This document shows, one piece after another, positions 1-64,000 of a stretch of DNA of 64,000 bases. The stretch lies in the NCBI RefSeq assembly GCF_004843725.1, contig NZ_CP039451.1, positions 122,501 to 186,500 of the forward strand, read 5' to 3'. A program made the translations under genes and the position numbers. Origin of the DNA: Psychroserpens sp. NJDZ02. Its GTDB lineage: Bacteria > Bacteroidota > Bacteroidia > Flavobacteriales > Flavobacteriaceae. How positions within the stretch are numbered: position 1 is the first letter of the stretch; every line of letters begins with the position of its first letter. Below the pieces are notes generated by a model. It was not told the DNA's origin and made no database searches. It saw nothing but the letters and a program-made list of their open reading frames with translations.

Positions 1-958
<958 letters not shown>

Positions 959-1136
959 AAATTTTTAAGTGTTTCCACTAATATGCTTAACAATTAAAGA
1001 AATATTTCTTTACTCAAAATGGCTTATTCTCTTGTTTGAATCTAATCGTTTCCAATTAAATTCTTACGCTGTCAATTCAATATGTTTATGAACTTTTTTT
1101 CTCTGTCTCTTAAGATGTTATTTCCTTAAGCGGGTG

Positions 1137-1167
1137 CAAATATAATTCGCTTTTTTAAATCCCACAA
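1137..1167 (-). promoter_or_regulatory. rRNA operon promoter, proximal (P2)
   Basis: On the minus strand a TTG (1167-1165) is followed after 20 bases by TATATTTG (1144-1137). This matches the Bacteroidota housekeeping promoter pattern (TTG at -33, TAnnTTTG at -7). It points into the 16S gene about 170 nt downstream. The leader between them (959-1136) carries no gene and probably holds rRNA processing sites. Confidence 0.8.
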
Positions 1168-1275
1168 GCTTTATTTGAAAAGATTTGACTCTTTTCTATT
1201 AAACTGTCATAATAACTCTCTGAACGTTTCCTTAATCACTAATTAACCTGTTATAGTTGCGTCGTTTTCGGGGTG

Positions 1276-1305
1276 CAAATATACAAGCCTTTTTGGTTCC
1301 TACAA
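1276..1305 (-). promoter_or_regulatory. rRNA operon promoter, distal (P1)
   Basis: On the minus strand a TTG (1305-1303) is followed after 19 bases by TATATTTG (1283-1276). This is the same arrangement as the proximal promoter 140 bp downstream, and both are followed by GCACCC. Tandem promoters are common for bacterial rRNA operons. Confidence 0.78.
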
Positions 1306-1466
1306 CCCTTTTGGTAATCTTTTTTTAATTTAAATTTAACAATGATGGTTAAGCCTTTGTAGTTAGCTTATTACAGTGTTATCCTTTTGTATTGTTTTTT
1401 TTTAGGTTGAACTACCCATAGATTACGAATGTTGGTTGTGTTTGAATTTATTTACTGATTTGCAAT

Positions 1467-1619
1467 GCGTTAGGGATAGAACGGTCTGTCTGAGCTCTTT
1501 TTTTGAAATACATGTATTAATAGTACTATTGACCATTATTTAGATACTATACCATATATAAGGTACAACATTTGTAAAAAAAAGCGAGTAGTGAAAGCCC
1601 GACCCTTTGGGTAACGCCC
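1467..1619 (+). repeat. Dispersed structured element, copy 1
   Basis: The left end GCGTTAGGGATAGAACGG and the right end GGGTAACGCCC are partly complementary (GCGTTA with TAACGC) and could close a stem. A second copy with the same two ends, but a different and shorter middle, lies at 7336-7412. The left 31 nt of the copies agree at 26 positions. The element sits between the rRNA promoters and thrS. From memory, similar GCGTTAGGGAT...GTAACGCCC elements occur between genes in other flavobacterial genomes, but I cannot confirm a family name. Confidence 0.6.
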
Positions 1620-1667
1620 TAATTGTTTAAAATATTATAATTTATTCACTATTACTTATTACTTGTA

Positions 1668-1698
1668 TTGGCAGTCTCTTATTATCCTATTATATTTG
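1668..1698 (+). promoter_or_regulatory. thrS operon promoter
   Basis: TTG (1668-1670), a 20-base spacer and TATATTTG (1691-1698) form a full Bacteroidota promoter. The expected transcript start near 1705 leaves only about a dozen bases before the thrS start codon at 1717. The promoter would therefore drive thrS-infC-rpmI-rplT with a very short leader. Confidence 0.75.
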
Positions 1699-1716
1699 TA
1701 ACTTAATTTGATATTG

Positions 1717-3651
1717 ATGATAAAAATTACTTTACCTGATGGTAGTGTGAAATCTTTTGAAAAAGATTCTACACCAATGGATGTCGCTAAGAGTATTAGT
1801 GAAGGATTAGCTAGAAATATTATTTCGGCAAGTTTTAATGGTACAACGGTTGAAACCACTACTCCATTGACCACCGATGGGTCTCTTGTTTTATATTCTT
1901 GGAAAAATGATGAAGGAAAAAAAGCGTTTTGGCATAGTTCTGCTCACGTTTTAGCTCAGGCTATCGAAACGTTATATCCAAATAGCAAATTAACTATTGG
2001 TCCTGCTATTGATAATGGCTTTTATTACGATGTAGATTTTGGTGACGAAACTATTACTGACAAAGACTTTAAGACTATTGAAAATAAAATGTTAGAGATT
2101 GCGAGAGGTAAACATGAGTTTGCTATGCGATCTGTAACTAAAGCTGATGCTTTGTCTTTATATAAGGACAATGAATATAAGACTGAATTAATTGAGAACT
2201 TAGAAGACGGGACTATCACTTTTTGTGACCACTCTACTTTTACCGATTTATGTCGTGGTGGACATATCCCAAATACTGGGATTATTAAAGCTGTAAAAAT
2301 ATTATCTGTTGCTGGTGCTTACTGGAGAGGTGATGAAAATAAACCACAATTAACGCGTGTTTATGGAACGTCTTTCCCGAAACAAAAAGAATTAACTGAA
2401 TATTTACATCTTTTAGAAGAAGCAAAAAAACGTGATCATAGAAAATTAGGTAAAGAGCTTGAGCTTTTTACTTTTTCTCAAAAAGTAGGCGCTGGTTTAC
2501 CTTTATGGTTACCAAAAGGTGCTGCTTTACGTGAGCGTTTAGAAGATTTTTTAAAGGCGGCACAGAAAAAGGCCGGTTATGAAATGGTGGTTACGCCACA
2601 TATTGGTCAAAAGGAACTTTATGTTACTTCTGGACATTACGAAAAATATGGTGCTGATAGCTTCCAACCTATTACGACACCTAAAGATGGTGAAGAATTT
2701 TTACTAAAACCAATGAACTGTCCTCACCACTGTGAGATATACAACAGCATGCAATGGTCTTATAAAGATTTACCAAAGCGTTTTGCTGAATTTGGTACTG
2801 TTTATAGATATGAACAAAGTGGAGAATTACATGGTTTAACTAGAGTTAGAGGATTTACTCAGGATGATGCACACATTTTTTGTACTCCAGATCAATTAGA
2901 TCAAGAGTTTAAAAATGTTATTGACTTAGTGTTATATGTATTTGGATCTTTAGGATTTGAAAACTTTACGGCACAAGTGTCTTTACGTGATCCTGAAAAG
3001 CCAGAGAAATATATTGGAAGTTTAGAAAACTGGGAGAAAGCAGAACAAGCCATTATAAATGCTGCCAAGGATAAAAACTTAAATTATGTTATAGAAACTG
3101 GCGAAGCTGCTTTTTACGGACCTAAATTAGATTTTATGGTCAAGGATGCTTTAGGTAGACAATGGCAATTGGGAACTATTCAGGTTGACTACAATTTACC
3201 TGAACGTTTTGAATTATCTTATAAAGGGAGTGATAATGAAAGCCACAGACCGGTAATGATACACCGTGCTCCTTTTGGAAGTATGGAACGTTTTATTGCT
3301 ATTTTATTAGAACATACTGGTGGAAATTTCCCGCTTTGGTTAATGCCAAATCAAGTTTCTGTATTAACTCTTAGTGAGAAATACGAGAAATACGGAGAAA
3401 ATGTTTTAACTTTGCTAGAAAATAACGAGATTCGTGCTACTTTAGATAACAGAAGTGAAACGATAGGAAAGAAGATTAGAGAGGCTGAAATCAATAAAAC
3501 GCCTTATATGATTATCATTGGAGAGCAAGAAGAAAATGAAAACAAGATATCTGTAAGACAACATGGTGGTGAAGATTTAGGCACGATTAGTGTAGAAACC
3601 TTTGCAGAGATTGTTAAAACAGAGATAAATAAGACAAAAAGACAATTTTAA
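1717..3651 (+). CDS. thrS: Threonine--tRNA ligase
   Basis: Class II aminoacyl-tRNA synthetase that charges tRNA-Thr in the cytoplasm; 644 aa, the full family length. The N-terminal TGS domain (about 1-60) begins [14 protein letters not shown]. It is followed by the editing (SAD) domain, the catalytic core and an anticodon-binding C-terminus. Expected zinc ligands are present: C335 in MNCPHHC, H386 in DDAHIF and H516 in [13 protein letters not shown] chose the ATG at 1717 because the TGS domain starts there. An upstream TTG at 1708 would add three residues and crowd the promoter. First gene of the conserved thrS-infC-rpmI-rplT operon. Confidence 0.98.
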
Positions 3652-3679
3652 AATTAAGTTTAACTAAAATATATAAGTC

Positions 3680-4231
3680 ATAGCAATACGTAGAAAAAGA
3701 TCAAGAGGTCCGGCAAGAATCATTAAGGAAGATCAGCACAACATTAACGGAAAAATTAGAGCAGAAAAAGTGCGTCTAGTTGGAGATAATGTTGAAGTAG
3801 GAATCTATACATCCAAAGAAGCAAGAGAGTTTGCAAGAGAGCAAGAGCTTGATTTGGTAGAGATTTCTCCTAAAGCAGTTCCACCTGTATGTAAAATAAT
3901 GGATTACAAGAAGTTTCTTTATGAACAGAAGAAGCGGGAAAAAGCATTAAAATCCAAGGCTACTAAAGTTGTAATTAAAGAAATTCGGTTTGGACCACAA
4001 ACAGATGATCATGATTACGAGTTTAAGAAAAAACATGCCGAAAAATTCTTAAAAGAAGGTGCAAAGCTAAAAGCCTTTGTTTTCTTTAAGGGACGATCGA
4101 TTGTGTTTAAAGAGCAAGGACAAATATTATTATTACGTTTAGCCCAAGATTTGGAAGAAATTGGTAAAGTAGAACAAATGCCAAGACTTGAGGGAAAACG
4201 TATGACAATGTTTATTGCACCAAAGAAGTAA
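3680..4231 (+). CDS. infC: Translation initiation factor IF-3, non-canonical AUA start
   Basis: IF-3 binds the 30S subunit, keeps it apart from 50S and checks start-codon pairing. The frame reads (M)[17 protein letters not shown] from an ATA at 3680 and gives 183 aa, the normal IF-3 length. An in-frame TAA at 3674-3676 blocks any start further upstream. The first ordinary start codon, GTG at 3770, would remove the first 30 residues of the N-terminal domain. AUA is therefore the likely initiator. In E. coli infC starts with AUU, which lets IF-3 repress its own translation; the same logic probably applies here. It lies 28 nt after thrS and is followed by rpmI. Confidence 0.93.
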
Positions 4232-4298
4232 GAAGTTGCTGAAAAAATTTCAGTACTTAAAAATATTATAAGCGAAATAATTAAAACTAGGAAACAAA

Positions 4299-4496
4299 AT
4301 GCCTAAAATGAAAACAAAATCTAGTGCTAAAAAGCGTTTCAAGCTTACTGGTACTGGTAAAATTAAAAGAAAGCACGCTTTTAAGAGTCACATCTTAACA
4401 AAGAAGTCTAAAAAGCGTAAGCTTAAGTTAACTCATGACGGTTTAGTACATAAAGCGGATGAGAACAACATTAAAGTAATGCTACGTTTAAAGTAA
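4299..4496 (+). CDS. rpmI: 50S ribosomal protein L35
   Basis: Small, very basic ribosomal protein of 65 aa, the family's usual length. It begins [20 protein letters not shown] and contains the typical [24 protein letters not shown] stretch. It lies 67 nt after infC and 100 nt before rplT in the usual gene order. Confidence 0.97.
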
Positions 4497-4596
4497 CATT
4501 ACCTTAATTGGTTACAAATTATTATTTATAAACCCTGGAGTTAGGCCTATATAAAGTGTTATTAATTAACCGCCTACTACAAAACACATTAAAATT

Positions 4597-4941
4597 ATGC
4601 CTAGATCAGTAAATTCTGTTGCCAAAAGAGCCAGAAGAAAAAAGGTGCTTAAACAAGCAAAAGGTTACTTTGGACGTCGTAAAAACGTTTGGACAGTAGC
4701 AAAAAATGCGGTTGACAAAGCTATGCAATATGCATACAGAGACCGTAGAAATAAAAAGAGAACTTTCCGTGCATTATGGATCACGCGTATTAACGCTGGA
4801 GCTAGATTACATGGATTGACTTACTCACAATTTATGGGGAAAGTAAAAGCTAACAATATCGAATTAAACCGTAAGGTTTTAGCTGATTTAGCAATGAACA
4901 ACCCAGATGCTTTTGAAGCAATTGTGAACAAAGTAAAATAA
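4597..4941 (+). CDS. rplT: 50S ribosomal protein L20
   Basis: Early-assembly 23S rRNA-binding protein of 114 aa, full length. It begins [20 protein letters not shown] and has the conserved [10 protein letters not shown] and RKVLADLA segments. In several bacteria L20 represses its own operon by binding an mRNA structure. The 100-nt gap before this gene is longer than the other operon gaps and could hold such a site, but I did not identify a defined L20-binding fold there. Last gene of the operon; a terminator follows at 4987. Confidence 0.97.
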
Positions 4942-4986
4942 AAGGCATTTTGCCAATTGTATAACAATACTTCGCTTATAACATAG

Positions 4987-5019
4987 AAAATCCGATTCTT
5001 AATTGAATCGGATTTTTTT
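4987..5019 (+). terminator. Rho-independent terminator after rplT
   Basis: Inverted repeat AAAATCCGATTC / GAATCGGATTTT around a short AT loop, continuing into a T run. It ends the thrS-rplT operon. Confidence 0.85.
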
Positions 5020-5104
5020 ATGCTTTTAATTATAACTTAACGCTAAATATTGCTGTTTTTGAAACAATACAATTAGATTTACAATCTAAACGCATTACAC
5101 ACTT

Positions 5105-5908
5105 ATGAATTTAAGTCAAGTCAAATTAATAGTTTCCGATTTAGATGGAACGTTACTTAACTCTAATCACGAGGTAAGCTCGGAATTCTTCAAACTTTTT
5201 AAAATATTACAATCGAAAAACATTTTATTTGTTGCTGCTAGTGGGCGTCCATATTACAGTATGATTGACAAACTAGCACCAATAAAAGACGACATTATTA
5301 TAGTCTCTGAGAATGGTGGATTGGCTATAAAAAAAGATGATTTACTTATTTCTAATACATTCAGAAAAGAAAATTTAAGTGCTATATCGCATTTAGTACT
5401 TAATTTAAAAGATACCCATCCCGTTTTTTGTGCAAAAGATAAGGCTTACGTTATTAGTAAGTCAAAAAAACTAATGTCTCTTTTAAGTGAATACTATTCT
5501 AATTACGACATCATAGAAACTATAGCTGATATTGAAGAAGACATTTATAAGATTGCATTATACCATGAAGAGAGTTCTGAAAAGTATATATACCCTTCTG
5601 TAAAGCATCTAGAATCTAATTTTAAGGTAAAAGTATCGGCAAACCATTGGGTAGATATATCAGAAAACATTGCCAACAAAGGATACGCGATAAAACACAT
5701 ACAAGAACTTCACAACATTACCGAAGCAGAAACTATGGCTTTTGGTGACTATAATAATGACATCGAGATGCTAAAGTTAGCCCATTTTAGTTATGCTATG
5801 GAAAATGCGCATCCTAATGTGAAAGCTGTCGCTAATTATACTACTAAAACCAATAATAACAATGGCGTGGAGTTTATTATAAAACAACTCATTGAAAGTT
5901 TAGACTAA
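5105..5908 (+). CDS. Cof-type HAD-family hydrolase
   Basis: Haloacid-dehalogenase-superfamily phosphatase of the Cof/YbjI type (type IIB cap), 267 aa, cytoplasmic. Motif I is SDLDGTLL (nucleophile Asp near residue 12), motif II is AASGRP, and motif IV is GDYNNDIEM near residue 220. Members dephosphorylate sugar phosphates or flavin/pyridoxal intermediates; the substrate here cannot be predicted. The stop codon overlaps the convergent cyclase gene by 4 nt. Confidence 0.9.
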   Translation: MNLSQVKLIVSDLDGTLLNSNHEVSSEFFKLFKILQSKNILFVAASGRPYYSMIDKLAPIKDDIIIVSENGGLAIKKDDLLISNTFRKENLSAISHLVLNLKDTHPVFCAKDKAYVISKSKKLMSLLSEYYSNYDIIETIADIEEDIYKIALYHEESSEKYIYPSVKHLESNFKVKVSANHWVDISENIANKGYAIKHIQELHNITEAETMAFGDYNNDIEMLKLAHFSYAMENAHPNVKAVANYTTKTNNNNGVEFIIKQLIESLD

Positions 5909-7005
5909 CTGTTTCTATTTATAGAAAATAACTTTACTTCAGACTCTTTACCTTTTAAGGCGATATTCCCTATAGACTCCAGTTTATATTTATGCAACTT
6001 TAATTTACCCAATAAGGTTTCAGAAATTAAAAGCGTCTCGTTGTAAGCATTACATTCCCCTTGAATTCGTGCTGCCGTGTTTATAACATCACCATGGTAT
6101 GCAATCTCCTTTTTAATTGTTCCTACTTCTGTCACAATTAATTTTCCACCGTGTAGACCAGCTTTAAACTTAGGTAGAATTCCAAATTTTTTGATGTAGT
6201 TTTTTTCTTTTTTAAGTAATCTATCTTGAAACTTAAAGAATAGTTCCGCACAATTGTTATCCTTTATTCCTTTATCAAAAGGCCAACTTATTACTGCTTC
6301 ATCACCAACGTATTGATAAATCTCTGCATTATAATTAGGCAATACATAGTTGAGATCATAAAAGCATTGTTGTATCAACTCGCTATATTTAAAATGCCCC
6401 AATTGTTCTGCAATAGTCGTCGACGCTTGTAAATCTAGAAACATAAAAATGCGCCTTTCTTCTCTAGGTTTTTTATATTTTCCTATCAATTGATTAAAGA
6501 AAACACCTCTACCAAAATTATCTTTGGCAATCTTTAAAAATGAAAAAATTAATGAACAGATCACAAAATAACCAACAACCAACCAAAATACTTTATTTTG
6601 AATCCACCACCCTTGTTCATTTGGTAAATTTCTGTCAATTTGTTCTTCAATTAAAGTTATAATAAAATTAGTCGAAAGAATTAACATTAATAGATAAATC
6701 AGAGATTTTTCTACCAAAACCAATCCCGTCGAAAGTTTATTTAATCGCAATTTTTCAAAAAGAAACTCTACTACAGCATAAATACAGCCCACTACAATTC
6801 CGGAAAATACACCAAACTCTAACCATTGGGTTATTGGTATAACGTCGCTATCTAAACCTGGAATATCCTTTCCTACTTCAAAAGCCTTTCCTCCCTCTAC
6901 TCCTATTTGAAAGTACCGAATCATTATAAATACGCAAAACGCTATAGACCAAAAAACAATGGTCGCTACTAGTAATCTAAAAAACTGAACTAATAAATTT
7001 TTCAA
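5905..7005 (-). CDS. Membrane-anchored class III adenylate/guanylate cyclase
   Basis: The protein has 366 aa. Four predicted membrane helices fill the N-terminal half (about 8-29, 61-83, 95-119 and 138-158), followed by a cytoplasmic class III cyclase domain (about 185-366). Both metal-binding aspartates are visible, D191 in FLDLQAST and D235 in YVGDEAVI. The transition-state pair is N309/R313 in INTAARIQ. The pocket residues do not clearly say ATP or GTP. It starts 9 nt after a small EF-hand gene on the same strand, so the two are probably co-transcribed and calcium could tune the cyclase (inference). Confidence 0.9.
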   Translation of the reverse strand: MKNLLVQFFRLLVATIVFWSIAFCVFIMIRYFQIGVEGGKAFEVGKDIPGLDSDVIPITQWLEFGVFSGIVVGCIYAVVEFLFEKLRLNKLSTGLVLVEKSLIYLLMLILSTNFIITLIEEQIDRNLPNEQGWWIQNKVFWLVVGYFVICSLIFSFLKIAKDNFGRGVFFNQLIGKYKKPREERRIFMFLDLQASTTIAEQLGHFKYSELIQQCFYDLNYVLPNYNAEIYQYVGDEAVISWPFDKGIKDNNCAELFFKFQDRLLKKEKNYIKKFGILPKFKAGLHGGKLIVTEVGTIKKEIAYHGDVINTAARIQGECNAYNETLLISETLLGKLKLHKYKLESIGNIALKGKESEVKLFSINRNS

Positions 7006-7014
7006 AAGCTATAT

Positions 7015-7284
7015 TTATTGAGAGATTTCATCAATTGCTACTCTAAACTCAGACCAACTAATTAATTGATCACCATCTTTATCGTAACCTTCTATTAACT
7101 TGGATGAAATTATACCACGTATAAAGCCACTGATCTCTGCTTCTTGTAATAGATTTTTAATTTCTGACTTAGACAATTTTTGATCTCCATTGTCATCAAA
7201 AAAATCGAATGCTTTTTTCGGTGTCTCAAAATGGGTTGTAATTAAAATTTCTATTTTTTTTAGGATATCACCTTTTGTTGACAT
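7015..7284 (-). CDS. Small EF-hand (calcium-binding) protein
   Basis: The 89-aa soluble protein has two EF-hand loops, residues 30-41 (DDNGDQKLSKSE) and 68-79 (DKDGDQLISWSE). Both have acidic or polar ligands at loop positions 1, 3, 5, 9 and 12. Both carry Gln at position 6 where Gly is usual. There is no signal peptide, so it should act in the cytoplasm. It precedes the membrane cyclase gene with a 9-nt gap. The family is calmodulin-like in motif only; the function is otherwise unknown. Confidence 0.85.
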   Translation of the reverse strand: MSTKGDILKKIEILITTHFETPKKAFDFFDDNGDQKLSKSEIKNLLQEAEISGFIRGIISSKLIEGYDKDGDQLISWSEFRVAIDEISQ

Positions 7285-7335
7285 AATATTTGAAATTAAA
7301 TGATTGCTGTTCTCTATTTTTTGACTGTTACTTAT

Positions 7336-7412
7336 GCGTTAAGGATGGAAAGGTCTGTATGAACTCCTCGCAGAGCGCGAACCTTGCGAGCCTGCCCTTT
7401 GTGGTAACGCCC
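7336..7412 (+). repeat. Dispersed structured element, copy 2
   Basis: Left end GCGTTAAGGATGGAAAGG and right end GTGGTAACGCCC match copy 1 at 1467-1619; the centre is shorter and different. It contains an inner inverted pair, CTCGCAGAGCGCGAACC...TTGCGAG. It fills most of the gap between two minus-strand genes, ending four bases before the 3' end of the gene at 7417. Confidence 0.6.
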
Positions 7413-7416
7413 AAAG

Positions 7417-8676
7417 TTATGTTTTTTGTTTCTTCTTTTTAGCAGCTGGAAACAACACATTATTAAGTATTAATCTATAACCTGGTGATGTTGGATGTAA
7501 TTCTAATTCTGTTTTAGGATCTCCAACTTGGTGTGTGTAATCTTCTGGATCATGCCCTCCATAAAAAGTAAAAAATCCTTTTCCTTTTATACCATGGATA
7601 TATTTAGCCTCGCCATTAGTTTTGTTTTCTCCCATGACTAAAACATTAGATTTTATTTGATCCCTTGTAAAAGAGGTGGTTTGTCCCATAAATCCCTTAA
7701 CCAATGCTGTATGATTTTGACATAACATCGTTGGAATTGGGTCCCATTTTGCAGAAAAGTCCATCAGTGAAAAATAATCTGTTTCTTTGAGAATCTTACG
7801 TTTCATGGTCATGTCGATACTAGAAAACTCATACACTAAAGGGCTGCGCTCCAAAGTATAATCTTTAAATGCAAATGTTTTTGAAAACTCAATTTTAGAT
7901 TGGTAATTACCATCACTGGCATCTCCATCAAACATTGGTTCGCATATGTCTATACCTGCTGCGGATAATGCTATATCAAAACTTTCTGTTGCACTACACA
8001 TAGCAAACATAAAACCACCTCCAACTACATAATCTCTAATTTTTAGTGCAACATCACGTTTTTCTTCAGATACTTTGTTGTAACCTAATTTAGTTGCTAA
8101 TGCTTCTGCTTCCTTTTTCTCTTGAATATACCAAGCTGCTTGTCTATATCTCGCATAAAATTTACCAAATTGCCCCGTAAAGTCTTCGTGATGTAGATGT
8201 AACCAATCGTACAACAATAATTCATCTTTTAAGACTTCTTCATCATAGATTGTTTCATAAGGGATTTCTGCATAACTTAAAACCATTGTAACTGCATCAT
8301 CCCATGGTAATTTACCTTTTGGAGTATAAACCGCAATTTTTGGCGCTTTTTCTAGCACAACGGATTCCATATTCTTACTTGGACTAGCTATTTCTTTTAG
8401 AATCTGTTCCGTTTTGGTATCAGAAATAACCTCAAAACTTACGCCTCTAATTTGACATTCTCTTTGTATATCTTTACTGTCAGGTAGTAAAAAAGCCCCT
8501 CCTCTGTAATTGAGTAACCATTTTACTTTTACATTTTTCGCTAAAGTCCAATACGTAATCCCATAGGCTTTTAAATGATTTTTTTGTGTATCTGCATCCA
8601 TAGGAATTAAGATATATGAAGCAAACAATTGATTTGCACATAGAAACAAAAATAAAAATATAGCTATTTTTTTCAT
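7417..8676 (-). CDS. Secreted conserved protein, often named 'asparagine synthetase B' in Bacteroidota
   Basis: The 419-aa protein has a clear signal peptide (MKKIAIFLFLFLCANQLFA). The mature part holds a class-I-amidotransferase-like stretch (GGGFMFAMCSATESFDIALS near residue 220) and the conserved end ELELHPTSPGYRLILNNVLF. Relatives are, from memory, labelled asparagine synthetase B. I see no N-terminal nucleophile Cys and no ATP-pyrophosphatase motif, and a secreted location does not fit that enzyme. The function is best treated as unknown. The C-terminus is Lys-rich (AAKKKKQKT). Confidence 0.75.
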   Translation of the reverse strand: MKKIAIFLFLFLCANQLFASYILIPMDADTQKNHLKAYGITYWTLAKNVKVKWLLNYRGGAFLLPDSKDIQRECQIRGVSFEVISDTKTEQILKEIASPSKNMESVVLEKAPKIAVYTPKGKLPWDDAVTMVLSYAEIPYETIYDEEVLKDELLLYDWLHLHHEDFTGQFGKFYARYRQAAWYIQEKKEAEALATKLGYNKVSEEKRDVALKIRDYVVGGGFMFAMCSATESFDIALSAAGIDICEPMFDGDASDGNYQSKIEFSKTFAFKDYTLERSPLVYEFSSIDMTMKRKILKETDYFSLMDFSAKWDPIPTMLCQNHTALVKGFMGQTTSFTRDQIKSNVLVMGENKTNGEAKYIHGIKGKGFFTFYGGHDPEDYTHQVGDPKTELELHPTSPGYRLILNNVLFPAAKKKKQKT

Positions 8677-8747
8677 TTAAAAAAAGGATTTTATAAGTTG
8701 AAAGATACTTAAAAAAACCCCCTTATAGAAAAGGGATTAGTATTAAA

Positions 8748-9785
8748 TTAACTTGTGGATCCAGAAAGCAGATCTGATATGATTTTTGTTTTTGGAAATT
8801 GCTCTAAAATAATTTTAAGAAACACTGTGATTGGGATAGCCATAATTAATCCTGGTATACCCCATATAAACCCCCAGAACATCAACATTACTAATACTGC
8901 AATAATATTAATAGAAAAAGATTTACCCATAAAAACAGGTTCTAAAATAGCTCCAAATAACACTTGAACTCCGGTAATTGATAATGTAAAAAATAATAAA
9001 ACACTCATGTTTTCAACTTCGACAAAAGCAAAAATAGACAACAAAATAACAGTGATAAAAGACCCCACCATTTGTACAAAGTTAATTATGAAAGCAAATA
9101 AGCCCCAGAAAATAGGAAAGCTAACATCGAAAAAATAACACGCTAATCCAGTACCTATCCCTGTTAAAAAACTAACTAAAAACTTAACTTTAATGAATTT
9201 AATTAGGTCTTTTTCAATTTTCATGAACGTTTTAATAGACGTATGTTTTTTCTTTAGAATGGTTTTATTAATTACCTGTTCAACATTTATTGACTCCGCT
9301 AACCACAAAACGACGAAAAATGTCGTCATTAATAATGCTGTTAAAAATTTACTGATAAAACTTAATGTTGGAGAAAGATTACTTAATAAAGCTTCTTTAT
9401 TTAAAAGTCTAGTTAAGGATCTACTACCTTCCACCTTGTCTACTCCAAAAAACGCCTGACTATTATCAATTAATACGTTGATTTTATCTTCCGCTTTGTG
9501 AAAAAATTGAGAATCTGAAGCTATAATTTCTTTACTAGATAATTTCACCAATTCTATTCCAGCCTTAACACCTAAAGCAATAACAAGTAACACCACAAAA
9601 ACACTAACTGCTTTTGGAAGTTTTCGTTTACGTAAAAAACGCATTAATGGTAAAAATAACAATGCAATAAACATTGAGAATACTAACGGCACGAAAATAA
9701 AAGATAACACTTTTAGTAAATAAAAAATAATTGGTATTACAATTATTAAAAGCAAATAGTTAGTCGTTTTGATTTTATCCATCAA
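8748..9785 (-). CDS. AI-2E family transporter (PerM/YdiK-like)
   Basis: The 345-aa integral membrane protein has about 7-8 hydrophobic helices. It shows the family layout: a cluster of N-terminal helices, a soluble middle part (about 75-130), and C-terminal helices with the GLIMAIPITVFLKII segment. Family members export varied small molecules or ions and few have known substrates; the autoinducer name should not be taken literally. It is downstream of dnaB on the same strand with an 18-nt gap, so read-through is likely. Confidence 0.88.
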   Translation of the reverse strand: MMDKIKTTNYLLLIIVIPIIFYLLKVLSFIFVPLVFSMFIALLFLPLMRFLRKRKLPKAVSVFVVLLVIALGVKAGIELVKLSSKEIIASDSQFFHKAEDKINVLIDNSQAFFGVDKVEGSRSLTRLLNKEALLSNLSPTLSFISKFLTALLMTTFFVVLWLAESINVEQVINKTILKKKHTSIKTFMKIEKDLIKFIKVKFLVSFLTGIGTGLACYFFDVSFPIFWGLFAFIINFVQMVGSFITVILLSIFAFVEVENMSVLLFFTLSITGVQVLFGAILEPVFMGKSFSINIIAVLVMLMFWGFIWGIPGLIMAIPITVFLKIILEQFPKTKIISDLLSGSTS

Positions 9786-9803
9786 AGTAATAATTAATTT
9801 ATA

Positions 9804-11336
9804 TTAAAAAGGTACGTCATTATCTTCTTCTGGTGCTCCAAAAGCATCATTAGCAGAAGGGAAATTATCTGGTGCAAATGTATTATCATTTGCGGCAGCA
9901 TTCATTTTACTATGAAATTCTTGTCCAAAAGGGGTATCAAAGTCATCTAAGTTATCAAACTTACCTAAATGTCCAATAAATTTAAGTCTAATACTTTCCA
10001 AACCACCATTACGGTGTTTTGCTACAATAAACTCTCCTTGACCTTCCGTAGGCGAGCGTTCTTCATCATCCCACTCATCAATTTTATAATATTCCGGTCT
10101 GTAAATAAAACTTACAATATCGGCATCCTGCTCAATCGCTCCAGATTCACGTAAATCGGATAGTAGAGGACGTTTACTTCCTCCACGCGTTTCTACAGCA
10201 CGCGATAGTTGCGATAGTGCAATTACTGGTAAACTTAATTCTTTAGCTAAAGCTTTTAAGTTACGCGAAATAGTCGATATCTCTTGTTCACGGTTACCAC
10301 CTGATCCGGCAGCTGTCATTAACTGTAAATAATCAATCATGATCATTCTAATACCGTGTTGCGATGCTAAACGACGTGCTTTTGCACGTAAATCAAAAAT
10401 AGAAAGTGAAGGTGTATCATCAATAAAAAGTGGTGCTTTTTCTAAAGCTTTTACTTTTACGTTAAGTTGTTCCCACTCGTGCTTCTCTAATTTACCTGTT
10501 CTCAGTTTTTCTGAAGACAATCCAGTTTCACTAGAAATTAAACGTGTAATTAACTGTACAGATGCCATCTCCAGAGAGAAAAAGGCTACTGGTATATTTG
10601 AATTTACAGCTACGTTTCGTGCCATAGTCAAAGTAAAGGCTGTTTTACCCATACCTGGACGTGCTGCAATAATAATTAAATCACTTTCCTGCCATCCAGA
10701 CGTCAATTTATCTAGTTTATTAAAACCAGAAGGCACCCCACTCATCCCCTCTTTTTTGGAGATTTCTTCAATTTTCTTTTTGGCTTGTATTACAAGGTCT
10801 TGCGCCGTTTCACTCGACTTTTTAATGTTTCCTTGTGTTACTTCATACAATCTAGATTCGGCTTTATCTAAAAGGTCGAATACATCTTGAGTTTCGTCAT
10901 AAGCTTCCTCTATAATTTCTGAAGAAATTTTAATCAAACTACGTTGAATAAACTTCTGCAAGATAATACGAGCATGAAATTCGATATGGGCAGAAGACGA
11001 TACTTTCTGCGTTAAGGAAATCAAATAAAAATCTCCACCAGCTAAATCTAAGGTCGAATTTGTCTTTAATTGAGTAGAAACTGTTAATAAATCTATGGGT
11101 TGACTTTCTTGAAACAACATAAAGATTGCTTCAAAAATGTGCTGATGCGCTTCTTTATAAAAAGCATCGGCACTTAAAATATCAATGACTTCATCAACCC
11201 CTTTTTTATCAATCATCATTGCACCAAGTACTACCTCCTCTAGGTCTAAAGCTTGAGGTGGAATCTTACCTTTTTCAAGGTTAATTATAGTGCTTCTATC
11301 AACTTGATAGCCTTTTACTTGATTGGGTTGCTTCAT
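9804..11336 (-). CDS. dnaB: Replicative DNA helicase DnaB
   Basis: Hexameric 5'-3' helicase of the replisome, 510 aa. The N-terminal primase-interacting domain (about 20-125) starts at PPQALDLEEVVLGAMM. A linker leads to the RecA-type motor, with Walker A ARPGMGKTAF near residue 225 and Walker B RMIMIDYLQLM. The DLRESGAIEQDAD segment is typical of DnaB. No intein is seen. The C-terminus is acidic and low in complexity. The next gene (AI-2E transporter) follows after 18 nt. Confidence 0.97.
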   Translation of the reverse strand: MKQPNQVKGYQVDRSTIINLEKGKIPPQALDLEEVVLGAMMIDKKGVDEVIDILSADAFYKEAHQHIFEAIFMLFQESQPIDLLTVSTQLKTNSTLDLAGGDFYLISLTQKVSSSAHIEFHARIILQKFIQRSLIKISSEIIEEAYDETQDVFDLLDKAESRLYEVTQGNIKKSSETAQDLVIQAKKKIEEISKKEGMSGVPSGFNKLDKLTSGWQESDLIIIAARPGMGKTAFTLTMARNVAVNSNIPVAFFSLEMASVQLITRLISSETGLSSEKLRTGKLEKHEWEQLNVKVKALEKAPLFIDDTPSLSIFDLRAKARRLASQHGIRMIMIDYLQLMTAAGSGGNREQEISTISRNLKALAKELSLPVIALSQLSRAVETRGGSKRPLLSDLRESGAIEQDADIVSFIYRPEYYKIDEWDDEERSPTEGQGEFIVAKHRNGGLESIRLKFIGHLGKFDNLDDFDTPFGQEFHSKMNAAANDNTFAPDNFPSANDAFGAPEEDNDVPF

Positions 11337-11522
11337 TTATATAATGTAATATTAAGTTAGAAACTTAATGCTCTTTTGGTTAATTATTGATTAAAAAAAC
11401 AGATTTAAGACTTAGCGAAAGTAAATAAATTGTTAAGAAATATTGAATTACAAAGTTACTCAATCTTAACAGGTCATCAACATTTATAGTGTTAATAAGT
11501 CTATTTTTTTGTTTATAAGCAT

Positions 11523-11550
11523 AAAAAAAAACCTGAAGCCTAAACTTCAG
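11523..11550 (-). terminator. Rho-independent terminator after accA
   Basis: Read on the minus strand, CTGAAG-TTTAGG-CTTCAG is followed by a long T run. It lies 30 nt past the accA stop. The rest of the 11337-11579 gap shows no gene. Confidence 0.8.
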
Positions 11551-11579
11551 ATTTATGTTAGCAAATGGATCTATAAGGT

Positions 11580-12533
11580 CTACCCCTTAAAAACGCCCAT
11601 TTCGCAATATTTTTCAATACGTTTATTTACTAATTCTTTTGGTGATAAGTTTTTAAACTCATCGTAAGCTTTAACAATTGCAGCAGATACCGTTTTAAAG
11701 GTTGTTGCTCTATCAGAATGCGCTCCACCAAGTGGCTCTTTAATGATTTCGTCAACAATTTTCATTTTTTTCATATCAGTAGGCGTTAATTTTAATGCCT
11801 CAGCTGCTAACTCTTTATATTCCCAACTTCTCCATAAAATAGACGAACAAGATTCAGGAGAAATTACTGAATACCAAGTGTTTTCCAACATCATAATCTT
11901 ATCTCCTACTCCAATACCTAATGCACCTCCAGAAGCCCCTTCACCAATCACTATGGTAATAATAGGCACTTTTAAACGTGTCATTTCTAAAATATTTCTG
12001 GCAATAGCTTCTCCTTGCCCACGTTCTTCTGCTTCTAAACCAGGATATGCTCCAGGTGTATCCAATAATGTAACTACAGGAATACCAAATTTTTCAGCAG
12101 ATTTCATCAATCGCAATGCTTTACGATATCCTTCTGGATTAGCCATACCAAAATTACGGTATTGTCTAGTTTTGGTATTGTATCCTTTTTGTTGGCCAAT
12201 AAACATAAAGCTTTGATCTCCAATTTTACCTAAACCACCAATCATAGCCTTATCATCCTTAAAACTTCTATCGCCATGAAGCTCTAAAAAAGAGTCACCA
12301 CAAAGTGATTTAATATAATCTAAAGTATATGGTCTATCTGGATGACGTGACATTTGTACACGCTGCCATGGGGTCAGGTTTTTGTATATTTCCTTTTTTG
12401 TTGCTACAAGCTTTTTCTCTATCTGCTTGCAAGTCTGTGTCACATCTACATCACTCTCTTCTCCAATAATTTGACACTTTCCTAGTTGTTCTTCTAGTTC
12501 TTTAATCGGTAATTCAAATTCTAAATATTCCAT
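11580..12533 (-). CDS. accA: Acetyl-CoA carboxylase carboxyltransferase subunit alpha
   Basis: With AccD it transfers CO2 from biotin to acetyl-CoA, the first step of fatty acid synthesis. The protein has 317 aa, full length. A helical N-terminus ([16 protein letters not shown]) is followed by the crotonase-like core. Conserved segments are [27 protein letters not shown] and the oxyanion-forming [15 protein letters not shown]. It is a single gene flanked by a terminator and a 109-nt gap. Confidence 0.97.
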
Positions 12534-12642
12534 AGGGAATGATAGTTTTGTTTATTTGTTAGCTAGCAAAATTACATATTTTTTATTTCAAATTTTAAGA
12601 ATTCGGCTAAAAAGCATCCTTTTTAACGTTAAAATTTGATAA

Positions 12643-13551
12643 TCAATCAGTTTGTTTGCTCTTGTTTTTTTTGAAGTTCTTCCAATTTTTTAAAATACCA
12701 TTACACAAAACGACGCCCAAAATAATAAAAGCTCCTATATAAAATGAAGATGACATTGTTTCTGACTCTGGAAATAACATTAGGGCTAAAACTATTCCGT
12801 AGATTGGCTCTAGATTGTATGTTAGTACAACTGTATATGGACTTATAAAACGCATTACATGTACCGAAGCGATAAATGCATAAGCAGTACATATTGAAGC
12901 CAAAACAAATAACCAAAGTCCATCAGACATTGAGATATTAAAATGGTTAGTATTAAAGCCTTCTCCAAAGCATAAAATATAAACAGAAATAAAAAACACA
13001 CCACTTATAAACTCATAAAACGAAATCTTAGTTGCGGAATGCTCTTCCATGAACTTACCATTAAGAACCGCAAATAATGATGATAAAAAGGCCGAAATAA
13101 CACCTAAAATCATACCGTCTATATATTTAAACTCGCTTCTAACAATTAAGTATATTCCAAAGACGACTATTAGACCAAAAACAATCTCGTAAGCAATAAT
13201 TTTACGTTTATATATGATTGGTTCTATAAATGAAGCAAAAAATGCACCCGTAGAAAACATTGCTAATGCTATTGACGCGTTTGACACTTGAATAGATCCA
13301 AAGAATGTAATCCAATGTAAAGCAATAATGACACCCGCAATAGCAAATTTAAATAAAGCTTTTTTGGTAATTGAGATATTAATCTTTGCAATTTTAATAT
13401 ATACAAACATTAAAACTGTAGCGATAAGCATCCTGTACCAGACTAAACTGACTGCATTTAAAGTAATTAACTTACCTATAATGGCTGTAAATCCAGCAAT
13501 AAATACTAGAAGATGTAAGTGTAAGTAATTTTTAAGCTTATCGTTTTGCAT
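12643..13551 (-). CDS. EamA/DMT-superfamily transporter
   Basis: The 302-aa membrane protein has about ten hydrophobic helices in two repeats, the drug/metabolite transporter layout. The first repeat includes LVWYRMLIATVLMF and the second ends with EPIYGIVLALMLFPE. These are typical metabolite exporters; the substrate is unknown. Its start overlaps the end of the LptF/G-type gene by 14 nt, so it is translated from the same mRNA. The C-terminus is Lys-rich, as expected for the cytoplasmic side. Confidence 0.88.
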   Translation of the reverse strand: MQNDKLKNYLHLHLLVFIAGFTAIIGKLITLNAVSLVWYRMLIATVLMFVYIKIAKINISITKKALFKFAIAGVIIALHWITFFGSIQVSNASIALAMFSTGAFFASFIEPIIYKRKIIAYEIVFGLIVVFGIYLIVRSEFKYIDGMILGVISAFLSSLFAVLNGKFMEEHSATKISFYEFISGVFFISVYILCFGEGFNTNHFNISMSDGLWLFVLASICTAYAFIASVHVMRFISPYTVVLTYNLEPIYGIVLALMLFPESETMSSSFYIGAFIILGVVLCNGILKNWKNFKKNKSKQTD

Positions 13552-14611
13552 TACGCAGTAAAATAATGGCTAAAATTCCAAAAATAATATTAGGAAACCA
13601 TACTGCCAATAACGGTGAAAAATCTGATTGAGAGGCCAATGTCCCAAAAATTTTATCAAAAAAGACAAAGATCATTGCAATACAGATACCAAAAGCTAAA
13701 TTAACTCCCATACCTCCTCTACGCTTTCTTGAAGATACGGCTACTGCAATAATAGTTAATATAAAAACAGACACTGGTAAACTCCACTTTTGATATTTAG
13801 CCAATTTATAGCGTCCTATATATTTAGATCCGCGTTGCTCTTCTCTATCAATAAATTTAACTAATTCATTATAACGGAGTGTTTCTGCAATATAGTCTTC
13901 TGGAGTTAAATCTTCTAAATCAAAATTAAAAATAGTGTCTTTTTTTCTTTGTATATCTAAAACATCATTATTCCCACCAATTATTCTTTTAACATAATTA
14001 CGTAAAACAAATGCAGAGTCCTCTTCCAAATATCTAATGTTCGAAGCGCTTATTTTATAACCCATTTTTTGACCTTCAAAATGCTCTAAAGTAAAATTAA
14101 CCCCTGTCCTATTTTTTGTATCAAAACTAGTAACATAAATAATATCGTTATCATTTATTTGTTTGAGAACATTGGTCGTATTATTAGTTTTCTTACCTGA
14201 AAGGTATTTATACTTAAAATTATTAAAACCTTTACTAGCGTTGGGCGCTAAATACAAACCTAGAATAATCGAAATAATCGCGACAATAGTTGCCCCTATT
14301 AAATAAGGTCTTAAAAATCGTGAAAATGATACACCTGAACTTAAAAAAGCAACAATCTCTGTATTATTGGCTAATTTGGAGGTAAACCAAATCACTGATA
14401 AAAATAAAAACAGGGGAAACAATAAGTGGGCAAAATATATTGTAAAGTCTAAAAAGTAGACCATAACTTCCCCAAAAGGCACATTTTTCTCTAATATTTT
14501 CCCTATTTTCTCAGCCAAATGCACTGTTATACCAATAGGTATAAACAACAATAGCATGACAGCAAAAGTCAGTAAATAACGTTTTAATATGTACCAGTCT
14601 AATATTTTCAT
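13538..14611 (-). CDS. LptF/LptG family permease (LPS export)
   Basis: The 357-aa YjgP/YjgQ-type protein has three N-terminal helices, a periplasmic beta-jellyroll part (about 125-270) and three C-terminal helices. The opening MKILDWYILKRYLLTF is typical. With LptB it forms the ABC transporter that extracts lipopolysaccharide from the inner membrane. The partner permease is not in this window, so LptF and LptG cannot be told apart. It sits 43 nt after tgt and overlaps the DMT transporter gene. Confidence 0.9.
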   Translation of the reverse strand: MKILDWYILKRYLLTFAVMLLLFIPIGITVHLAEKIGKILEKNVPFGEVMVYFLDFTIYFAHLLFPLFLFLSVIWFTSKLANNTEIVAFLSSGVSFSRFLRPYLIGATIVAIISIILGLYLAPNASKGFNNFKYKYLSGKKTNNTTNVLKQINDNDIIYVTSFDTKNRTGVNFTLEHFEGQKMGYKISASNIRYLEEDSAFVLRNYVKRIIGGNNDVLDIQRKKDTIFNFDLEDLTPEDYIAETLRYNELVKFIDREEQRGSKYIGRYKLAKYQKWSLPVSVFILTIIAVAVSSRKRRGGMGVNLAFGICIAMIFVFFDKIFGTLASQSDFSPLLAVWFPNIIFGILAIILLRNAKR

Positions 14612-14654
14612 TTTATCTTAACTTCTCTAAAAGAAAGTAATACTGTGATTTAAT

Positions 14655-15785
14655 TTAAAGTCTATTATCCATTTGTTTAACCATCTTGTCTTTCCATGCT
14701 CTAAAGTCTCCAGCTATGATATGTTTTCTTGCTTCTCGAGTTAACCACAAATAGAAACCTAAGTTGTGTATAGTTGCAATTTGCTTTCCTAATAATTCAT
14801 TCACATTAAATAAATGACGCAAATACGCTTTACTATATTCTGTATCTACATAGGTAATTCCCATTTCATCAATAGGAGAAAAGTCTTCTCGCCATTTCAA
14901 GTTTTTGATATTTATTGATCCATGTGCTGTAAACAACATACCGTTTCTAGCATTACGTGTTGGCATCACACAATCAAACATGTCCACACCAAGCGCAATA
15001 TTTTCCAAAATATTAATTGGTGTTCCAACCCCCATTAAATAACGTGGCTTATCCCAAGGTAATATATCAGTAACCACTTCTGTCATGGCATACATCTCAT
15101 CCGCCGGTTCTCCAACAGACAAACCTCCAATAGCATTTCCTTCTGCTCCAACACCCGCAATATATTCTGCAGACTGTTTACGCAAATCCTTATAAGTACT
15201 TCCTTGAACAATAGGAAAAAAGGATTGAGAATAATCGTATTTTAATGGTGTTTTTTCCAAATGCGTAATACAACGTTCTAACCAACGGTGTGTCATATGC
15301 ATAGATCGTCTAGCATAATTATAATCACACGGGTAAGGTGTACATTCATCAAATGCCATAATAATGTCAGCACCAATACTACGTTGTATTTCCATTACAT
15401 TTTCAGGAGCAAACATATGGTAACTTCCATCGATATGAGATTTAAATTTAACCCCTTCTTCTTTAATTTTATTATTTCCAGATAAAGAATAGACTTGATA
15501 ACCACCTGAATCAGTCAAAATATTTCTATCCCAATTCATAAATTTATGTAATCCACCTGCTTTTTCTAAAACATCAATTTGAGGTTTTAGGTATAAATGA
15601 TAGGTGTTTCCTAAAATAATATCAGGGTTTATATCGTCTTTTAGTTCTCTTTGGTGCACACCTTTCACAGAACCAACAGTTCCTACAGGCATAAAAATAG
15701 GTGTCTCAATGACACCATGGTCTGTAGTTATTACTCCTGCTCTTGCGTTACTTTGTGTGTCTTTAGCTTTTAAATCGAAAGTCAT
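14655..15785 (-). CDS. tgt: tRNA-guanine(34) transglycosylase, zinc cysteines absent
   Basis: Exchanges guanine 34 for the queuine precursor preQ1 in tRNAs with GUN anticodons. The protein has 376 aa from the ATG at 15785; 16 codons upstream stay open but do not look like Tgt. Catalytic and substrate motifs are present: ILTDSGGYQVYSL, GGLSVGEP, and the nucleophile Asp in GVDMFDCVMPTRNARNG. The usual zinc motif CxCxxC is replaced by SPIDEMGITYVDTEYSKAYL, so all three cysteines are missing, although the later His (TIHNLGFY) remains. First gene of tgt-lptF/G-DMT transporter. Confidence 0.95.
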   Translation of the reverse strand: MTFDLKAKDTQSNARAGVITTDHGVIETPIFMPVGTVGSVKGVHQRELKDDINPDIILGNTYHLYLKPQIDVLEKAGGLHKFMNWDRNILTDSGGYQVYSLSGNNKIKEEGVKFKSHIDGSYHMFAPENVMEIQRSIGADIIMAFDECTPYPCDYNYARRSMHMTHRWLERCITHLEKTPLKYDYSQSFFPIVQGSTYKDLRKQSAEYIAGVGAEGNAIGGLSVGEPADEMYAMTEVVTDILPWDKPRYLMGVGTPINILENIALGVDMFDCVMPTRNARNGMLFTAHGSINIKNLKWREDFSPIDEMGITYVDTEYSKAYLRHLFNVNELLGKQIATIHNLGFYLWLTREARKHIIAGDFRAWKDKMVKQMDNRL

Positions 15786-15995
15786 TTTATCTCTTAAATC
15801 TTCTGCCAGCAAATATATATAAGAAAAATACAAAGGGTCCTAAATAGTTGCTAAAATTGAAAAATTTGTTAGCGATTAGTATAAATATCTATAATTGTTA
15901 AGAAATCGGCCTATTTCGTTAATAAGTGTCATCAATAATCTTGGTAAAGGCATATTAAAAAACTAATTTTGAACAAAATAATTAACCCATACAAC

Positions 15996-16841
15996 ATGGC
16001 AAGCACACAACAATTAGAAGATTTAACTACTCAAGTACGTAGAGATATTTTACGTATGGTACACAAAGTAAATTCTGGACACCCAGGAGGTTCATTAGGT
16101 TGCGCAGAATTTCTGGTAGCACTTTATCAAGACATAATGGATAGAAAAGAAGGGTTTGATATGGACGGTATTGGAGAGGATCTATTTTTCCTTTCTAATG
16201 GTCATATTTCACCTGTATTTTATAGTGTTTTAGCAAGAAGCGGTTATTTCCCTGTAGAAGAATTAAACACCTTTAGATTAATAAATACAAGACTACAAGG
16301 ACATCCAACAACTCACGAAGGATTACCTGGTATTAGAATTGCGTCAGGATCTTTAGGACAAGGTTTAAGTGTTGCTTTAGGTGCTGCCCAAGCTAAAAAA
16401 TTAAATGGAGATAAACATCTAGTGTATAGTTTACATGGTGATGGGGAAATGCAAGAAGGTCAAAACTGGGAGGCAATTATGTATGCTTCAGGAAAAAAAG
16501 TAGATAACATTATCGCAACTATCGATTTAAATGGTCAGCAAATTGATGGATCTACAGATACTGTTTTACCTATGGGAAGTTTTAGAGCTAAATTTGAAGC
16601 TTTTGGATGGACTGTCTTAGACATAGAAGAAGGTAATAGTATTGATGCTATTTTAAAAGGAATGGCTGAAGCTAAAAGTTTAACAGGAAAAGGGAAACCA
16701 GTTTGCGTTTTACTTAAAACAGTAATGGGTAATGGCGTAGATTTTATGATGCATACACATGCTTGGCATGGCAAAGCACCAAATGATGAGCAATTAGCTA
16801 TTGGATTGGAGCAAAACCCTGAAACGTTAGGTGACTATTAA
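15996..16841 (+). CDS. Transketolase, N-terminal subunit
   Basis: The 281-aa protein is the thiamine-diphosphate-binding half of a split transketolase, which moves two-carbon units in the pentose phosphate pathway. Key segments are NSGHPGGSLGCAEFL, the GDGEMQEGQNWEA motif that binds the cofactor's Mg/diphosphate, and HAWHGKAPND. Start chosen at the ATG 15996 (MASTQQLEDL). A TTG nine codons upstream is also open. The C-terminal half follows after 20 nt. Confidence 0.94.
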   Translation: MASTQQLEDLTTQVRRDILRMVHKVNSGHPGGSLGCAEFLVALYQDIMDRKEGFDMDGIGEDLFFLSNGHISPVFYSVLARSGYFPVEELNTFRLINTRLQGHPTTHEGLPGIRIASGSLGQGLSVALGAAQAKKLNGDKHLVYSLHGDGEMQEGQNWEAIMYASGKKVDNIIATIDLNGQQIDGSTDTVLPMGSFRAKFEAFGWTVLDIEEGNSIDAILKGMAEAKSLTGKGKPVCVLLKTVMGNGVDFMMHTHAWHGKAPNDEQLAIGLEQNPETLGDY

Positions 16842-16861
16842 TCAACTTGAATTAAGACAAA

Positions 16862-17815
16862 ATGAAAACATATACAAATACAGGTAGTAAAGATACAAGA
16901 TCAGGTTTTGGAGACGGATTAACAGAATTAGGGAGAACAAATCCTAATGTTGTAGCACTTTGCGCAGATTTAATTGGTTCTTTAAAAATGAATCAGTTTA
17001 TAGAAGAAAATCCAGAACGTTTTTTTCAAATTGGAATTGCTGAAGCAAACATGATGGGGATTGCAGCAGGTTTAACTATTGGAGGTAAAATTCCTTTTAC
17101 AGGTACATTTGCTAACTTTTCTACTGGTCGTGTTTACGATCAAATAAGACAAAGTATTGCTTATTCTGATAAAAACGTAAAAATTTGTGCTTCTCATGCC
17201 GGTTTAACTTTAGGTGAAGATGGTGCAACGCACCAAATTCTTGAAGATATTGGATTAATGAAAATGCTTCCAGGAATGACTGTAATCAACACTTGTGATT
17301 ACAATCAAACTAAAGCAGCAACTATAGCTATTGCAGATCACGATGGTCCCGTTTACTTACGTTTTGGACGTCCAAAAGTAGCTAATTTCACAGCTGCTGA
17401 TCAAAAATTCGAAATTGGAAAAGCCGTCCATTTACAAGAAGGTACAGATGTGACCATCGTTGCTACTGGACATTTAGTTTGGGAAGCATTAGAAGCTGCT
17501 AAAGTCTTAAATGAAAGCGGTATTTCTGCGGAGGTCATAAACATTCACACCATAAAACCATTGGATGCTAATGCCATTATTGAATCTGTTAAGAAAACAA
17601 AATGTGTTGTTACAGCAGAAGAACATAATAAGCTAGGAGGTTTAGGAGAAAGTGTTTCTAGAATACTATCACAAAATCAACCGACACCTCAAGAGTTTGT
17701 TGCTACAGATGATACCTTTGGAGAATCTGGTACACCTGCACAACTTATGGAAAAATATGGTTTAAATGCCGAAGCAATTATTAATGCTTGCGAACGCGTT
17801 GTTAAACGAAAATAA
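16862..17815 (+). CDS. Transketolase, C-terminal subunit
   Basis: The 317-aa protein carries the pyrimidine-binding (middle) and C-terminal domains of the split transketolase. The GIAEANMMGIAAGL segment holds the Glu that activates thiamine. HAGLTLGEDGATHQ follows, and HTIKPLDANAI is in the C-terminal domain. It should form a heteromer with the preceding gene product. A strong terminator follows. Confidence 0.94.
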   Translation: MKTYTNTGSKDTRSGFGDGLTELGRTNPNVVALCADLIGSLKMNQFIEENPERFFQIGIAEANMMGIAAGLTIGGKIPFTGTFANFSTGRVYDQIRQSIAYSDKNVKICASHAGLTLGEDGATHQILEDIGLMKMLPGMTVINTCDYNQTKAATIAIADHDGPVYLRFGRPKVANFTAADQKFEIGKAVHLQEGTDVTIVATGHLVWEALEAAKVLNESGISAEVINIHTIKPLDANAIIESVKKTKCVVTAEEHNKLGGLGESVSRILSQNQPTPQEFVATDDTFGESGTPAQLMEKYGLNAEAIINACERVVKRK

Positions 17816-17836
17816 ACTAAAAACATCACTTATCAT

Positions 17837-17873
17837 AAGCGTTTAAAACTAATAATTTTAAACGCTTTTTTTT
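17837..17873 (+). terminator. Rho-independent terminator after transketolase
   Basis: AAGCGTTTAAAA and TTTTAAACGCTT form a 12-bp stem, followed by a T run. Confidence 0.88.
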
Positions 17874-17960
17874 GTTCTATAATCAAATTAGAGTTGAGTA
17901 TTTAAAATATATAGGCATAATAGTCGTTATAATTTGTGTTCATCAAATAAAACATCAATT

Positions 17961-18551
17961 ATGAGAAATTTAATTATAACGTCAATTACAACGCTATTAT
18001 TTTCGACATGTATTTACGCTCAAACAGAAAGTGGATTTGGCTTTAAAGGCGGATTAAACTATAATGGTAATGGGGATTACTTTGAATCTATTACCAATAA
18101 TTATCAAAATGCAGATCGAAATATAGGCTACCATATAGGAGTATTTGGTAAATTAGGCTCCAAAATTTATTTTAGACCAGAATTAGTCTACACAGCAACA
18201 AAAAGTGATTACGATGCAGGTTCTTTCGAGTTAAAAAAATTAGACGCCCCTTTATTGGTTGGGATTAATATTATAGGCCCCTTTCATCTTTTTGGTGGAC
18301 CATCACTACAATATATAGTAGATAGTGATTTTCAAAATTCAACAATTAATACTATCGAAAATGATTTTTCTATCGGCCTAAATTTTGGTATTGGCTTTAA
18401 CCTAAACAAAATTGGTATTGATTTAAGATATGAAAGAGGCTTCAATGATAACGAAGCTACTATTATAAATAACAACATCTCTTCTCTCAACCCTAACAGG
18501 CTAGACACAAGACCAGAACAGCTCATACTTAGTTTATCAATAATGCTATAA
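17961..18551 (+). CDS. Outer-membrane beta-barrel protein (PorT-like)
   Basis: The 196-aa protein has a signal peptide (MRNLIITSITTLLFSTCIYA, cut before Q). Alternating hydrophobic strands follow, typical of small barrels: GFGFKGGLNYNG near the start, YFRPELVYTAT in the middle and a closing LILSLSIML strand. Start chosen at 17961, where the signal peptide begins. A GTG nine codons upstream is open but unlikely. The exact role is unknown. It converges on the FKBP-like gene with a shared terminator between. Confidence 0.82.
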   Translation: MRNLIITSITTLLFSTCIYAQTESGFGFKGGLNYNGNGDYFESITNNYQNADRNIGYHIGVFGKLGSKIYFRPELVYTATKSDYDAGSFELKKLDAPLLVGINIIGPFHLFGGPSLQYIVDSDFQNSTINTIENDFSIGLNFGIGFNLNKIGIDLRYERGFNDNEATIINNNISSLNPNRLDTRPEQLILSLSIML

Positions 18552-18553
18552 AA

Positions 18554-18586
18554 TAAAAAAGAGCCACTTTAAAAGTGGCTCTTTTT
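18554..18586. terminator. Bidirectional terminator
   Basis: AAAAAGAGCCACTTT and AAAGTGGCTCTTTTT form a perfect 15-bp stem with A and T runs on both sides. It can therefore end both the plus-strand barrel gene and the minus-strand FKBP-like gene. Confidence 0.9.
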
Positions 18587-18610
18587 ATTAATATAACTTT
18601 TATTTAATTA

Positions 18611-19660
18611 CTAGTTATTATAATCTATTGAGATATTAGCTTCTAAATAATCTGATATACCGTTGTTATCAGAATCTACCAATGTAATAGTTTTAATAGT
18701 TATTACCCCATTAACTTCCTCACGTGATGTCTCATACTCGTTAGTTACCAAAACTGGTTCTACATCCCCATTATTAGTATCTACTACATAAACACTTTTC
18801 GTAATTTCATCTTTGGTAGAAACACCATCATTATCGTCATCATTATCTATAAAATTAGCAATACCATCATCATCTGTATCTTCATTAAAACCATCTCCAT
18901 CATTATCTAGATCTTCTAAATAAGAAGGTATAGAGTCTCCATCATAATCAGTAACAATTCTAGTAAGCATGTCAAATTTAAATATTAGCGGATAATAACT
19001 AGGTATTGTCGTTGTACCCGATGAAAAATACCCTAAACCTGAAGGTATAAAAACAGCTCCTATCCCAAAATTATGATTCGTAGTTGTACCATCTCCATTT
19101 TCGGTATAACCGTCTCTAGTTCTAAATTCAATTAAAGCTTCTCTAAACCCAGTAATTACACCAAATATAGTTCCACTAACAGATGACAGATTAAAAGGGT
19201 TATTAACCACATCTGCATTATCAAAAACAGTACCATCCAATAACATTCCTTCATAAGTTACTCCTGCAGCATCTAATGGATGAACAATCTCACCTCGGCC
19301 TTCTCTTAAACTCAAATAATAAAGTTTATAATCTATATCATCTTCCGTCACGACTTTACTTAATAATTCAGGTCGGTTAATCAATGGAATAGCATCTAAG
19401 TTTCCATTCTCAGAACTAATTGTATCAAAAACAATTTCAAAGTTATCATTAGGTATAGTATAGAGATCCCCAAATCCAAATTCATCATAATTATATGTAT
19501 GTGTACTAAGGTACTCTTCTATTTCAGCAATATTCTCATCATAAACTTCCTGTCTATCTCTTTCGACAAAAGTCGATGTATCATCGTCATCATCAGAATT
19601 ACATGCTACAGTTAGCATAAATACGGATAAAAGTGCCAAAGTAATTTTTCTTAATTTCAT
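18611..19660 (-). CDS. FKBP-like lipoprotein with calcium-type Asp repeats
   Basis: The 349-aa exported lipoprotein has signal MKLRKITLALLSVFMLTVAC; the lipid Cys is followed by an NSDDDDD export-type acidic stretch. The middle resembles an FKBP-type peptidyl-prolyl isomerase (GVTYEGMLLDGTVFDNA ... FVIPSGLGY-like). Near residues 245-300 there are thrombospondin type-3-like Asp repeats (DYDGDSIPSYLEDLDNDGDG) that probably bind calcium. Start chosen at 19660, where the signal peptide begins. A candidate minus-strand promoter, with TATCTTG near 19680-19686, lies just upstream. Confidence 0.85.
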   Translation of the reverse strand: MKLRKITLALLSVFMLTVACNSDDDDDTSTFVERDRQEVYDENIAEIEEYLSTHTYNYDEFGFGDLYTIPNDNFEIVFDTISSENGNLDAIPLINRPELLSKVVTEDDIDYKLYYLSLREGRGEIVHPLDAAGVTYEGMLLDGTVFDNADVVNNPFNLSSVSGTIFGVITGFREALIEFRTRDGYTENGDGTTTNHNFGIGAVFIPSGLGYFSSGTTTIPSYYPLIFKFDMLTRIVTDYDGDSIPSYLEDLDNDGDGFNEDTDDDGIANFIDNDDDNDGVSTKDEITKSVYVVDTNNGDVEPVLVTNEYETSREEVNGVITIKTITLVDSDNNGISDYLEANISIDYNN

Positions 19661-19740
19661 TATTCTTATTTTTGAAGTTGCAAGATACATTTTAATATAA
19701 TTTTGTACAATAACGTTAACGTCAATTTTAGAGAATTAAT

Positions 19741-20115
19741 ATGCGAATAGATAAATATTTGTGGTGTGTTAGATATTACAAAACTAGAAACATTGCAACC
19801 ACTGCATGTAAAAAAGGTCATATTAAAATAAATGACCAAGTAGTAAAACCTAGTAGAGATGTCTATCCAACAGACACTATACAATTAAGAAAAGACCAAA
19901 TTAATTACACATTAACCGTTTTGGATATACCTCCAAACCGTGTTGGAGCCAAATTAGTTGACATGTATAGAGTGGATAAAACACCAAAATCGGCTTTTGA
20001 AGCACAAGAATTGCTTAAATTAGCTAAAGACTATTACCGAAAAAAAGGTGTCGGAAGACCCACAAAAAAAGACAGAAGAGATTTAGATAATTTAAACATC
20101 GAAAATGAGCAATAA
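19741..20115 (+). CDS. hslR: S4-domain RNA-binding protein (Hsp15-like)
   Basis: The 124-aa protein has an N-terminal S4 domain (MRIDKYLWCVRYYKTRNIA, then KKGHIKIND) and a basic tail (KKGVGRPTKKDRRD). In E. coli Hsp15 binds stalled 50S subunits carrying nascent chains; the role here is inferred from the family. The last 11 nt overlap the next gene, which indicates translational coupling. Confidence 0.88.
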   Translation: MRIDKYLWCVRYYKTRNIATTACKKGHIKINDQVVKPSRDVYPTDTIQLRKDQINYTLTVLDIPPNRVGAKLVDMYRVDKTPKSAFEAQELLKLAKDYYRKKGVGRPTKKDRRDLDNLNIENEQ

Positions 20116-20623
20116 CAGTACCAGTGAATTAAAAGATATAATTCTAGACAGCAACGCAATTAATAATAAATTAAGACGAATAGCTTTCCAAATATACGAG
20201 GCTAATATTAATGAAAAGGATATTATACTTGCCGGAATTGATGCCAATGGATATATTCTTGCTAAAAAATTAAAAACAATATTATCCAAGATATCCCCCA
20301 TAACGCCAATACTTTGCAAAATAACTATTGACAAAAAAAATCCACGACTACCAATTAAAACATCTATCCAGCCAGAAGACTACCAAAATAAGTCCGTCGT
20401 TTTGATTGATGATGTACTTAACTCTGGAACGACTTTAATATATTGTGTAAAACACTTTTTAAATGTGCCTCTAAAACAATTTAAAACAGCTGTGTTAGTA
20501 AATAGAAACCACAAAAAATTCCCTGTCAAGGCTGATTACAAAGGTATCTCTCTATCTACTTCCCTGCATGAGCATGTCCAAGTAGACTTAGAAGGAAAAG
20601 ATTGGAAAGCTTATTTAAACTAA
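20105..20623 (+). CDS. Phosphoribosyltransferase (PyrR-like)
   Basis: The 172-aa type I phosphoribosyltransferase has the PRPP-binding loop VVLIDDVLNSGTTL near residue 98-111. In Bacteroidota such genes are often annotated PyrR-like, but I see no proof of RNA binding or uracil specificity. It overlaps hslR by 11 nt at its start and the convergent shikimate kinase gene by 9 nt at its end. Confidence 0.85.
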   Translation: MSNNSTSELKDIILDSNAINNKLRRIAFQIYEANINEKDIILAGIDANGYILAKKLKTILSKISPITPILCKITIDKKNPRLPIKTSIQPEDYQNKSVVLIDDVLNSGTTLIYCVKHFLNVPLKQFKTAVLVNRNHKKFPVKADYKGISLSTSLHEHVQVDLEGKDWKAYLN

Positions 20624-21130
20624 TTGAGAGACTATTTTATTTATAGTCTCTTCTGCAGAAATAGACGACTCAACAACCAAATTAGCTTGATTATAAAAAT
20701 ATGAGCGCTCAAAGATATGCTTAGCAATAAAGTCTCTTAAAGCCTCTTTGGTTTCTAAATGTGCTATTAATGGCCTTGTGCTATCTTTATAAAGTCGATC
20801 TGTCAAAACATCTAAACTCGTTTTTAAATAAACCGTCTGAACATTTTCTAACGCATTTAACCAAGTCATGGTATCATAAAAACACGGTGTACCTCCTCCT
20901 AAAGAAATAATTGTTTTATCAACTTTAGCAGTTATTTCTTTAAGATATAATTGCTCTAATTTCCTAAAATAGATTTCTCCTTTGGTTTTAAAAATATCAG
21001 AAACGCTTAAATTTTCTTTTTTTTCTATGTAGGCATCTAAATCTATAAAATTAAAATCTAACAATTCTGCTGTTTTTACACCGATTGTTGATTTTCCAGA
21101 AGCCATATATCCAACTAAAATTAAATTCAT
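20615..21130 (-). CDS. aroK: Shikimate kinase
   Basis: Phosphorylates shikimate in aromatic amino acid synthesis; 171 aa, normal length. Walker A is GYMASGKSTIG at the N-terminus. The shikimate-binding DLDAYIE, the SLGGGTPC motif and the lid Arg (STRPLI) are all present. Start chosen at 21130 because family members begin right before the P-loop; a longer frame upstream adds a hydrophobic tail that does not fit. Confidence 0.95.
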   Translation of the reverse strand: MNLILVGYMASGKSTIGVKTAELLDFNFIDLDAYIEKKENLSVSDIFKTKGEIYFRKLEQLYLKEITAKVDKTIISLGGGTPCFYDTMTWLNALENVQTVYLKTSLDVLTDRLYKDSTRPLIAHLETKEALRDFIAKHIFERSYFYNQANLVVESSISAEETINKIVSQLV

Positions 21131-21207
21131 TTTTGACGTTATATATTGATTATTAAAATTATACAGAAGCATCACACAAAAAAACAAAAAAAAAATCAAA
21201 AATACCC

Positions 21208-21237
21208 TTGTATTTTTAATAAAAGATTATATATTTG
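21208..21237 (+). promoter_or_regulatory. tRNA operon promoter
   Basis: TTG (21208-21210), 19-base spacer and TATATTTG (21230-21237), directly followed by GCACCCC as at the rRNA promoters. The first tRNA-Lys begins 17 nt further on. Confidence 0.82.
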
Positions 21238-21254
21238 CACCCCGTTACGGAAAA

Positions 21255-21327
21255 GACTAGTTAGCTCAGTTGGTAGAGCATCTCCCTTTTAAGGAGAGGG
21301 TCCTGGGTTCGAGCCCCAGACTGGTCA
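21255..21327 (+). tRNA. tRNA-Lys (anticodon UUU), copy 1
   Basis: The 73-nt cloverleaf has acceptor stem GACTAGT/ACTGGTC, D-loop TAGCTCAGTTGGTAGAGC, anticodon stem-loop CTCCCTTTTAAGGAG with anticodon TTT, and T-arm GGGTTCGAGCCCC. CCA is not encoded. The acceptor stem has one U-G wobble (position 4) that copy 2 lacks. Confidence 0.97.
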
Positions 21328-21385
21328 CAATAAAATAATTAAGTAGTATTATTGGTTATTTTATCTTTTTACGAATACAAATATT

Positions 21386-21458
21386 GACCAGTTAGCTCAG
21401 TTGGTAGAGCATCTCCCTTTTAAGGAGAGGGTCCTGGGTTCGAGCCCCAGACTGGTCA
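21386..21458 (+). tRNA. tRNA-Lys (anticodon UUU), copy 2
   Basis: Identical to copy 1 except for C instead of T at the fourth base, which gives a fully paired acceptor stem GACCAGT/ACTGGTC. It lies 58 nt downstream and is followed by a terminator. Confidence 0.97.
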
Positions 21459-21460
21459 CT

Positions 21461-21493
21461 AAAAAAGTTAAGCAATCGCTTAACTTTTTTTTT
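21461..21493 (+). terminator. Terminator after tRNA-Lys pair
   Basis: AAAAAAGTTAAGC and GCTTAACTTTTTT form the stem, with a T run continuing. It separates the Lys pair from tRNA-Leu, although read-through may feed the Leu gene. Confidence 0.85.
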
Positions 21494-21510
21494 ATCTTTA
21501 TTTTAAATTA

Positions 21511-21596
21511 GCGCACGTGGCGGAATTGGTAGACGTGCTAGCTTGAGGGGCTAGTGATTACTTATAATCGTGGAAGTTCGAGTCTTCTCGTGCGCA
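21511..21596 (+). tRNA. tRNA-Leu (anticodon GAG)
   Basis: The 86-nt class II tRNA has acceptor GCGCACG/CGTGCGC, anticodon stem CTAGC/GCTAG with loop TTGAGGG (anticodon GAG), a long variable arm near 21555-21572 and T-arm AGTTCGAGTCT. CCA is not encoded. Confidence 0.96.
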
Positions 21597-21634
21597 CTTT
21601 TCCAAAATCTATTTTATAGTTAATTATTTCAAAA

Positions 21635-21672
21635 TGTTTAACCTTTTAGTGTCTAAACTCGTTTTGTTTAAC
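21635..21672 (+). promoter_or_regulatory. Three 15-bp-spaced direct repeats before the carotenoid operon (probable CarH-type operator)
   Basis: TGTTTAAC (21635), TGTCTAAA (21650) and TGTTTAAC (21665) recur with an exact 15-bp period. A TAATTTAG at 21673-21680, one mismatch from the Bacteroidota -7 element, follows immediately, and the regulator's ATG is at 21688. A repressor bound to these repeats would block this promoter. CarH-type regulators bind as tetramers to tandem direct repeats (known for the family); assigning this site is inference. Confidence 0.65.
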
Positions 21673-21687
21673 TAATTTAGCAAAATA

Positions 21688-22587
21688 ATGAACAATATTA
21701 AGTCAAAGTTTAGCATTAAAGACCTAGAAAATCTCTCGGGTATCAAAGCACATACCATAAGGATATGGGAAAAACGTTATAATTTATTTGAACCAAACAG
21801 AACAGAAACTAATATTAGATATTATAGTTTAGCAAGCCTTCAAAAGATCTTAAATATAAGCTACCTGAACGCTAATGGCTATAAAATATCCAAAATAGCG
21901 AATTTAAAAACAGAAGAAATACCTTCTTTAGTAAAAAAAATATCTGAAGATAGTGATAGTAAAAATCACGCTGTTAATATTTTTAAATTAGCGATGATCA
22001 ACTTTGATCAAACACTTTTCTACAACACGTTTAATGATTTAATAAGTGAATTTTCCTTCAAACACATTTTCTATAACATTTTAGTCCCTTTATTGGATGA
22101 CATAGGGATACTATGGCAAACAGATACAATCACTGCGGCACACGAACATTTTATAGTCGAATTAATAAAACGTAAAATTTTAATCAACATAGACCATGCG
22201 ATAAGTACTTCCAATGCTACTAATGATGATACCACATATGTTTTATTCCTACCTGACAATGAAGTGCACGAGTTAGGTTTGTTATATACAAACTACGAAA
22301 TTATAAATCAAGGCTCGCATACCATCTATTTAGGACAAAGTGTACCAATCGATAGTTTAAAGTTTTTATTATCTCAATATAAAAAGATAACGTTTATTTC
22401 CTGCTTTACAGTTAAACCGGAAAAAGACTATATAAATAAGTATTTAGCTGAGTTTAATAAAAAACTTTTAAATAACACTAATAATAATCTGATCATTTCT
22501 GGGCGAATGACCGCCTATATTGATTCTGAGGTAAACCCGAAAATAACTGCTTTCAATTCTACAAAAGATGTTATTGAAAGCTTCTAA
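21688..22587 (+). CDS. MerR-family regulator with B12-binding domain (CarH/LitR type photoreceptor candidate)
   Basis: The 299-aa protein has an N-terminal MerR helix-turn-helix (about 8-75; FSIKDLENLSGIKAHTIRIW), a four-helix light-sensing-type domain, and a Rossmann cobalamin-binding domain (about 183-299). CarH signatures are intact: W143-x9-E153-H154 (the upper face of adenosylcobalamin) and E192-x-H194-x-x-G197 (lower axial His). In known CarH proteins, dark adenosylcobalamin drives a DNA-binding tetramer and light breaks it, turning on carotenoid genes. It is the first gene of the crt operon (13 nt before crtI), so it probably represses its own operon in the dark. Confidence 0.9.
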   Translation: MNNIKSKFSIKDLENLSGIKAHTIRIWEKRYNLFEPNRTETNIRYYSLASLQKILNISYLNANGYKISKIANLKTEEIPSLVKKISEDSDSKNHAVNIFKLAMINFDQTLFYNTFNDLISEFSFKHIFYNILVPLLDDIGILWQTDTITAAHEHFIVELIKRKILINIDHAISTSNATNDDTTYVLFLPDNEVHELGLLYTNYEIINQGSHTIYLGQSVPIDSLKFLLSQYKKITFISCFTVKPEKDYINKYLAEFNKKLLNNTNNNLIISGRMTAYIDSEVNPKITAFNSTKDVIESF

Positions 22588-22600
22588 TTTATTTTAATTA

Positions 22601-24064
22601 ATGACTAAAAACATTGCAATTATTGGTTCCGGGTTTTCTGCTCTATCCGCCGCTTGCTATTTGGCTAAAGCAGGTCAAACAGTTACTGTTTTTGAAAAAA
22701 ATGAAACCGTAGGTGGGCGTTGTAGACAATTTAAAAAAGAAGGTTTTACGTTTGATATTGGACCAAGCTGGTATTGGATGCCTGATATATTTGATAAATT
22801 CTTTGCCGATTTTGGTAAAAAGACATCTGATTATTATCAATTGGATAAATTATCTCCAGCTTATAAAATCTTTTTTAAAGATGAAGAAATCACTATTGGA
22901 GATACGCTTGATAAAATCTGTATAGAATTTGAGCGCATTGAACCAGGTAGTTCTGTGCAACTTAAAAAATTTATAAAAAAAGCAGGAACAAATTATGATA
23001 TTGCTATTAATAAAGTCGTTTTAAAACCAGGAATTTCTCCTTTAGAATTGATTACTCCAGAAACAGCACTCCGGGTAGATCAATTTTTTAAAACTATTAG
23101 TAGTGATGTTAGAAAAAAATTCAAAAATCCAATGCTCATCTCTACTTTAGAGTTTCCTGTCTTGTTTTTAGGAGCCAAACCAAACAAAACGCCATCGTTC
23201 TATAATTTTATGAACTATGCCGATTTTGGTTTAGGCACTTGGCATCCAAAAGGCGGTATGTATGAAATAGTAAAAGCTATGAAAACCTTAGCAGAAACCT
23301 TAGGTGTAACATTCAAAACAAACAGTCCGATAACTAAAATTAACGTTACTAATAAAAAAGCAACATCCATAATTGTTAATAAACAAACGCTAGACTTTGA
23401 TGTTGTATTAAGCGGTGCAGATTACCACCATTCTGAAACACTTTTGGATCAGCAGCATAGACAATATTCAGAAAAATACTGGAGTAAGAAAACATTTGCC
23501 CCTTCCTCCCTATTATTCTACATCGGATTTGACAAAAAGTTAAACAACATTCAACATCATAATTTGTTTTTTGATACCAATTTTGAAACCCATGCTGAAG
23601 AAATATATGATAACCCAAAATGGCCAACAGATCCATTATTTTATGCTAATTTTCCTTCGACAACAGATAGCAGTATGTCACCAGAAAATTGTGAAACAGG
23701 CTTTTTTCTAATACCTATTGCACCAGGTATCGCGGACACACCAAAATTAAGAGCACACTATTTTAACATTATTTTAGAACGCTTTGAAAAATTAACAAAA
23801 CAAGATGTTAAAAATAATATTATCTTTAAAGAGTCTTTTTGTGTGAGAGATTTTATAAAAGACTACAACTCGTACAAAGGAAATGCATACGGAATGGCTA
23901 ACACACTACTACAGACTGCATTTTTAAGACCAAAACTAAAAAGTAAAAAAGTAAATAATTTATATTTTACAGGACAACTAACTGTACCAGGTCCAGGCGT
24001 GCCACCAGCACTTATTTCTGGAAAACTAGTCGCAGAATTAATTAACAAACACCATAATAATTAA
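22601..24064 (+). CDS. crtI: Phytoene desaturase
   Basis: FAD-dependent enzyme of 487 aa that converts colourless phytoene to lycopene. The N-terminal dinucleotide motif is IAIIGSGFSALSAACYLAKA, followed by GGRCRQ and the DIGPSWYWMPDIF segment. The C-terminal FAD/membrane signature is LYFTGQLTVPGPGVPPALIS. It follows the regulator after 13 nt and ends 1 nt before crtB. Confidence 0.95.
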   Translation: MTKNIAIIGSGFSALSAACYLAKAGQTVTVFEKNETVGGRCRQFKKEGFTFDIGPSWYWMPDIFDKFFADFGKKTSDYYQLDKLSPAYKIFFKDEEITIGDTLDKICIEFERIEPGSSVQLKKFIKKAGTNYDIAINKVVLKPGISPLELITPETALRVDQFFKTISSDVRKKFKNPMLISTLEFPVLFLGAKPNKTPSFYNFMNYADFGLGTWHPKGGMYEIVKAMKTLAETLGVTFKTNSPITKINVTNKKATSIIVNKQTLDFDVVLSGADYHHSETLLDQQHRQYSEKYWSKKTFAPSSLLFYIGFDKKLNNIQHHNLFFDTNFETHAEEIYDNPKWPTDPLFYANFPSTTDSSMSPENCETGFFLIPIAPGIADTPKLRAHYFNIILERFEKLTKQDVKNNIIFKESFCVRDFIKDYNSYKGNAYGMANTLLQTAFLRPKLKSKKVNNLYFTGQLTVPGPGVPPALISGKLVAELINKHHNN

Positions 24065-24065
24065 A

Positions 24066-24905
24066 ATGAAATCATTATTCGACGCTGTTTCCTACGATTG
24101 TAGCAAAGTGGTTACTACCTCTTATAGTACTTCATTTTCACTAGCAACAAAAATGTTGTCCCAGACAATAAGACAAGATATTTATAATATCTATGGCTTT
24201 GTTCGCTTTGCAGACGAGATTGTAGACACTTTCCACGACTATAATAAACAGGATTTATTTGATCGTTTTGAAAATGACCTAGAATTAGCATTACAAGAAA
24301 AGATAAGCTTAAACCCTATTCTAAATGCCTTTCAGCACACATATCACAAATGCAATATAGATAAGCATATGGTGGAATCGTTTATGAAAAGCATGCGTTT
24401 AGACCTGTCCAAAACTAAATATACAACAGATCAAGAATACAAAGATTATATCTATGGATCTGCTGATGTTGTTGGCTTAATGTGCTTAAAAGTTTTTGTA
24501 AAAGGTGATAGCGAAAAATACGAATCGCTTAAAAGTACAGCAATGTCATTAGGGTCTGCTTTTCAAAAAGTGAATTTTTTAAGAGACTTAAAGGCTGACC
24601 ATGAATTATTGGACAGAACCTATTTTCCTAATACCGATTTAACTAATTTAACAGAAGAAGATAAATTGTTTATTATTCAGGATATCGAAAGTGATTTTGA
24701 AGAAGGTTTAAAAGGAATCAAACAATTACCAATCGAAGCTAAATTTGGTGTATTCATGGCTTACCGCTACTACAACCAACTATTAAAAAAATTAAAGAAA
24801 ACACCAGCTTTAGAAATAAAAAACACACGTATTAGAGTCCCTAATTACAAAAAGGCCGAACTTCTAACACGTAGTTATGTAAAATACCAACTCAATTTAT
24901 TATAA
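24066..24905 (+). CDS. crtB: Phytoene synthase
   Basis: Joins two geranylgeranyl diphosphates to phytoene; 279 aa. Two Mg-binding acidic motifs are visible, DEIVD in FVRFADEIVDTFHDY and DLKAD in NFLRDLKADHE. The N-terminal SYSTSFSLAT segment is also typical. It is tightly packed between crtI and crtZ (1 and 2 nt gaps). Confidence 0.95.
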   Translation: MKSLFDAVSYDCSKVVTTSYSTSFSLATKMLSQTIRQDIYNIYGFVRFADEIVDTFHDYNKQDLFDRFENDLELALQEKISLNPILNAFQHTYHKCNIDKHMVESFMKSMRLDLSKTKYTTDQEYKDYIYGSADVVGLMCLKVFVKGDSEKYESLKSTAMSLGSAFQKVNFLRDLKADHELLDRTYFPNTDLTNLTEEDKLFIIQDIESDFEEGLKGIKQLPIEAKFGVFMAYRYYNQLLKKLKKTPALEIKNTRIRVPNYKKAELLTRSYVKYQLNLL

Positions 24906-24907
24906 TA

Positions 24908-25357
24908 ATGCAAACAGTATATTGGATATTAGTTTTTTTAGGAACCTTTTCTACAATGGAATTTATGGCGTGGTTTACACACAAATATGTCATGCATGGT
25001 TTTTTATGGAGCTTACACAAGGATCACCATCACAAAGATCACGACAGTTGGTTTGAGCGTAATGATGCCTTTTTTATATTTTATGCCATCGTTAGTATGA
25101 CGTGTTTTTACCTTTGGAGTTATGAAGGCGTATGGTATTGCCTACCCATAGGTCTTGGTATTATGGCCTACGGTGCCGCTTACTTTTTAGTACATGACAT
25201 TTTTATACACCAACGTTTTAAGTTATTTAGAAACGCAAATAACACCTACGCTAAAGGGGTCCGTCGTGCTCATAAAATGCATCACAAGCATTTAGGAAAA
25301 GGAGATGGCGAATGCTTCGGGATGCTTTTTGTTCCCTTTAAATATTTTAAAAAGTAA
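24908..25357 (+). CDS. crtZ: Beta-carotene hydroxylase
   Basis: The 149-aa membrane di-iron hydroxylase adds 3-OH groups to beta-carotene, giving zeaxanthin. The four His clusters are HKYVMH, HKDHHHKDH, HDIFIH and HKMHHKH. Hydrophobic helices flank them. It lies between crtB and crtY (2 and 12 nt gaps). Confidence 0.94.
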   Translation: MQTVYWILVFLGTFSTMEFMAWFTHKYVMHGFLWSLHKDHHHKDHDSWFERNDAFFIFYAIVSMTCFYLWSYEGVWYCLPIGLGIMAYGAAYFLVHDIFIHQRFKLFRNANNTYAKGVRRAHKMHHKHLGKGDGECFGMLFVPFKYFKK

Positions 25358-25369
25358 GCTACAAATTAC

Positions 25370-26512
25370 ATGCATAAACCCCATTATGATTACATAATAG
25401 TTGGTAATGGATTAGCAGGGCTACAACTAGCTTTAGCATTAGGGAAAGATGACTTTTTTAATGATAAACAAATAGCTCTAATAGATCCTTCTACAAAGTC
25501 TAACAATGACAAAACGTGGAGTTTTTGGGAAACAGAAGATAGCACTTGGGACAAATTAGCCTATAAAACTTGGCAAAAAGCTACTATTTATAGTTCAAAA
25601 AAAGAAATTAAGCTAAACCTAGATCCTTATACTTATAAAAGTATACGTGCCTTAGATTTTTATAATTATACCAAAGATAATTTAAAACAAAGTGATAACA
25701 TTCACTTAATAAAAGACACCGTTACAAAAGTATCAGAACAAAACATGGTTACAGTAACCACAAAAACTAATAGTTATACTGCTACTCATGTTTTTGATAG
25801 TAGAATCACACCAGATTTTACAACTCAAAACAAAAAATACACCACATTATTACAACACTTTAAAGGTTGGATTATAAAAACAGAACAACCCGTATTTGAT
25901 GATACACAGATAACAATGATGGACTACCGTTTAAAAGACGGAAATCAAACCACGTTTATGTATGTGTTGCCCTTTTCTAAGACTGAAGCTTTAGTAGAAT
26001 TTACCTATTTTACAGAAAACACTGTTAACGCCTCGACTTACGATAGTTATATCAAACAATACATTTCTGATTATTTAAAAATTAAAAACTACACCATATC
26101 AGAAACTGAATCTGGTGTCATACCAATGACAACATTTCCATTTAGCAACAACAACACCTACAACATTACTAAAATAGGCACTGCTGGAGGTTGGGTAAAA
26201 CCGTCTACAGGTTATTCTTTTAAACATACTCAGAAAAAAGTAACTAAGATTGTTGCCAATTTAAAAACCAACCAGCCACCTTCTAAAAATCTATTTATAT
26301 CAAAATATAAATTCTATGATAAAATATTTTTAAAGGTTTTAAAAGACGAAAATTATAAAGGTGAATGGATTTTTGAGCAATACTATAGTAAAAACAATGT
26401 AAATACAATGTTTCGCTTTTTAGATGAAGAATCTACTTTTATCGAAGACATAAAAATTATGTGGTCTTTATTCAGCTTTAGCTTTATAAAAGCTTTTTTT
26501 AAAACGCTATAA
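25370..26512 (+). CDS. crtY: Lycopene beta-cyclase
   Basis: Flavoprotein of the CrtY/CrtL type, 380 aa, that closes both ends of lycopene to beta-carotene. The N-terminal dinucleotide motif is YIIVGNGLAGLQLALAL. The KTWSFWE segment and the C-terminal AGGWVKPSTGYSF motif are conserved in the family. With crtI, crtB and crtZ it completes a route from GGPP to zeaxanthin. A GGPP synthase is not in the window. Confidence 0.93.
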   Translation: MHKPHYDYIIVGNGLAGLQLALALGKDDFFNDKQIALIDPSTKSNNDKTWSFWETEDSTWDKLAYKTWQKATIYSSKKEIKLNLDPYTYKSIRALDFYNYTKDNLKQSDNIHLIKDTVTKVSEQNMVTVTTKTNSYTATHVFDSRITPDFTTQNKKYTTLLQHFKGWIIKTEQPVFDDTQITMMDYRLKDGNQTTFMYVLPFSKTEALVEFTYFTENTVNASTYDSYIKQYISDYLKIKNYTISETESGVIPMTTFPFSNNNTYNITKIGTAGGWVKPSTGYSFKHTQKKVTKIVANLKTNQPPSKNLFISKYKFYDKIFLKVLKDENYKGEWIFEQYYSKNNVNTMFRFLDEESTFIEDIKIMWSLFSFSFIKAFFKTL

Positions 26513-26529
26513 ACGCGTATATTTATCTG

Positions 26530-28731
26530 ATGAAAAACATCATCTATTCCCTTCTTATCACACTTCTAGTATCCAACTGTAAAAAAGCTATCAATCGTGA
26601 CATTATATACAATCCTCCAAAAATAGAAAGTCAGCTAGTTAGTGATGTTTACTTTGGGACCACAATAGACGATCCTTATAGAAACATTGAAAACACCAAA
26701 GACAGCACTGTTTTAAAGTGGTATAAATCTCAAACAGAATACACCAATAGCTTTATTGAAAACATAAATAATAGAACCTCTTTTATAGATAACACTTACG
26801 AGATCGATAATAGAAAATCTTATTATATAAAAAAGCATCACCTGACAGAAAATGACAATCGTTTTTATTTAAAGAAAAACATTGGAGAAGACTATTACAA
26901 ATTATATTTCAAAGCTGTTAACGACTCAAGTGAAACACTATTATTTAATCCAAAAGAGTATAAAACAAATACTAAAAACGATTATATAATTAACTATATA
27001 AAACCAAGTTGGGATGAAAAGCATGTCGTGGTATCATTATCCTATTCAGGAAAAGAATTATCAGAATTAATTATAATTGATACTAAAACACAAAAACAGC
27101 ACTCACAAATATTAGACAATGCTTGGCCAAACTCATTTTTAGGGATAAACTGGTTACCAGACAATAGCGGGTTTACTTATTTATATTTAACCAATCCAGA
27201 TCCTAACAGCAGCAATTTTAAAAACAATAGTCAATCTGTATTATACACTTTAGGTCAAGATCCAAAAAAATTAAATTTTATATTTGGTAATACAACTCAC
27301 CCTGCATTTAATATTATAAAAAGTGAATATCCATTAACAAAAATAAATGGAGCTAGTGATAAATATATAATTGGTTACCTCGCTGGAGTAGATAATTTTT
27401 GGGGCACTTATTATGCAAAAATCGAAGACCTTAAAAAAGGTCATTTAAATTGGAAGCTACTGTATACAAAAGAAGATAAAGTTAAAACTAATAAAGGTAT
27501 TATTGTTAAAGACCAATTTATATTTATGTCTGGCTCAAATGCTGATAACTTCAAATTAGCTTCTATAAATTTAAATACTTTGAATTTTAAAAATCCACAA
27601 ATTATTTTTGAAGAAAAGAAAGATGAAGTAATAACCTCCTTTAGGATTAACAATAATGCTATCTATCTAACGACAAGTAAATACGGCATTGAAGCATTCC
27701 TCTATCAAATAAAAGATGGAGAAACTAAACAAATTAAATTACCTAAAAAAGCTGGAACCATAAGTATAAGCCATAAATCTATTAATTATGATGATTTATG
27801 GGTTTCTATTAGTGGATGGACAAGCTCTAATGAGCGTTATAAATATAATTCTATAACAAATAAATTTACAGAAGACTACTTAACAGATAAAGTAGAATAT
27901 CCTGAATTTAAAAATATAATCATTGAAGAAATTAGTATTCCTTCACACGATGGGGCTTTAGTACCTATTTCTATTATTTATAATAAAGATATAGAAAGAA
28001 ATAGTAATAATCCTTCATTCTTTTATGGTTATGGCGCGTATGGAGATGGCATCAATCCATTTTTCTCACCAACCTTTTTATACTACGTACAAGAAGGTGG
28101 TGTTCTATGCATACCCCATGTTAGAGGAGGAGGAGAAAAAGGTGAAGAATGGAGAAAAGGTGGTTTTAAAAAGACTAAGCCAAACACATGGAAAGATCTA
28201 ATAGCTGCTGTTGAATATCTTATTGATAATAAGTACACTTCCAAAAACAAGACTGCGATTTATAGTAGTAGTGCCGGAGGAATAATGGTTGGAAGAGCAA
28301 TGACAGAGCGTCCAGATTTATTTGCGGCTGTAATATCTGAAGTTGGTGAATTAAATCCTATTAGAACGGAAGTTCAACCAGGAGCAGGCGGTTCTAATAT
28401 TAGGGAATTTGGTAATGTAAAAGATTCTACCGAATGTATGGCTTTACTAGAAATGGATGCGTATCTACATATAAAAGATAGCACAAATTATCCAGCAACT
28501 TATTTAACCGTTGGAATGAACGACCCTAGAGTTGTCCCTTGGGAAAGCGGAAAATTTGCTGCAAGACTACAAAATACTAACCTATTAACAAAACCGGTGT
28601 TTTTATATGCCGATTTTGAGTCAGGACATAGCGGTAGTTATGGTAAAAAGTCATATGAAGAATGGGGGAATGTTTTAACTTTTGCTCTTTGGCAAACAGG
28701 TCATCCCAAGTATCAACTTAAAAAAGATTAA
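26530..28731 (+). CDS. Prolyl oligopeptidase family serine peptidase, lipoprotein
   Basis: The 733-aa S9A-type peptidase has an N-terminal beta-propeller and a C-terminal alpha/beta-hydrolase. A lipobox LLVSNC near residue 17 suggests a lipid-anchored exported form. Candidate catalytic residues are S581 in YSSSAGGIM, D665 in MNDPRVVP and H700 in ESGHSGS. The usual nucleophile elbow GGSNGG is changed to SSSAGG. It follows crtY by 17 nt on the same strand and may share the light-controlled operon, with no obvious link to carotenoids. Its stop overlaps the convergent thioredoxin-like gene. Confidence 0.87.
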   Translation: MKNIIYSLLITLLVSNCKKAINRDIIYNPPKIESQLVSDVYFGTTIDDPYRNIENTKDSTVLKWYKSQTEYTNSFIENINNRTSFIDNTYEIDNRKSYYIKKHHLTENDNRFYLKKNIGEDYYKLYFKAVNDSSETLLFNPKEYKTNTKNDYIINYIKPSWDEKHVVVSLSYSGKELSELIIIDTKTQKQHSQILDNAWPNSFLGINWLPDNSGFTYLYLTNPDPNSSNFKNNSQSVLYTLGQDPKKLNFIFGNTTHPAFNIIKSEYPLTKINGASDKYIIGYLAGVDNFWGTYYAKIEDLKKGHLNWKLLYTKEDKVKTNKGIIVKDQFIFMSGSNADNFKLASINLNTLNFKNPQIIFEEKKDEVITSFRINNNAIYLTTSKYGIEAFLYQIKDGETKQIKLPKKAGTISISHKSINYDDLWVSISGWTSSNERYKYNSITNKFTEDYLTDKVEYPEFKNIIIEEISIPSHDGALVPISIIYNKDIERNSNNPSFFYGYGAYGDGINPFFSPTFLYYVQEGGVLCIPHVRGGGEKGEEWRKGGFKKTKPNTWKDLIAAVEYLIDNKYTSKNKTAIYSSSAGGIMVGRAMTERPDLFAAVISEVGELNPIRTEVQPGAGGSNIREFGNVKDSTECMALLEMDAYLHIKDSTNYPATYLTVGMNDPRVVPWESGKFAARLQNTNLLTKPVFLYADFESGHSGSYGKKSYEEWGNVLTFALWQTGHPKYQLKKD

Positions 28732-29291
28732 TTGAGTAAATCATTAATTGCCTCTTTTACCGAATCACTATTCCAATTAGCTGCTCCATTTTTGTCAATT
28801 ACGATAGCACCTTTTTGATTGATCAAAAATGTATGCGGAATGCTACTTACCTTAAATTGATTGATTATTGGAGTCTCTAAAGGCGTATAAACCTTAAAAT
28901 TGTAACCGTTTTTATCCATAAATGCTTTAATGGTTTCCTTTTTTTCGTTGGATACAAATACAAATTCAATTTTATCGCTATAAGCTTCATATAATTTTTG
29001 CATACTCGGTAATTCGGCTATACACGGTGGACACCAAGTTGCCCAAAAGCTGACAAGTACGATTTTGTTTTCCGCTTGACGGAAATTATACACGCCACCA
29101 TTCAGGTCTACTAAATTCCAATTATAATTGGTGATTCGCTCTCGCTTTGAATCGGTTTCAATACTGGGCGAAAATAACGCCAAGCCTTTATGGAGTTGTA
29201 TTTGAATAAATTGCCTACTAGCTGGAATAATTAATAAGACTATAATCAGTCCAAAAACTATATTTTTAAATGTAATCTTAGGTTTTTGCAT
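28728..29291 (-). CDS. TlpA/ResA-like thioredoxin-family protein
   Basis: The 187-aa protein has one N-terminal membrane helix (about 11-24) and a periplasm-facing thioredoxin fold. The active site is W-CPPC (C87/C90) in FWATWCPPCIAELP, with the cis-Pro segment VSSIPHTFLI. It probably reduces disulfides or protects exported proteins. It is a single gene with a 4-nt convergent overlap with the peptidase gene. Confidence 0.9.
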   Translation of the reverse strand: MQKPKITFKNIVFGLIIVLLIIPASRQFIQIQLHKGLALFSPSIETDSKRERITNYNWNLVDLNGGVYNFRQAENKIVLVSFWATWCPPCIAELPSMQKLYEAYSDKIEFVFVSNEKKETIKAFMDKNGYNFKVYTPLETPIINQFKVSSIPHTFLINQKGAIVIDKNGAANWNSDSVKEAINDLLN

Positions 29292-29306
29292 AAGTCTAAA
29301 AAATAA

Positions 29307-29333
29307 GAAGCACCTAATACAATTAGGTGCTTC
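29307..29333 (-). terminator. Hairpin terminator between two minus-strand genes
   Basis: GAAGCACCTAAT and ATTAGGTGCTTC form a 12-bp stem with a 3-nt loop. On the minus strand it is followed by TTATTTTTT. It ends the lipoprotein gene at 29360. Confidence 0.82.
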
Positions 29334-29359
29334 AAATCTAACAAAAAAACAATTAAGAA

Positions 29360-30238
29360 TTATCTGTTTACTGTCCCAGTTAATGATTGCACTGGTCCTG
29401 CTCCCATAGTTATAGAAGTACGCAATGCTGCATCCGTAGCCACATCTTTTAATAAAGGCTTTAAAACAAATGGAGCTGTACTGTTATCAGGACTTGGCTC
29501 TACAGATACTACAATCGTAGTTCCTCTTAAATCCGTTGGAAACGTAAATCCTGCTGGTGCATTTTGTAAGAAATCTTCACCTGGATATCCTGGGCCATTA
29601 CCGGCGTCACCTTTAAAAGGAGACGTTGCTGCATTATCATCTGCCATAGAAGCATCTGTAAAAGTTCCTGTACTTATTGGTGTACCGTTTATTAAAGCCC
29701 ATCCTTCATATTTCCATCCATCAGAAAGTTCTGGTAAATTTAATCCTGTTACAGGTATTCCCGAAGCGTTATCTAAAAACCAAACGCCACTTTCTTCATT
29801 TGTATCATCCATATCTGTAGGTGTCGCTAAAATAAATGCTCCTGCCGCTGTAGAAAAATCTGCTACTAAGTTAGAATTCACACTTGCTGAGCTTCCTGAA
29901 AAATCTCCTGATAACACTTTAGTTGCTGCTGGTGCTGGATCTGGATCGTTTGTTGGCTCAATAGATAAAACAAAAGCAGTAGCTGAAGCTAATTGCGTGC
30001 TTGATACTGAAAATGTTTTTGGAAATGTGTCCACATCACTAAATGTCCCTGTAGATACAGGTGCTCCGTTCACTATTACCCATCCTTCATATACAAAGTC
30101 GTCTCCAAGTGGGTCTAGTCCTGTAAGATTTAGTGTTAATTCTGATGTTTCCACCTGTGTTGTCGCATCATCATCGTCACTACATGACACACTTAATACA
30201 CCAAGAGCCATTACAGCTAAATACATTTTTTTAATCAT
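29360..30238 (-). CDS. Lipoprotein with two anti-sigma-K-like repeats
   Basis: The 292-aa protein has a lipoprotein signal (MIKKMYLAVMALGVLSVSC) followed by an acidic SDDDD stretch. It is built of two similar modules, YEGWVIVNGAPVSTGTFSD (about residue 50) and YEGWALINGTPISTGTFTD (about residue 180), each followed by a VxSIEP/VVSVEP strand. The modules resemble the C-terminal domain of RskA-type anti-sigma factors, but no sigma-binding part or membrane helix is present, so a binding role at the cell surface is more likely. Function unknown. Confidence 0.75.
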   Translation of the reverse strand: MIKKMYLAVMALGVLSVSCSDDDDATTQVETSELTLNLTGLDPLGDDFVYEGWVIVNGAPVSTGTFSDVDTFPKTFSVSSTQLASATAFVLSIEPTNDPDPAPAATKVLSGDFSGSSASVNSNLVADFSTAAGAFILATPTDMDDTNEESGVWFLDNASGIPVTGLNLPELSDGWKYEGWALINGTPISTGTFTDASMADDNAATSPFKGDAGNGPGYPGEDFLQNAPAGFTFPTDLRGTTIVVSVEPSPDNSTAPFVLKPLLKDVATDAALRTSITMGAGPVQSLTGTVNR

Positions 30239-30366
30239 AATTTTGGTTTTAATTAATTAAACAATTTTTATTACAACTGTCGCTTCTTAAAATGAATCCT
30301 TACATATTTAACAAAAATAAATCCTAAAATTTAATTTAGGAGCTTTAATATCTATAATTTGATAGA

Positions 30367-32637
30367 TTATGCGTTATTCTCTTTTTTAATTAAGTTAAGC
30401 GCACTTCCTTCGTTATACCAAGCAATTTGCGCTTCGTTATACGTATGATTAACAACTACTGTATCTTTAGTTCCATCGGCATGAACAACCTCAATTGTTA
30501 ATGGTTTACCAGGAGCAAATTCGTTTAAATCTACAAAGTTGAATGTATCATCTTCTAAAATTAAATCGTAATCCGCTTCATTATTAAATGTTAATCCTAA
30601 CATTCCTTGTTTTTTAAGGTTTGTTTCGTGGATACGTGCAAAAGATTTTACAATTACTGCCACAACTCCAAGATGTCTTGGCTCCATAGCTGCATGTTCT
30701 CTAGAAGAACCTTCTCCATAATTATGGTCTCCAACGACTATAGTTTTAACACCAGCAGCTTTATAAGCTCTTGCTGTATCTGGCACACCTCCAAACTCTC
30801 CTGTTAATTGATTTTTAACAAAGTTTGTCTTCTTACCAAATGCGTTAACAGCACCGATTAAACAATTATTAGAAATATTATCTAAATGCCCTCTAAAACG
30901 TAACCAAGGTCCAGCCATACTAATATGGTCTGTTGTACATTTCCCAAAAGCCTTTATTAATAATTTAGCACCAGAAATATCACTTCCAATTGGTGTAAAT
31001 GGTGTTAATAATTGTAATCTTTCAGAATCCGAAGCTACTTTTACTTCCACGCCACTACCATCTTCATCAGGAGCTAAGTAACCATTTTCTTTAACTTCAA
31101 ACCCTTTTGGAGGTAATTCCCATCCTGTTGGCTCATCAAACATTACTTCTTGCCCCTCTTCGTTCAATAACGAATCCGTTAAAGGATTAAAGTCTAAACG
31201 ACCAGCAATTGCAATAGCAGCTGTAATCTCTGGAGACGCTACAAAAGCATGTGTATTTGGGTTACCATCTGCACGTTTTGCAAAATTTCTATTAAACGAA
31301 TGCACAATACTGTTTTTAGGTGCATTTTTAGGATCACTATATCTAGCCCATTGTCCAATACATGGACCACAAGCATTCGTAAATATTTTAGCATCTAACT
31401 TTTCAAAGATTCCTAAAATACCATCTCTATCTGCTGTATAACGTACTTGCTCAGAACCAGGATTAATCCCTAATTCTGCTTTCATTTTTATACCTTTATC
31501 TAAAGCCTGTTGTGCAATAGAAGATGCACGCGATAAATCTTCGTAAGACGAGTTAGTACAAGAACCAATAAGTCCCCATTCTACTTGTAAAGGCCATTCG
31601 TTAGCTGTAGCCTTTTCACCCATAGTTTTACCAACTGGTGTTGATAAATCTGGAGTAAAAGGTCCATTTAATAATGGTCCTAATTCTGATAAATTAATAT
31701 CTATGACTTGATCAAAATAATTTTCTGGATTAGCATATACTTCAGCATCTGCAGTTAAATAGTCTTTAACTTGATTTGCTGCATCAGCGACATCTGCTCT
31801 ATCTGTAGCACGTAAATAACGTTCCATAGACTCGTCATATCCAAAAGTAGACGTTGTTGCACCTATTTCTGCACCCATGTTACAAATAGTCCCTTTTCCG
31901 GTACAAGACATAGATTTAGCACCTTCACCAAAGTATTCAACAATGGCTCCTGTTCCTCCTTTAGCAGAAACAATACCAGCCACTTTTAATATGACATCTT
32001 TTGGTGCCGTCCAACCAGATAATTTACCGGTTAACCTTACCCCTATTAATTTAGGAAATTTAAGTTCCCATGCCATACCTGCCATTACGTCTACAGCATC
32101 AGCACCACCAACACCAATAGCTACCATACCTAAACCACCAGCATTTACTGTGTGCGAATCAGTACCAATCATCATTCCTCCTGGAAATGCATAATTTTCT
32201 AAAACGACTTGATGAATAATTCCAGCTCCTGGTTTCCAAAAACCAATACCGTATTTATTAGACACAGACTCTAAGAAGTTAAAAACTTCACTACTCACAC
32301 TATTAGCGTGTTTTAAATCAGTTGTAGCACCATCCTTAGCTTGAATCAAGTGATCACAATGTACCGTTGTCGGCACTGCAACATTATCTTTTCCTGCTTG
32401 CATAAACTGCAATAAAGCCATTTGAGCTGTTGCATCCTGACAAGCGATCCTATCTGGAGCAAAATCCACATAGTCTTTACCCCTTACAAAAGCGGTATTA
32501 GGTGTTCCATCCCAAAGGTGAGAATACAAAATCTTTTCAGAAAGCGTTAAAGGTTTACCGACAACTTTACGCGCTGCATCAACACGTTCCGTCATTTTAG
32601 AGTAAACACCTTTAATCATATCGATATCAAATGCCAT
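30367..32637 (-). CDS. Aconitate hydratase (mitochondrial/AcnA-type)
   Basis: TCA-cycle enzyme of 756 aa that isomerises citrate to isocitrate. 4Fe-4S ligands are visible in [10 protein letters not shown] and in [13 protein letters not shown]. The C-terminal swivel domain has [17 protein letters not shown]. It lies downstream of acnB, but a strong terminator stands between, so each probably has its own transcript. Confidence 0.95.
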
Positions 32638-32774
32638 AAATTTTATTTTTTTTAAATTCTACTTTAATCCTTACAAGATACGAAATATAGAGAGACTTTA
32701 AAAGCATCAATAATAGTATAGATTGATTCTAATATAAGTTATTTATATGCTAAAATTATTTAAAGTTCACGCAT

Positions 32775-32806
32775 AAAAAAGCCCGAATCTAAGATTCGGG
32801 CTTTTT
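32775..32806. terminator. Terminator between the two aconitase genes
   Basis: AAAAAGCCCGAATCT and AGATTCGGGCTTTTT form a nearly perfect stem with A/T runs on both sides. On the minus strand it ends acnB, 19 nt after its stop. Confidence 0.9.
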
Positions 32807-32824
32807 AATATATTTATTAAGTTG

Positions 32825-35605
32825 TTATGCTAACACTAACTTCTTTTTAGAAGGTTTAAAACTAGTTAATACGATGCCATCAACTGCAGCTTCATATTCA
32901 GCCATTGTAGGTGTTCTTCCTAAAATGGTAGACAATACCACTACTGGTGTAGAAGACAACAACGATTCTCCTTTCTTTTCTCCTGAATCTTTTACAACTC
33001 GACCTTGGAATAAACGTGTAGAAGTCGCCATTACCGTATCTCCTGGTTCAGCTTTTTCTTGATTCCCCATACAAAGGTTACATCCTGGACGCTCTAAATA
33101 TAACATGTTTTCGTATTTAGTACGTGCTTCTCCCTTAGGTGCATCATCATTAAATTCGAATCCTGAATATTTAGTTAATATATCCCAATCACCTTCCGCT
33201 TTTAGCTCATCCACAATATTATAAGTTGGAGGTGCCACTACTAATGGTGCTTTAAATTCTACTTTACCATGTAGCGCCTCTATATTCTTCAGCATTTGCG
33301 CTAAAATTTGCATATCCCCTTTATGGATCATACAAGATCCAATAAATCCTAAATCCACGGTTTTAGTTCCTCCGTAGTAAGATAAAGGTCTGATATTATC
33401 GTGTGTATAACGTTTTGAGACGTCTTCATTGTTTACATCAGGATCAGCAATCATTGGTTCAGCAATTTCATCTAAATCAACAACAACTTCTGCAAAATAA
33501 TTAGCATCCGCATCTGGTTTTAAAGCTGGTTTAGCACCTGACTTTAATTCTTCAATTCTAGCATTCGCTTTTTCAACTAAACCTTTAAGCATTTGCTTTT
33601 CGTTATCCATTCCCTTATCAATCATGATTTGGATACGACCTCTTGCAATTTCTAAAGATTCAATTAAAGTCTCTTCTTCTGAGATACAGATAGACGCTTT
33701 AGCTTTCATTTCTGCAGTCCAATCTGTAAATGTAAACGCTTGATCAGCTGTAAGTGTACCTAAGTGCACTTCAATAATTCTACCTTGGAAAACGTTATCT
33801 CCACCAAACTGATGTAACATCTGCTCTTGCGTAGCATGAACTACATCACGGAAATCCATAAATGATTTCATTTCTCCTTTAAAAGTTACTTTTACAGATT
33901 CTGGGATTGGCATCGTCGCTTCACCTGTCGCTAATGCTAACGCCACTGTACCTGAATCGGCTCCAAAAGCAACACCTTTAGACATACGTGTGTGAGAATC
34001 TCCTCCAATAATAATATCCCAATCATCCACAGCAAGATCATTTAAAACCTTGTGTATTACATCGGTCATTGCATGATATTTTCCTTTAGGGTCACGCGCC
34101 GTAATTAATCCGAAGTCATTCATAAAGGTCATTAACCTTGGTATGTTAGCTTTAGACTTATCATCCCAAACAGAAGCTGTATGACACCCTGATTGGTATC
34201 CTGCATCCACAATTGGAGAAATAATAGTCGCTGCCATCATTTCTAATTCTTGAGACGTCATTAAACCTGTAGTATCTTGTGATCCAACAATGTTTACTTC
34301 TACTCTTACATTAGATCCTGCATGTAATGTTTTACCTGGAGTTGTTCCTACAGCATTTTTGTTGAAGATTTTTTCAACAGCTGTTAGACCTTGTCCATCA
34401 ATAGACACTTCTTTAGAAGTCGCATATACTTGAGGGATGTCAATTTCTAATATTTTACACGCTATAGTTTGTACTTTCTTTCCAAAAACAACTGCATAAG
34501 ATCCACCCGCTTTAATAAACTCCATTTTTGGTGGTGTTAAAGCAGTAGAGATATCTTTTAACTCTTTGTCTCCGTTATATAATTTTTTAGTTTTTGTATT
34601 TATAGTTAAAACCGTACCTGTTTCTACAGAATAGGTTTGTTTTAAAACTGGCTCACCATCTGCATCTACTACAGTGTTACCATCAGCATCTTTTTGTTTT
34701 TCCCAATTTTTTAAATCGATACCAATACCACCAGTTACCCCAACCGTAGTTAAGAAAATCGGAGCAATACCATTTGTCCCAGCTATTACCGGTGCAAAAT
34801 TGATAAAAGGTACATATTTACTAAACGGAACTCCGGTCCATAACGCCACGTTATTTACACCAGACATTCTAGAAGACCCTACTCCCATTGTTCCTTTTTC
34901 TGCGATTAACATCACACGTTTATCAGGATGTTGCTCTTTTAAAGCTAACAATTGATTCTGCATGTCTTTGTTATGCTCAAACATACATTGCCCATGTAAT
35001 TCACGATCTGATCTTGAGTGTGCATCAGCACCTGGAGACAATAAATCTGTAGAGATATCACCTACACCAGCGACAAAGGTTACAATTTCAATTTCTTCAT
35101 CAACTTCTGGAAGTTTTGTAAAAAATTCGGCTTGTGCATAGCTCTCTAACAATTCTTTTGCAATCGTATTTCCTGCTTTAAAAGCCTTCTCTAAAAGCGC
35201 CATATCTGCTTCGTATAAAAACACTTGTGTCTTTAATACTTTTGCAGCTTCTGTAGCAATAGCAACATCGTTTCCTAAAGCTAAATCTAATAATACATCA
35301 ATTGATGGACCCCCTTTCATGTGTGACAATTGCTCAAAAGCAAACGCAGGTGTCATTTCTTCAACTACAGTTTCACCTAAAATAATTTCCTTTAAAAACT
35401 TTGCTTTTACTCCTGCAGCACTCGTTGTTCCAGGTAAAACATTGTAGATAAAAAAGTTAAGAGACTCTTCTCTATATGGGTTATTTACATCAACAATTTG
35501 AGTAATAATGTTGCTAAGTAATTCAGCACCATCAATAGGTTTAGGATGAAGTCCAAGTACTTTCCTGTCTTCAATCTCTTTTAGGTAATCTTTATAAGTG
35601 TTCAT
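32825..35605 (-). CDS. acnB: Bifunctional aconitate hydratase 2 / 2-methylisocitrate dehydratase
   Basis: The 926-aa protein has the AcnB domain order: helical HEAT-like N-terminal domain (about 1-160), then the swivel domain, then the catalytic domains. 4Fe-4S ligands are in GSCMIHKGDM and RPGCNLCMGNQ. It may also serve the methylcitrate pathway, as in enterobacteria. The neighbour downstream encodes a second aconitase. Confidence 0.95.
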   Translation of the reverse strand: MNTYKDYLKEIEDRKVLGLHPKPIDGAELLSNIITQIVDVNNPYREESLNFFIYNVLPGTTSAAGVKAKFLKEIILGETVVEEMTPAFAFEQLSHMKGGPSIDVLLDLALGNDVAIATEAAKVLKTQVFLYEADMALLEKAFKAGNTIAKELLESYAQAEFFTKLPEVDEEIEIVTFVAGVGDISTDLLSPGADAHSRSDRELHGQCMFEHNKDMQNQLLALKEQHPDKRVMLIAEKGTMGVGSSRMSGVNNVALWTGVPFSKYVPFINFAPVIAGTNGIAPIFLTTVGVTGGIGIDLKNWEKQKDADGNTVVDADGEPVLKQTYSVETGTVLTINTKTKKLYNGDKELKDISTALTPPKMEFIKAGGSYAVVFGKKVQTIACKILEIDIPQVYATSKEVSIDGQGLTAVEKIFNKNAVGTTPGKTLHAGSNVRVEVNIVGSQDTTGLMTSQELEMMAATIISPIVDAGYQSGCHTASVWDDKSKANIPRLMTFMNDFGLITARDPKGKYHAMTDVIHKVLNDLAVDDWDIIIGGDSHTRMSKGVAFGADSGTVALALATGEATMPIPESVKVTFKGEMKSFMDFRDVVHATQEQMLHQFGGDNVFQGRIIEVHLGTLTADQAFTFTDWTAEMKAKASICISEEETLIESLEIARGRIQIMIDKGMDNEKQMLKGLVEKANARIEELKSGAKPALKPDADANYFAEVVVDLDEIAEPMIADPDVNNEDVSKRYTHDNIRPLSYYGGTKTVDLGFIGSCMIHKGDMQILAQMLKNIEALHGKVEFKAPLVVAPPTYNIVDELKAEGDWDILTKYSGFEFNDDAPKGEARTKYENMLYLERPGCNLCMGNQEKAEPGDTVMATSTRLFQGRVVKDSGEKKGESLLSSTPVVVLSTILGRTPTMAEYEAAVDGIVLTSFKPSKKKLVLA

Positions 35606-35838
35606 ATAGTAATTAAAAGGATTATTTTTGAATCATAAACGTCCAATCAAGCTAACCTTTTAACTTAATTGAACCGCCTATTTAAGGCAAACAAAATTAC
35701 AAAAAAATGAAGTCTTTTGAAAATATTTAAGATATTAGAATATTCACTGAACAAAATGCAGCAATAAGACCAAATACGACTTAAAAGATATCGAAATGAT
35801 AATTTTTGATACTTTAAAATATTAAATTAATAACAAAT

Positions 35839-36984
35839 CTAACTTGCAAACCATCTTTTAACCTGAGCAGAATCTCTAAATTTTATAATTGGATATTCAA
35901 AAAAGGAAAATAAGAGATAAGAAAGCACTAAAGTAGCACTCCAATAGAATACTAAAACACCCAATTTAATTAAATCGGATAGATCCGAAATAGCAACACA
36001 TTGCTGAATACTTAATAGTACAATAGAATAATTTATTAGATAAATAGAATACGACCATAAACTAATAGCTGTAATTGGCTTTTTAAGTATTGTTGTTGAT
36101 GTCCAATTTGAAAACATAGGAAATGTAAGCACTATACTTATTGAAACTATAGATAAATAATACACATTAAAGAACGTTGAAAAATGGTCAGGATTTAATG
36201 AGTTTATATAAATATAGACATGAATACCCATGAATAAAATAGCACCCAAACCACAGCTTATCCATTTATAACGTCTCCACGCTAAAGCATAATAAAATGC
36301 TAGAAAGGCAGCTAAAAAACCGTAGTAAATACTATCTAATCTATACACGACAACTTTACGCAAAGATTTACTCCAAGAAAAATCATTAGGACTATTGGTG
36401 ATACCAACATCAAAAATAAATCTATGAAAAATTGAGACACATATTACAAGCAGTGTTACTACCAAAAACAACCATTTACTACTCTTTTTAAAAATTAAAC
36501 TTAAAAGGAATACTAAAATGGGTCCAATTAGATAGGCAAATTCTTCGATAGTTAAACTCCATGATTCCGTAAAAAAATCAGCCTGTCTATTTGAGAAATT
36601 CTGAAGAAAAAAGAAATACTTGTAGAGTTGTTTTGGGACTTCAGTATTAAAAACGAATAACAAACCAATATTGATAAGTAATACTAAATAATAATTAGGC
36701 AACGTCCGTAACCAACGACGCATCCAAAACTGAGTGAAATTTTTAAACTTCGTTTGTTTAGCTTCTATCTGTTTAATTAAAATACCTCCAATTAAAAAAC
36801 CACTAAGCACAAAAAAAAGGTCAACGCCGATAGTTCCAAAAAACTGAATGGTTTTAATAAGTGTTGACTGTGATTCGGGGAAAATTAAAATGGTAGAATG
36901 TGAGCAAAGAATAAGCAAAATCGCTAATGCTCTAACAACATCTAAACCAAAAATTCTTTGTTTGTTTGTTGTTATGGATTTCAA
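35839..36984 (-). CDS. Acyltransferase 3 family membrane protein
   Basis: The 381-aa OafA/YrhL-type O-acyltransferase has about ten membrane helices. The N-terminal signature is RIFGLDVVRALAILLILCSH, with the family His and Arg/Asp. Such enzymes acetylate sugars on surface polysaccharides; the target is unknown. Last gene of the six-gene minus-strand operon, 15 nt after the small membrane protein gene. The 35606-35838 gap upstream of acnB shows no gene. Confidence 0.88.
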   Translation of the reverse strand: MKSITTNKQRIFGLDVVRALAILLILCSHSTILIFPESQSTLIKTIQFFGTIGVDLFFVLSGFLIGGILIKQIEAKQTKFKNFTQFWMRRWLRTLPNYYLVLLINIGLLFVFNTEVPKQLYKYFFFLQNFSNRQADFFTESWSLTIEEFAYLIGPILVFLLSLIFKKSSKWLFLVVTLLVICVSIFHRFIFDVGITNSPNDFSWSKSLRKVVVYRLDSIYYGFLAAFLAFYYALAWRRYKWISCGLGAILFMGIHVYIYINSLNPDHFSTFFNVYYLSIVSISIVLTFPMFSNWTSTTILKKPITAISLWSYSIYLINYSIVLLSIQQCVAISDLSDLIKLGVLVFYWSATLVLSYLLFSFFEYPIIKFRDSAQVKRWFAS

Positions 36985-36999
36985 TGGATCGTTGTTGAA

Positions 37000-37191
37000 T
37001 TATTTCTGTCTTGCTACTTTTATAAGTTTTAGTATGCCCAAAAATATAGCACAAAATTCAGTAAAAGTTCCTAGAGTTAAAAGTAGACTCCCATTGGCTT
37101 CCCCTTGAATTTTAAATACAGCGCCTACTATAGTTAGCCCTATTCCTAATATCAAAAGAATTAATGGCACTTTAAATTGTTTCAAACTCAT
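37000..37191 (-). CDS. Small two-helix membrane protein
   Basis: The 63-aa protein has two hydrophobic helices (about 8-26 and 35-55) around GEANGSLLLTLGT and a basic tail. The pattern recalls the N-terminal part of GldL (a gliding/type IX secretion motor protein), but it is too short to be GldL. Its start abuts the MoxR stop, so it is co-translated. Function unknown. Confidence 0.65.
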   Translation of the reverse strand: MSLKQFKVPLILLILGIGLTIVGAVFKIQGEANGSLLLTLGTFTEFCAIFLGILKLIKVARQK

Positions 37192-38145
37192 TTAAAATAA
37201 GCTTTTAATAATATGTTCAATAGTTACCCCTTCAGCTTCTGCCTTATAATTTTTAATCATTCTGTGACGTAAAATACTAGTTGCTACTGCTTGTACATTT
37301 TCTATATCTGGTGAAAATTTACCGTTAATAGCCGCATGTGTTTTTGCTGCTAAAATTAAGTTTTGAGAGGCTCTTGGACCAGCACCCCAATCGACATATT
37401 GCTTAACTAAATCTGCTGCAGAATCACTATTTGGTCTAGTTTTACCAACCATAGTTACCGCATATTCAATAACATTATCTGCTACAGGAATACGTCTAAT
37501 TAACTTTTGAAAATCTACGATTTCTTGCGAAGTAAATAAGGCATTCACTTTGGGTCTATGATCAGAAGTTGTCGCCTTAACCACATCTACTTCTTCTTGA
37601 AAACTTGGATAATCTAAATTGATAGCAAACATAAAACGGTCTAATTGTGCCTCAGGAAGTGGATACGTCCCTTCTTGCTCAATTGGGTTTTGAGTTGCTA
37701 AAACAAAATATGGTAAATCTAATTTGTAATGGTGACCAGAAACTGTTACCGAACGCTCTTGCATAGCTTCCAACAAAGCTGCTTGTGTTTTTGGAGGCGT
37801 ACGGTTAATCTCATCTGCTAATATGATATTAGCAAATATTGGCCCTTTGATAAACTTAAATTGTCTGCTTTCGTCTAGGATTTCGCTTCCTAAAATGTCA
37901 CTTGGCATTAAATCTGGAGTAAACTGTATACGTTTAAAATCCAATCCTAAAGCTTGAGAAATAGTATTAACCATTAAAGTTTTGGCTAATCCTGGAACAC
38001 CAATTAATAAGGCATGACCACCAGAGAAAATCGAGATTAAAATCTGATTAACCACATCGTCTTGCCCTATAATGACTTTGGCTACTTCTTGCCTTAACGC
38101 ATTGTATCTTGTTACTAGAGATTTTACTGCTGCAACGTCTGACAT
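37192..38145 (-). CDS. MoxR family AAA+ ATPase
   Basis: The 317-aa protein has Walker A GVPGLAKT, Walker B IILADEINRTPP and sensor 1 VLATQNPIEQEGTYPLPEAQ. MoxR ATPases act as chaperones that mature protein complexes, usually with a VWA-domain partner; none is adjacent here. It lies 5 nt after the SurA-like gene, which suggests a role in envelope protein quality control. Confidence 0.92.
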   Translation of the reverse strand: MSDVAAVKSLVTRYNALRQEVAKVIIGQDDVVNQILISIFSGGHALLIGVPGLAKTLMVNTISQALGLDFKRIQFTPDLMPSDILGSEILDESRQFKFIKGPIFANIILADEINRTPPKTQAALLEAMQERSVTVSGHHYKLDLPYFVLATQNPIEQEGTYPLPEAQLDRFMFAINLDYPSFQEEVDVVKATTSDHRPKVNALFTSQEIVDFQKLIRRIPVADNVIEYAVTMVGKTRPNSDSAADLVKQYVDWGAGPRASQNLILAAKTHAAINGKFSPDIENVQAVATSILRHRMIKNYKAEAEGVTIEHIIKSLF

Positions 38146-38150
38146 ATAAT

Positions 38151-39602
38151 TTATTTATTTTTTAACCAGTTACTGCTAAAATCGCAATCTCTATGAGATT
38201 CGCTTATTTTAATATAAGTATCCGTTATTTTTTCGTTTTGCCATTTACCTATAGCTTCATATTGCTTTTCACTTAAAGCTAATTCTTTGATTTTTAAATA
38301 ATCACGAGAGTAATCTGCATCATGATCTTCTATTCTATCAGTAACAGTAACTAGTTTAAACTTGATGTTTCCTTGTCTATCCGAATCTGTTAATACTTCA
38401 CTGATTGCGTTATTTTCTAACCCTTGCAATTGTCCATATAATTCTGGATCCATTTTGGTTAACTCAAAATTGTAATCCTGAGTTTGCGGATTAATTAATT
38501 GTCCACCTTGATATTTTGTTTGTACTTCATCGCTAAATTCTTTGGCAGCCTCAGCAAAAGTATAATCTCCTTTATTAATGTCCTCTTTAATTTTTTCTAT
38601 TCTTTCTTTAGCCTCCATAACTTCTTCATCAGAAATTTCTGGAACTAATAAAATGTGACTTACATCATATTCTTGACCTCTAATTTTTTCTAAGTATATA
38701 ATATGATATCCAAAATCAGTAGCAAACGGATCTGAAATCTCCCCTTCTTGCAAAGAAAAAGCGACATCTCTAAATTCTTTTACCATTCTAGGGTTAGACC
38801 TATTCATTGGAGGTAGTTTTCCTCCAGCTTTTTTTGATCCTGGATCATCCGAATAAAATGCAGCTCTAGATCTAAAACTTTTTCCGTCTTCTTCTATTTC
38901 TCTTTTGTATTCTTTTAATTGATCAATTACACGTTGATTTTCGGTATCACTTACTTTAGGCTCAATTATTATTTGTGCTACTTTAAGTTCTGTTCCAAAT
39001 CTTGGTCTTTCTTCTTTTGGTATTTTATTAAAAAACTGTCTTACTTCTTCCGGCGTAACTTCAATTTCATCAACAATCTTATTCTTCATTTCTGAAGCTA
39101 ACTTATTGCTCTTATTAATTTCGAACATTTCTTCTCTAAAACTTGCTTCACTATCTTTTTTATAAAACTTAAGCAGCTCGTCCATGTTCCCATTAAATTG
39201 TTGCACAAATTGCTCCACTTGTTGGTTTACGTAAGAAGTAATCTCGGCATCATTAACCACAATACTATCTTGTATAGCATGGTGCGCATATAATTTATCT
39301 TCTAATAGCTTACCAAACAGTTGACAATTAGTCACCCCTTCTAAAGAAGCACCTTGCGCTTTTAATTGTAAAATCATTTTTTCAATATCGCTATCCAACA
39401 CAATGTAATCTCCAACTACAGCAGCGACACCGTCTACTTTCGTCGCTCCATTAGCGACTATAGTATCTTTGATTATTTCTGGAGCTGTTTCGTCAATAAC
39501 TTCTTGAGCTGAAGCAGTAAATATTGCTAGTAATAAAAACGCAAAAGAGGATAACGTTTTAGTTTTAATTGTAAATTTCAAATTGTTCGTTTTTAATGGC
39601 AT
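38151..39602 (-). CDS. SurA-like peptidyl-prolyl isomerase, periplasmic
   Basis: The 483-aa protein has a signal peptide (SSFAFLLLAIFTASA), a SurA-type N-terminal chaperone domain and two parvulin repeats. The repeats are around ELKVAQIIIEPK...GGKLPPMNRSNP...FGYHIIYLEKIRG and YDVSHILLVPEI. It should fold outer-membrane barrel proteins. The ATG at 39602 overlaps the previous gene by 38 nt; a TTG seven codons later would also give a complete signal peptide. Third of three chaperone-like genes in this operon. Confidence 0.9.
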   Translation of the reverse strand: MPLKTNNLKFTIKTKTLSSFAFLLLAIFTASAQEVIDETAPEIIKDTIVANGATKVDGVAAVVGDYIVLDSDIEKMILQLKAQGASLEGVTNCQLFGKLLEDKLYAHHAIQDSIVVNDAEITSYVNQQVEQFVQQFNGNMDELLKFYKKDSEASFREEMFEINKSNKLASEMKNKIVDEIEVTPEEVRQFFNKIPKEERPRFGTELKVAQIIIEPKVSDTENQRVIDQLKEYKREIEEDGKSFRSRAAFYSDDPGSKKAGGKLPPMNRSNPRMVKEFRDVAFSLQEGEISDPFATDFGYHIIYLEKIRGQEYDVSHILLVPEISDEEVMEAKERIEKIKEDINKGDYTFAEAAKEFSDEVQTKYQGGQLINPQTQDYNFELTKMDPELYGQLQGLENNAISEVLTDSDRQGNIKFKLVTVTDRIEDHDADYSRDYLKIKELALSEKQYEAIGKWQNEKITDTYIKISESHRDCDFSSNWLKNK

Positions 39603-40416
39603 CTTTAGTAATGTCCTTTTCTAATTGTTTAATTAATTCCAATTTTCGTTTATTAATAACGATTTGGTTAATTGTTGGTCTTACGTATTCTAGTGGTGCT
39701 GTATCGTTTCGTAATAATACATCATTTATTTGCATCAAATATAATCCTAATGAATCTTTGAGTTGTATAAAATTAGATTTTTTTAACAATTCATTTCTAT
39801 TTTCCGGATGTACTGCTGTTATTTTTCTAATAACCTGATCTACTCTAATCCATACAGAATCTTTTAAAGAATAGGATTTAAATTGAATAGATACAGAATC
39901 AAGGTCTTTTCTATCTGTTTTATTAAAGCGCTTAAATTTTGTTTTAATTTTTTCTAAATCTAAGCGATTAGCATCAACATTTACATATCTAAACTGTATT
40001 AAATCTTCATTTAATTTAAAAGCCTCCTTATTAGCATCATAATAACCTGTTGCTTCTGCATTAGAAACTATTGTGTCCAGATTTTTAGAGACTAGAGCTT
40101 CTAAATATGCTTTACTATAAAGGTCACTTTTATATTGCTGTATTAATCTATCAAACTTCTCTATTTTGTCATCCGATAGGTTTACTTGCGCCCCCTGAAC
40201 CAATAACTGTTGGGTTGCCCATTTATTAATAAAGTTATTAGTAAAAATGGCGCTATCCGATTTAGTCAAATTTTCTGGCAACACCTTTTTAAGATCTTTG
40301 GCGTATAAAAAAGAGTTTTCCACCCTTGCCAAAGCTTCTTCCTCTGGCACTGGGTTAAAATAGTCACACGACCATAAAACACTTACTATAATACTGATAA
40401 ATATTGATTTTTTCAA
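39565..40416 (-). CDS. SurA-N-like periplasmic lipoprotein without parvulin domain
   Basis: The 283-aa protein has lipoprotein signal MKKSIFISIIVSVLWSC. A helical body follows that resembles the chaperone part of SurA-type proteins (ENFINKWATQQLL-like). No parvulin motif GGxLG...FGYHII is present. It lies 1 nt after the large PPIase gene and overlaps the next SurA-like gene, so it probably works with both as a holdase (inference). Confidence 0.7.
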   Translation of the reverse strand: MKKSIFISIIVSVLWSCDYFNPVPEEEALARVENSFLYAKDLKKVLPENLTKSDSAIFTNNFINKWATQQLLVQGAQVNLSDDKIEKFDRLIQQYKSDLYSKAYLEALVSKNLDTIVSNAEATGYYDANKEAFKLNEDLIQFRYVNVDANRLDLEKIKTKFKRFNKTDRKDLDSVSIQFKSYSLKDSVWIRVDQVIRKITAVHPENRNELLKKSNFIQLKDSLGLYLMQINDVLLRNDTAPLEYVRPTINQIVINKRKLELIKQLEKDITKDAIKNEQFEIYN

Positions 40417-40417
40417 T

Positions 40418-42358
40418 TTATTTTAGTTCTTCTTTGACTTGATTTAAAGCGTCTTGATTAATAATTACCTTGTATTTTTTTTCTAAACCTAATAACCAAT
40501 CTTTTTCTTTTTGTTCTTGAAAATCAGAGATCACATGTCCTTTAGCTTCCTTAAAAGTTTTTAATGTCTTAGGAATAACAGCTTTTATTTTAACAACACT
40601 AAACGCATCATTATGTTTAAATATTTTAGAAACACCTGTTTTCAGCTCAAGTTCTTTTGGTAATGATTGGTGGTTACTGTCCAATGTATCAGTAATAAAA
40701 CTAACATTAATTTTAGAATCAGAATTTAACTGAGTTTTGATAACTTCCGAAGTCTTATTATTTTTCAGAAGTTTTGCCACTGTTTTGATTACACTTTTCT
40801 TTGCCGAAGACGCAACAATTGCATCTACCCTAACCTCATAAAAATAATTATCTTTATTTAAATCATAATATCCTTCCAACCCTATTGAATCTTGTTTTGC
40901 TGCATTCCAAATTTCGGTTTCCATTAAATCAAAAAGCAGCAACCCATCACGGTACTCTGTTAAAACCTGAGCATACTCTTCGTTTTCATTTTCTAGATTT
41001 TCCTCTTGATATGCTTTTAAATTACTTTCTACAAAAACGTTATAATTGTCTTCTACTAAAGTCTCAAATTCAGTTTTAGCTTGACGTCTACGTTGACTTT
41101 TAAATAAAAAATCGGCAAAATCCTTTTCAGTAATTTTCTTGTTTCCAATTTCTAATAATAATGCTTCTCCTATAAAGTCTTCCGGAATTGTCCAGTTACT
41201 TCTAAAAAACTCGTCATTTAAAATAGCTATAAACGATTGTAAATCCGGATGCTTTGTTGTTATATTATACTTTTTATATAACCCCTCCAAACGTTTATCG
41301 TTAATAACCTTGGATCGTGAATCACGTTTAATTTTATTCTTTAATTCAGGTGCCAATTCTTTAAACGATTTGACTCCATTTTTTTCCAATAACTTAACAA
41401 TATGATACCCGAATTCCGATTTAAATGGTTTGCTAACTTGACCGACACTTTCTAATCCAAAAGCTTGATTTTCGAATACTTTAGAACTTAACTGCCCTGC
41501 TGAAAACGTATTTAATTTACCGCCATTACTACTAGAGCTTTTATCTTCTGAAAACTGCTTAGCTAAAGCTTCAAAAGCTTCACCCTGTTTTAGGCGTTTG
41601 TAAATTTCATTAATTCTACTCTCTGCATCTTGTTGATCCGCCTTATCCTCTAACATTATATGTGCTACTGTCACGTCTCCTCTATTATCACGTTTATCTT
41701 TTACGAAAACGACATGAAACCCAAACTGAGTTCTAAACGGTGCAGACCACTCTCCTACTTTAGTATTATAAGCTGCATTTTCAAACGCATAAACCATTTT
41801 AAAAGCTGTAAAGTAACCTAGCTCTTCGGCAAATAATGTCCGACCATTATGAACATCCTTTTTAACAGCCTCAAATCCTTCGGATATAGCACGAGTTCTT
41901 AATTTCTGTAATTCTTTAAATGCTAAAAGAGAATCTTTAGGACTAGCATTTTGATCTATTTTCACTAAAATATGATTGGCATCAACCTCTGTCTGAAGTC
42001 TATTATAGGCTTCTTCTATTAAACGATCTGTAACTTTATTATCATTTAAGTAATTTTTTGAAAGTTGATTTTTATAGTTATCAAACTCTCTTAAATAAGA
42101 GGTCTTTTTATCTAATTGTAATGTCTTAGCCTCGGCTATTTTAAGTTTATACTTTACAAATAAATCTAGATAATTATCGATGTCCTTTTGCGAATCATCT
42201 TTTACTAAGTCTAAATTCTTATTATAAACACGTTTAAACTCAGAAGTATAAACGGGAACATTATCCACCGTAAATAAAACACTGTTACCTTGAGCTTTAG
42301 CAAAAAAACAAGAACACAAAAAAACTAGTAATGTGGCACGTAAAATATTCATTTTCAT
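40418..42358 (-). CDS. Large peptidyl-prolyl isomerase with two parvulin domains
   Basis: Periplasmic foldase of 646 aa from the start at 42358 (MKMNILRATLLVFLCSCFFA signal, then KAQ). It has two parvulin domains: NHILVKI...ELGYFTAF...FGFHVVFVKDKR near residues 125-235, and VAHIMLED...GGKLNTFSAG...FGYHIVKLLEK near 235-330. A long C-terminal chaperone region follows. A frame 20 codons longer is open upstream but would hide the signal peptide. First gene of the six-gene operon. Confidence 0.9.
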   Translation of the reverse strand: MKMNILRATLLVFLCSCFFAKAQGNSVLFTVDNVPVYTSEFKRVYNKNLDLVKDDSQKDIDNYLDLFVKYKLKIAEAKTLQLDKKTSYLREFDNYKNQLSKNYLNDNKVTDRLIEEAYNRLQTEVDANHILVKIDQNASPKDSLLAFKELQKLRTRAISEGFEAVKKDVHNGRTLFAEELGYFTAFKMVYAFENAAYNTKVGEWSAPFRTQFGFHVVFVKDKRDNRGDVTVAHIMLEDKADQQDAESRINEIYKRLKQGEAFEALAKQFSEDKSSSSNGGKLNTFSAGQLSSKVFENQAFGLESVGQVSKPFKSEFGYHIVKLLEKNGVKSFKELAPELKNKIKRDSRSKVINDKRLEGLYKKYNITTKHPDLQSFIAILNDEFFRSNWTIPEDFIGEALLLEIGNKKITEKDFADFLFKSQRRRQAKTEFETLVEDNYNVFVESNLKAYQEENLENENEEYAQVLTEYRDGLLLFDLMETEIWNAAKQDSIGLEGYYDLNKDNYFYEVRVDAIVASSAKKSVIKTVAKLLKNNKTSEVIKTQLNSDSKINVSFITDTLDSNHQSLPKELELKTGVSKIFKHNDAFSVVKIKAVIPKTLKTFKEAKGHVISDFQEQKEKDWLLGLEKKYKVIINQDALNQVKEELK

Positions 42359-42609
42359 AAAAAAGAGCACTTTTATTAGCAATGTTGGCAAAAATAGCAA
42401 TATTACACTATAATACAAGCTCTTTTAACAACGAGGGTTCAAACTATTTATTATAATTTATAAGGCGCATTTAAAACGCTAATTTGAGACATTTTTCACG
42501 TTCTAAATGTTATAATAGTATTAAAATTTTAGAAAACTTAAATCTAAGTAATCGTTTATTTATACTAAAATCACCAATTCACCACTAAAACCTACATTTT
42601 ATCGTAACG

Positions 42610-42642
42610 TTGTTTATTATTAAAATTACTTTAATAACTTTG
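42610..42642 (+). promoter_or_regulatory. Promoter before the SRPBCC gene
   Basis: TTG (42610-42612) is followed after 22 bases by TAACTTTG (42635-42642), a perfect TAnnTTTG. The spacer is slightly longer than usual. The start codon is at 42661. The rest of 42359-42609 shows no gene; it holds the divergent start region of the PPIase operon. Confidence 0.6.
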
Positions 42643-42660
42643 ATTTTTATCCCTCATAAC

Positions 42661-43113
42661 ATGAAATACACTACGGAGATCATTATTAACAGGCCTCTAA
42701 TATACTGCTTTAGTTTATTAGAAGACCACAGTAACATCAAGTATTGGCAAGAAGGCTTAGAAAGCTATGAGCATATTTCTGGAGACATAGGAGAGATTGG
42801 TTCTAAAATAAAATTAAATTATGCTTTTGGTAAACGAAAGATTAGTCTAACCGAAACCGTTACAGGTAAACAAAAAGGTAAGACCTTTCATTTTAATTTT
42901 GACACTTCCGGTATGCATAATATTCAAGAAAATTATTTTGAAGCTTTGGATAACAACACCACAAAATGGATTAGTACTAACCAATTTGCACCTACAAAAT
43001 TTAGATCGCATATGATGCTGTTATTAATGCCAAAAGCTTTTAAAAAACAATCCAAAAAGTATTTAAGCGATTTTAAAACATTTGCTGAAAAGGAAATTTC
43101 AATTATAAAATAA
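42661..43113 (+). CDS. SRPBCC family protein
   Basis: The 150-aa START/Bet-v-1-like fold begins MKYTTEIIINRPLIYCFSLL, the usual first strand and helix, and ends with the long helix KKQSKKYLSDFKTFAEKE. Such domains bind hydrophobic ligands; the ligand is unknown. Start chosen at 42661, where the fold begins. It lies two bases before a small conserved gene. Confidence 0.8.
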   Translation: MKYTTEIIINRPLIYCFSLLEDHSNIKYWQEGLESYEHISGDIGEIGSKIKLNYAFGKRKISLTETVTGKQKGKTFHFNFDTSGMHNIQENYFEALDNNTTKWISTNQFAPTKFRSHMMLLLMPKAFKKQSKKYLSDFKTFAEKEISIIK

Positions 43114-43115
43114 TT

Positions 43116-43352
43116 ATGAGACAACTTAAATTAATTTGGGATTTTAGAGGTCCTGATGCTTTAAAAATAGCACAACACCATGTGATACATCTTAAAGAGT
43201 TTATTGCGTTAGAAAAAACCGAATTAAACATTACTGGCCAAGAAGAATTAAGCGACATGCATAGCATTGCTTTTATGGTTGTAAATGAAACAGAAATGAA
43301 ACCCATACGTGATGCCTTAAAACCACACCGTGGACAAGTGTACATCCCATAA
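43116..43352 (+). CDS. Small conserved protein of unknown function
   Basis: The 78-aa soluble protein is rich in His near residues 21-25 (AQHHVIH), with no known motif. It starts 2 nt after the SRPBCC gene, so the pair is probably co-transcribed. The amino-acid composition is normal for a real protein. I do not recognise the family. Confidence 0.6.
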   Translation: MRQLKLIWDFRGPDALKIAQHHVIHLKEFIALEKTELNITGQEELSDMHSIAFMVVNETEMKPIRDALKPHRGQVYIP

Positions 43353-43543
43353 ATTAAGCAATTTTAACTTGAAAAATAAAGAATTATTTTGGTTCTTTTA
43401 ATAATCGTAATCGTCTAACTACTAAACCCTAATATTAAAAGATTAACATTACTAGCATATGGATTGTTTCTATATCAACATATCTCTATGATACCCTATG
43501 CAGGATAACGATTATACCTAGAATTACAAATCCAAATAGTAAA

Positions 43544-43978
43544 ATGAAAAAAGTACATCAAAATATAGTGAAAGAAATTGCCCAAGAATTAGATTGTGGG
43601 TTTAACTGTTATTTTAATTCCAATACTGATGAGATAATAACAATTCCAAATTTCTCTCATTTTTTTGACGATGAAGAGTTTAAAGAAACCTTTCGTGAGA
43701 GTATAGAAAAAATAGAAAAACAGCAATCAGATTTTATGAAATTTGAGCCTTTAGAAAGTTTCGAATCGTTTAAAATAATGGAGCGCTTTATTGAGCAACT
43801 AGCTGACGACGATTTTAAAATGGAATTAGAAAATGTGTTGACCAATAAAAAACCGTTTCAAAATTTTAAGCATAAAATTGACCAATCAGAATTTAGACAA
43901 AGTTGGTTTGAATTTAAACAGAGTGCGTTGGAAAAAATAGTAGAAAATCAATTGAACTTAGAAAATCCAGACGCATAA
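43544..43978 (+). CDS. UPF0158 family protein
   Basis: The 144-aa acidic soluble protein has the family's central FEPLESFESFKIMERFIEQL and the C-terminal KPFQNFKHKI...FRQSWFEFKQ segment. The function of the family is unknown. It stands alone; the 43979-44220 gap downstream holds no gene. Confidence 0.8.
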   Translation: MKKVHQNIVKEIAQELDCGFNCYFNSNTDEIITIPNFSHFFDDEEFKETFRESIEKIEKQQSDFMKFEPLESFESFKIMERFIEQLADDDFKMELENVLTNKKPFQNFKHKIDQSEFRQSWFEFKQSALEKIVENQLNLENPDA

Positions 43979-44220
43979 ATCCTGATGTAACTAATAAAGT
44001 CTAAAGCATTATTACAAAAATAGCTGCTTTAGCTTGCTCAAGAGCGCAACTGTTATTATACTGTTTTATAAATAGCTGCTCCTTATTTATTTTAGGTTTT
44101 ACTTTAATAAAAAATGGCCTAACTTCGAAAATAATATAACTCCTGATATAAATAATTAAAACTAGGTCAGATCATCTTAAATTTTACAATTATTGAAAAC
44201 AATATCCTGGAATAAATAAT

Positions 44221-44928
44221 ATGAAAAGACCACATTATACGTCAAAAAATATTTTCAATAAATTTGTAATCTTATCTACCATAGTTTTCTGCTTATACAA
44301 TTGCTCAAATAAAAATCATGAAATTATCATTGATTCAGCATTTTTGAATGCCAATAGCGTGGTAATTGATCACAGTTTCACTGTTGTTAATAAAGTACAA
44401 AAAGCCTTTTTTGAAAAGATTCTTTTAAAATCAGGAAATCATAGTTTATCCATTAATGGGAAAGAAACTAACTTTGAGATAACTAAAGATGGGCTTTTAA
44501 ATCTAAATCACCAACAATTCATTGTTTTTCCTATTAGATATGAGAATAGTGAGTCAATGAGCACACGTTCTTTTGATTTACCTTTAATTGTAGGGGACAC
44601 ATTGATAATTTACAGCTATGCTAAGAACCAAAGTCAACTTGAAAAATCACTAAAAAATACGCGTTCATCATTTCTTTATTCAAAGAACAGAATTACATTA
44701 ACTTCAAATAAAGATATATTTATACCAAAGACTTGGGACTATACCATATCTACATTACCTGATAAAATAAGTAACAATCATAACTCAAAAGATGTAAAAG
44801 TAATTTTAGACGTTTTAGATTTTTATAAACTGTTTAAAGCTGGCTATTACACTGGTTATAAAGCTGAAAAACTAGAAAATGAAAACTTAAAAGACTTAAT
44901 CATCGCTTTATCTAATAAAATTCAATAA
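44221..44928 (+). CDS. Putative lipoprotein, unknown function
   Basis: The 235-aa protein has a hydrophobic segment (about 12-27) ending in a lipobox-like CLYNC, so it is probably lipid-anchored in the envelope. The rest is beta-rich and shows no domain that I recognise. Confidence 0.6.
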   Translation: MKRPHYTSKNIFNKFVILSTIVFCLYNCSNKNHEIIIDSAFLNANSVVIDHSFTVVNKVQKAFFEKILLKSGNHSLSINGKETNFEITKDGLLNLNHQQFIVFPIRYENSESMSTRSFDLPLIVGDTLIIYSYAKNQSQLEKSLKNTRSSFLYSKNRITLTSNKDIFIPKTWDYTISTLPDKISNNHNSKDVKVILDVLDFYKLFKAGYYTGYKAEKLENENLKDLIIALSNKIQ

Positions 44929-45038
44929 TTCAATTACCAAGAGTTAAAAATTTAGTGACATTAAAAAGATTACATTTAAAATATGAGTAAAAAAGAATAA
45001 GATAGCACATTATTATCAAGCAAAAATTAAAGAAAACA

Positions 45039-45689
45039 ATGAAAACATTAAAAGAACAAACGGACGCTAAAATTGCAGCAGGACGACAGGCTAAGCCTCA
45101 GTTTATGCAAGGCGTGGATGAGATTATAAAAAAAGCAAAAGCTTTTAAAGAAGGCGAGCATGCTATTAAAGTTGGTAAGAAAGCTCCAAATTTTGAATTA
45201 CCAAACCCTAATAGCAAATTAATAGAATTACATAATTTATTAGAAAAAGGTCCCGTAGTTATCAGTTTTTACCGTGGCGATTGGTGCCCGTATTGTAATT
45301 TACAATTAAGAGCTTTACAAGCCCGATTAGACGATATACAAGCACTTGGTGCAACATTAGTTGCCATCAGTCCGCAAGTACCTGATGGATCAATGACAAA
45401 AAGTGAAATTAGCCAAATGGAATTTACTGTATTGTCAGACCAAGATGCAAAAGTTGCGGCACAGTATGGTGTTGCTTGGGAAGTCCCTGAATTTTTAATG
45501 GAACACATGCGCGTAGATCGTAATCTTGATTTAGAAAAAATTAATAATGGTAATAGTAACATACTACCAATTCCTGCCACATTTATATTAGGTAAAGATG
45601 GATTAGTTAAATGGAGTTATGTTAATGTGGATTATAGAACACGCTCTGAGCCGGATGAGATTATTGAAGCTTTAAAAAAGCTATCATAA
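45039..45689 (+). CDS. Peroxiredoxin-like AhpC/TSA family protein
   Basis: The 216-aa thioredoxin-fold protein has a CxxC active site (C83, C86) in SFYRGDWCPYCNLQLRAL. The helical N-terminal extension (about 1-45) is typical of this subgroup. It should reduce peroxides or disulfides in the cytoplasm. It lies 200 nt before the TetR gene and is not clearly part of that regulon. Confidence 0.87.
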   Translation: MKTLKEQTDAKIAAGRQAKPQFMQGVDEIIKKAKAFKEGEHAIKVGKKAPNFELPNPNSKLIELHNLLEKGPVVISFYRGDWCPYCNLQLRALQARLDDIQALGATLVAISPQVPDGSMTKSEISQMEFTVLSDQDAKVAAQYGVAWEVPEFLMEHMRVDRNLDLEKINNGNSNILPIPATFILGKDGLVKWSYVNVDYRTRSEPDEIIEALKKLS

Positions 45690-45841
45690 CCTAGAGACTA
45701 ATTTTGCTTGGTCTAATGACTAACAATACCGTTGTTTATGTAATCTATTTGGAACGAAGACAAAAAAAACATATCATTAATAATGGATTTTAGGCCATTC
45801 AATCTTAATGTGTAACACAATCGTATTAGTTAAATAAAACC

Positions 45842-45891
45842 TAACATTTTATTAAAAACAGACAGATCTGTCTGTTTTTAATAAAATGTTA
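45842..45891. promoter_or_regulatory. 50-bp perfect palindrome over the tetR promoter (operator)
   Basis: The 25-base left arm (45842-45866) is the exact reverse complement of the right arm (45867-45891), with no loop. The core is ACAGACAGATCTGTCTGT, flanked by AT-rich arms. The right arm ends where the -7 element TATATTTG (45892-45899) begins. A TetR-type dimer or pair of dimers bound here would block the promoter. A related core sits before the SDR gene (46486-46503). Confidence 0.85.
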
Positions 45892-45899
45892 TATATTTG
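45892..45899 (+). promoter_or_regulatory. -7 element of the tetR promoter
   Basis: TATATTTG followed by GCC, as at the tRNA and rRNA promoters. The ATG of the regulator is only 4 bases further on, so the transcript would begin at or next to the start codon (leaderless). The -33 part would lie inside the palindrome (TCTG at 45871-45874). Confidence 0.7.
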
Positions 45900-45903
45900 C
45901 CTC

Positions 45904-46467
45904 ATGAAACATTCTGAAGTAAAACATAGAATCATTGAAACAGCCTCCAGCTTATTTTATAAGAATGGTTATAACTTAACGGGTATCAATGAAATTATTT
46001 CGGAAGCAGGCATTGCAAAAGCCACATTGTACAATCATTTTAAATCTAAAGAAGACATTTGTTTGGCATACCTTCAGTTTAAAAACATAAACTTTTTACA
46101 AGATATTGAAGATTTTGCAAATACAAAATCTAAAGGTAAAGCTCAAATACTAGCCATTTTCGATTTCCTAACCTTGTTTTTTATGAGCAAAGATTTTAAT
46201 GGTTGTTGGTGCATCAAAACAGTTGCTGAAATACCAAAAGACAACGAACGTATTAGAACAGAAATTCAGTCTCAAAAAAACGAGTTTATTCAGTTAATCA
46301 CTTCTCTAATTAAAACAAACTTAGAAGCTTCTAACAAAACGCAAACGGAGTCTCTAGCTAGACAAATCTATTTATTATATGAAAGCGCTGTAGGCGAAAG
46401 TCATTTACACCAAGCCGATTGGCCTATAAAAGAGTCGAAAAACTTGTGTAACTTAATATTGAACTAA
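45904..46467 (+). CDS. TetR/AcrR family transcriptional regulator
   Basis: The 187-aa regulator has an N-terminal helix-turn-helix (about 5-50; GINEIISEAGIAKATLYNHF is the recognition part) and a helical ligand-binding domain. Start chosen at 45904. An ATG at 45886 is in frame but lies inside the operator and before the -7 element, so it cannot be on the mRNA from this promoter. It likely represses itself and the downstream SDR/hydrolase genes. Confidence 0.92.
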   Translation: MKHSEVKHRIIETASSLFYKNGYNLTGINEIISEAGIAKATLYNHFKSKEDICLAYLQFKNINFLQDIEDFANTKSKGKAQILAIFDFLTLFFMSKDFNGCWCIKTVAEIPKDNERIRTEIQSQKNEFIQLITSLIKTNLEASNKTQTESLARQIYLLYESAVGESHLHQADWPIKESKNLCNLILN

Positions 46468-46485
46468 AAAAATTTAACTCAAAAT

Positions 46486-46503
46486 AGACAGACCTGTCTG
46501 TCT
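46486..46503. promoter_or_regulatory. Second TetR operator, before the SDR gene
   Basis: AGACAGAC-CT-GTCTGTCT is an 8-bp inverted repeat with a 2-base centre, sharing the GACAGA/TCTGTC core with the 50-bp palindrome. It lies between the tetR stop (46467) and the SDR start (46533). Confidence 0.75.
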
Positions 46504-46532
46504 TTAATTAATAATTAAATAAATAAAGAAAA

Positions 46533-47279
46533 ATGAAAGAATTTGAAAACAAAGTAGCCTTAGTAATTGGTGGAACAAGTGGTATTGGTAACGCCACAAC
46601 AAATGCATTATTAGCCAGTGGCGCAATCGTACATGTTGTGGGTAGAAATACTGCTAAAATAGCTGATGCTCCAAATTTAATTAAGCATATTATAAATATC
46701 TCTGATACTACAGCGGTACAAAGCTTAATAGAAAGCATCGATGGATTAGATAACTTAGACTACCTAGTAAATGCTTCAGGAATATTTGGACCTAAACCAT
46801 TTTTAGACCACACTATGGAAGACTACAACTCATATTTAGATTTAAATAGAGGTTTCTTTTTTATAACGCAAAGTGCGGCTAAAAAAATGAAAGCGACACA
46901 AGGAGGCGCTATCGTTAATGTAGGATCTATGTGGGCCAAACAAGCAGTAAAAGCAACACCGTCTACAGCATACGCCATGCAAAAAGCAGGTTTACATACC
47001 TTAACTAAGCATTTAGCAATGGAGCTAGCAGAAGACAACATCCGTGTTAATGCAGTGTCACCTGCGTTAGTAAACACACCTGTTTACCACGGTGTTTTTG
47101 GAGGCAAAGAAGCAGCCGATAAAGCGTTAGTTGGTTTTAATGGTTTCCATCCTATTGGACGTTTTGGAAAAGCAACAGATGTCTCTAATAGTATTCTGTT
47201 TTTACTATCTGACAAAGCCGCTTGGGTTACTGGTGCAATTTGGGATACTGATGGAGGTGTAATGGCAGGTAGAAATTAG
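46533..47279 (+). CDS. SDR family oxidoreductase
   Basis: The 248-aa classical short-chain dehydrogenase has the NAD(P) motif [12 protein letters not shown], the NASG-like VNASGIFGP, a catalytic Ser in IVNVGSMWA and a Y-x3-K in AYAMQKAGL. In the usual YxxxK motif the fourth residue is Lys; here the segment reads YAMQK, which fits. The C-terminal [12 protein letters not shown] tail is typical. It is controlled by the second TetR operator. The substrate is unknown. Confidence 0.92.
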
Positions 47280-47363
47280 AAAAAGTTAATAGAAAGTCAT
47301 ACAATAATTTAAACCTTATTTATGGCTTTCTATCTATTATGGATTATCATAAAAATTGAACAC

Positions 47364-48343
47364 ATGAAAAATATAGTAATTACATTAAGTATCCTTGTCC
47401 TTTTTAACTCGTGTAAAGTTAACCACACCTCAGAAAAGGATAGCGTAACTAACGCTACAACAGATTTAAGTCAAAATAACACCTCGACATTAAAATATAA
47501 AACTTTAGCCATAGATGGTGTAAATATAGCGTACAGAGAAGCTGGAAATCCAGAACATCCTACAATTGTATTATTACATGGTTTCCCAGCGTCATCTTAT
47601 CAATATAGAGAAGTATTACAACAATTAGCAGATCAATTCCACTTAATAGCTCCTGATTATCCTGGCCTTGGAAATAGTGACTTTCCTGATGCTAAAACCT
47701 ACCAATACACTTTCGATAATATAGCAACAACAGTCAATGCCTTTTTAGAAAAAAAGAACATTAATTCTTATGCTATAATGATACAAGATTATGGTGCACC
47801 AATTGGTTTTAGACTCGCTACCTCCCACCCTGAAAGAATTACAGCTATCATAAATCAAAATGGAAATGCATACGAAGCAGGTTTAGGCGACGCATGGAAA
47901 GATATTAGAATACTCTGGGAAAACAGAACTAAACAGACGGAAGCGGCGTTACTACCTGCTTTTTCTTTGGAAGGGCTAAAATGGCAATACACACATGGCG
48001 TTAGAGATCTACAAACGGTAGATCCGGACAGTTATAATTTAGATTATTTAAGACTATCCAGACCAAATGCACACGCCGTGAATTTAGATTTGTTTTATGA
48101 TTACCAAAATAACGTGGCATTATATCCAAATGGCAAAAGTATTTAAGGGATAATCAACCTCCATTATTAATTGTTTGGGGTAAAAATGATGCTTTTTTTC
48201 CTGAAAGCGGTGCGGAAGCATTTAAAAAGGACGTCCAAAATATTGATTATAATATTTACGAAACGGGCCATTTTGCATTAGAAGAAGAAGGAGACGCCAT
48301 CATTAAAAAAATTAGAAGTTTTATGCGAAAGCTTAATAAATAA
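47364..48343 (+). pseudogene. Alpha/beta hydrolase (haloalkane-dehalogenase-like lipoprotein), frameshifted
   Basis: The product starts with lipoprotein signal MKNIVITLSILVLFNSC and a hydrolase domain (VLLHGFPASSYQYREV, then APDYPGLGNSD). The nucleophile-like site is MIQDYGAPIGF, as in haloalkane dehalogenases. The frame breaks near 48125, where TATCCAAATGG has one C fewer than the paralog's TATCCCAAATGG, and it stops at 48146. The second frame continues WQKYLRDNQPPLLIVWGKND to the catalytic-His region ETGHFALEEE and a stop at 48343. It is either an inactive gene or a sequencing error. Confidence 0.85.
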
Positions 48344-48391
48344 ACACGTCTAATATACTAATCTTTTAATTTTATAAATGATAAGTGTCCT

Positions 48392-49372
48392 ATGAAACAG
48401 CTAGTACTAATTTTACTTTTAACGGGCGCTTTAGTGTCGTGTAATAATGTAAACGACAGTAATTATGAAGCCCCTAAAAACCAGTTCTTTTTACCACCTC
48501 CTACCACTTATAATTACAAACAAATGGATAGTGTTACCCTATTTTATAGAGAAGCAGGTGATAAAACTAAGCCTACAATAGTATTGTTACATGGTTACCC
48601 TTCATCATCACATTCTTATAGACACTTAATCCCTATGTTAGCTACGCATTACCATGTCATTGCTCCTGACAACTTAGGTTCTGGCTAAAGTACACACTTG
48701 GATCCCACAAAAACAACGTACACTTTTGATGTGTTGGCTAATTATACCGAAAAGCTTATTAATGCGCTACAAATCGATAATTATGTGCTATACATGCAAG
48801 ATTTTGGGGCTCCTGTTGGTTATAGAGTGATGACGAAAAACCCTAAAAGAATAACTGCATTAATCGTTCAAAATGCCAATGCTTATTTAGAAGGCTTAAC
48901 CCCCAAAAGGCAACACTTTTTTAAAACAGCGCAAACTGATACTTCTCAAAAACAACATGATTTCTTATACCGCTTAACAGGTGAAGATGCCATAATTAAC
49001 AAACAGTATTTATTTGATTTAGATAGCACGAACAGCAACATTCAAAGTCCTGATGCATGGACACATGATTTGTCTTTCCTAAACACTAAAAAGGATAGAG
49101 AAATTCAGGTACAGTTATTTCAAGATTACTATACTAATTTATTAAGCTATCCCAAATGGCAAAATCTATTAAAAGAAAACCAGCCTAAGACGCTAATTGT
49201 TTGGGGTAAAAAAGATGTGAAATTTAATGCTAACGGAGCGAAAGCTTACCTCAAAGATTTACCTAATGCAGAACTCCATCTATTGGATGCAGGGCATTTT
49301 GCAGCTGAAGAAAAAACTAGAGAAATAGCAACTCTTATACTCCGTTTTTTAGATAAAAATGAGATCAGATAA
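48392..49372 (+). pseudogene. Paralogous alpha/beta hydrolase with in-frame stop
   Basis: Lipoprotein signal MKQLVLILLLTGALVSC, then VLLHGYPSSSHSYRHLIP and APDNLGSG. A TAA at 48686-48688 stands where the family has Tyr (GSGYS), in the same frame as the rest. Downstream the domain continues as TYTFDVLANYTEKL, with YMQDFGAPVGY and LDAGHFAAEE, to 49372. One base change (TAT or TAC to TAA) explains the break. An internal TTG at 48698 could start a truncated protein lacking the oxyanion part. Confidence 0.85.
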
Positions 49373-49373
49373 T

Positions 49374-49407
49374 AAAAAGAGCACAACTTAAATGCTGTGC
49401 TTTTTTT
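49374..49407 (+). terminator. Terminator after the hydrolase pair
   Basis: AGCACA and TGTGCT form a stem around a 10-base loop, followed by seven T. Its sequence resembles the terminators at 53951 and 57043. Confidence 0.75.
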
Positions 49408-49495
49408 GTTTTTATCTAGTTGAAACTGTTAAAAATTATTACTAAAAAGTTAAATGCTTTTGTGTTACCTTAATATCTAGTATCTTAAGTAGAAC

Positions 49496-50101
49496 ATGAC
49501 ACTAAAACTAATTTTACTCTTATTAATGACACAAACACTGTATCCACAATCTACAATACCCGAATCTATTGCAAATGAAATTAAAACAGCGCTGTCTTAT
49601 TACCCTGAATTAAAAGACACACCTATTAATTTTGAATTCAAGAAGACTATAAAAAAATCGACGATGCAAGCACAACCAACTGCTGGCAGTTTTCTAAAAC
49701 GAAAAGGAAAGCGCTCTTATAATATATTTATAAGTGAAACTGTAAAGATTTCTGGTGCTGTGTATTACACTAAAGATATGCCTAAAGACGTACTAATTGG
49801 TTGGATTGGTCACGAACTAGGTCATGTTATGGATTACAAAAACAGAAGCAACCTCAACCTGATGTGGTTTGGTGTAAAGTATCTTTTGTCAGACAACCAT
49901 ATTGCAGCTGCAGAACGCTCTGCAGATACTTATGCTGTACAATCAGGAATGGAAGATTATATACTAAAAACTAAAGCCTTTATATTAAGTCAAGCTAATA
50001 TTGAGCCATCCTACATCGCAAGAATTAAAAAATATTATTTGTCTCCCGAAGAAATCATGGCCATTATAAATCAAAGGGACGCTAAACTATCCAAATCTTA
50101 G
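49496..50101 (+). CDS. Secreted zinc-metalloprotease-like protein
   Basis: The 201-aa protein has a signal peptide (MTLKLILLLLMTQTLYPQ). An HExxH motif (H106, E107, H110) lies in GWIGHELGHVMDY, and a probable third ligand E140 is in AAAERSADTYAV, the M48-like gluzincin pattern ExxxD. No other domain is recognised. Targets are unknown. It converges with the GH3-family gene, overlapping by 4 nt. Confidence 0.75.
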   Translation: MTLKLILLLLMTQTLYPQSTIPESIANEIKTALSYYPELKDTPINFEFKKTIKKSTMQAQPTAGSFLKRKGKRSYNIFISETVKISGAVYYTKDMPKDVLIGWIGHELGHVMDYKNRSNLNLMWFGVKYLLSDNHIAAAERSADTYAVQSGMEDYILKTKAFILSQANIEPSYIARIKKYYLSPEEIMAIINQRDAKLSKS

Positions 50102-51621
50102 TATTTATGGACAAACGTTTCCCAATCTTTAAATTTATCTTCTCCCATAACGCGTTCCATTTTAACTTGCCCTCCTTTTTTCTTATTCGCTCCACTCCAC
50201 TCAGAAAACACCTCTGTATCAATAACCTCAACTTTTACACCTTCTAAAGCTTTACCTCTAGCAACCTTATAGTTTTTATTAGCCTTTTTCAAAAATTGAT
50301 CTAAAGCTTTTACAATTTCAGCATTGTCTTCTTTTAAACCTTCAGAGCCTAAATACCAACTATGATAAAAGCCATCATCAAAACGCTTGGCACATAATGT
50401 ATACTCAGGAATAGTAGTATTAAAAGTATCTTCTAAATGTCTAATAGCATCATCCAGTTTATTAACAGATAATTGCGAACCAACCGTATTTAAAAAGAAT
50501 TTGGTACGTCCCGTTATTTTAATTTCTGCTCTTTCAATATTAATAAACTCAATTGTATCACCAATTAAGTAACGCCAAGTACCACTTACGGTGCTAATAA
50601 TTAACACGTAATCTTGCTCTAGCTCAACGTCCTTTAAAGTAACACTCGGTGCTTCATTTTTTAATGAGCCATCTTGGTTAATGTATTCAGGTTTAAAGGG
50701 TACAAATTCAAAATAAATGCCGCCATCAGTGACCAATTGCATAGCATCAGTTTCTGGTCTGGCTTGGAATGCTACAAAACCTTCCGACGCTAAATACGTA
50801 TCAATAACGGTTACGGGTTTTCCTAGCAACGCATTAAAACTTTTCTCGTATGGACCAAAAGCAACACCTCCAGAAGTAAAGACTTGCAAATTAGGCCAAA
50901 CGTCGTGGATATTTTCAACCTTATGGTAATCGATAACAGCTTTTAGCATGAGTTCCATCCATGACGGAATTCCGCTTAAAGCGCCAATATCCCATTGTTT
51001 TGCTCGCTTAGCTATTGTGGTTACACGTGTATCCCAATCGTCAATTTTAGCGATGTCTTCTCCTGGTTTATAAAACCCTTTAAACCATGATGGAATATTA
51101 CTAGCTGTAATTCCGCTAATCTCCCCTTCTAAGTGATCATCTTTCTCTATTAAATCGGTAGAGCTTCCTAACATCATAGCTTCTTTACTAAAAAACTCGG
51201 CAGGTAAATTAAAATTACTAAGTGCTGTAACTTGATCTATTCCTGCTTGTTTAATAGCCTCTAACATAGCATCGGTTACAGGGATACGTTTACTTGTTTT
51301 CCCTGTTGTTCCAGAACTTAATGCAAAATAGGATGGACTACCAGGCCAAGTTACGTTTTCAATCCCATCATGCAATTTAGACCACCATTGCTCATTAATT
51401 TGGTTATAATCAAAAAACGGAATACGTTCAGAAAAAGCTTTTGAAGGTGTTTCTGACTCTAAAATAGCTTCAAAATTATACTGCTTACCAAACAACGTAT
51501 CTTTAGCTGTATCTAATAACCTATGTAACACCTTCTCTTGAGCTTCGATTGGTTTTACTTCTGGTGTCAACGCTTCTTTTAAATTAATTGCCCCTTTTAT
51601 AACGTTTCCTATAATCTCCAT
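50098..51621 (-). CDS. GH3 family acyl-adenylating protein
   Basis: The 507-aa protein is related to plant GH3 (auxin-responsive) enzymes of the acyl-adenylate superfamily. The ATP-binding motif is FALSSGTTGKTSKRIPV. The YLASEGFVAFQ segment and the C-terminal ISTVSGTWRYLIGDTI are conserved. Plant members link amino acids to hormone acids; bacterial substrates are unknown. It is a single gene with no signal peptide. Confidence 0.9.
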   Translation of the reverse strand: MEIIGNVIKGAINLKEALTPEVKPIEAQEKVLHRLLDTAKDTLFGKQYNFEAILESETPSKAFSERIPFFDYNQINEQWWSKLHDGIENVTWPGSPSYFALSSGTTGKTSKRIPVTDAMLEAIKQAGIDQVTALSNFNLPAEFFSKEAMMLGSSTDLIEKDDHLEGEISGITASNIPSWFKGFYKPGEDIAKIDDWDTRVTTIAKRAKQWDIGALSGIPSWMELMLKAVIDYHKVENIHDVWPNLQVFTSGGVAFGPYEKSFNALLGKPVTVIDTYLASEGFVAFQARPETDAMQLVTDGGIYFEFVPFKPEYINQDGSLKNEAPSVTLKDVELEQDYVLIISTVSGTWRYLIGDTIEFINIERAEIKITGRTKFFLNTVGSQLSVNKLDDAIRHLEDTFNTTIPEYTLCAKRFDDGFYHSWYLGSEGLKEDNAEIVKALDQFLKKANKNYKVARGKALEGVKVEVIDTEVFSEWSGANKKKGGQVKMERVMGEDKFKDWETFVHKY

Positions 51622-51814
51622 GTTACTTATGTATAATGTAATTGCCTAGTTTTCTAATTTCTATGAAAATAAAAAAAAATATATAATCACAACGGTCCTT
51701 TACAGTAATATTAACAGTCACCTTATGTCATGTTTCGACTTGCTTTAATTAGAAAATTCTGATATCTTCGGAACAAATATATCTCCCAAAATCAAAAAGC
51801 AAATACCTAAACCC

Positions 51815-52801
51815 ATGCCCAACGAACAACTAATTAAGGATATTAAACATTTTGAATACACTACAAAAGACAGGTATGAAGTCATGCAAAATCTATTAAA
51901 AAAAGAGTATAACCAATCTGAAATAATAAAAGAATTTGACAACTACCAGTTTAAGTCCGAGTGGAATGGAAATATATTAGGTTTTTTTATGATTGGTCTA
52001 GCGATATGGATAGGCTTTAGTATAAAATCTACCTTTGGAAGTTTTAACTACGAATTTGATTCTTCCGGAGATTTTTTCAGATTAAATGAATGGGTTTTTA
52101 AGCCTTTTTTGATTTTAGCTTTATTGTTTACAGGTATCAATGCTAGTATCAATAAAGGTTTTATAAATAAAAACACACGCCTAACCTTGTTAATAGCATT
52201 GGTATTGTTCATTGTTATTTCTATAAGCTCCAATTCGCCTATGTCCGCCTTAGCAGGAATTATTGGTATTGTTATTTATAGCTTATACAAAACCGCTTCA
52301 AAAGAGAGTGTATCAAGTGCTGAAATAATTATTAATTCGATAAGACGTGGCGCTAATGATCATAAAGTAATTTTGAAAAAGGTCATTGCTGTTGATGGCA
52401 AGGACTGGAAAGGCTCCTCTATATTTCTATTTCTATTATTAGCTTTTTGCTTATTACTCAACTCCCCTATTGATATGACGCGAGAAATCACATATCAAAC
52501 TGCTAATAGCACATCCTATAGACCAGCATTACAATCCATTGATACGATCCTAGTTTATGGTTTAAAAACACTACTATTAATAAGCTTAATAGTAAGTCTA
52601 TTTTTAAGTATTAATTATAAAAAATTTAGACTCTTACTATTTACTTTAATGAGCTTATCTGTCATTTATATCGTAGCTACTATTTTTCATTCCAACTTCC
52701 AAGTTTCTATATTTCCGCCATTACTTATTATTTTAAGTGGAGCAATAAAAATAACTTTAGATAAAATAGCGCTTGTAGAAGCAAAACAGGATGTACACTA
52801 A
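51815..52801 (+). CDS. Integral membrane protein, unknown function
   Basis: The 328-aa protein has a soluble N-terminal part (about 1-45, MPNEQLIKDIKHFEYTT) and about eight hydrophobic helices in two groups, separated by a loop near 165-200. No known transporter or enzyme motif is seen. It is flanked by a 193-nt gap and a convergent small gene. Confidence 0.7.
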   Translation: MPNEQLIKDIKHFEYTTKDRYEVMQNLLKKEYNQSEIIKEFDNYQFKSEWNGNILGFFMIGLAIWIGFSIKSTFGSFNYEFDSSGDFFRLNEWVFKPFLILALLFTGINASINKGFINKNTRLTLLIALVLFIVISISSNSPMSALAGIIGIVIYSLYKTASKESVSSAEIIINSIRRGANDHKVILKKVIAVDGKDWKGSSIFLFLLLAFCLLLNSPIDMTREITYQTANSTSYRPALQSIDTILVYGLKTLLLISLIVSLFLSINYKKFRLLLFTLMSLSVIYIVATIFHSNFQVSIFPPLLIILSGAIKITLDKIALVEAKQDVH

Positions 52802-52822
52802 AAACCAAACATAAAATGACCA

Positions 52823-53074
52823 TTACACATTACCCACGGTAGTCAAAATTAAAGAAAAGATATAAATACAAACACCTACAGGAATAAGACTCAATAAAAA
52901 CCACAGCAGTCCTGTTTTATTAAGTAAATTAATTATCGGTAATGCTATATAATAAAACAAGATGCACAGTGCTACTTTATCGTTTATATAAAGATGAAGA
53001 TTAATATGACATGCAGATTGTAGACTAATTAGAATAAAAAATAACGCCAGTGATACTATATTTAGTTTTTTCAT
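52823..53074 (-). CDS. Small membrane protein
   Basis: The 83-aa protein from the ATG at 53074 has three hydrophobic segments (MKKLNIVSLALFFILISLQ first). A TACATTTG (-7 type) ends 6 bases upstream of this ATG, so a longer frame starting at 53107 is unlikely. A leaderless mRNA is possible. Function unknown. Confidence 0.55.
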   Translation of the reverse strand: MKKLNIVSLALFFILISLQSACHINLHLYINDKVALCILFYYIALPIINLLNKTGLLWFLLSLIPVGVCIYIFSLILTTVGNV

Positions 53075-53079
53075 TACGA

Positions 53080-53087
53080 CAAATGTA
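53080..53087 (-). promoter_or_regulatory. -7 element close to a start codon
   Basis: On the minus strand TACATTTG lies 5 bases before the ATG at 53074. No clear TTG is found at the ideal distance, so the promoter is tentative. Confidence 0.4.
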
Positions 53088-53241
53088 ACAAATACTTTTT
53101 TACACATTAAAACACGATTTTGGATCTACTTTAAACCATTATTTAATTTTCTGTGTTTTTAAAATTAAAACTTTAAATTTGAATTGCGTTAACACCTCAT
53201 AAGCAGTTTTAACTTTCATTAATTCGTTCACCCTCACTATT

Positions 53242-53916
53242 ATGAAAAAAATATTAACAATTCTAACAGTATTATTACTATCTAGCCTGTCCTATTCTCA
53301 AACATGTGAAGACACATCGCCTTATAAAGAAGGTATGATTCTAGAATACACAAACTATAACAAGAAAGGTAAAGAAAAGTCTGTGGAAAGTCACACCATA
53401 GAAACCGTATCAAATGAAGACGGCAACCTGACTATTTATATAAAATCTATAGAAGACAAAACGCCTAAAGAATACATCTTAAAATGTATTAATGGTGATT
53501 TTTATGTCGATATGTCAAATTACACAACCTTACAAAACAATGATAATAGCAACAATTTTAAGGTAAAGGCCACAGGAGACTTTTTAGAATTTCCAGATAA
53601 CATGGAGGTTGGTACTGTTTTAAAAGATGGAACTATAGATTTAGCTATTGGTGACGAAAATAGTTCGGCTTCCATTGCCACCATGAATATACTCAACAGA
53701 AAGATACTTGCAAACGAGTCATTGACTACAAAAGCAGGTACTTTTGATGGATACAAAGTCTCTTTTGACTATATCTTTAATATAGGCATCATCAAATTTA
53801 GAGGCTCTGGAATAGAATGGTATGTCAAAGGTATTGGAATAATAAAAAGCGAAAATTATAGCAAAAAAGGAAAACTACGATCGTCTAGAGTATTGACAAA
53901 AATCACTAATAATTAA
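53242..53916 (+). CDS. Secreted TapB/DUF3108-like protein
   Basis: The 224-aa protein has a signal peptide (MKKILTILTVLLLSSLSYSQ). A single beta-rich domain with the end WYVKGIGIIKSENYSKKGKL resembles the DUF3108/TapB group of envelope proteins. A TAAATTTG (53174-53181) upstream is a likely -7 element. A decayed copy of its 3' end lies at 55876-56029. Function unknown. Confidence 0.75.
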   Translation: MKKILTILTVLLLSSLSYSQTCEDTSPYKEGMILEYTNYNKKGKEKSVESHTIETVSNEDGNLTIYIKSIEDKTPKEYILKCINGDFYVDMSNYTTLQNNDNSNNFKVKATGDFLEFPDNMEVGTVLKDGTIDLAIGDENSSASIATMNILNRKILANESLTTKAGTFDGYKVSFDYIFNIGIIKFRGSGIEWYVKGIGIIKSENYSKKGKLRSSRVLTKITNN

Positions 53917-53950
53917 GACTAACTCTTGATTATAGTGTATTAGACCTAAG

Positions 53951-53977
53951 AAAAGCACAACCTAAAGTTGTGTTTTT
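53951..53977 (+). terminator. Terminator after the TapB-like gene
   Basis: AAAAGCACAAC-CTAAA-GTTGTGTTTTT hairpin. The 24 bases around its left half recur exactly at 57043, which points to a shared origin. Confidence 0.8.
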
Positions 53978-54137
53978 CTATTTTAACACAATGCAACAGT
54001 ATCGCTTATTGCTCTGCATCATAGTGCTACATATTTTTAAATCTAAGACGACTTCTTACTAGGCGTAACAATCATAGCATTAGCTATTTCATTTAATCCG
54101 ATATATCTGTCATTATTAATCAAAAAAACCAAATATC

Positions 54138-54686
54138 ATGACAAAAACCGTGTATAAATACTTATTAACCGCACTCCTTTTAATTAGTGTTTTATCTTGT
54201 AAAGACAAAAATAAATCTATTCTTGAGCAAGAGGCTATTCAAGATTCCTTAAGACTGAATGCTATTGAGACATTTAAAAAAGACTTAATCCCTAGCCCAC
54301 TAGAACATACTGATTTTTATATTTCACTACCAAAAGACTATATCATAAAACCCCAACAAGGTCCAGATTTCAATATATTTTATGTTGTCCATAACGACAC
54401 CATTAGTACTACAAATTATTATGGTGGTTTATATATTGGTAATCATCCAAACACATTTGAGATGACTAACGATAGTTGTAACATTGATTATATCGAAGGA
54501 AACGTTTTTGACAAAAAAAACCAATGGACCACATATAATTGTAACGAGGACTATTCCTTAGAAGCTGTAATAGACAATAAGTACAATCAAAGCTGGAACC
54601 AAAAAATTCATTTTTTTGGTAATTCGGTAAACAAAGAAGGAATAGACAAGTTAATTATGATTTACGAAACGTTGTCAAAAAGATAA
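54138..54686 (+). CDS. Putative lipoprotein
   Basis: The 182-aa protein has lipoprotein signal LLTALLLISVLSC, then a charged linker and a beta-rich domain. No family is recognised. It lies 11 nt before an SH3-domain gene and is probably co-transcribed with it. Confidence 0.65.
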   Translation: MTKTVYKYLLTALLLISVLSCKDKNKSILEQEAIQDSLRLNAIETFKKDLIPSPLEHTDFYISLPKDYIIKPQQGPDFNIFYVVHNDTISTTNYYGGLYIGNHPNTFEMTNDSCNIDYIEGNVFDKKNQWTTYNCNEDYSLEAVIDNKYNQSWNQKIHFFGNSVNKEGIDKLIMIYETLSKR

Positions 54687-54697
54687 AATAAAAAACA

Positions 54698-55669
54698 ATG
54701 CAAGTAACTAAAACAATATTACTGATCACCTTACTATTTACATTTACAACTTATGGTCAAGACACCTATATAGTAACAGCTAAAAATGGTTTAAATATAA
54801 GAGTCGCTCCTGAGTCTAATGCTAAAAAACTAGGTGTGCTTCCTTTTGAATTTGAATTAAAAATTAATAGTAGTACAGACATAGTAGAAACAGTTAAAGA
54901 TGGTGACACTAAAGTTTCAGGCGAATGGATTAAAATCGAGTTAAAGCAATTACCAAGCATACACTCCAGTAAACAGTATGGCTATATTTTTGATGCCTAT
55001 ATTAAATGGAAAAATCCTTATAAGGATATAGGTCATATTGATACGTTTGAAAAACTACCAAGTTTAAAATTTACAGCAATAACTGAAGTTGAATTTAACA
55101 AAACCGATAGTATCGCCCCTTCTAAATTAACCAAAATAGAAAAAGATGACACCCACTTCTTTATTAAAACAAATAAGGAAACACACCAATTTAAATTTTA
55201 TAAGGATTATGGTGCCAATGGTGGTTGGAGTGGTTCCGAATTTATAGGCTATTATCCTGCATTTCAGTTTTATGCTATCACAACTAATTTTACTTCTGGA
55301 GGTCTTGGTTTTGGACAATTTATTTTGATTGATCGTGTTACTAATCACCAATACACCCTAATATCTATTGGTGATGGCGAAGTACAGCAACCTATCCCCT
55401 CGCCCAACAATGACTATTTGATTTATTACTATAACCTTATGTATAGCGCAAATGAATCCTTTATAAGCTTAATAAAAGTAAATGCCTCAGCAAAATTAGA
55501 TGCCAATAACTATTTATCTGAATATAAAAGCTATCATGCAACAGATTGGCAAGTGGAAGCTATTAGATGGAGTCAAGCTTATACTTGTGTTGTTAAAGCT
55601 AGCCATAAAGTGTACAAAAATAAGAAATGGATTAAGACCTTCAAATATTTCAAAACTGAGATAAAATAG
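54698..55669 (+). CDS. Secreted SH3b-domain protein
   Basis: The 323-aa protein has a signal peptide (MQVTKTILLITLLFTFTTYG). A bacterial SH3 domain (about 22-95; NGLNIRVAPESNAKKLGVLP, then GYIFDAYIKW) usually binds peptidoglycan or peptides. The C-terminal half (about 120-323) is an unidentified beta-rich, propeller-like domain with DRVTNHQYTLISIGDGEVQ. Confidence 0.75.
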   Translation: MQVTKTILLITLLFTFTTYGQDTYIVTAKNGLNIRVAPESNAKKLGVLPFEFELKINSSTDIVETVKDGDTKVSGEWIKIELKQLPSIHSSKQYGYIFDAYIKWKNPYKDIGHIDTFEKLPSLKFTAITEVEFNKTDSIAPSKLTKIEKDDTHFFIKTNKETHQFKFYKDYGANGGWSGSEFIGYYPAFQFYAITTNFTSGGLGFGQFILIDRVTNHQYTLISIGDGEVQQPIPSPNNDYLIYYYNLMYSANESFISLIKVNASAKLDANNYLSEYKSYHATDWQVEAIRWSQAYTCVVKASHKVYKNKKWIKTFKYFKTEIK

Positions 55670-55875
55670 TATTATACCCTATACAATTCACCTAACAAGC
55701 TTTAATGGCTGGATTAATAATATTTTACTTCGAAAGTTTGAATCACTTGGACAAAAACAAGTAGGTTTAAGATCCCCATTTAATTAAAATACAATCTCAC
55801 TTCTTACCTATTTTAAATGATGAAATTAATGATTAATCTTTTTATTACTTAACCTCTAAAAAAAATCCTTTTAGC

Positions 55876-56029
55876 ACCGATAAAATCTCTTTTGATTCTG
55901 TTTTTAATATAGGAATTTTAAAATTTGGAGTTTCTGGAATTGAATGGTATGTCAAAGGTAGTAGTGAAAACTATAGTGAAAAAGGAAAATTATGATCATC
56001 TAGAGTATTGTCAAAAATCATTAACATTT
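55876..56029 (+). pseudogene. Decayed 3' fragment of a TapB/DUF3108-like gene
   Basis: The frame from 55882 reads KISFDSVFNIGILKF...SGIEWYVKG..SENYSEKGKL, then a TGA (55993-55995), then SSRVLSKI. It matches the last third of the intact gene at 53242-53916. There is a small in-frame deletion after WYVKG, and the Arg codon CGA has become TGA. No 5' part is found upstream. A terminator-like hairpin follows at 56048. The open frame starting at 55925 is only a shifted reading of this remnant. Confidence 0.85.
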
Positions 56030-56047
56030 TACGATTTGAGCTATAAT

Positions 56048-56083
56048 AAAAAAAAAGAGCAACTTAATTGTTATGCTTTTTTT
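56048..56083 (+). terminator. Degenerate terminator after the TapB-like fragment
   Basis: AAAGAGCAACTTAATTGTTATGCTTTTT forms an imperfect stem before a T run. It looks like a drifted copy of the terminators at 53951 and 57043. Confidence 0.5.
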
Positions 56084-56208
56084 ATTCAAACCTGTTCAAG
56101 AACTAAAAATAACTTCGTACTATATTTCAAAAAAACAAATTTTAATTTGTCAAAAAAATCTTTTAAATTTGAATATTAGTAAAATAACCCATTAAAACAA
56201 CCTAATTT

Positions 56209-56976
56209 ATGAAAACAAAATTACTTACATTATTACTATTTATTACAACCTTTAATTTAATAGGTCAAATCAATCTCGTTCCTAATGCGGATATGGAAAA
56301 TTGGGATTCGTTTGACGATAACCCTGACGATTGGAGCAGGTTTCTAAATGGATATTGGAATAAAAGTTCGGACGCTCAAAATGGTACCTCAAGCTTAGAA
56401 TTAGAAATTGATTCTGACAGAACATTTATATATATATTTACTCCTGATATTCAATTTACAAGTGGAACTACGTATGTTTGTTCTTTTTACTATAAAAAAG
56501 TGTCCGATAATATTACCAAAATTGAATTTAATTTGATGCAAACACAAAGTGTCTTTCCAGTAAGTTTATCAGATAATGAATTCACAGATTTATCTGCAAC
56601 AGAATGGAAAAAAGGAGAATTTGAATTTACCGCTACAGATACAGAAAATGTGCAAGCTTGGATATATACCAGAGGTGATGCTAGTGCAAAAGCATTAATT
56701 GATAATGTCTCTATTGTTAATAAAGCAACATTATCTACAGCAGCATTTAGTGATGTAAAAAACAAAATAAATATCTATCCAAACCCATCACAAAACCAAA
56801 TTAAAATTTCTGGAATAAACACTTTAGAACCGTACACAATTTATAATGCTATTGGAAAAGAAATTTCAAAAGGAAAAGTGTCTAAAAACGAGGAAATTGA
56901 TATTAAAGCATTCTCTAAAGGGCTCTATTTCTTAAAATTAGATAACGGAAACACATTAAAGTTTATAAAAGAATAA
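56209..56976 (+). CDS. Type IX-secreted protein with carbohydrate-binding-like domain
   Basis: The 255-aa protein has a signal peptide (MKTKLLTLLLFITTFNLIG). A jelly-roll domain (about 25-170; LVPNADMENWDSF...TSSLELEI) resembles CBM4/9-type modules. The C-terminal type A sorting domain (about 185-255) has NIYPNPSQNQIKIS and ends GLYFLKLDNGNTLKFIKE. The sorting tail means export by the type IX system. No catalytic domain is present. Possible -7 element TAAATTTG at 56164-56171. Confidence 0.85.
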   Translation: MKTKLLTLLLFITTFNLIGQINLVPNADMENWDSFDDNPDDWSRFLNGYWNKSSDAQNGTSSLELEIDSDRTFIYIFTPDIQFTSGTTYVCSFYYKKVSDNITKIEFNLMQTQSVFPVSLSDNEFTDLSATEWKKGEFEFTATDTENVQAWIYTRGDASAKALIDNVSIVNKATLSTAAFSDVKNKINIYPNPSQNQIKISGINTLEPYTIYNAIGKEISKGKVSKNEEIDIKAFSKGLYFLKLDNGNTLKFIKE

Positions 56977-57042
56977 AAAAACAGTATTGATAAAACAAGA
57001 AACAGACCTATAATTACTTGTTTTATTGAAACCTGAAATTAG

Positions 57043-57072
57043 AAAAGCACAACCTAAAGTTGTGCTTTTTTT
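57043..57072 (+). terminator. Terminator after the T9SS gene
   Basis: AAAAGCACAAC-CTAAA-GTTGTGCTTTT with a T run. It is the same hairpin as at 53951. Confidence 0.85.
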
Positions 57073-57248
57073 ATTTATACTTTTACAACAAAATTGAGCA
57101 ATCAAAATTACAGCCTTCATTTTTATAAAAAAACTATTAATTTAGTAAATATTATTTTTATAGGTACAACTTATTAAAATGAGTCTATATCAATTAAACC
57201 CTGCTGTCGACTATAGCACTGTTAACCTTAATATCACAGAAAATTCCA

Positions 57249-57821
57249 TTGGAAAATTTAATTAAAATAGCTAAAGAACATGGTTTAACAAATGATCTAA
57301 TTGATCAGTTACTAAATATTTCTACTATAGAAAAGATTAAAAATAAAACTGTTCTTTTAGATTACGGAGAGAAAACCAATAAAATATATTACATCCTAAA
57401 AGGTGGTTTTGTCACTAAAGCTTGGAATGAAGAGAAACAAATTGAAAAAACAATAAGCTTCAATCTAAATTCTTTTCATCCGCATATGACCGAAGCTAAA
57501 GCTTATTTCTTTAATTTAGAAAGTGAAAATAAAATACAAGCCATAAGTAATGCTACCGTATTATCTTATTACAAGTCTGACCTAGATAAAATTGCTTCAG
57601 AAAATAATAGTTTTAATAAATTCTCCAATCATATGATTATACAGAGTTTAATCTCTGAAAATCAATTAAGATCTAAACTATTAACCTATTCACCTAAAAA
57701 ATTTTACACATACCTTTTAGATGAGCATCCCGAAATAAGTAAAACGATACCGTCTAAAGATATTGCAAGTTTTCTTGGCATTTCCGAGGTATGGATGAGT
57801 AATATTAAACACGACCTCTAG
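57249..57821 (+). CDS. Crp/Fnr family transcriptional regulator
   Basis: The 190-aa protein has an N-terminal cyclic-nucleotide-binding-type beta roll (about 25-110; LLDYGEKTNKIYYILKGGFV) and a C-terminal helix-turn-helix (KDIASFLGISEVWMSNIKHDL). The likely start is TTG at 57249; no ATG lies between it and the in-frame stop at 57195. The key Arg/Glu of the cAMP pocket are not clear, so the ligand is unknown. It precedes a broken and an intact AttH/CrtC-like gene. Confidence 0.85.
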   Translation: MENLIKIAKEHGLTNDLIDQLLNISTIEKIKNKTVLLDYGEKTNKIYYILKGGFVTKAWNEEKQIEKTISFNLNSFHPHMTEAKAYFFNLESENKIQAISNATVLSYYKSDLDKIASENNSFNKFSNHMIIQSLISENQLRSKLLTYSPKKFYTYLLDEHPEISKTIPSKDIASFLGISEVWMSNIKHDL

Positions 57822-57889
57822 TTTTCTTAAACTACTTTAAGACCTTTCTTCAAGCATCGCTATACCTTTGTTTTATAAAATTACAAATT

Positions 57890-58275
57890 ATGAAACAACT
57901 TACAAAAAAGTGTTTAGTTACTGCTATACTTCTTTTTAGTGGATACAGCTTATTTGCTCAGAATTCATCAAAAAAATTATTACAAAATAGTACTAACTAT
58001 ACCAAGTACAATTTAAGGAAGGTAATATTACTGAAGTTTGGGAAGATGGTATGCGCACTTCGGGAGAAAAAGAAACCTATCAGTGGTGGTATTTTGACGC
58101 ACATTTAGAGAACGGCAGTACTGCTGTAATTGCATGTCATACCAAAGCAATGACAAACATTGATAAGCCTTCGCAACCCTATGTTACACTATCTATTAAT
58201 AAGACTGACGGTACCAAAAGAGTGTACAAAAAGGATCTATTAACTAATAACGATACTAGCCCTAAAGCAGTATAG
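57890..58275 (+). pseudogene. AttH/CrtC-like gene, frameshifted and truncated
   Basis: The product starts with a signal peptide (MKQLTKKCLVTAILLFSGYS). Near 58008 the frame must shift to continue VQFKEGNITEVWEDGM and the family hallmark YQWWYFDAHLENGS. The shifted frame stops at 58275 after about 90 residues of the domain, far short of the family's usual 300 or more. No later part is found in 58276-58414. It is therefore a remnant, related to the intact gene at 58415. Confidence 0.82.
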
Positions 58276-58414
58276 AAATTAATGTGTTTGGGCAAACCCA
58301 ATCAAGGCTAATAACAAACACCTTTTTAATAATAGTTAAGACTTTACACAACAAGATTATCTATTAACCTATTAGATCACCTATTCAATAAAATAATATT
58401 TAAAATATCAACTT

Positions 58415-59401
58415 ATGGCAACTATAGAAAATAAAAAAGAGATTAATTACACTAAAGCAGATGCTACACACATCAAATTTCCTGTAACCGACAGAGAAGC
58501 ACATTTTGATTGGTGGTACTTTGATGCACATTTTGACAACGGAGATCATTTTGTAGTCATGTATTCTCTTAACGATACTAGGTTAAACCCAAGACAACCC
58601 TCCGTTCGTTTAAATATATATCCAAAAGGAGAGCTAGAAATTAGAAAGATAAAAGAATACACAGAAGCTGACGTCACGACTAGTTACGAAAAGTGTGATG
58701 CTACATTTGGACAAGAGTACTGTAAAGATTGTGGCGATCATTACGAATTGTATACCATGATTGATGGCTACGGTGCTAAACTGAAATTAAATAAAAAGAA
58801 TCATCCCTTTACAACAGAAGGCTATCCTGTTCCAATGGGATGGACAGTGGCTGTTCCGTCTGGACCAATAGAAGGAGAATTATATAAAGGTGGCCAAGCC
58901 ATTAAAGTTAAAGGTATTGGATATCATGATCATAATTGGGGTGAAAAAAGTTTAGCAGGAGCATTTAAAAATTGGTATTGGGGGAAAATCCACACGCCAG
59001 ACATCTCCGTTGATTATTCAATGATGATAGGTCTAAACGGAGATATAGCAGTAACCGGGGCATTAATTACTGACGAAACGTCTATATATATGTCACCTCT
59101 AGATATCTATGAAGAACCTAACATAAGTAAAATAGTAGGTGTTATAAATGCTACTATGACAGAAAAAACAATGGGATACACCTTTGCTAAAGACTTTACA
59201 CTAAAGGGGGCAAAAGGAGATTTTAGTTTTATAGCAAATATTAAACTTGAAAAAATTGTAATGATTGAAAAAGCTGAAGTAGCAAAAAGTGAAGATGCTT
59301 ACAGATATATAGCTAAAGAAGAATTGATTGTAACTAAAAATGGTGAAACAAAAACGTACCATACCAATGGTTTACACGAAATAGTATATTTAAACCAATA
59401 A
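58415..59401 (+). CDS. AttH/CrtC-like lipocalin-domain protein
   Basis: The 328-aa protein has the AttH/CrtC signatures HFDWWYFDAHFDNGDHFVVM near residue 30 and GIGYHDHNWGEKSL near 168. The fold is two lipocalin-like barrels. CrtC members hydrate carotenoids (1,2-hydratase), but most AttH-type relatives have unknown roles. No signal peptide is seen, unlike the broken neighbour. It is 30 kb from the crt operon, so a carotenoid role is only a possibility. Confidence 0.82.
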   Translation: MATIENKKEINYTKADATHIKFPVTDREAHFDWWYFDAHFDNGDHFVVMYSLNDTRLNPRQPSVRLNIYPKGELEIRKIKEYTEADVTTSYEKCDATFGQEYCKDCGDHYELYTMIDGYGAKLKLNKKNHPFTTEGYPVPMGWTVAVPSGPIEGELYKGGQAIKVKGIGYHDHNWGEKSLAGAFKNWYWGKIHTPDISVDYSMMIGLNGDIAVTGALITDETSIYMSPLDIYEEPNISKIVGVINATMTEKTMGYTFAKDFTLKGAKGDFSFIANIKLEKIVMIEKAEVAKSEDAYRYIAKEELIVTKNGETKTYHTNGLHEIVYLNQ

Positions 59402-59884
59402 AAGCTTAACCTTTGGTTTTTGCTAATACCCTTATATTATATTCCTTTCATTAAAATGAAAGGAATATTTTTTTCAAGAACACTCCTAAGACTAGAAACA
59501 ATAGATTATATCTACATCGTACTGTTTCTTCTTTCAATTAAATTTATAATTATTCTAAGCAAAATAATTATGCCCACCTTTGTTGTTTCGTTTTATTTTA
59601 TACTAAGTTCCTTTATACTACAATCAACAAGTATCCTATATAAAAACCTACCAAAGGTTATAACGCTGAGAAGTGTCAATCAATTTAAACCATCCAGACG
59701 ACTAAAAACAATATATTAAAGACCTTTCAATCCGTTTACAATAAAAGTACTAACGCTTTTTTTCCATCCAAATATATACTAACCTTTTCAAAAAAATCTA
59801 TTACTTTGGCACATCCAATTTTTGTAGATACAACTTATACAACAATTTAAACCCTAAATAAAAACAACACGCATTATAACACAA
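59402..59884. other. 483-bp gap without a convincing gene
   Basis: A hydrophobic open frame (59420-59719, TTG start) is present, but it lacks a good start, a domain or a promoter. It is most likely chance reading of AT-rich DNA. An AT-rich stretch before 59885 may hold the promoter of the YdcF-like gene. Confidence 0.5.
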
Positions 59885-60448
59885 ATGAAACCAACCCTAA
59901 AAAAATTATTAATCTTAGTTAGTCTGATATTTATTATACATGAGATTGTAATCATAACTGATGGATTAATTGATGATGATGATAATACAAAAACTAAGAT
60001 CGCGGTTATACTGGGATCTAAAGTTAATTTAGACGGTAGTTTATCTAAGAAACTTAAAGCACGTTTAGATCGAGGCTATCAATTATATTCGGACGCCCAA
60101 GTCAGCAAACTTTATGTTAGTGGCGGACTAGGTAAAGAAGGGTTTTATGAAGGCACAGTTATGGCAGATTACTTAGTATCCAAAGGGGTTCCTGAAAAAT
60201 TAATTACAATCGATGATAATGGTATTAATACAAGACATACCGCTCTTAATTTTGTAAAAGATTACCCTTCGGAAACGTCTGTTACCATTGTCAGTCAATA
60301 CTTTCATATTACCCGTTGTAAGCTAGCCTTTAAACAAGTTGGAATTACCAATGTAACAGGCGTGCATTGCGACTATTTTGAATCAAGAGATCTATACGCT
60401 GTTGTTCGAGAATTTTTCGGATTTTATAAGTACTTAGTTTATTATTAA
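59885..60448 (+). CDS. YdcF/SanA family protein (DUF218)
   Basis: The 187-aa protein has one N-terminal membrane helix (about 8-27). A DUF218 domain follows, with IAVILGSKVNLDGSLSKKLK, YVSGGLGKEGFYEG and TIVSQYFHITRCKLAF. Members affect envelope permeability and vancomycin sensitivity in enterobacteria; the biochemical activity is unknown. It lies 42 nt before the TfoX-like gene. Confidence 0.88.
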   Translation: MKPTLKKLLILVSLIFIIHEIVIITDGLIDDDDNTKTKIAVILGSKVNLDGSLSKKLKARLDRGYQLYSDAQVSKLYVSGGLGKEGFYEGTVMADYLVSKGVPEKLITIDDNGINTRHTALNFVKDYPSETSVTIVSQYFHITRCKLAFKQVGITNVTGVHCDYFESRDLYAVVREFFGFYKYLVYY

Positions 60449-60490
60449 TAAAAAATATACGCCCGTTACAAATACTTGATATTATAAAAA

Positions 60491-60823
60491 ATGGCTACAG
60501 ATCAATACTTACTAGAACGAATAACAAATATATTAACTAGTAAAAAAACACAATGGATTGATAAAAAAATGTTTGGTGGACATTGTTTTATGGTTAATAA
60601 AAAAATGTGCTTTGCCACCTATAAAGGCGGATTAATGCTTAAAGTTGGTACAGCAGAAATAAACGAATTATTAAATAAAAATGGAGCTAATAAAATGATT
60701 CAAGGAGGAAAACCAATCAAAGGCTACCTATTTATCCAACCAGAAGGCTATGATACCGAAGACGATTTAGAATTTTGGATCCAAAAATGTCTAGATTTTA
60801 ATACCAAACAATACAGTGCTTAA
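60491..60823 (+). CDS. TfoX/Sxy N-terminal domain protein
   Basis: The 110-aa protein consists of the TfoX N-terminal domain only. It has KKMFGGHCFMVNKKMCFATYKGGLMLKVG, interrupted by no gap, and ends LEFWIQKCLDF. Single-domain TfoX-N proteins have no known DNA-binding role, so a link to competence is not certain. Confidence 0.85.
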   Translation: MATDQYLLERITNILTSKKTQWIDKKMFGGHCFMVNKKMCFATYKGGLMLKVGTAEINELLNKNGANKMIQGGKPIKGYLFIQPEGYDTEDDLEFWIQKCLDFNTKQYSA

Positions 60824-60970
60824 AATTATATATTACGCTGTTATGATGCAACACAAGCAAACAATCCAGACTTGACTTTTAAAATAAAGGACTAACTTCG
60901 ATTATATTATACTTACTGATACAAAGCATTAAAACCATATTATATCCTCTTAAATCTAGCTGTTATTAAA

Positions 60971-62068
60971 ATGAAATCTATTATCACAATCTATTGCCTA
61001 CTTCTATTTAGCCAATTAACTTTGGCTCAAAACCATGAGTTATGGACTTCTTTTTGGAATGAAGAAACTAACTTAATGGGGTTTAAAAGCCCAGAAGGTA
61101 AAATAATGATTCAACCACAGTTTATGGGATTCACGGTAGCCAGAAGCTTTGACAAGATTATAGCTGTAATGGAAGAAAACAATGGTAACTATGACACTTA
61201 TTATTTAACTAAAGCAGGTAAAAAAATAGGTTATGATAGTCTACATATTATTGATAATAGTGCGGATTGCGAAAGTGAAGGATTTATAAGGTTCCGAGAT
61301 GAAAAAACGGATCAGGTCGGAATGTTTGACAAAAATGGAACCATTGTAATTCCTGCCATTTATAATGCCCTTTCAAGAACACATAATGGATTAATTTGGG
61401 TACTGAAAGGCGCAGAAAAAAAATATTGGGACAAACATAATCAATCAGGTTGTAATCATTACAGTTGGCAAGGTGGACAAGACCTTTTAATGGATATAGA
61501 GCATAATATCCTTGTTGAAAATTTTAAATATGATAAAGCTTTAAACTTTTTTAGTATTAAAAAAACTAAAGACATTCATTCAGATGCGATAAGACAATCC
61601 TTTGTCGCAAAAAAAGGTGGTTATTACTCATTTGTGGTCTTCGAAAAAGAATTTAAACAATGGCTAACAACGGAATTACTTGAGGACTTAACTGTTGAAA
61701 AATTAATTTCCGCTTCCTATAATATAATAACTTGGCAATCCAAAAATGGTTGGAAAAAGACAAGTAAAAACAAAGTTATAACCGATAATTTTACAACCTT
61801 GAAAAATGGATTATTAGAAATTTTAAATCCAAAAACCGATTATTTTATCTCAACTGATGGACTTAATCCATTTATGTACGAGTGTGAAGCGTTTAAAAAA
61901 TATTATAATAATTGTGGCGAATCTAAAGATTGGATATATCCAACAATGTCCGTAATAATTAATCACAAAAACGATACTGATTTTACACAAAACACTTATC
62001 AATTTTTAAGAACAGATAACGGATATAAGCTTATTAGTTTAGATATTAGAGATCATAAAATGAAATAA
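60971..62068 (+). CDS. Secreted WG-repeat-like protein
   Basis: The 365-aa protein has a signal peptide (MKSIITIYCLLLFSQLTLA). The N-terminal half has WG-type repeats, with MGFKSPEGKIMIQPQF and VGMFDKNGTIVIPAIYNAL. The second half is not recognised. WG repeats occur in many Bacteroidota surface proteins of unknown role. Confidence 0.75.
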   Translation: MKSIITIYCLLLFSQLTLAQNHELWTSFWNEETNLMGFKSPEGKIMIQPQFMGFTVARSFDKIIAVMEENNGNYDTYYLTKAGKKIGYDSLHIIDNSADCESEGFIRFRDEKTDQVGMFDKNGTIVIPAIYNALSRTHNGLIWVLKGAEKKYWDKHNQSGCNHYSWQGGQDLLMDIEHNILVENFKYDKALNFFSIKKTKDIHSDAIRQSFVAKKGGYYSFVVFEKEFKQWLTTELLEDLTVEKLISASYNIITWQSKNGWKKTSKNKVITDNFTTLKNGLLEILNPKTDYFISTDGLNPFMYECEAFKKYYNNCGESKDWIYPTMSVIINHKNDTDFTQNTYQFLRTDNGYKLISLDIRDHKMK

Positions 62069-62069
62069 C

Positions 62070-62179
62070 TAAAAAAAGACCTCAAGTTTTTGCTTGATCC
62101 CGATCATAATGCTACCATCGAAAGCTCATTACATTCTGAAAGTTATTTTGAGGACGATAGATTGTCCAATATTATGCCA
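62070..62179 (+). pseudogene. Short coding remnant
   Basis: An open frame without a start codon reads KDLKFLLDPDHNATIESSLH and ends SNIMP before TAG at about 62178. The composition looks coding, but the piece is too short to assign a family. It probably is the 3' end of a lost gene. Confidence 0.35.
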
Positions 62180-62480
62180 TAGCATTACCCCTAATTTTTA
62201 TACTATTCTTATTTTAAGTAATCCCATGGCGTTTTATTAAAAAAAAGCTAGCGTGAAGTAAAAATGAATACCCTTGGAATTAAACAAGCTAATAAGTGTA
62301 TGCACCGATCCGCAAAAGCCTATACTCTTAAAAAGCATTTAAAATATGTGAAAAACCGGCCAGAAAGTATAGCGGGACTACTTGCTTTTATTAAAAGCAA
62401 AAAAAAACACCTAATAAGCGTTCAAATACTATCTTTTAAGCCACTTACATTTTAAAGAAAGTATCGCGTATTAAAATTAA

Positions 62481-62515
62481 AAACAGCTTAAAATCAAAGA
62501 TTTTAAGCTGTTTTT
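62481..62515. terminator. Strong hairpin terminator
   Basis: AAACAGCTTAAAATC and GATTTTAAGCTGTTT form a 15-bp stem with a 3-nt loop, followed by TTT. A-rich DNA on its left side means it could work in both directions. It separates the WG-repeat gene region from the minus-strand small genes. Confidence 0.85.
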
Positions 62516-62561
62516 GTTCTTTTTTAAGGGGTTGTGCAACGGTTATCTTTGTCGGCAGTAA

Positions 62562-62756
62562 TTATTTTTCATTATCTATTATTTCCCCTAACGTTTTTGC
62601 TAAATTAGAATCAATTAATTTGTTTGCAATTTTCCACTCTTCACCATCAAACTTTGATATAACGATTAAGATACTTTCCGTAATTTTAAAAGTATGATAT
62701 ACAAATCCATCTATTTTATCAATATTTGAGTGATATTCAAAATCGTTTCTTTTCAT
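62562..62756 (-). CDS. Small hypothetical protein
   Basis: The 64-aa soluble protein is acidic at its end (LGEIIDNEK), has a normal ATG start and no recognised motif. It sits in a segment bounded by the inverted 10-mers GTTGTGCAAC (62531) and GTTGCACAAC (63444). Probably real but unassigned. Confidence 0.5.
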   Translation of the reverse strand: MKRNDFEYHSNIDKIDGFVYHTFKITESILIVISKFDGEEWKIANKLIDSNLAKTLGEIIDNEK

Positions 62757-62903
62757 ATTTATTGTTAGATATTATTGGAATACAATTTTTTTTTAGTTTT
62801 GCGGACTTCGTTATTCAACTATGGTTTGTCAGTTTACTGAATTTTCGCTGACTAAAAATGAAACTTAGTATACTTAAATTCTGGTGAAATTTTTCTGAAA
62901 ACA

Positions 62904-63236
62904 TTATTTTGTTATTTGGAGACCTATTCCTCTATGTAATTTTATAGCAAGACTATTGAATTCTGCTTCTAATATATGAGGGCTTATATTATTAATATCA
63001 CATACTTTTTTTAGTTTTTTTATGATTTTCAAATTTAATATGGTAGCATAAATGCCAAAAGACAAAACAATAACTATAATTATCCCACCAATTGAAAACA
63101 CAATAGTTTTATGAGGAATAAAGCTATAACCTGTTCCCGTTACAAAAATATTATAAATTAAAACTAGTATTGCAAAAACCACTGCACTAATTTTGAGGTA
63201 TTTATTAATAGTACTAGCCTTAGAATAATTTGTCAA
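62904..63236 (-). CDS. Small membrane protein, possibly 5'-truncated
   Basis: The 110-aa frame from a TTG has two hydrophobic helices (about 13-32 and 44-66). The frame stays open upstream to a TAG near 63317 and reads TVEHIIGIDKLEHLRKIPKD in that part. The upstream part looks coding but has no ATG, and a nested-hairpin element begins right there. The true start may have been lost by an insertion or recombination. Function unknown. Confidence 0.5.
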   Translation of the reverse strand: MTNYSKASTINKYLKISAVVFAILVLIYNIFVTGTGYSFIPHKTIVFSIGGIIIVIVLSFGIYATILNLKIIKKLKKVCDINNISPHILEAEFNSLAIKLHRGIGLQITK

Positions 63237-63311
63237 AAGTTTTGATAATTCATCCTTTGGTATTTTTCTTAAATGTTCTAATTTATCAATTCCTATAATG
63301 TGTTCAACTGT

Positions 63312-63466
63312 TTGCTAACGTTTATGTATAAGAATAGTTGCGGGTTTGTATGCGAGGATTTTCCGAAGGAAAATCAGACGTTACAAACACGCAACGACCT
63401 TTGATTAAGCACTAAACCGTAATTATTTTTATACGGTGTGCCTGTTGCACAACGTGTTGTTAAAGA
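63312..63466. repeat. Nested-hairpin intergenic element
   Basis: Three nested stems are present: GTATAAGAATA (63326-63336) with TATTTTTATAC (63424-63434), GTTGCGGGTTTGTA (63337-63350) with TACAAACACGCAAC (63382-63395), and GATTTTCC (63357-63364) with GGAAAATC (63368-63375). The right side holds GTTGCACAAC (63444-63453). It lies between a possibly truncated gene and a transposase. Confidence 0.7.
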
Positions 63467-63490
63467 TATAGAAATTTCGTATATTTAATA

Positions 63491-64000
63491 ATGCAAGGCA
63501 CAAAAATATATCAAGAGAAATTATTCAACAATTTCCAGTTGAGTCGTCGGGTTCCCCAAGACAATTTTTATAGACGATTATCAGAAATTTTAGACTTAGA
63601 ATTTCTACGGAATCAAACAAAAATCTATTACGGAAACTGTGGACAAAAAAGTTTAGATCCCGTGGTGTTTTTCAAATTCTGTTTAGTTGGTTATTTAGAG
63701 AATATCACCAGCGATAGAAAATTGGTGTTACATTGTAGTCTTCGACTGGATATTCTGTATTTTCTTGGCTATGATATCGATGAAGAATTACCATGGCATT
63801 CTACGTTAAGTAGAACACATCAACTGTACCCAGAGTCAGTTTTTGAAAATCTATTTACTCATGTTTTCAAAATGTGCGTAGACATGCATATGGTAAGTGG
63901 TCATACCCAAGTTATCGACGCCGCACCTGTAAAAGCAAACGCTTCGATGGATAGCTTAGAACTTAAAGTGCCAGAAGAAGATTTAGAAGCTCATTTACGC
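63491..64000 (+). mobile_element. IS1182-type transposase, N-terminal part (runs off the window)
   Basis: An open frame from ATG 63491 gives 170 residues and continues past the right edge. It starts MQGTKIYQEKLFNNFQLSRR and has the DUF772-type segment SLDPVVFFKFCLVGYLENI. PWHSTLSRTHQLYP follows, then the first catalytic Asp region VIDAAPVKANASMD. This matches IS1182/IS5-group DDE transposases. The left inverted repeat should lie between about 63440 and 63490; I could not confirm it without the right end. Confidence 0.88.

Follow-up and report, generated by a model that had tools for sequence, protein, structure and literature searches.

Introduction

Which signal controls the yellow-pigment operon of Psychroserpens sp. 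NJDZ02, whose first gene encodes a probable vitamin-B12-based light sensor? The locus lies in a window of 64,000 nucleotides, that is, the whole stretch of DNA analysed, within a genome of 4.32 Mb that forms a single contig. Searches of open-licence literature turned up no paper describing how a B12 regulator might govern carotenoid genes in flavobacteria. In Chryseobacterium lacus light induction was reported with no known sensor and, in the accessible part of that report, with no car/lit genes (PMC7064467). The crt cluster of Nonlabens spongiae, whose product is given as myxol in the accessible text, likewise has a MerR gene at its head, with crt genes behind it (PMC11855829).

The operon and its products

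All five genes from merR to crtY lie on the forward strand with intergenic gaps of 13, 1, 2 and 12 nt (Table 1), which bears out the operon put forward in the initial annotation. In relatives, crtI follows the regulator in 79 of 80 named loci, and crtI, crtB and crtZ occur in this order in 77 of the 80; L055 and L070 are interrupted by contig ends, and L094 has none of the four crt genes. Here the regulator runs into crtI, which differs from the arrangement used for comparison with CarH of Thermus thermophilus, where carH and the phytoene synthase gene are divergently oriented (L032). An NCBIfam search of the crtZ product gave no match. As CrtI also passes the NCBIfam model for the bifunctional phytoene/3,4-desaturase (720 bits, cut-off 640), the zeaxanthin named in the initial annotation is a likely but uncertain product of the encoded enzymes, and products beyond zeaxanthin are possible.

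Table 1. Features of the merR-crtIBZY locus (window positions).
Feature	Position	Strand	Remark
Candidate -33 promoter region TGTTT (weak)	21635-21639	+	19 nt ahead of -7 element
-7 promoter element TCGTTTTG	21659-21666	+	second base departs from consensus TAnnTTTG
Whole inverted-repeat operator TTGTTTA-N18-TGAACAA	21664-21695	.	predicted from conservation
Left operator half-site TTGTTTA	21664-21670	+	
Right operator half-site TGAACAA	21689-21695	+	within merR codons 1-3
merR, CarH-like MerR regulator	21688-22587	+	299 aa
crtI, phytoene desaturase family	22601-24064	+	NF058655 CrtID above cut-off
crtB, phytoene synthase family	24066-24905	+	PF00494
crtZ, carotene hydroxylase (FA_hydroxylase family)	24908-25357	+	PF04116; name from context
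crtY, lycopene cyclase	25370-26512	+	PF05834

A gene of the prolyl oligopeptidase family (Peptidase_S9, 26530-28731) begins on the same strand 18 nt past the end of crtY and, by its position, may share the transcript. A pair of tRNA-Lys (ttt) genes and a single tRNA-Leu (gag) gene occupy 21255-21597 just upstream of merR, and in several relatives a tRNA-Leu-like end also precedes merR. The 5' part of a 16S rRNA gene is found on the minus strand at 1-957, cut by the window edge.

Residues and fold of the regulator

The residues proposed earlier to hold cobalamin, W143-x9-E153-H154 and E192-x-H194-x2-G197, were confirmed in the merR product. The first set corresponds to the adenosyl-cap motif Wx9EH, kept in 111 of 111 homologues, and the second (E192-V-H194-E-L-G197) to the lower-ligand motif D/ExHx2G/P. 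Of the SignatureFinder signature the elements GxxW, EH and GxxxP are present, and the GxxH position reads N191-E-V-H. Pfam matched MerR_1, MerR and B12-binding_2 (PF02607), the DNA-binding head being recognised by PF13411 with an E value of 2.3e-14; the Rossmann model PF02310 gave no match in the Pfam search of this product. In a structure model the B12 domain has the CarH fold, and the strands and helices of its Rossmann half (residues 182-298) align to the CarH protein of Thermus thermophilus (TtCarH). The recognition helix (residues 25-31, RIWEKRY) agrees with the RxWERRY of CarH and class I LitR except that Lys replaces one Arg.

The identification as a CarH-like protein thus stands on residue conservation, fold and an adenosyltransferase in the genome. 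Identity to TtCarH is 23% in a tblastn comparison and 16% when the structures are aligned, and three points set the two apart. His132 of TtCarH corresponds to Gln144; the Arg176-Asp201 dimer pair corresponds to Val193-Ser218, and the GG of the B12-tail motif to SG; and the operator is an inverted repeat, as described below. The remainder of the B12 motif, SxT/V plus GG, does not match the CarH and class I LitR pattern. Its Ser column falls on S238 or C239 depending on the alignment, although little weight can be put on SxT, since TtCarH itself reads SAL there. Of the GG pair, Ser replaces the first Gly in this protein and 0 of 111 homologues have Gly at that place, the second being kept in 109 of 111. 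The NCBIfam CarH equivalog NF052513 is matched with an E value of 2.7e-16 at 59.7 bits, below its cut-off of 400 bits.

His132 is not strictly family-defining, because in the accessible text of PMC11796333 CtMerR of Chloracidobacterium carries Arg at this position and SasPcob carries Gln. SasPcob is described there as a photocobilin that binds bilin as well and is light-responsive with Gln132, so that light sensing is still plausible for the present protein.

A variant shared by the family

The initial annotation treated the switch as that of one organism. Instead, a regulator match was found in 205 of 249 genomes of the Flavobacteriaceae, 17 of them with the distant clade only (E about 1e-41 to 1e-49) and two with weak partial matches only (G149, G239); the nearest named homologues come from Olleya, a flavobacterium. 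The 80 named loci were chosen by two peptide patterns in the DNA-binding domain and the remaining loci by full-length similarity, the B12 motif being used in neither case. Among 111 homologues compared over residues 95-299, G140, W143, E153, H154, E192, H194 and G197 all fall within the 23 invariant columns. The hypergeometric P of 9e-8 for all seven checked positions being invariant is indicative only, as the homologues are related. In the TtCarH numbering of the literature (reference sequence from a Thermus plasmid), 111 of 111 main-clade proteins retain G128, W131, E141, H142, E175, H177 and G180.

The His132 column holds Gln in 111 of 111 main-clade proteins, the R176 column Ile, Val or Met and the D201 column Ser, Thr or Asn. 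His at position 132 occurs in two of nine more distant crt-linked homologues and in 0 of 25 homologues from outside the family, 22 of which keep the Trp or its place together with E141, H142 and H177. The regulator is a member of a family-wide CarH variant and no lone case. In two of the distant crt-linked proteins (L116, L118) H142 is replaced by Ser or Arg, and L116 also has Ser for G180; by sequence they are natural candidates for B12-free regulators. L118 retains the N18 repeat described below.

For the supply of the cofactor, the genome encodes an adenosyltransferase of the PF01923 type (E 1.6e-59) and none of the PF02572 type. Three of its open frames, 895, 714 and 1164 aa long, encode PF02310 proteins, which by their length we take to be methionine synthase and two mutases. 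PF01923 was detected in 232 of 249 family genomes, namely in 199 of the 203 regulator-bearing genomes, those of the distant clade counted in, versus 33 of 46 without it, and at a completeness of at least 90% in 183 of 185 versus 18 of 25 (Fisher test in both cases). Four genomes have the regulator with no detected adenosyltransferase of either type (G008, G048, G062, G064). Mutase-sized PF02310 proteins are retained in G008 and G062 and missing from G064, which is 99% complete and has one PF02310 protein and an intact B12 motif.

An inverted repeat across promoter and start codon

Across 95 loci the conservation profile upstream of merR is low apart from TAnnTTTGTTTAAC and a few bases ahead of the ATG. 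The -7 element departs in one base from the consensus TAnnTTTG given in the accessible part of PMC2483708, and it begins 29 nt ahead of the ATG in 102 of 112 loci. The TGTTT further upstream closes the block TGTTAATTATTTCAAAATGTTT, which is largely conserved among 10 aligned members of the genus; its role as a -33 region is a weak suggestion from the sequence. The fixed distance of 29 nt is explained by a second half-site within the gene start, giving TGTTTA-N18-TGAACA.

The codon usage agrees with such a site. Of 140 distinct regions, 124 have Asn at codon 2, encoded by AAC in 122, whereas elsewhere in merR AAC makes up 32% of the Asn codons (1027 of 3177); where codon 3 is Asn, it is AAT in 94 cases and AAC in 35. 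A spacing of 18 is kept in 135 of the 140 regions by the relaxed pattern and in 118 by the strict one. Five regions lack it (L017, L021, L094, L182, L193), and L094 is the one named locus with no crt gene adjacent. L141, L142 and L168, which have no regulator by tblastn, were left out, and L123, truncated ahead of the gene start, was kept out of the operator count; duplicates of a sequence or region were dropped as well, as were loci with fewer than 60 upstream bases.

A count of the strict pattern over 988,339 bases around the 80 loci places it at the merR promoter (72 at N18, 2 at N19) and in the merR-crtI gap (24 at N18, 5 at N19). Two further places hold it, each with N18, and these lie before similar genes in L093 and L101 (Flavobacterium); at spacings of 8-17 or 20-30 none was found. 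In L093 this is a CHRD-domain gene (222-1676), which lies within a few kb of crt and carries the complete operator at the promoter. Where the merR-crtI gap is at least 30 nt, it holds a strict site in 24 of 49 loci and a -7-like element in 40 of 49; where it is shorter, a strict site was found in 0 of 30. The short gap in the window therefore corresponds to a one-promoter design, with one operator for sensor and enzymes. The exact operator has a single match in the window and in the whole genome, namely the crt promoter. From this comparison of relatives the predicted operator is now well-supported.

Other searches gave less. Matches to TAnnTTTGTTTAAC in the genome number five, as many as for the control with the reversed sequence (2+3). 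One stands 43 nt ahead of an open reading frame of 128 aa, and none precedes a recognisable light-related gene. Sigma-70-type promoters showed no clear enrichment (30 versus 25.3, sd 5.1). Upstream of the homologues from outside the family, TGTTTAA/TTAAACA shows only mild enrichment, occurring at 7 of 25 loci when shuffled sequences gave 1.9 on average and 7 at most; 3 of these 25 loci have the N18 repeat. A CarH-like tandem operator was considered from direct repeats TGTTTA/TGTCTA/TGTTTA lying 15 nt apart in the window and was rejected, the middle repeat being unconserved in most sister genomes; the CarH-type 11-bp tandem spacing (gap 5) occurs for TGTnnA in only 5 of 145 regions.

The operator of TtCarH consists of three tandem 11-bp repeats (nnnnTnnACAn), whereas the same core is here arranged as an inverted repeat with N18. 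As the half-site core equals the TnnACA of CarH, DNA recognition looks inherited. The inverted arrangement, in which the cores are 24 bp apart, speaks for a dimer bound head to head and not for the TtCarH tetramer on tandem repeats.

Further support for the site being read by these proteins comes from a second MerR clade (L124-L140), since recognition helix and half-site type vary together between the clades. The relaxed N18 repeat is found in 14 of its 17 loci; N19 fits in 11 of 17, the pattern being loose. Most of these repeats have TGTC-type halves, and the helix consensus is HTLRKWESRY versus HTIRIWEKRY in the main clade. L124 and L125, with crtI directly behind, carry TGTTTA halves and the main-clade helix HTIRIWEKRY. 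Members of this clade mostly do not lie directly before crtI, and they retain the W and EH motifs. In the main clade, one of the two half-sites is fixed around the start codon of the regulator gene itself.

Mode of action and alternatives

Residues, fold model, operon and operator conservation together point, with a probability of about two in three, to a CarH-type repressor that is loaded with adenosylcobalamin (AdoCbl) in the dark, sits on the operator of Table 1 and is released by light to derepress merR-crtIBZY. In the dark W143, E153 and H154 would hold the cofactor from above and H194 from below, with the inverted repeat occupied by two DNA-binding heads. Transcription is expected to start near 21670, from the -7 element. 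The operator covers this element, the expected start site and the first merR codons, which suits occlusion by a repressor and supports the earlier suggestion that the sensor lies inside the operon it represses. A single repressor bound there would shut off the promoter and so hold down its own production. On illumination the Co-C bond would break, the protein would leave the DNA, and carotenoid genes and repressor would be made together. With Gln at position 132, a bis-His light state of the TtCarH type through that residue is not available; release would have to follow the loss of adenosyl with another ligand. In the accessible text of PMC10442372, TtCarH H132A was mostly tetrameric in light, and an earlier report of disassembly is noted there too. 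We infer cobalamin binding, light release, repression, the dimer on DNA and zeaxanthin from this evidence, with Gln132, the lost Arg176-Asp201 pair, the lost first Gly of GG, the missed NCBIfam cut-off, the four regulator-bearing genomes lacking a detected adenosyltransferase and the light-induced Chryseobacterium reported to have no car/lit genes counting against the CarH-type reading.

The regulator might instead bind cobalamin and operator and mainly sense the B12 supply, plentiful AdoCbl repressing crt and light being secondary, which we consider unlikely. Gln132, the lost salt bridge and the lost glycine would fit, as they spare the ligand residues but not the light output of TtCarH, and so would the co-occurrence with adenosyltransferase. 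Provided that the strain has the regulator, the data for Flavobacterium JSWR-1 would lean the same way through a weak light effect: according to the accessible part of PMC11016774, zeaxanthin reached 285 and 373 µg/g in the dark versus 337 and 443 µg/g in white light at 72 and 120 h, in a medium of glucose and yeast extract. It was reported to be lowest under green light (145 µg/g), which also counts against the CarH reading since green is the colour to which CarH should answer. A sensor of supply is opposed by the invariance of the adenosyl-contacting Trp and Glu-His, by light-related genes among the predicted partners (rhodopsin, blh, crtW) and by a secondhand report of light induction (accessible part of PMC13377669).

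Slightly less probable still is a repressor that works without B12, as CarA and class II LitR do, and comes off the DNA through a partner protein or a different signal, with the B12 pocket as a relic. The myxobacterial CarA resembles the merR product in its MerR head, its B12 motif and, as proposed here, dimer binding at a promoter with inverted repeats, but lacks the Trp of Wx9EH in the accessible description (PMC9304148), while W143 is present here. In the available text of PMC9758184 class II LitR has only one B12 subdomain, the Rossmann half being missing, whereas both are present in our protein, with 182-298 modelled. The degenerate tail-binding motif, the absence of a detected adenosyltransferase in G064 and the loss of H142 in L116 and L118, by which B12-free versions may exist, are in favour of this possibility.

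An activator is improbable. In its favour, MerR-family members are mostly activators (PMC9478572, accessible part), and several sites (4 of 5 crtI, crtW, mevalonate-kinase-like, 1 of 3 rhodopsin and 12 of 36 fasciclin pairings) have a -7-like element that begins between the half-sites, 15 or 16 nt from where the repeat opens. At the merR promoter, however, the -7 element shares bases with the left half, and the right half is coding, past the expected start, so that occlusion is simpler. MliR of Bizionia was considered as a counterpart and rejected, its effector domain being missing in the accessible description (PMC9478572).

Predicted partners in relatives

Since the genome itself has just the crt site, co-regulated genes are predicted from relatives only. 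In 35 genomes 132 exact sites were counted versus 14 for the reversed pattern, and 79 unique sites were read in 30 of the 35 (site places for 19 genomes, one locus each for 11). These lie at fasciclin genes (18 sites, 13 genomes), merR (12), mnmA, divergent from fasciclin (10 sites, 8 genomes), a protein that we take to be SRPBCC-like, for which Pfam gave no match (7), crtI (5), htpG (4), blh plus rhodopsin (3 sites, 2 genomes), msrA (2) and a TetR-type gene (2). One site each belongs to crtW, mevalonate-kinase-like, PTPS, ferritin-like, SDR, flavin-reductase-like and amine-oxidase-like genes, and 21 of the 79 fall in none of the tested gene families. The names CrtW and mevalonate kinase are best NCBIfam matches below the cut-offs, whereas Blh is above its cut-off. 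The htpG, mnmA and fasciclin groups are not plainly light-related.

The most telling of the predicted partners is the putative site between blh and rhodopsin. The operator lies between these divergent genes in L235/L288 (same place) and L275, that is, in two genomes and twice in one of them. If such sites are functional, one switch would tie light and the supply of B12 to rhodopsin phototrophy in those bacteria. We tentatively suggest, at somewhat less than even odds, a B12 light regulon across the Flavobacteriaceae: a separate CarH branch with no bis-His state would act as a dimer on TTGTTYA-N18-TRAACAA, and some relatives would couple carotenoid, retinal and proteorhodopsin genes to light and B12. 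With a defined operator the question of B12 and light is directly testable in many species, and the natural Gln132 family offers a test of whether the bis-His step of TtCarH is essential.

In G123, with nine sites, the sole recognisable gene at a site is of the TetR type. The operator precedes fasciclin-type lipoproteins divergent from mnmA in L221/L255 (same place), L238, L248, L278, L286, L290 and L292, and in L221/L255 and L278 two operators stand in tandem before the fasciclin-type gene.
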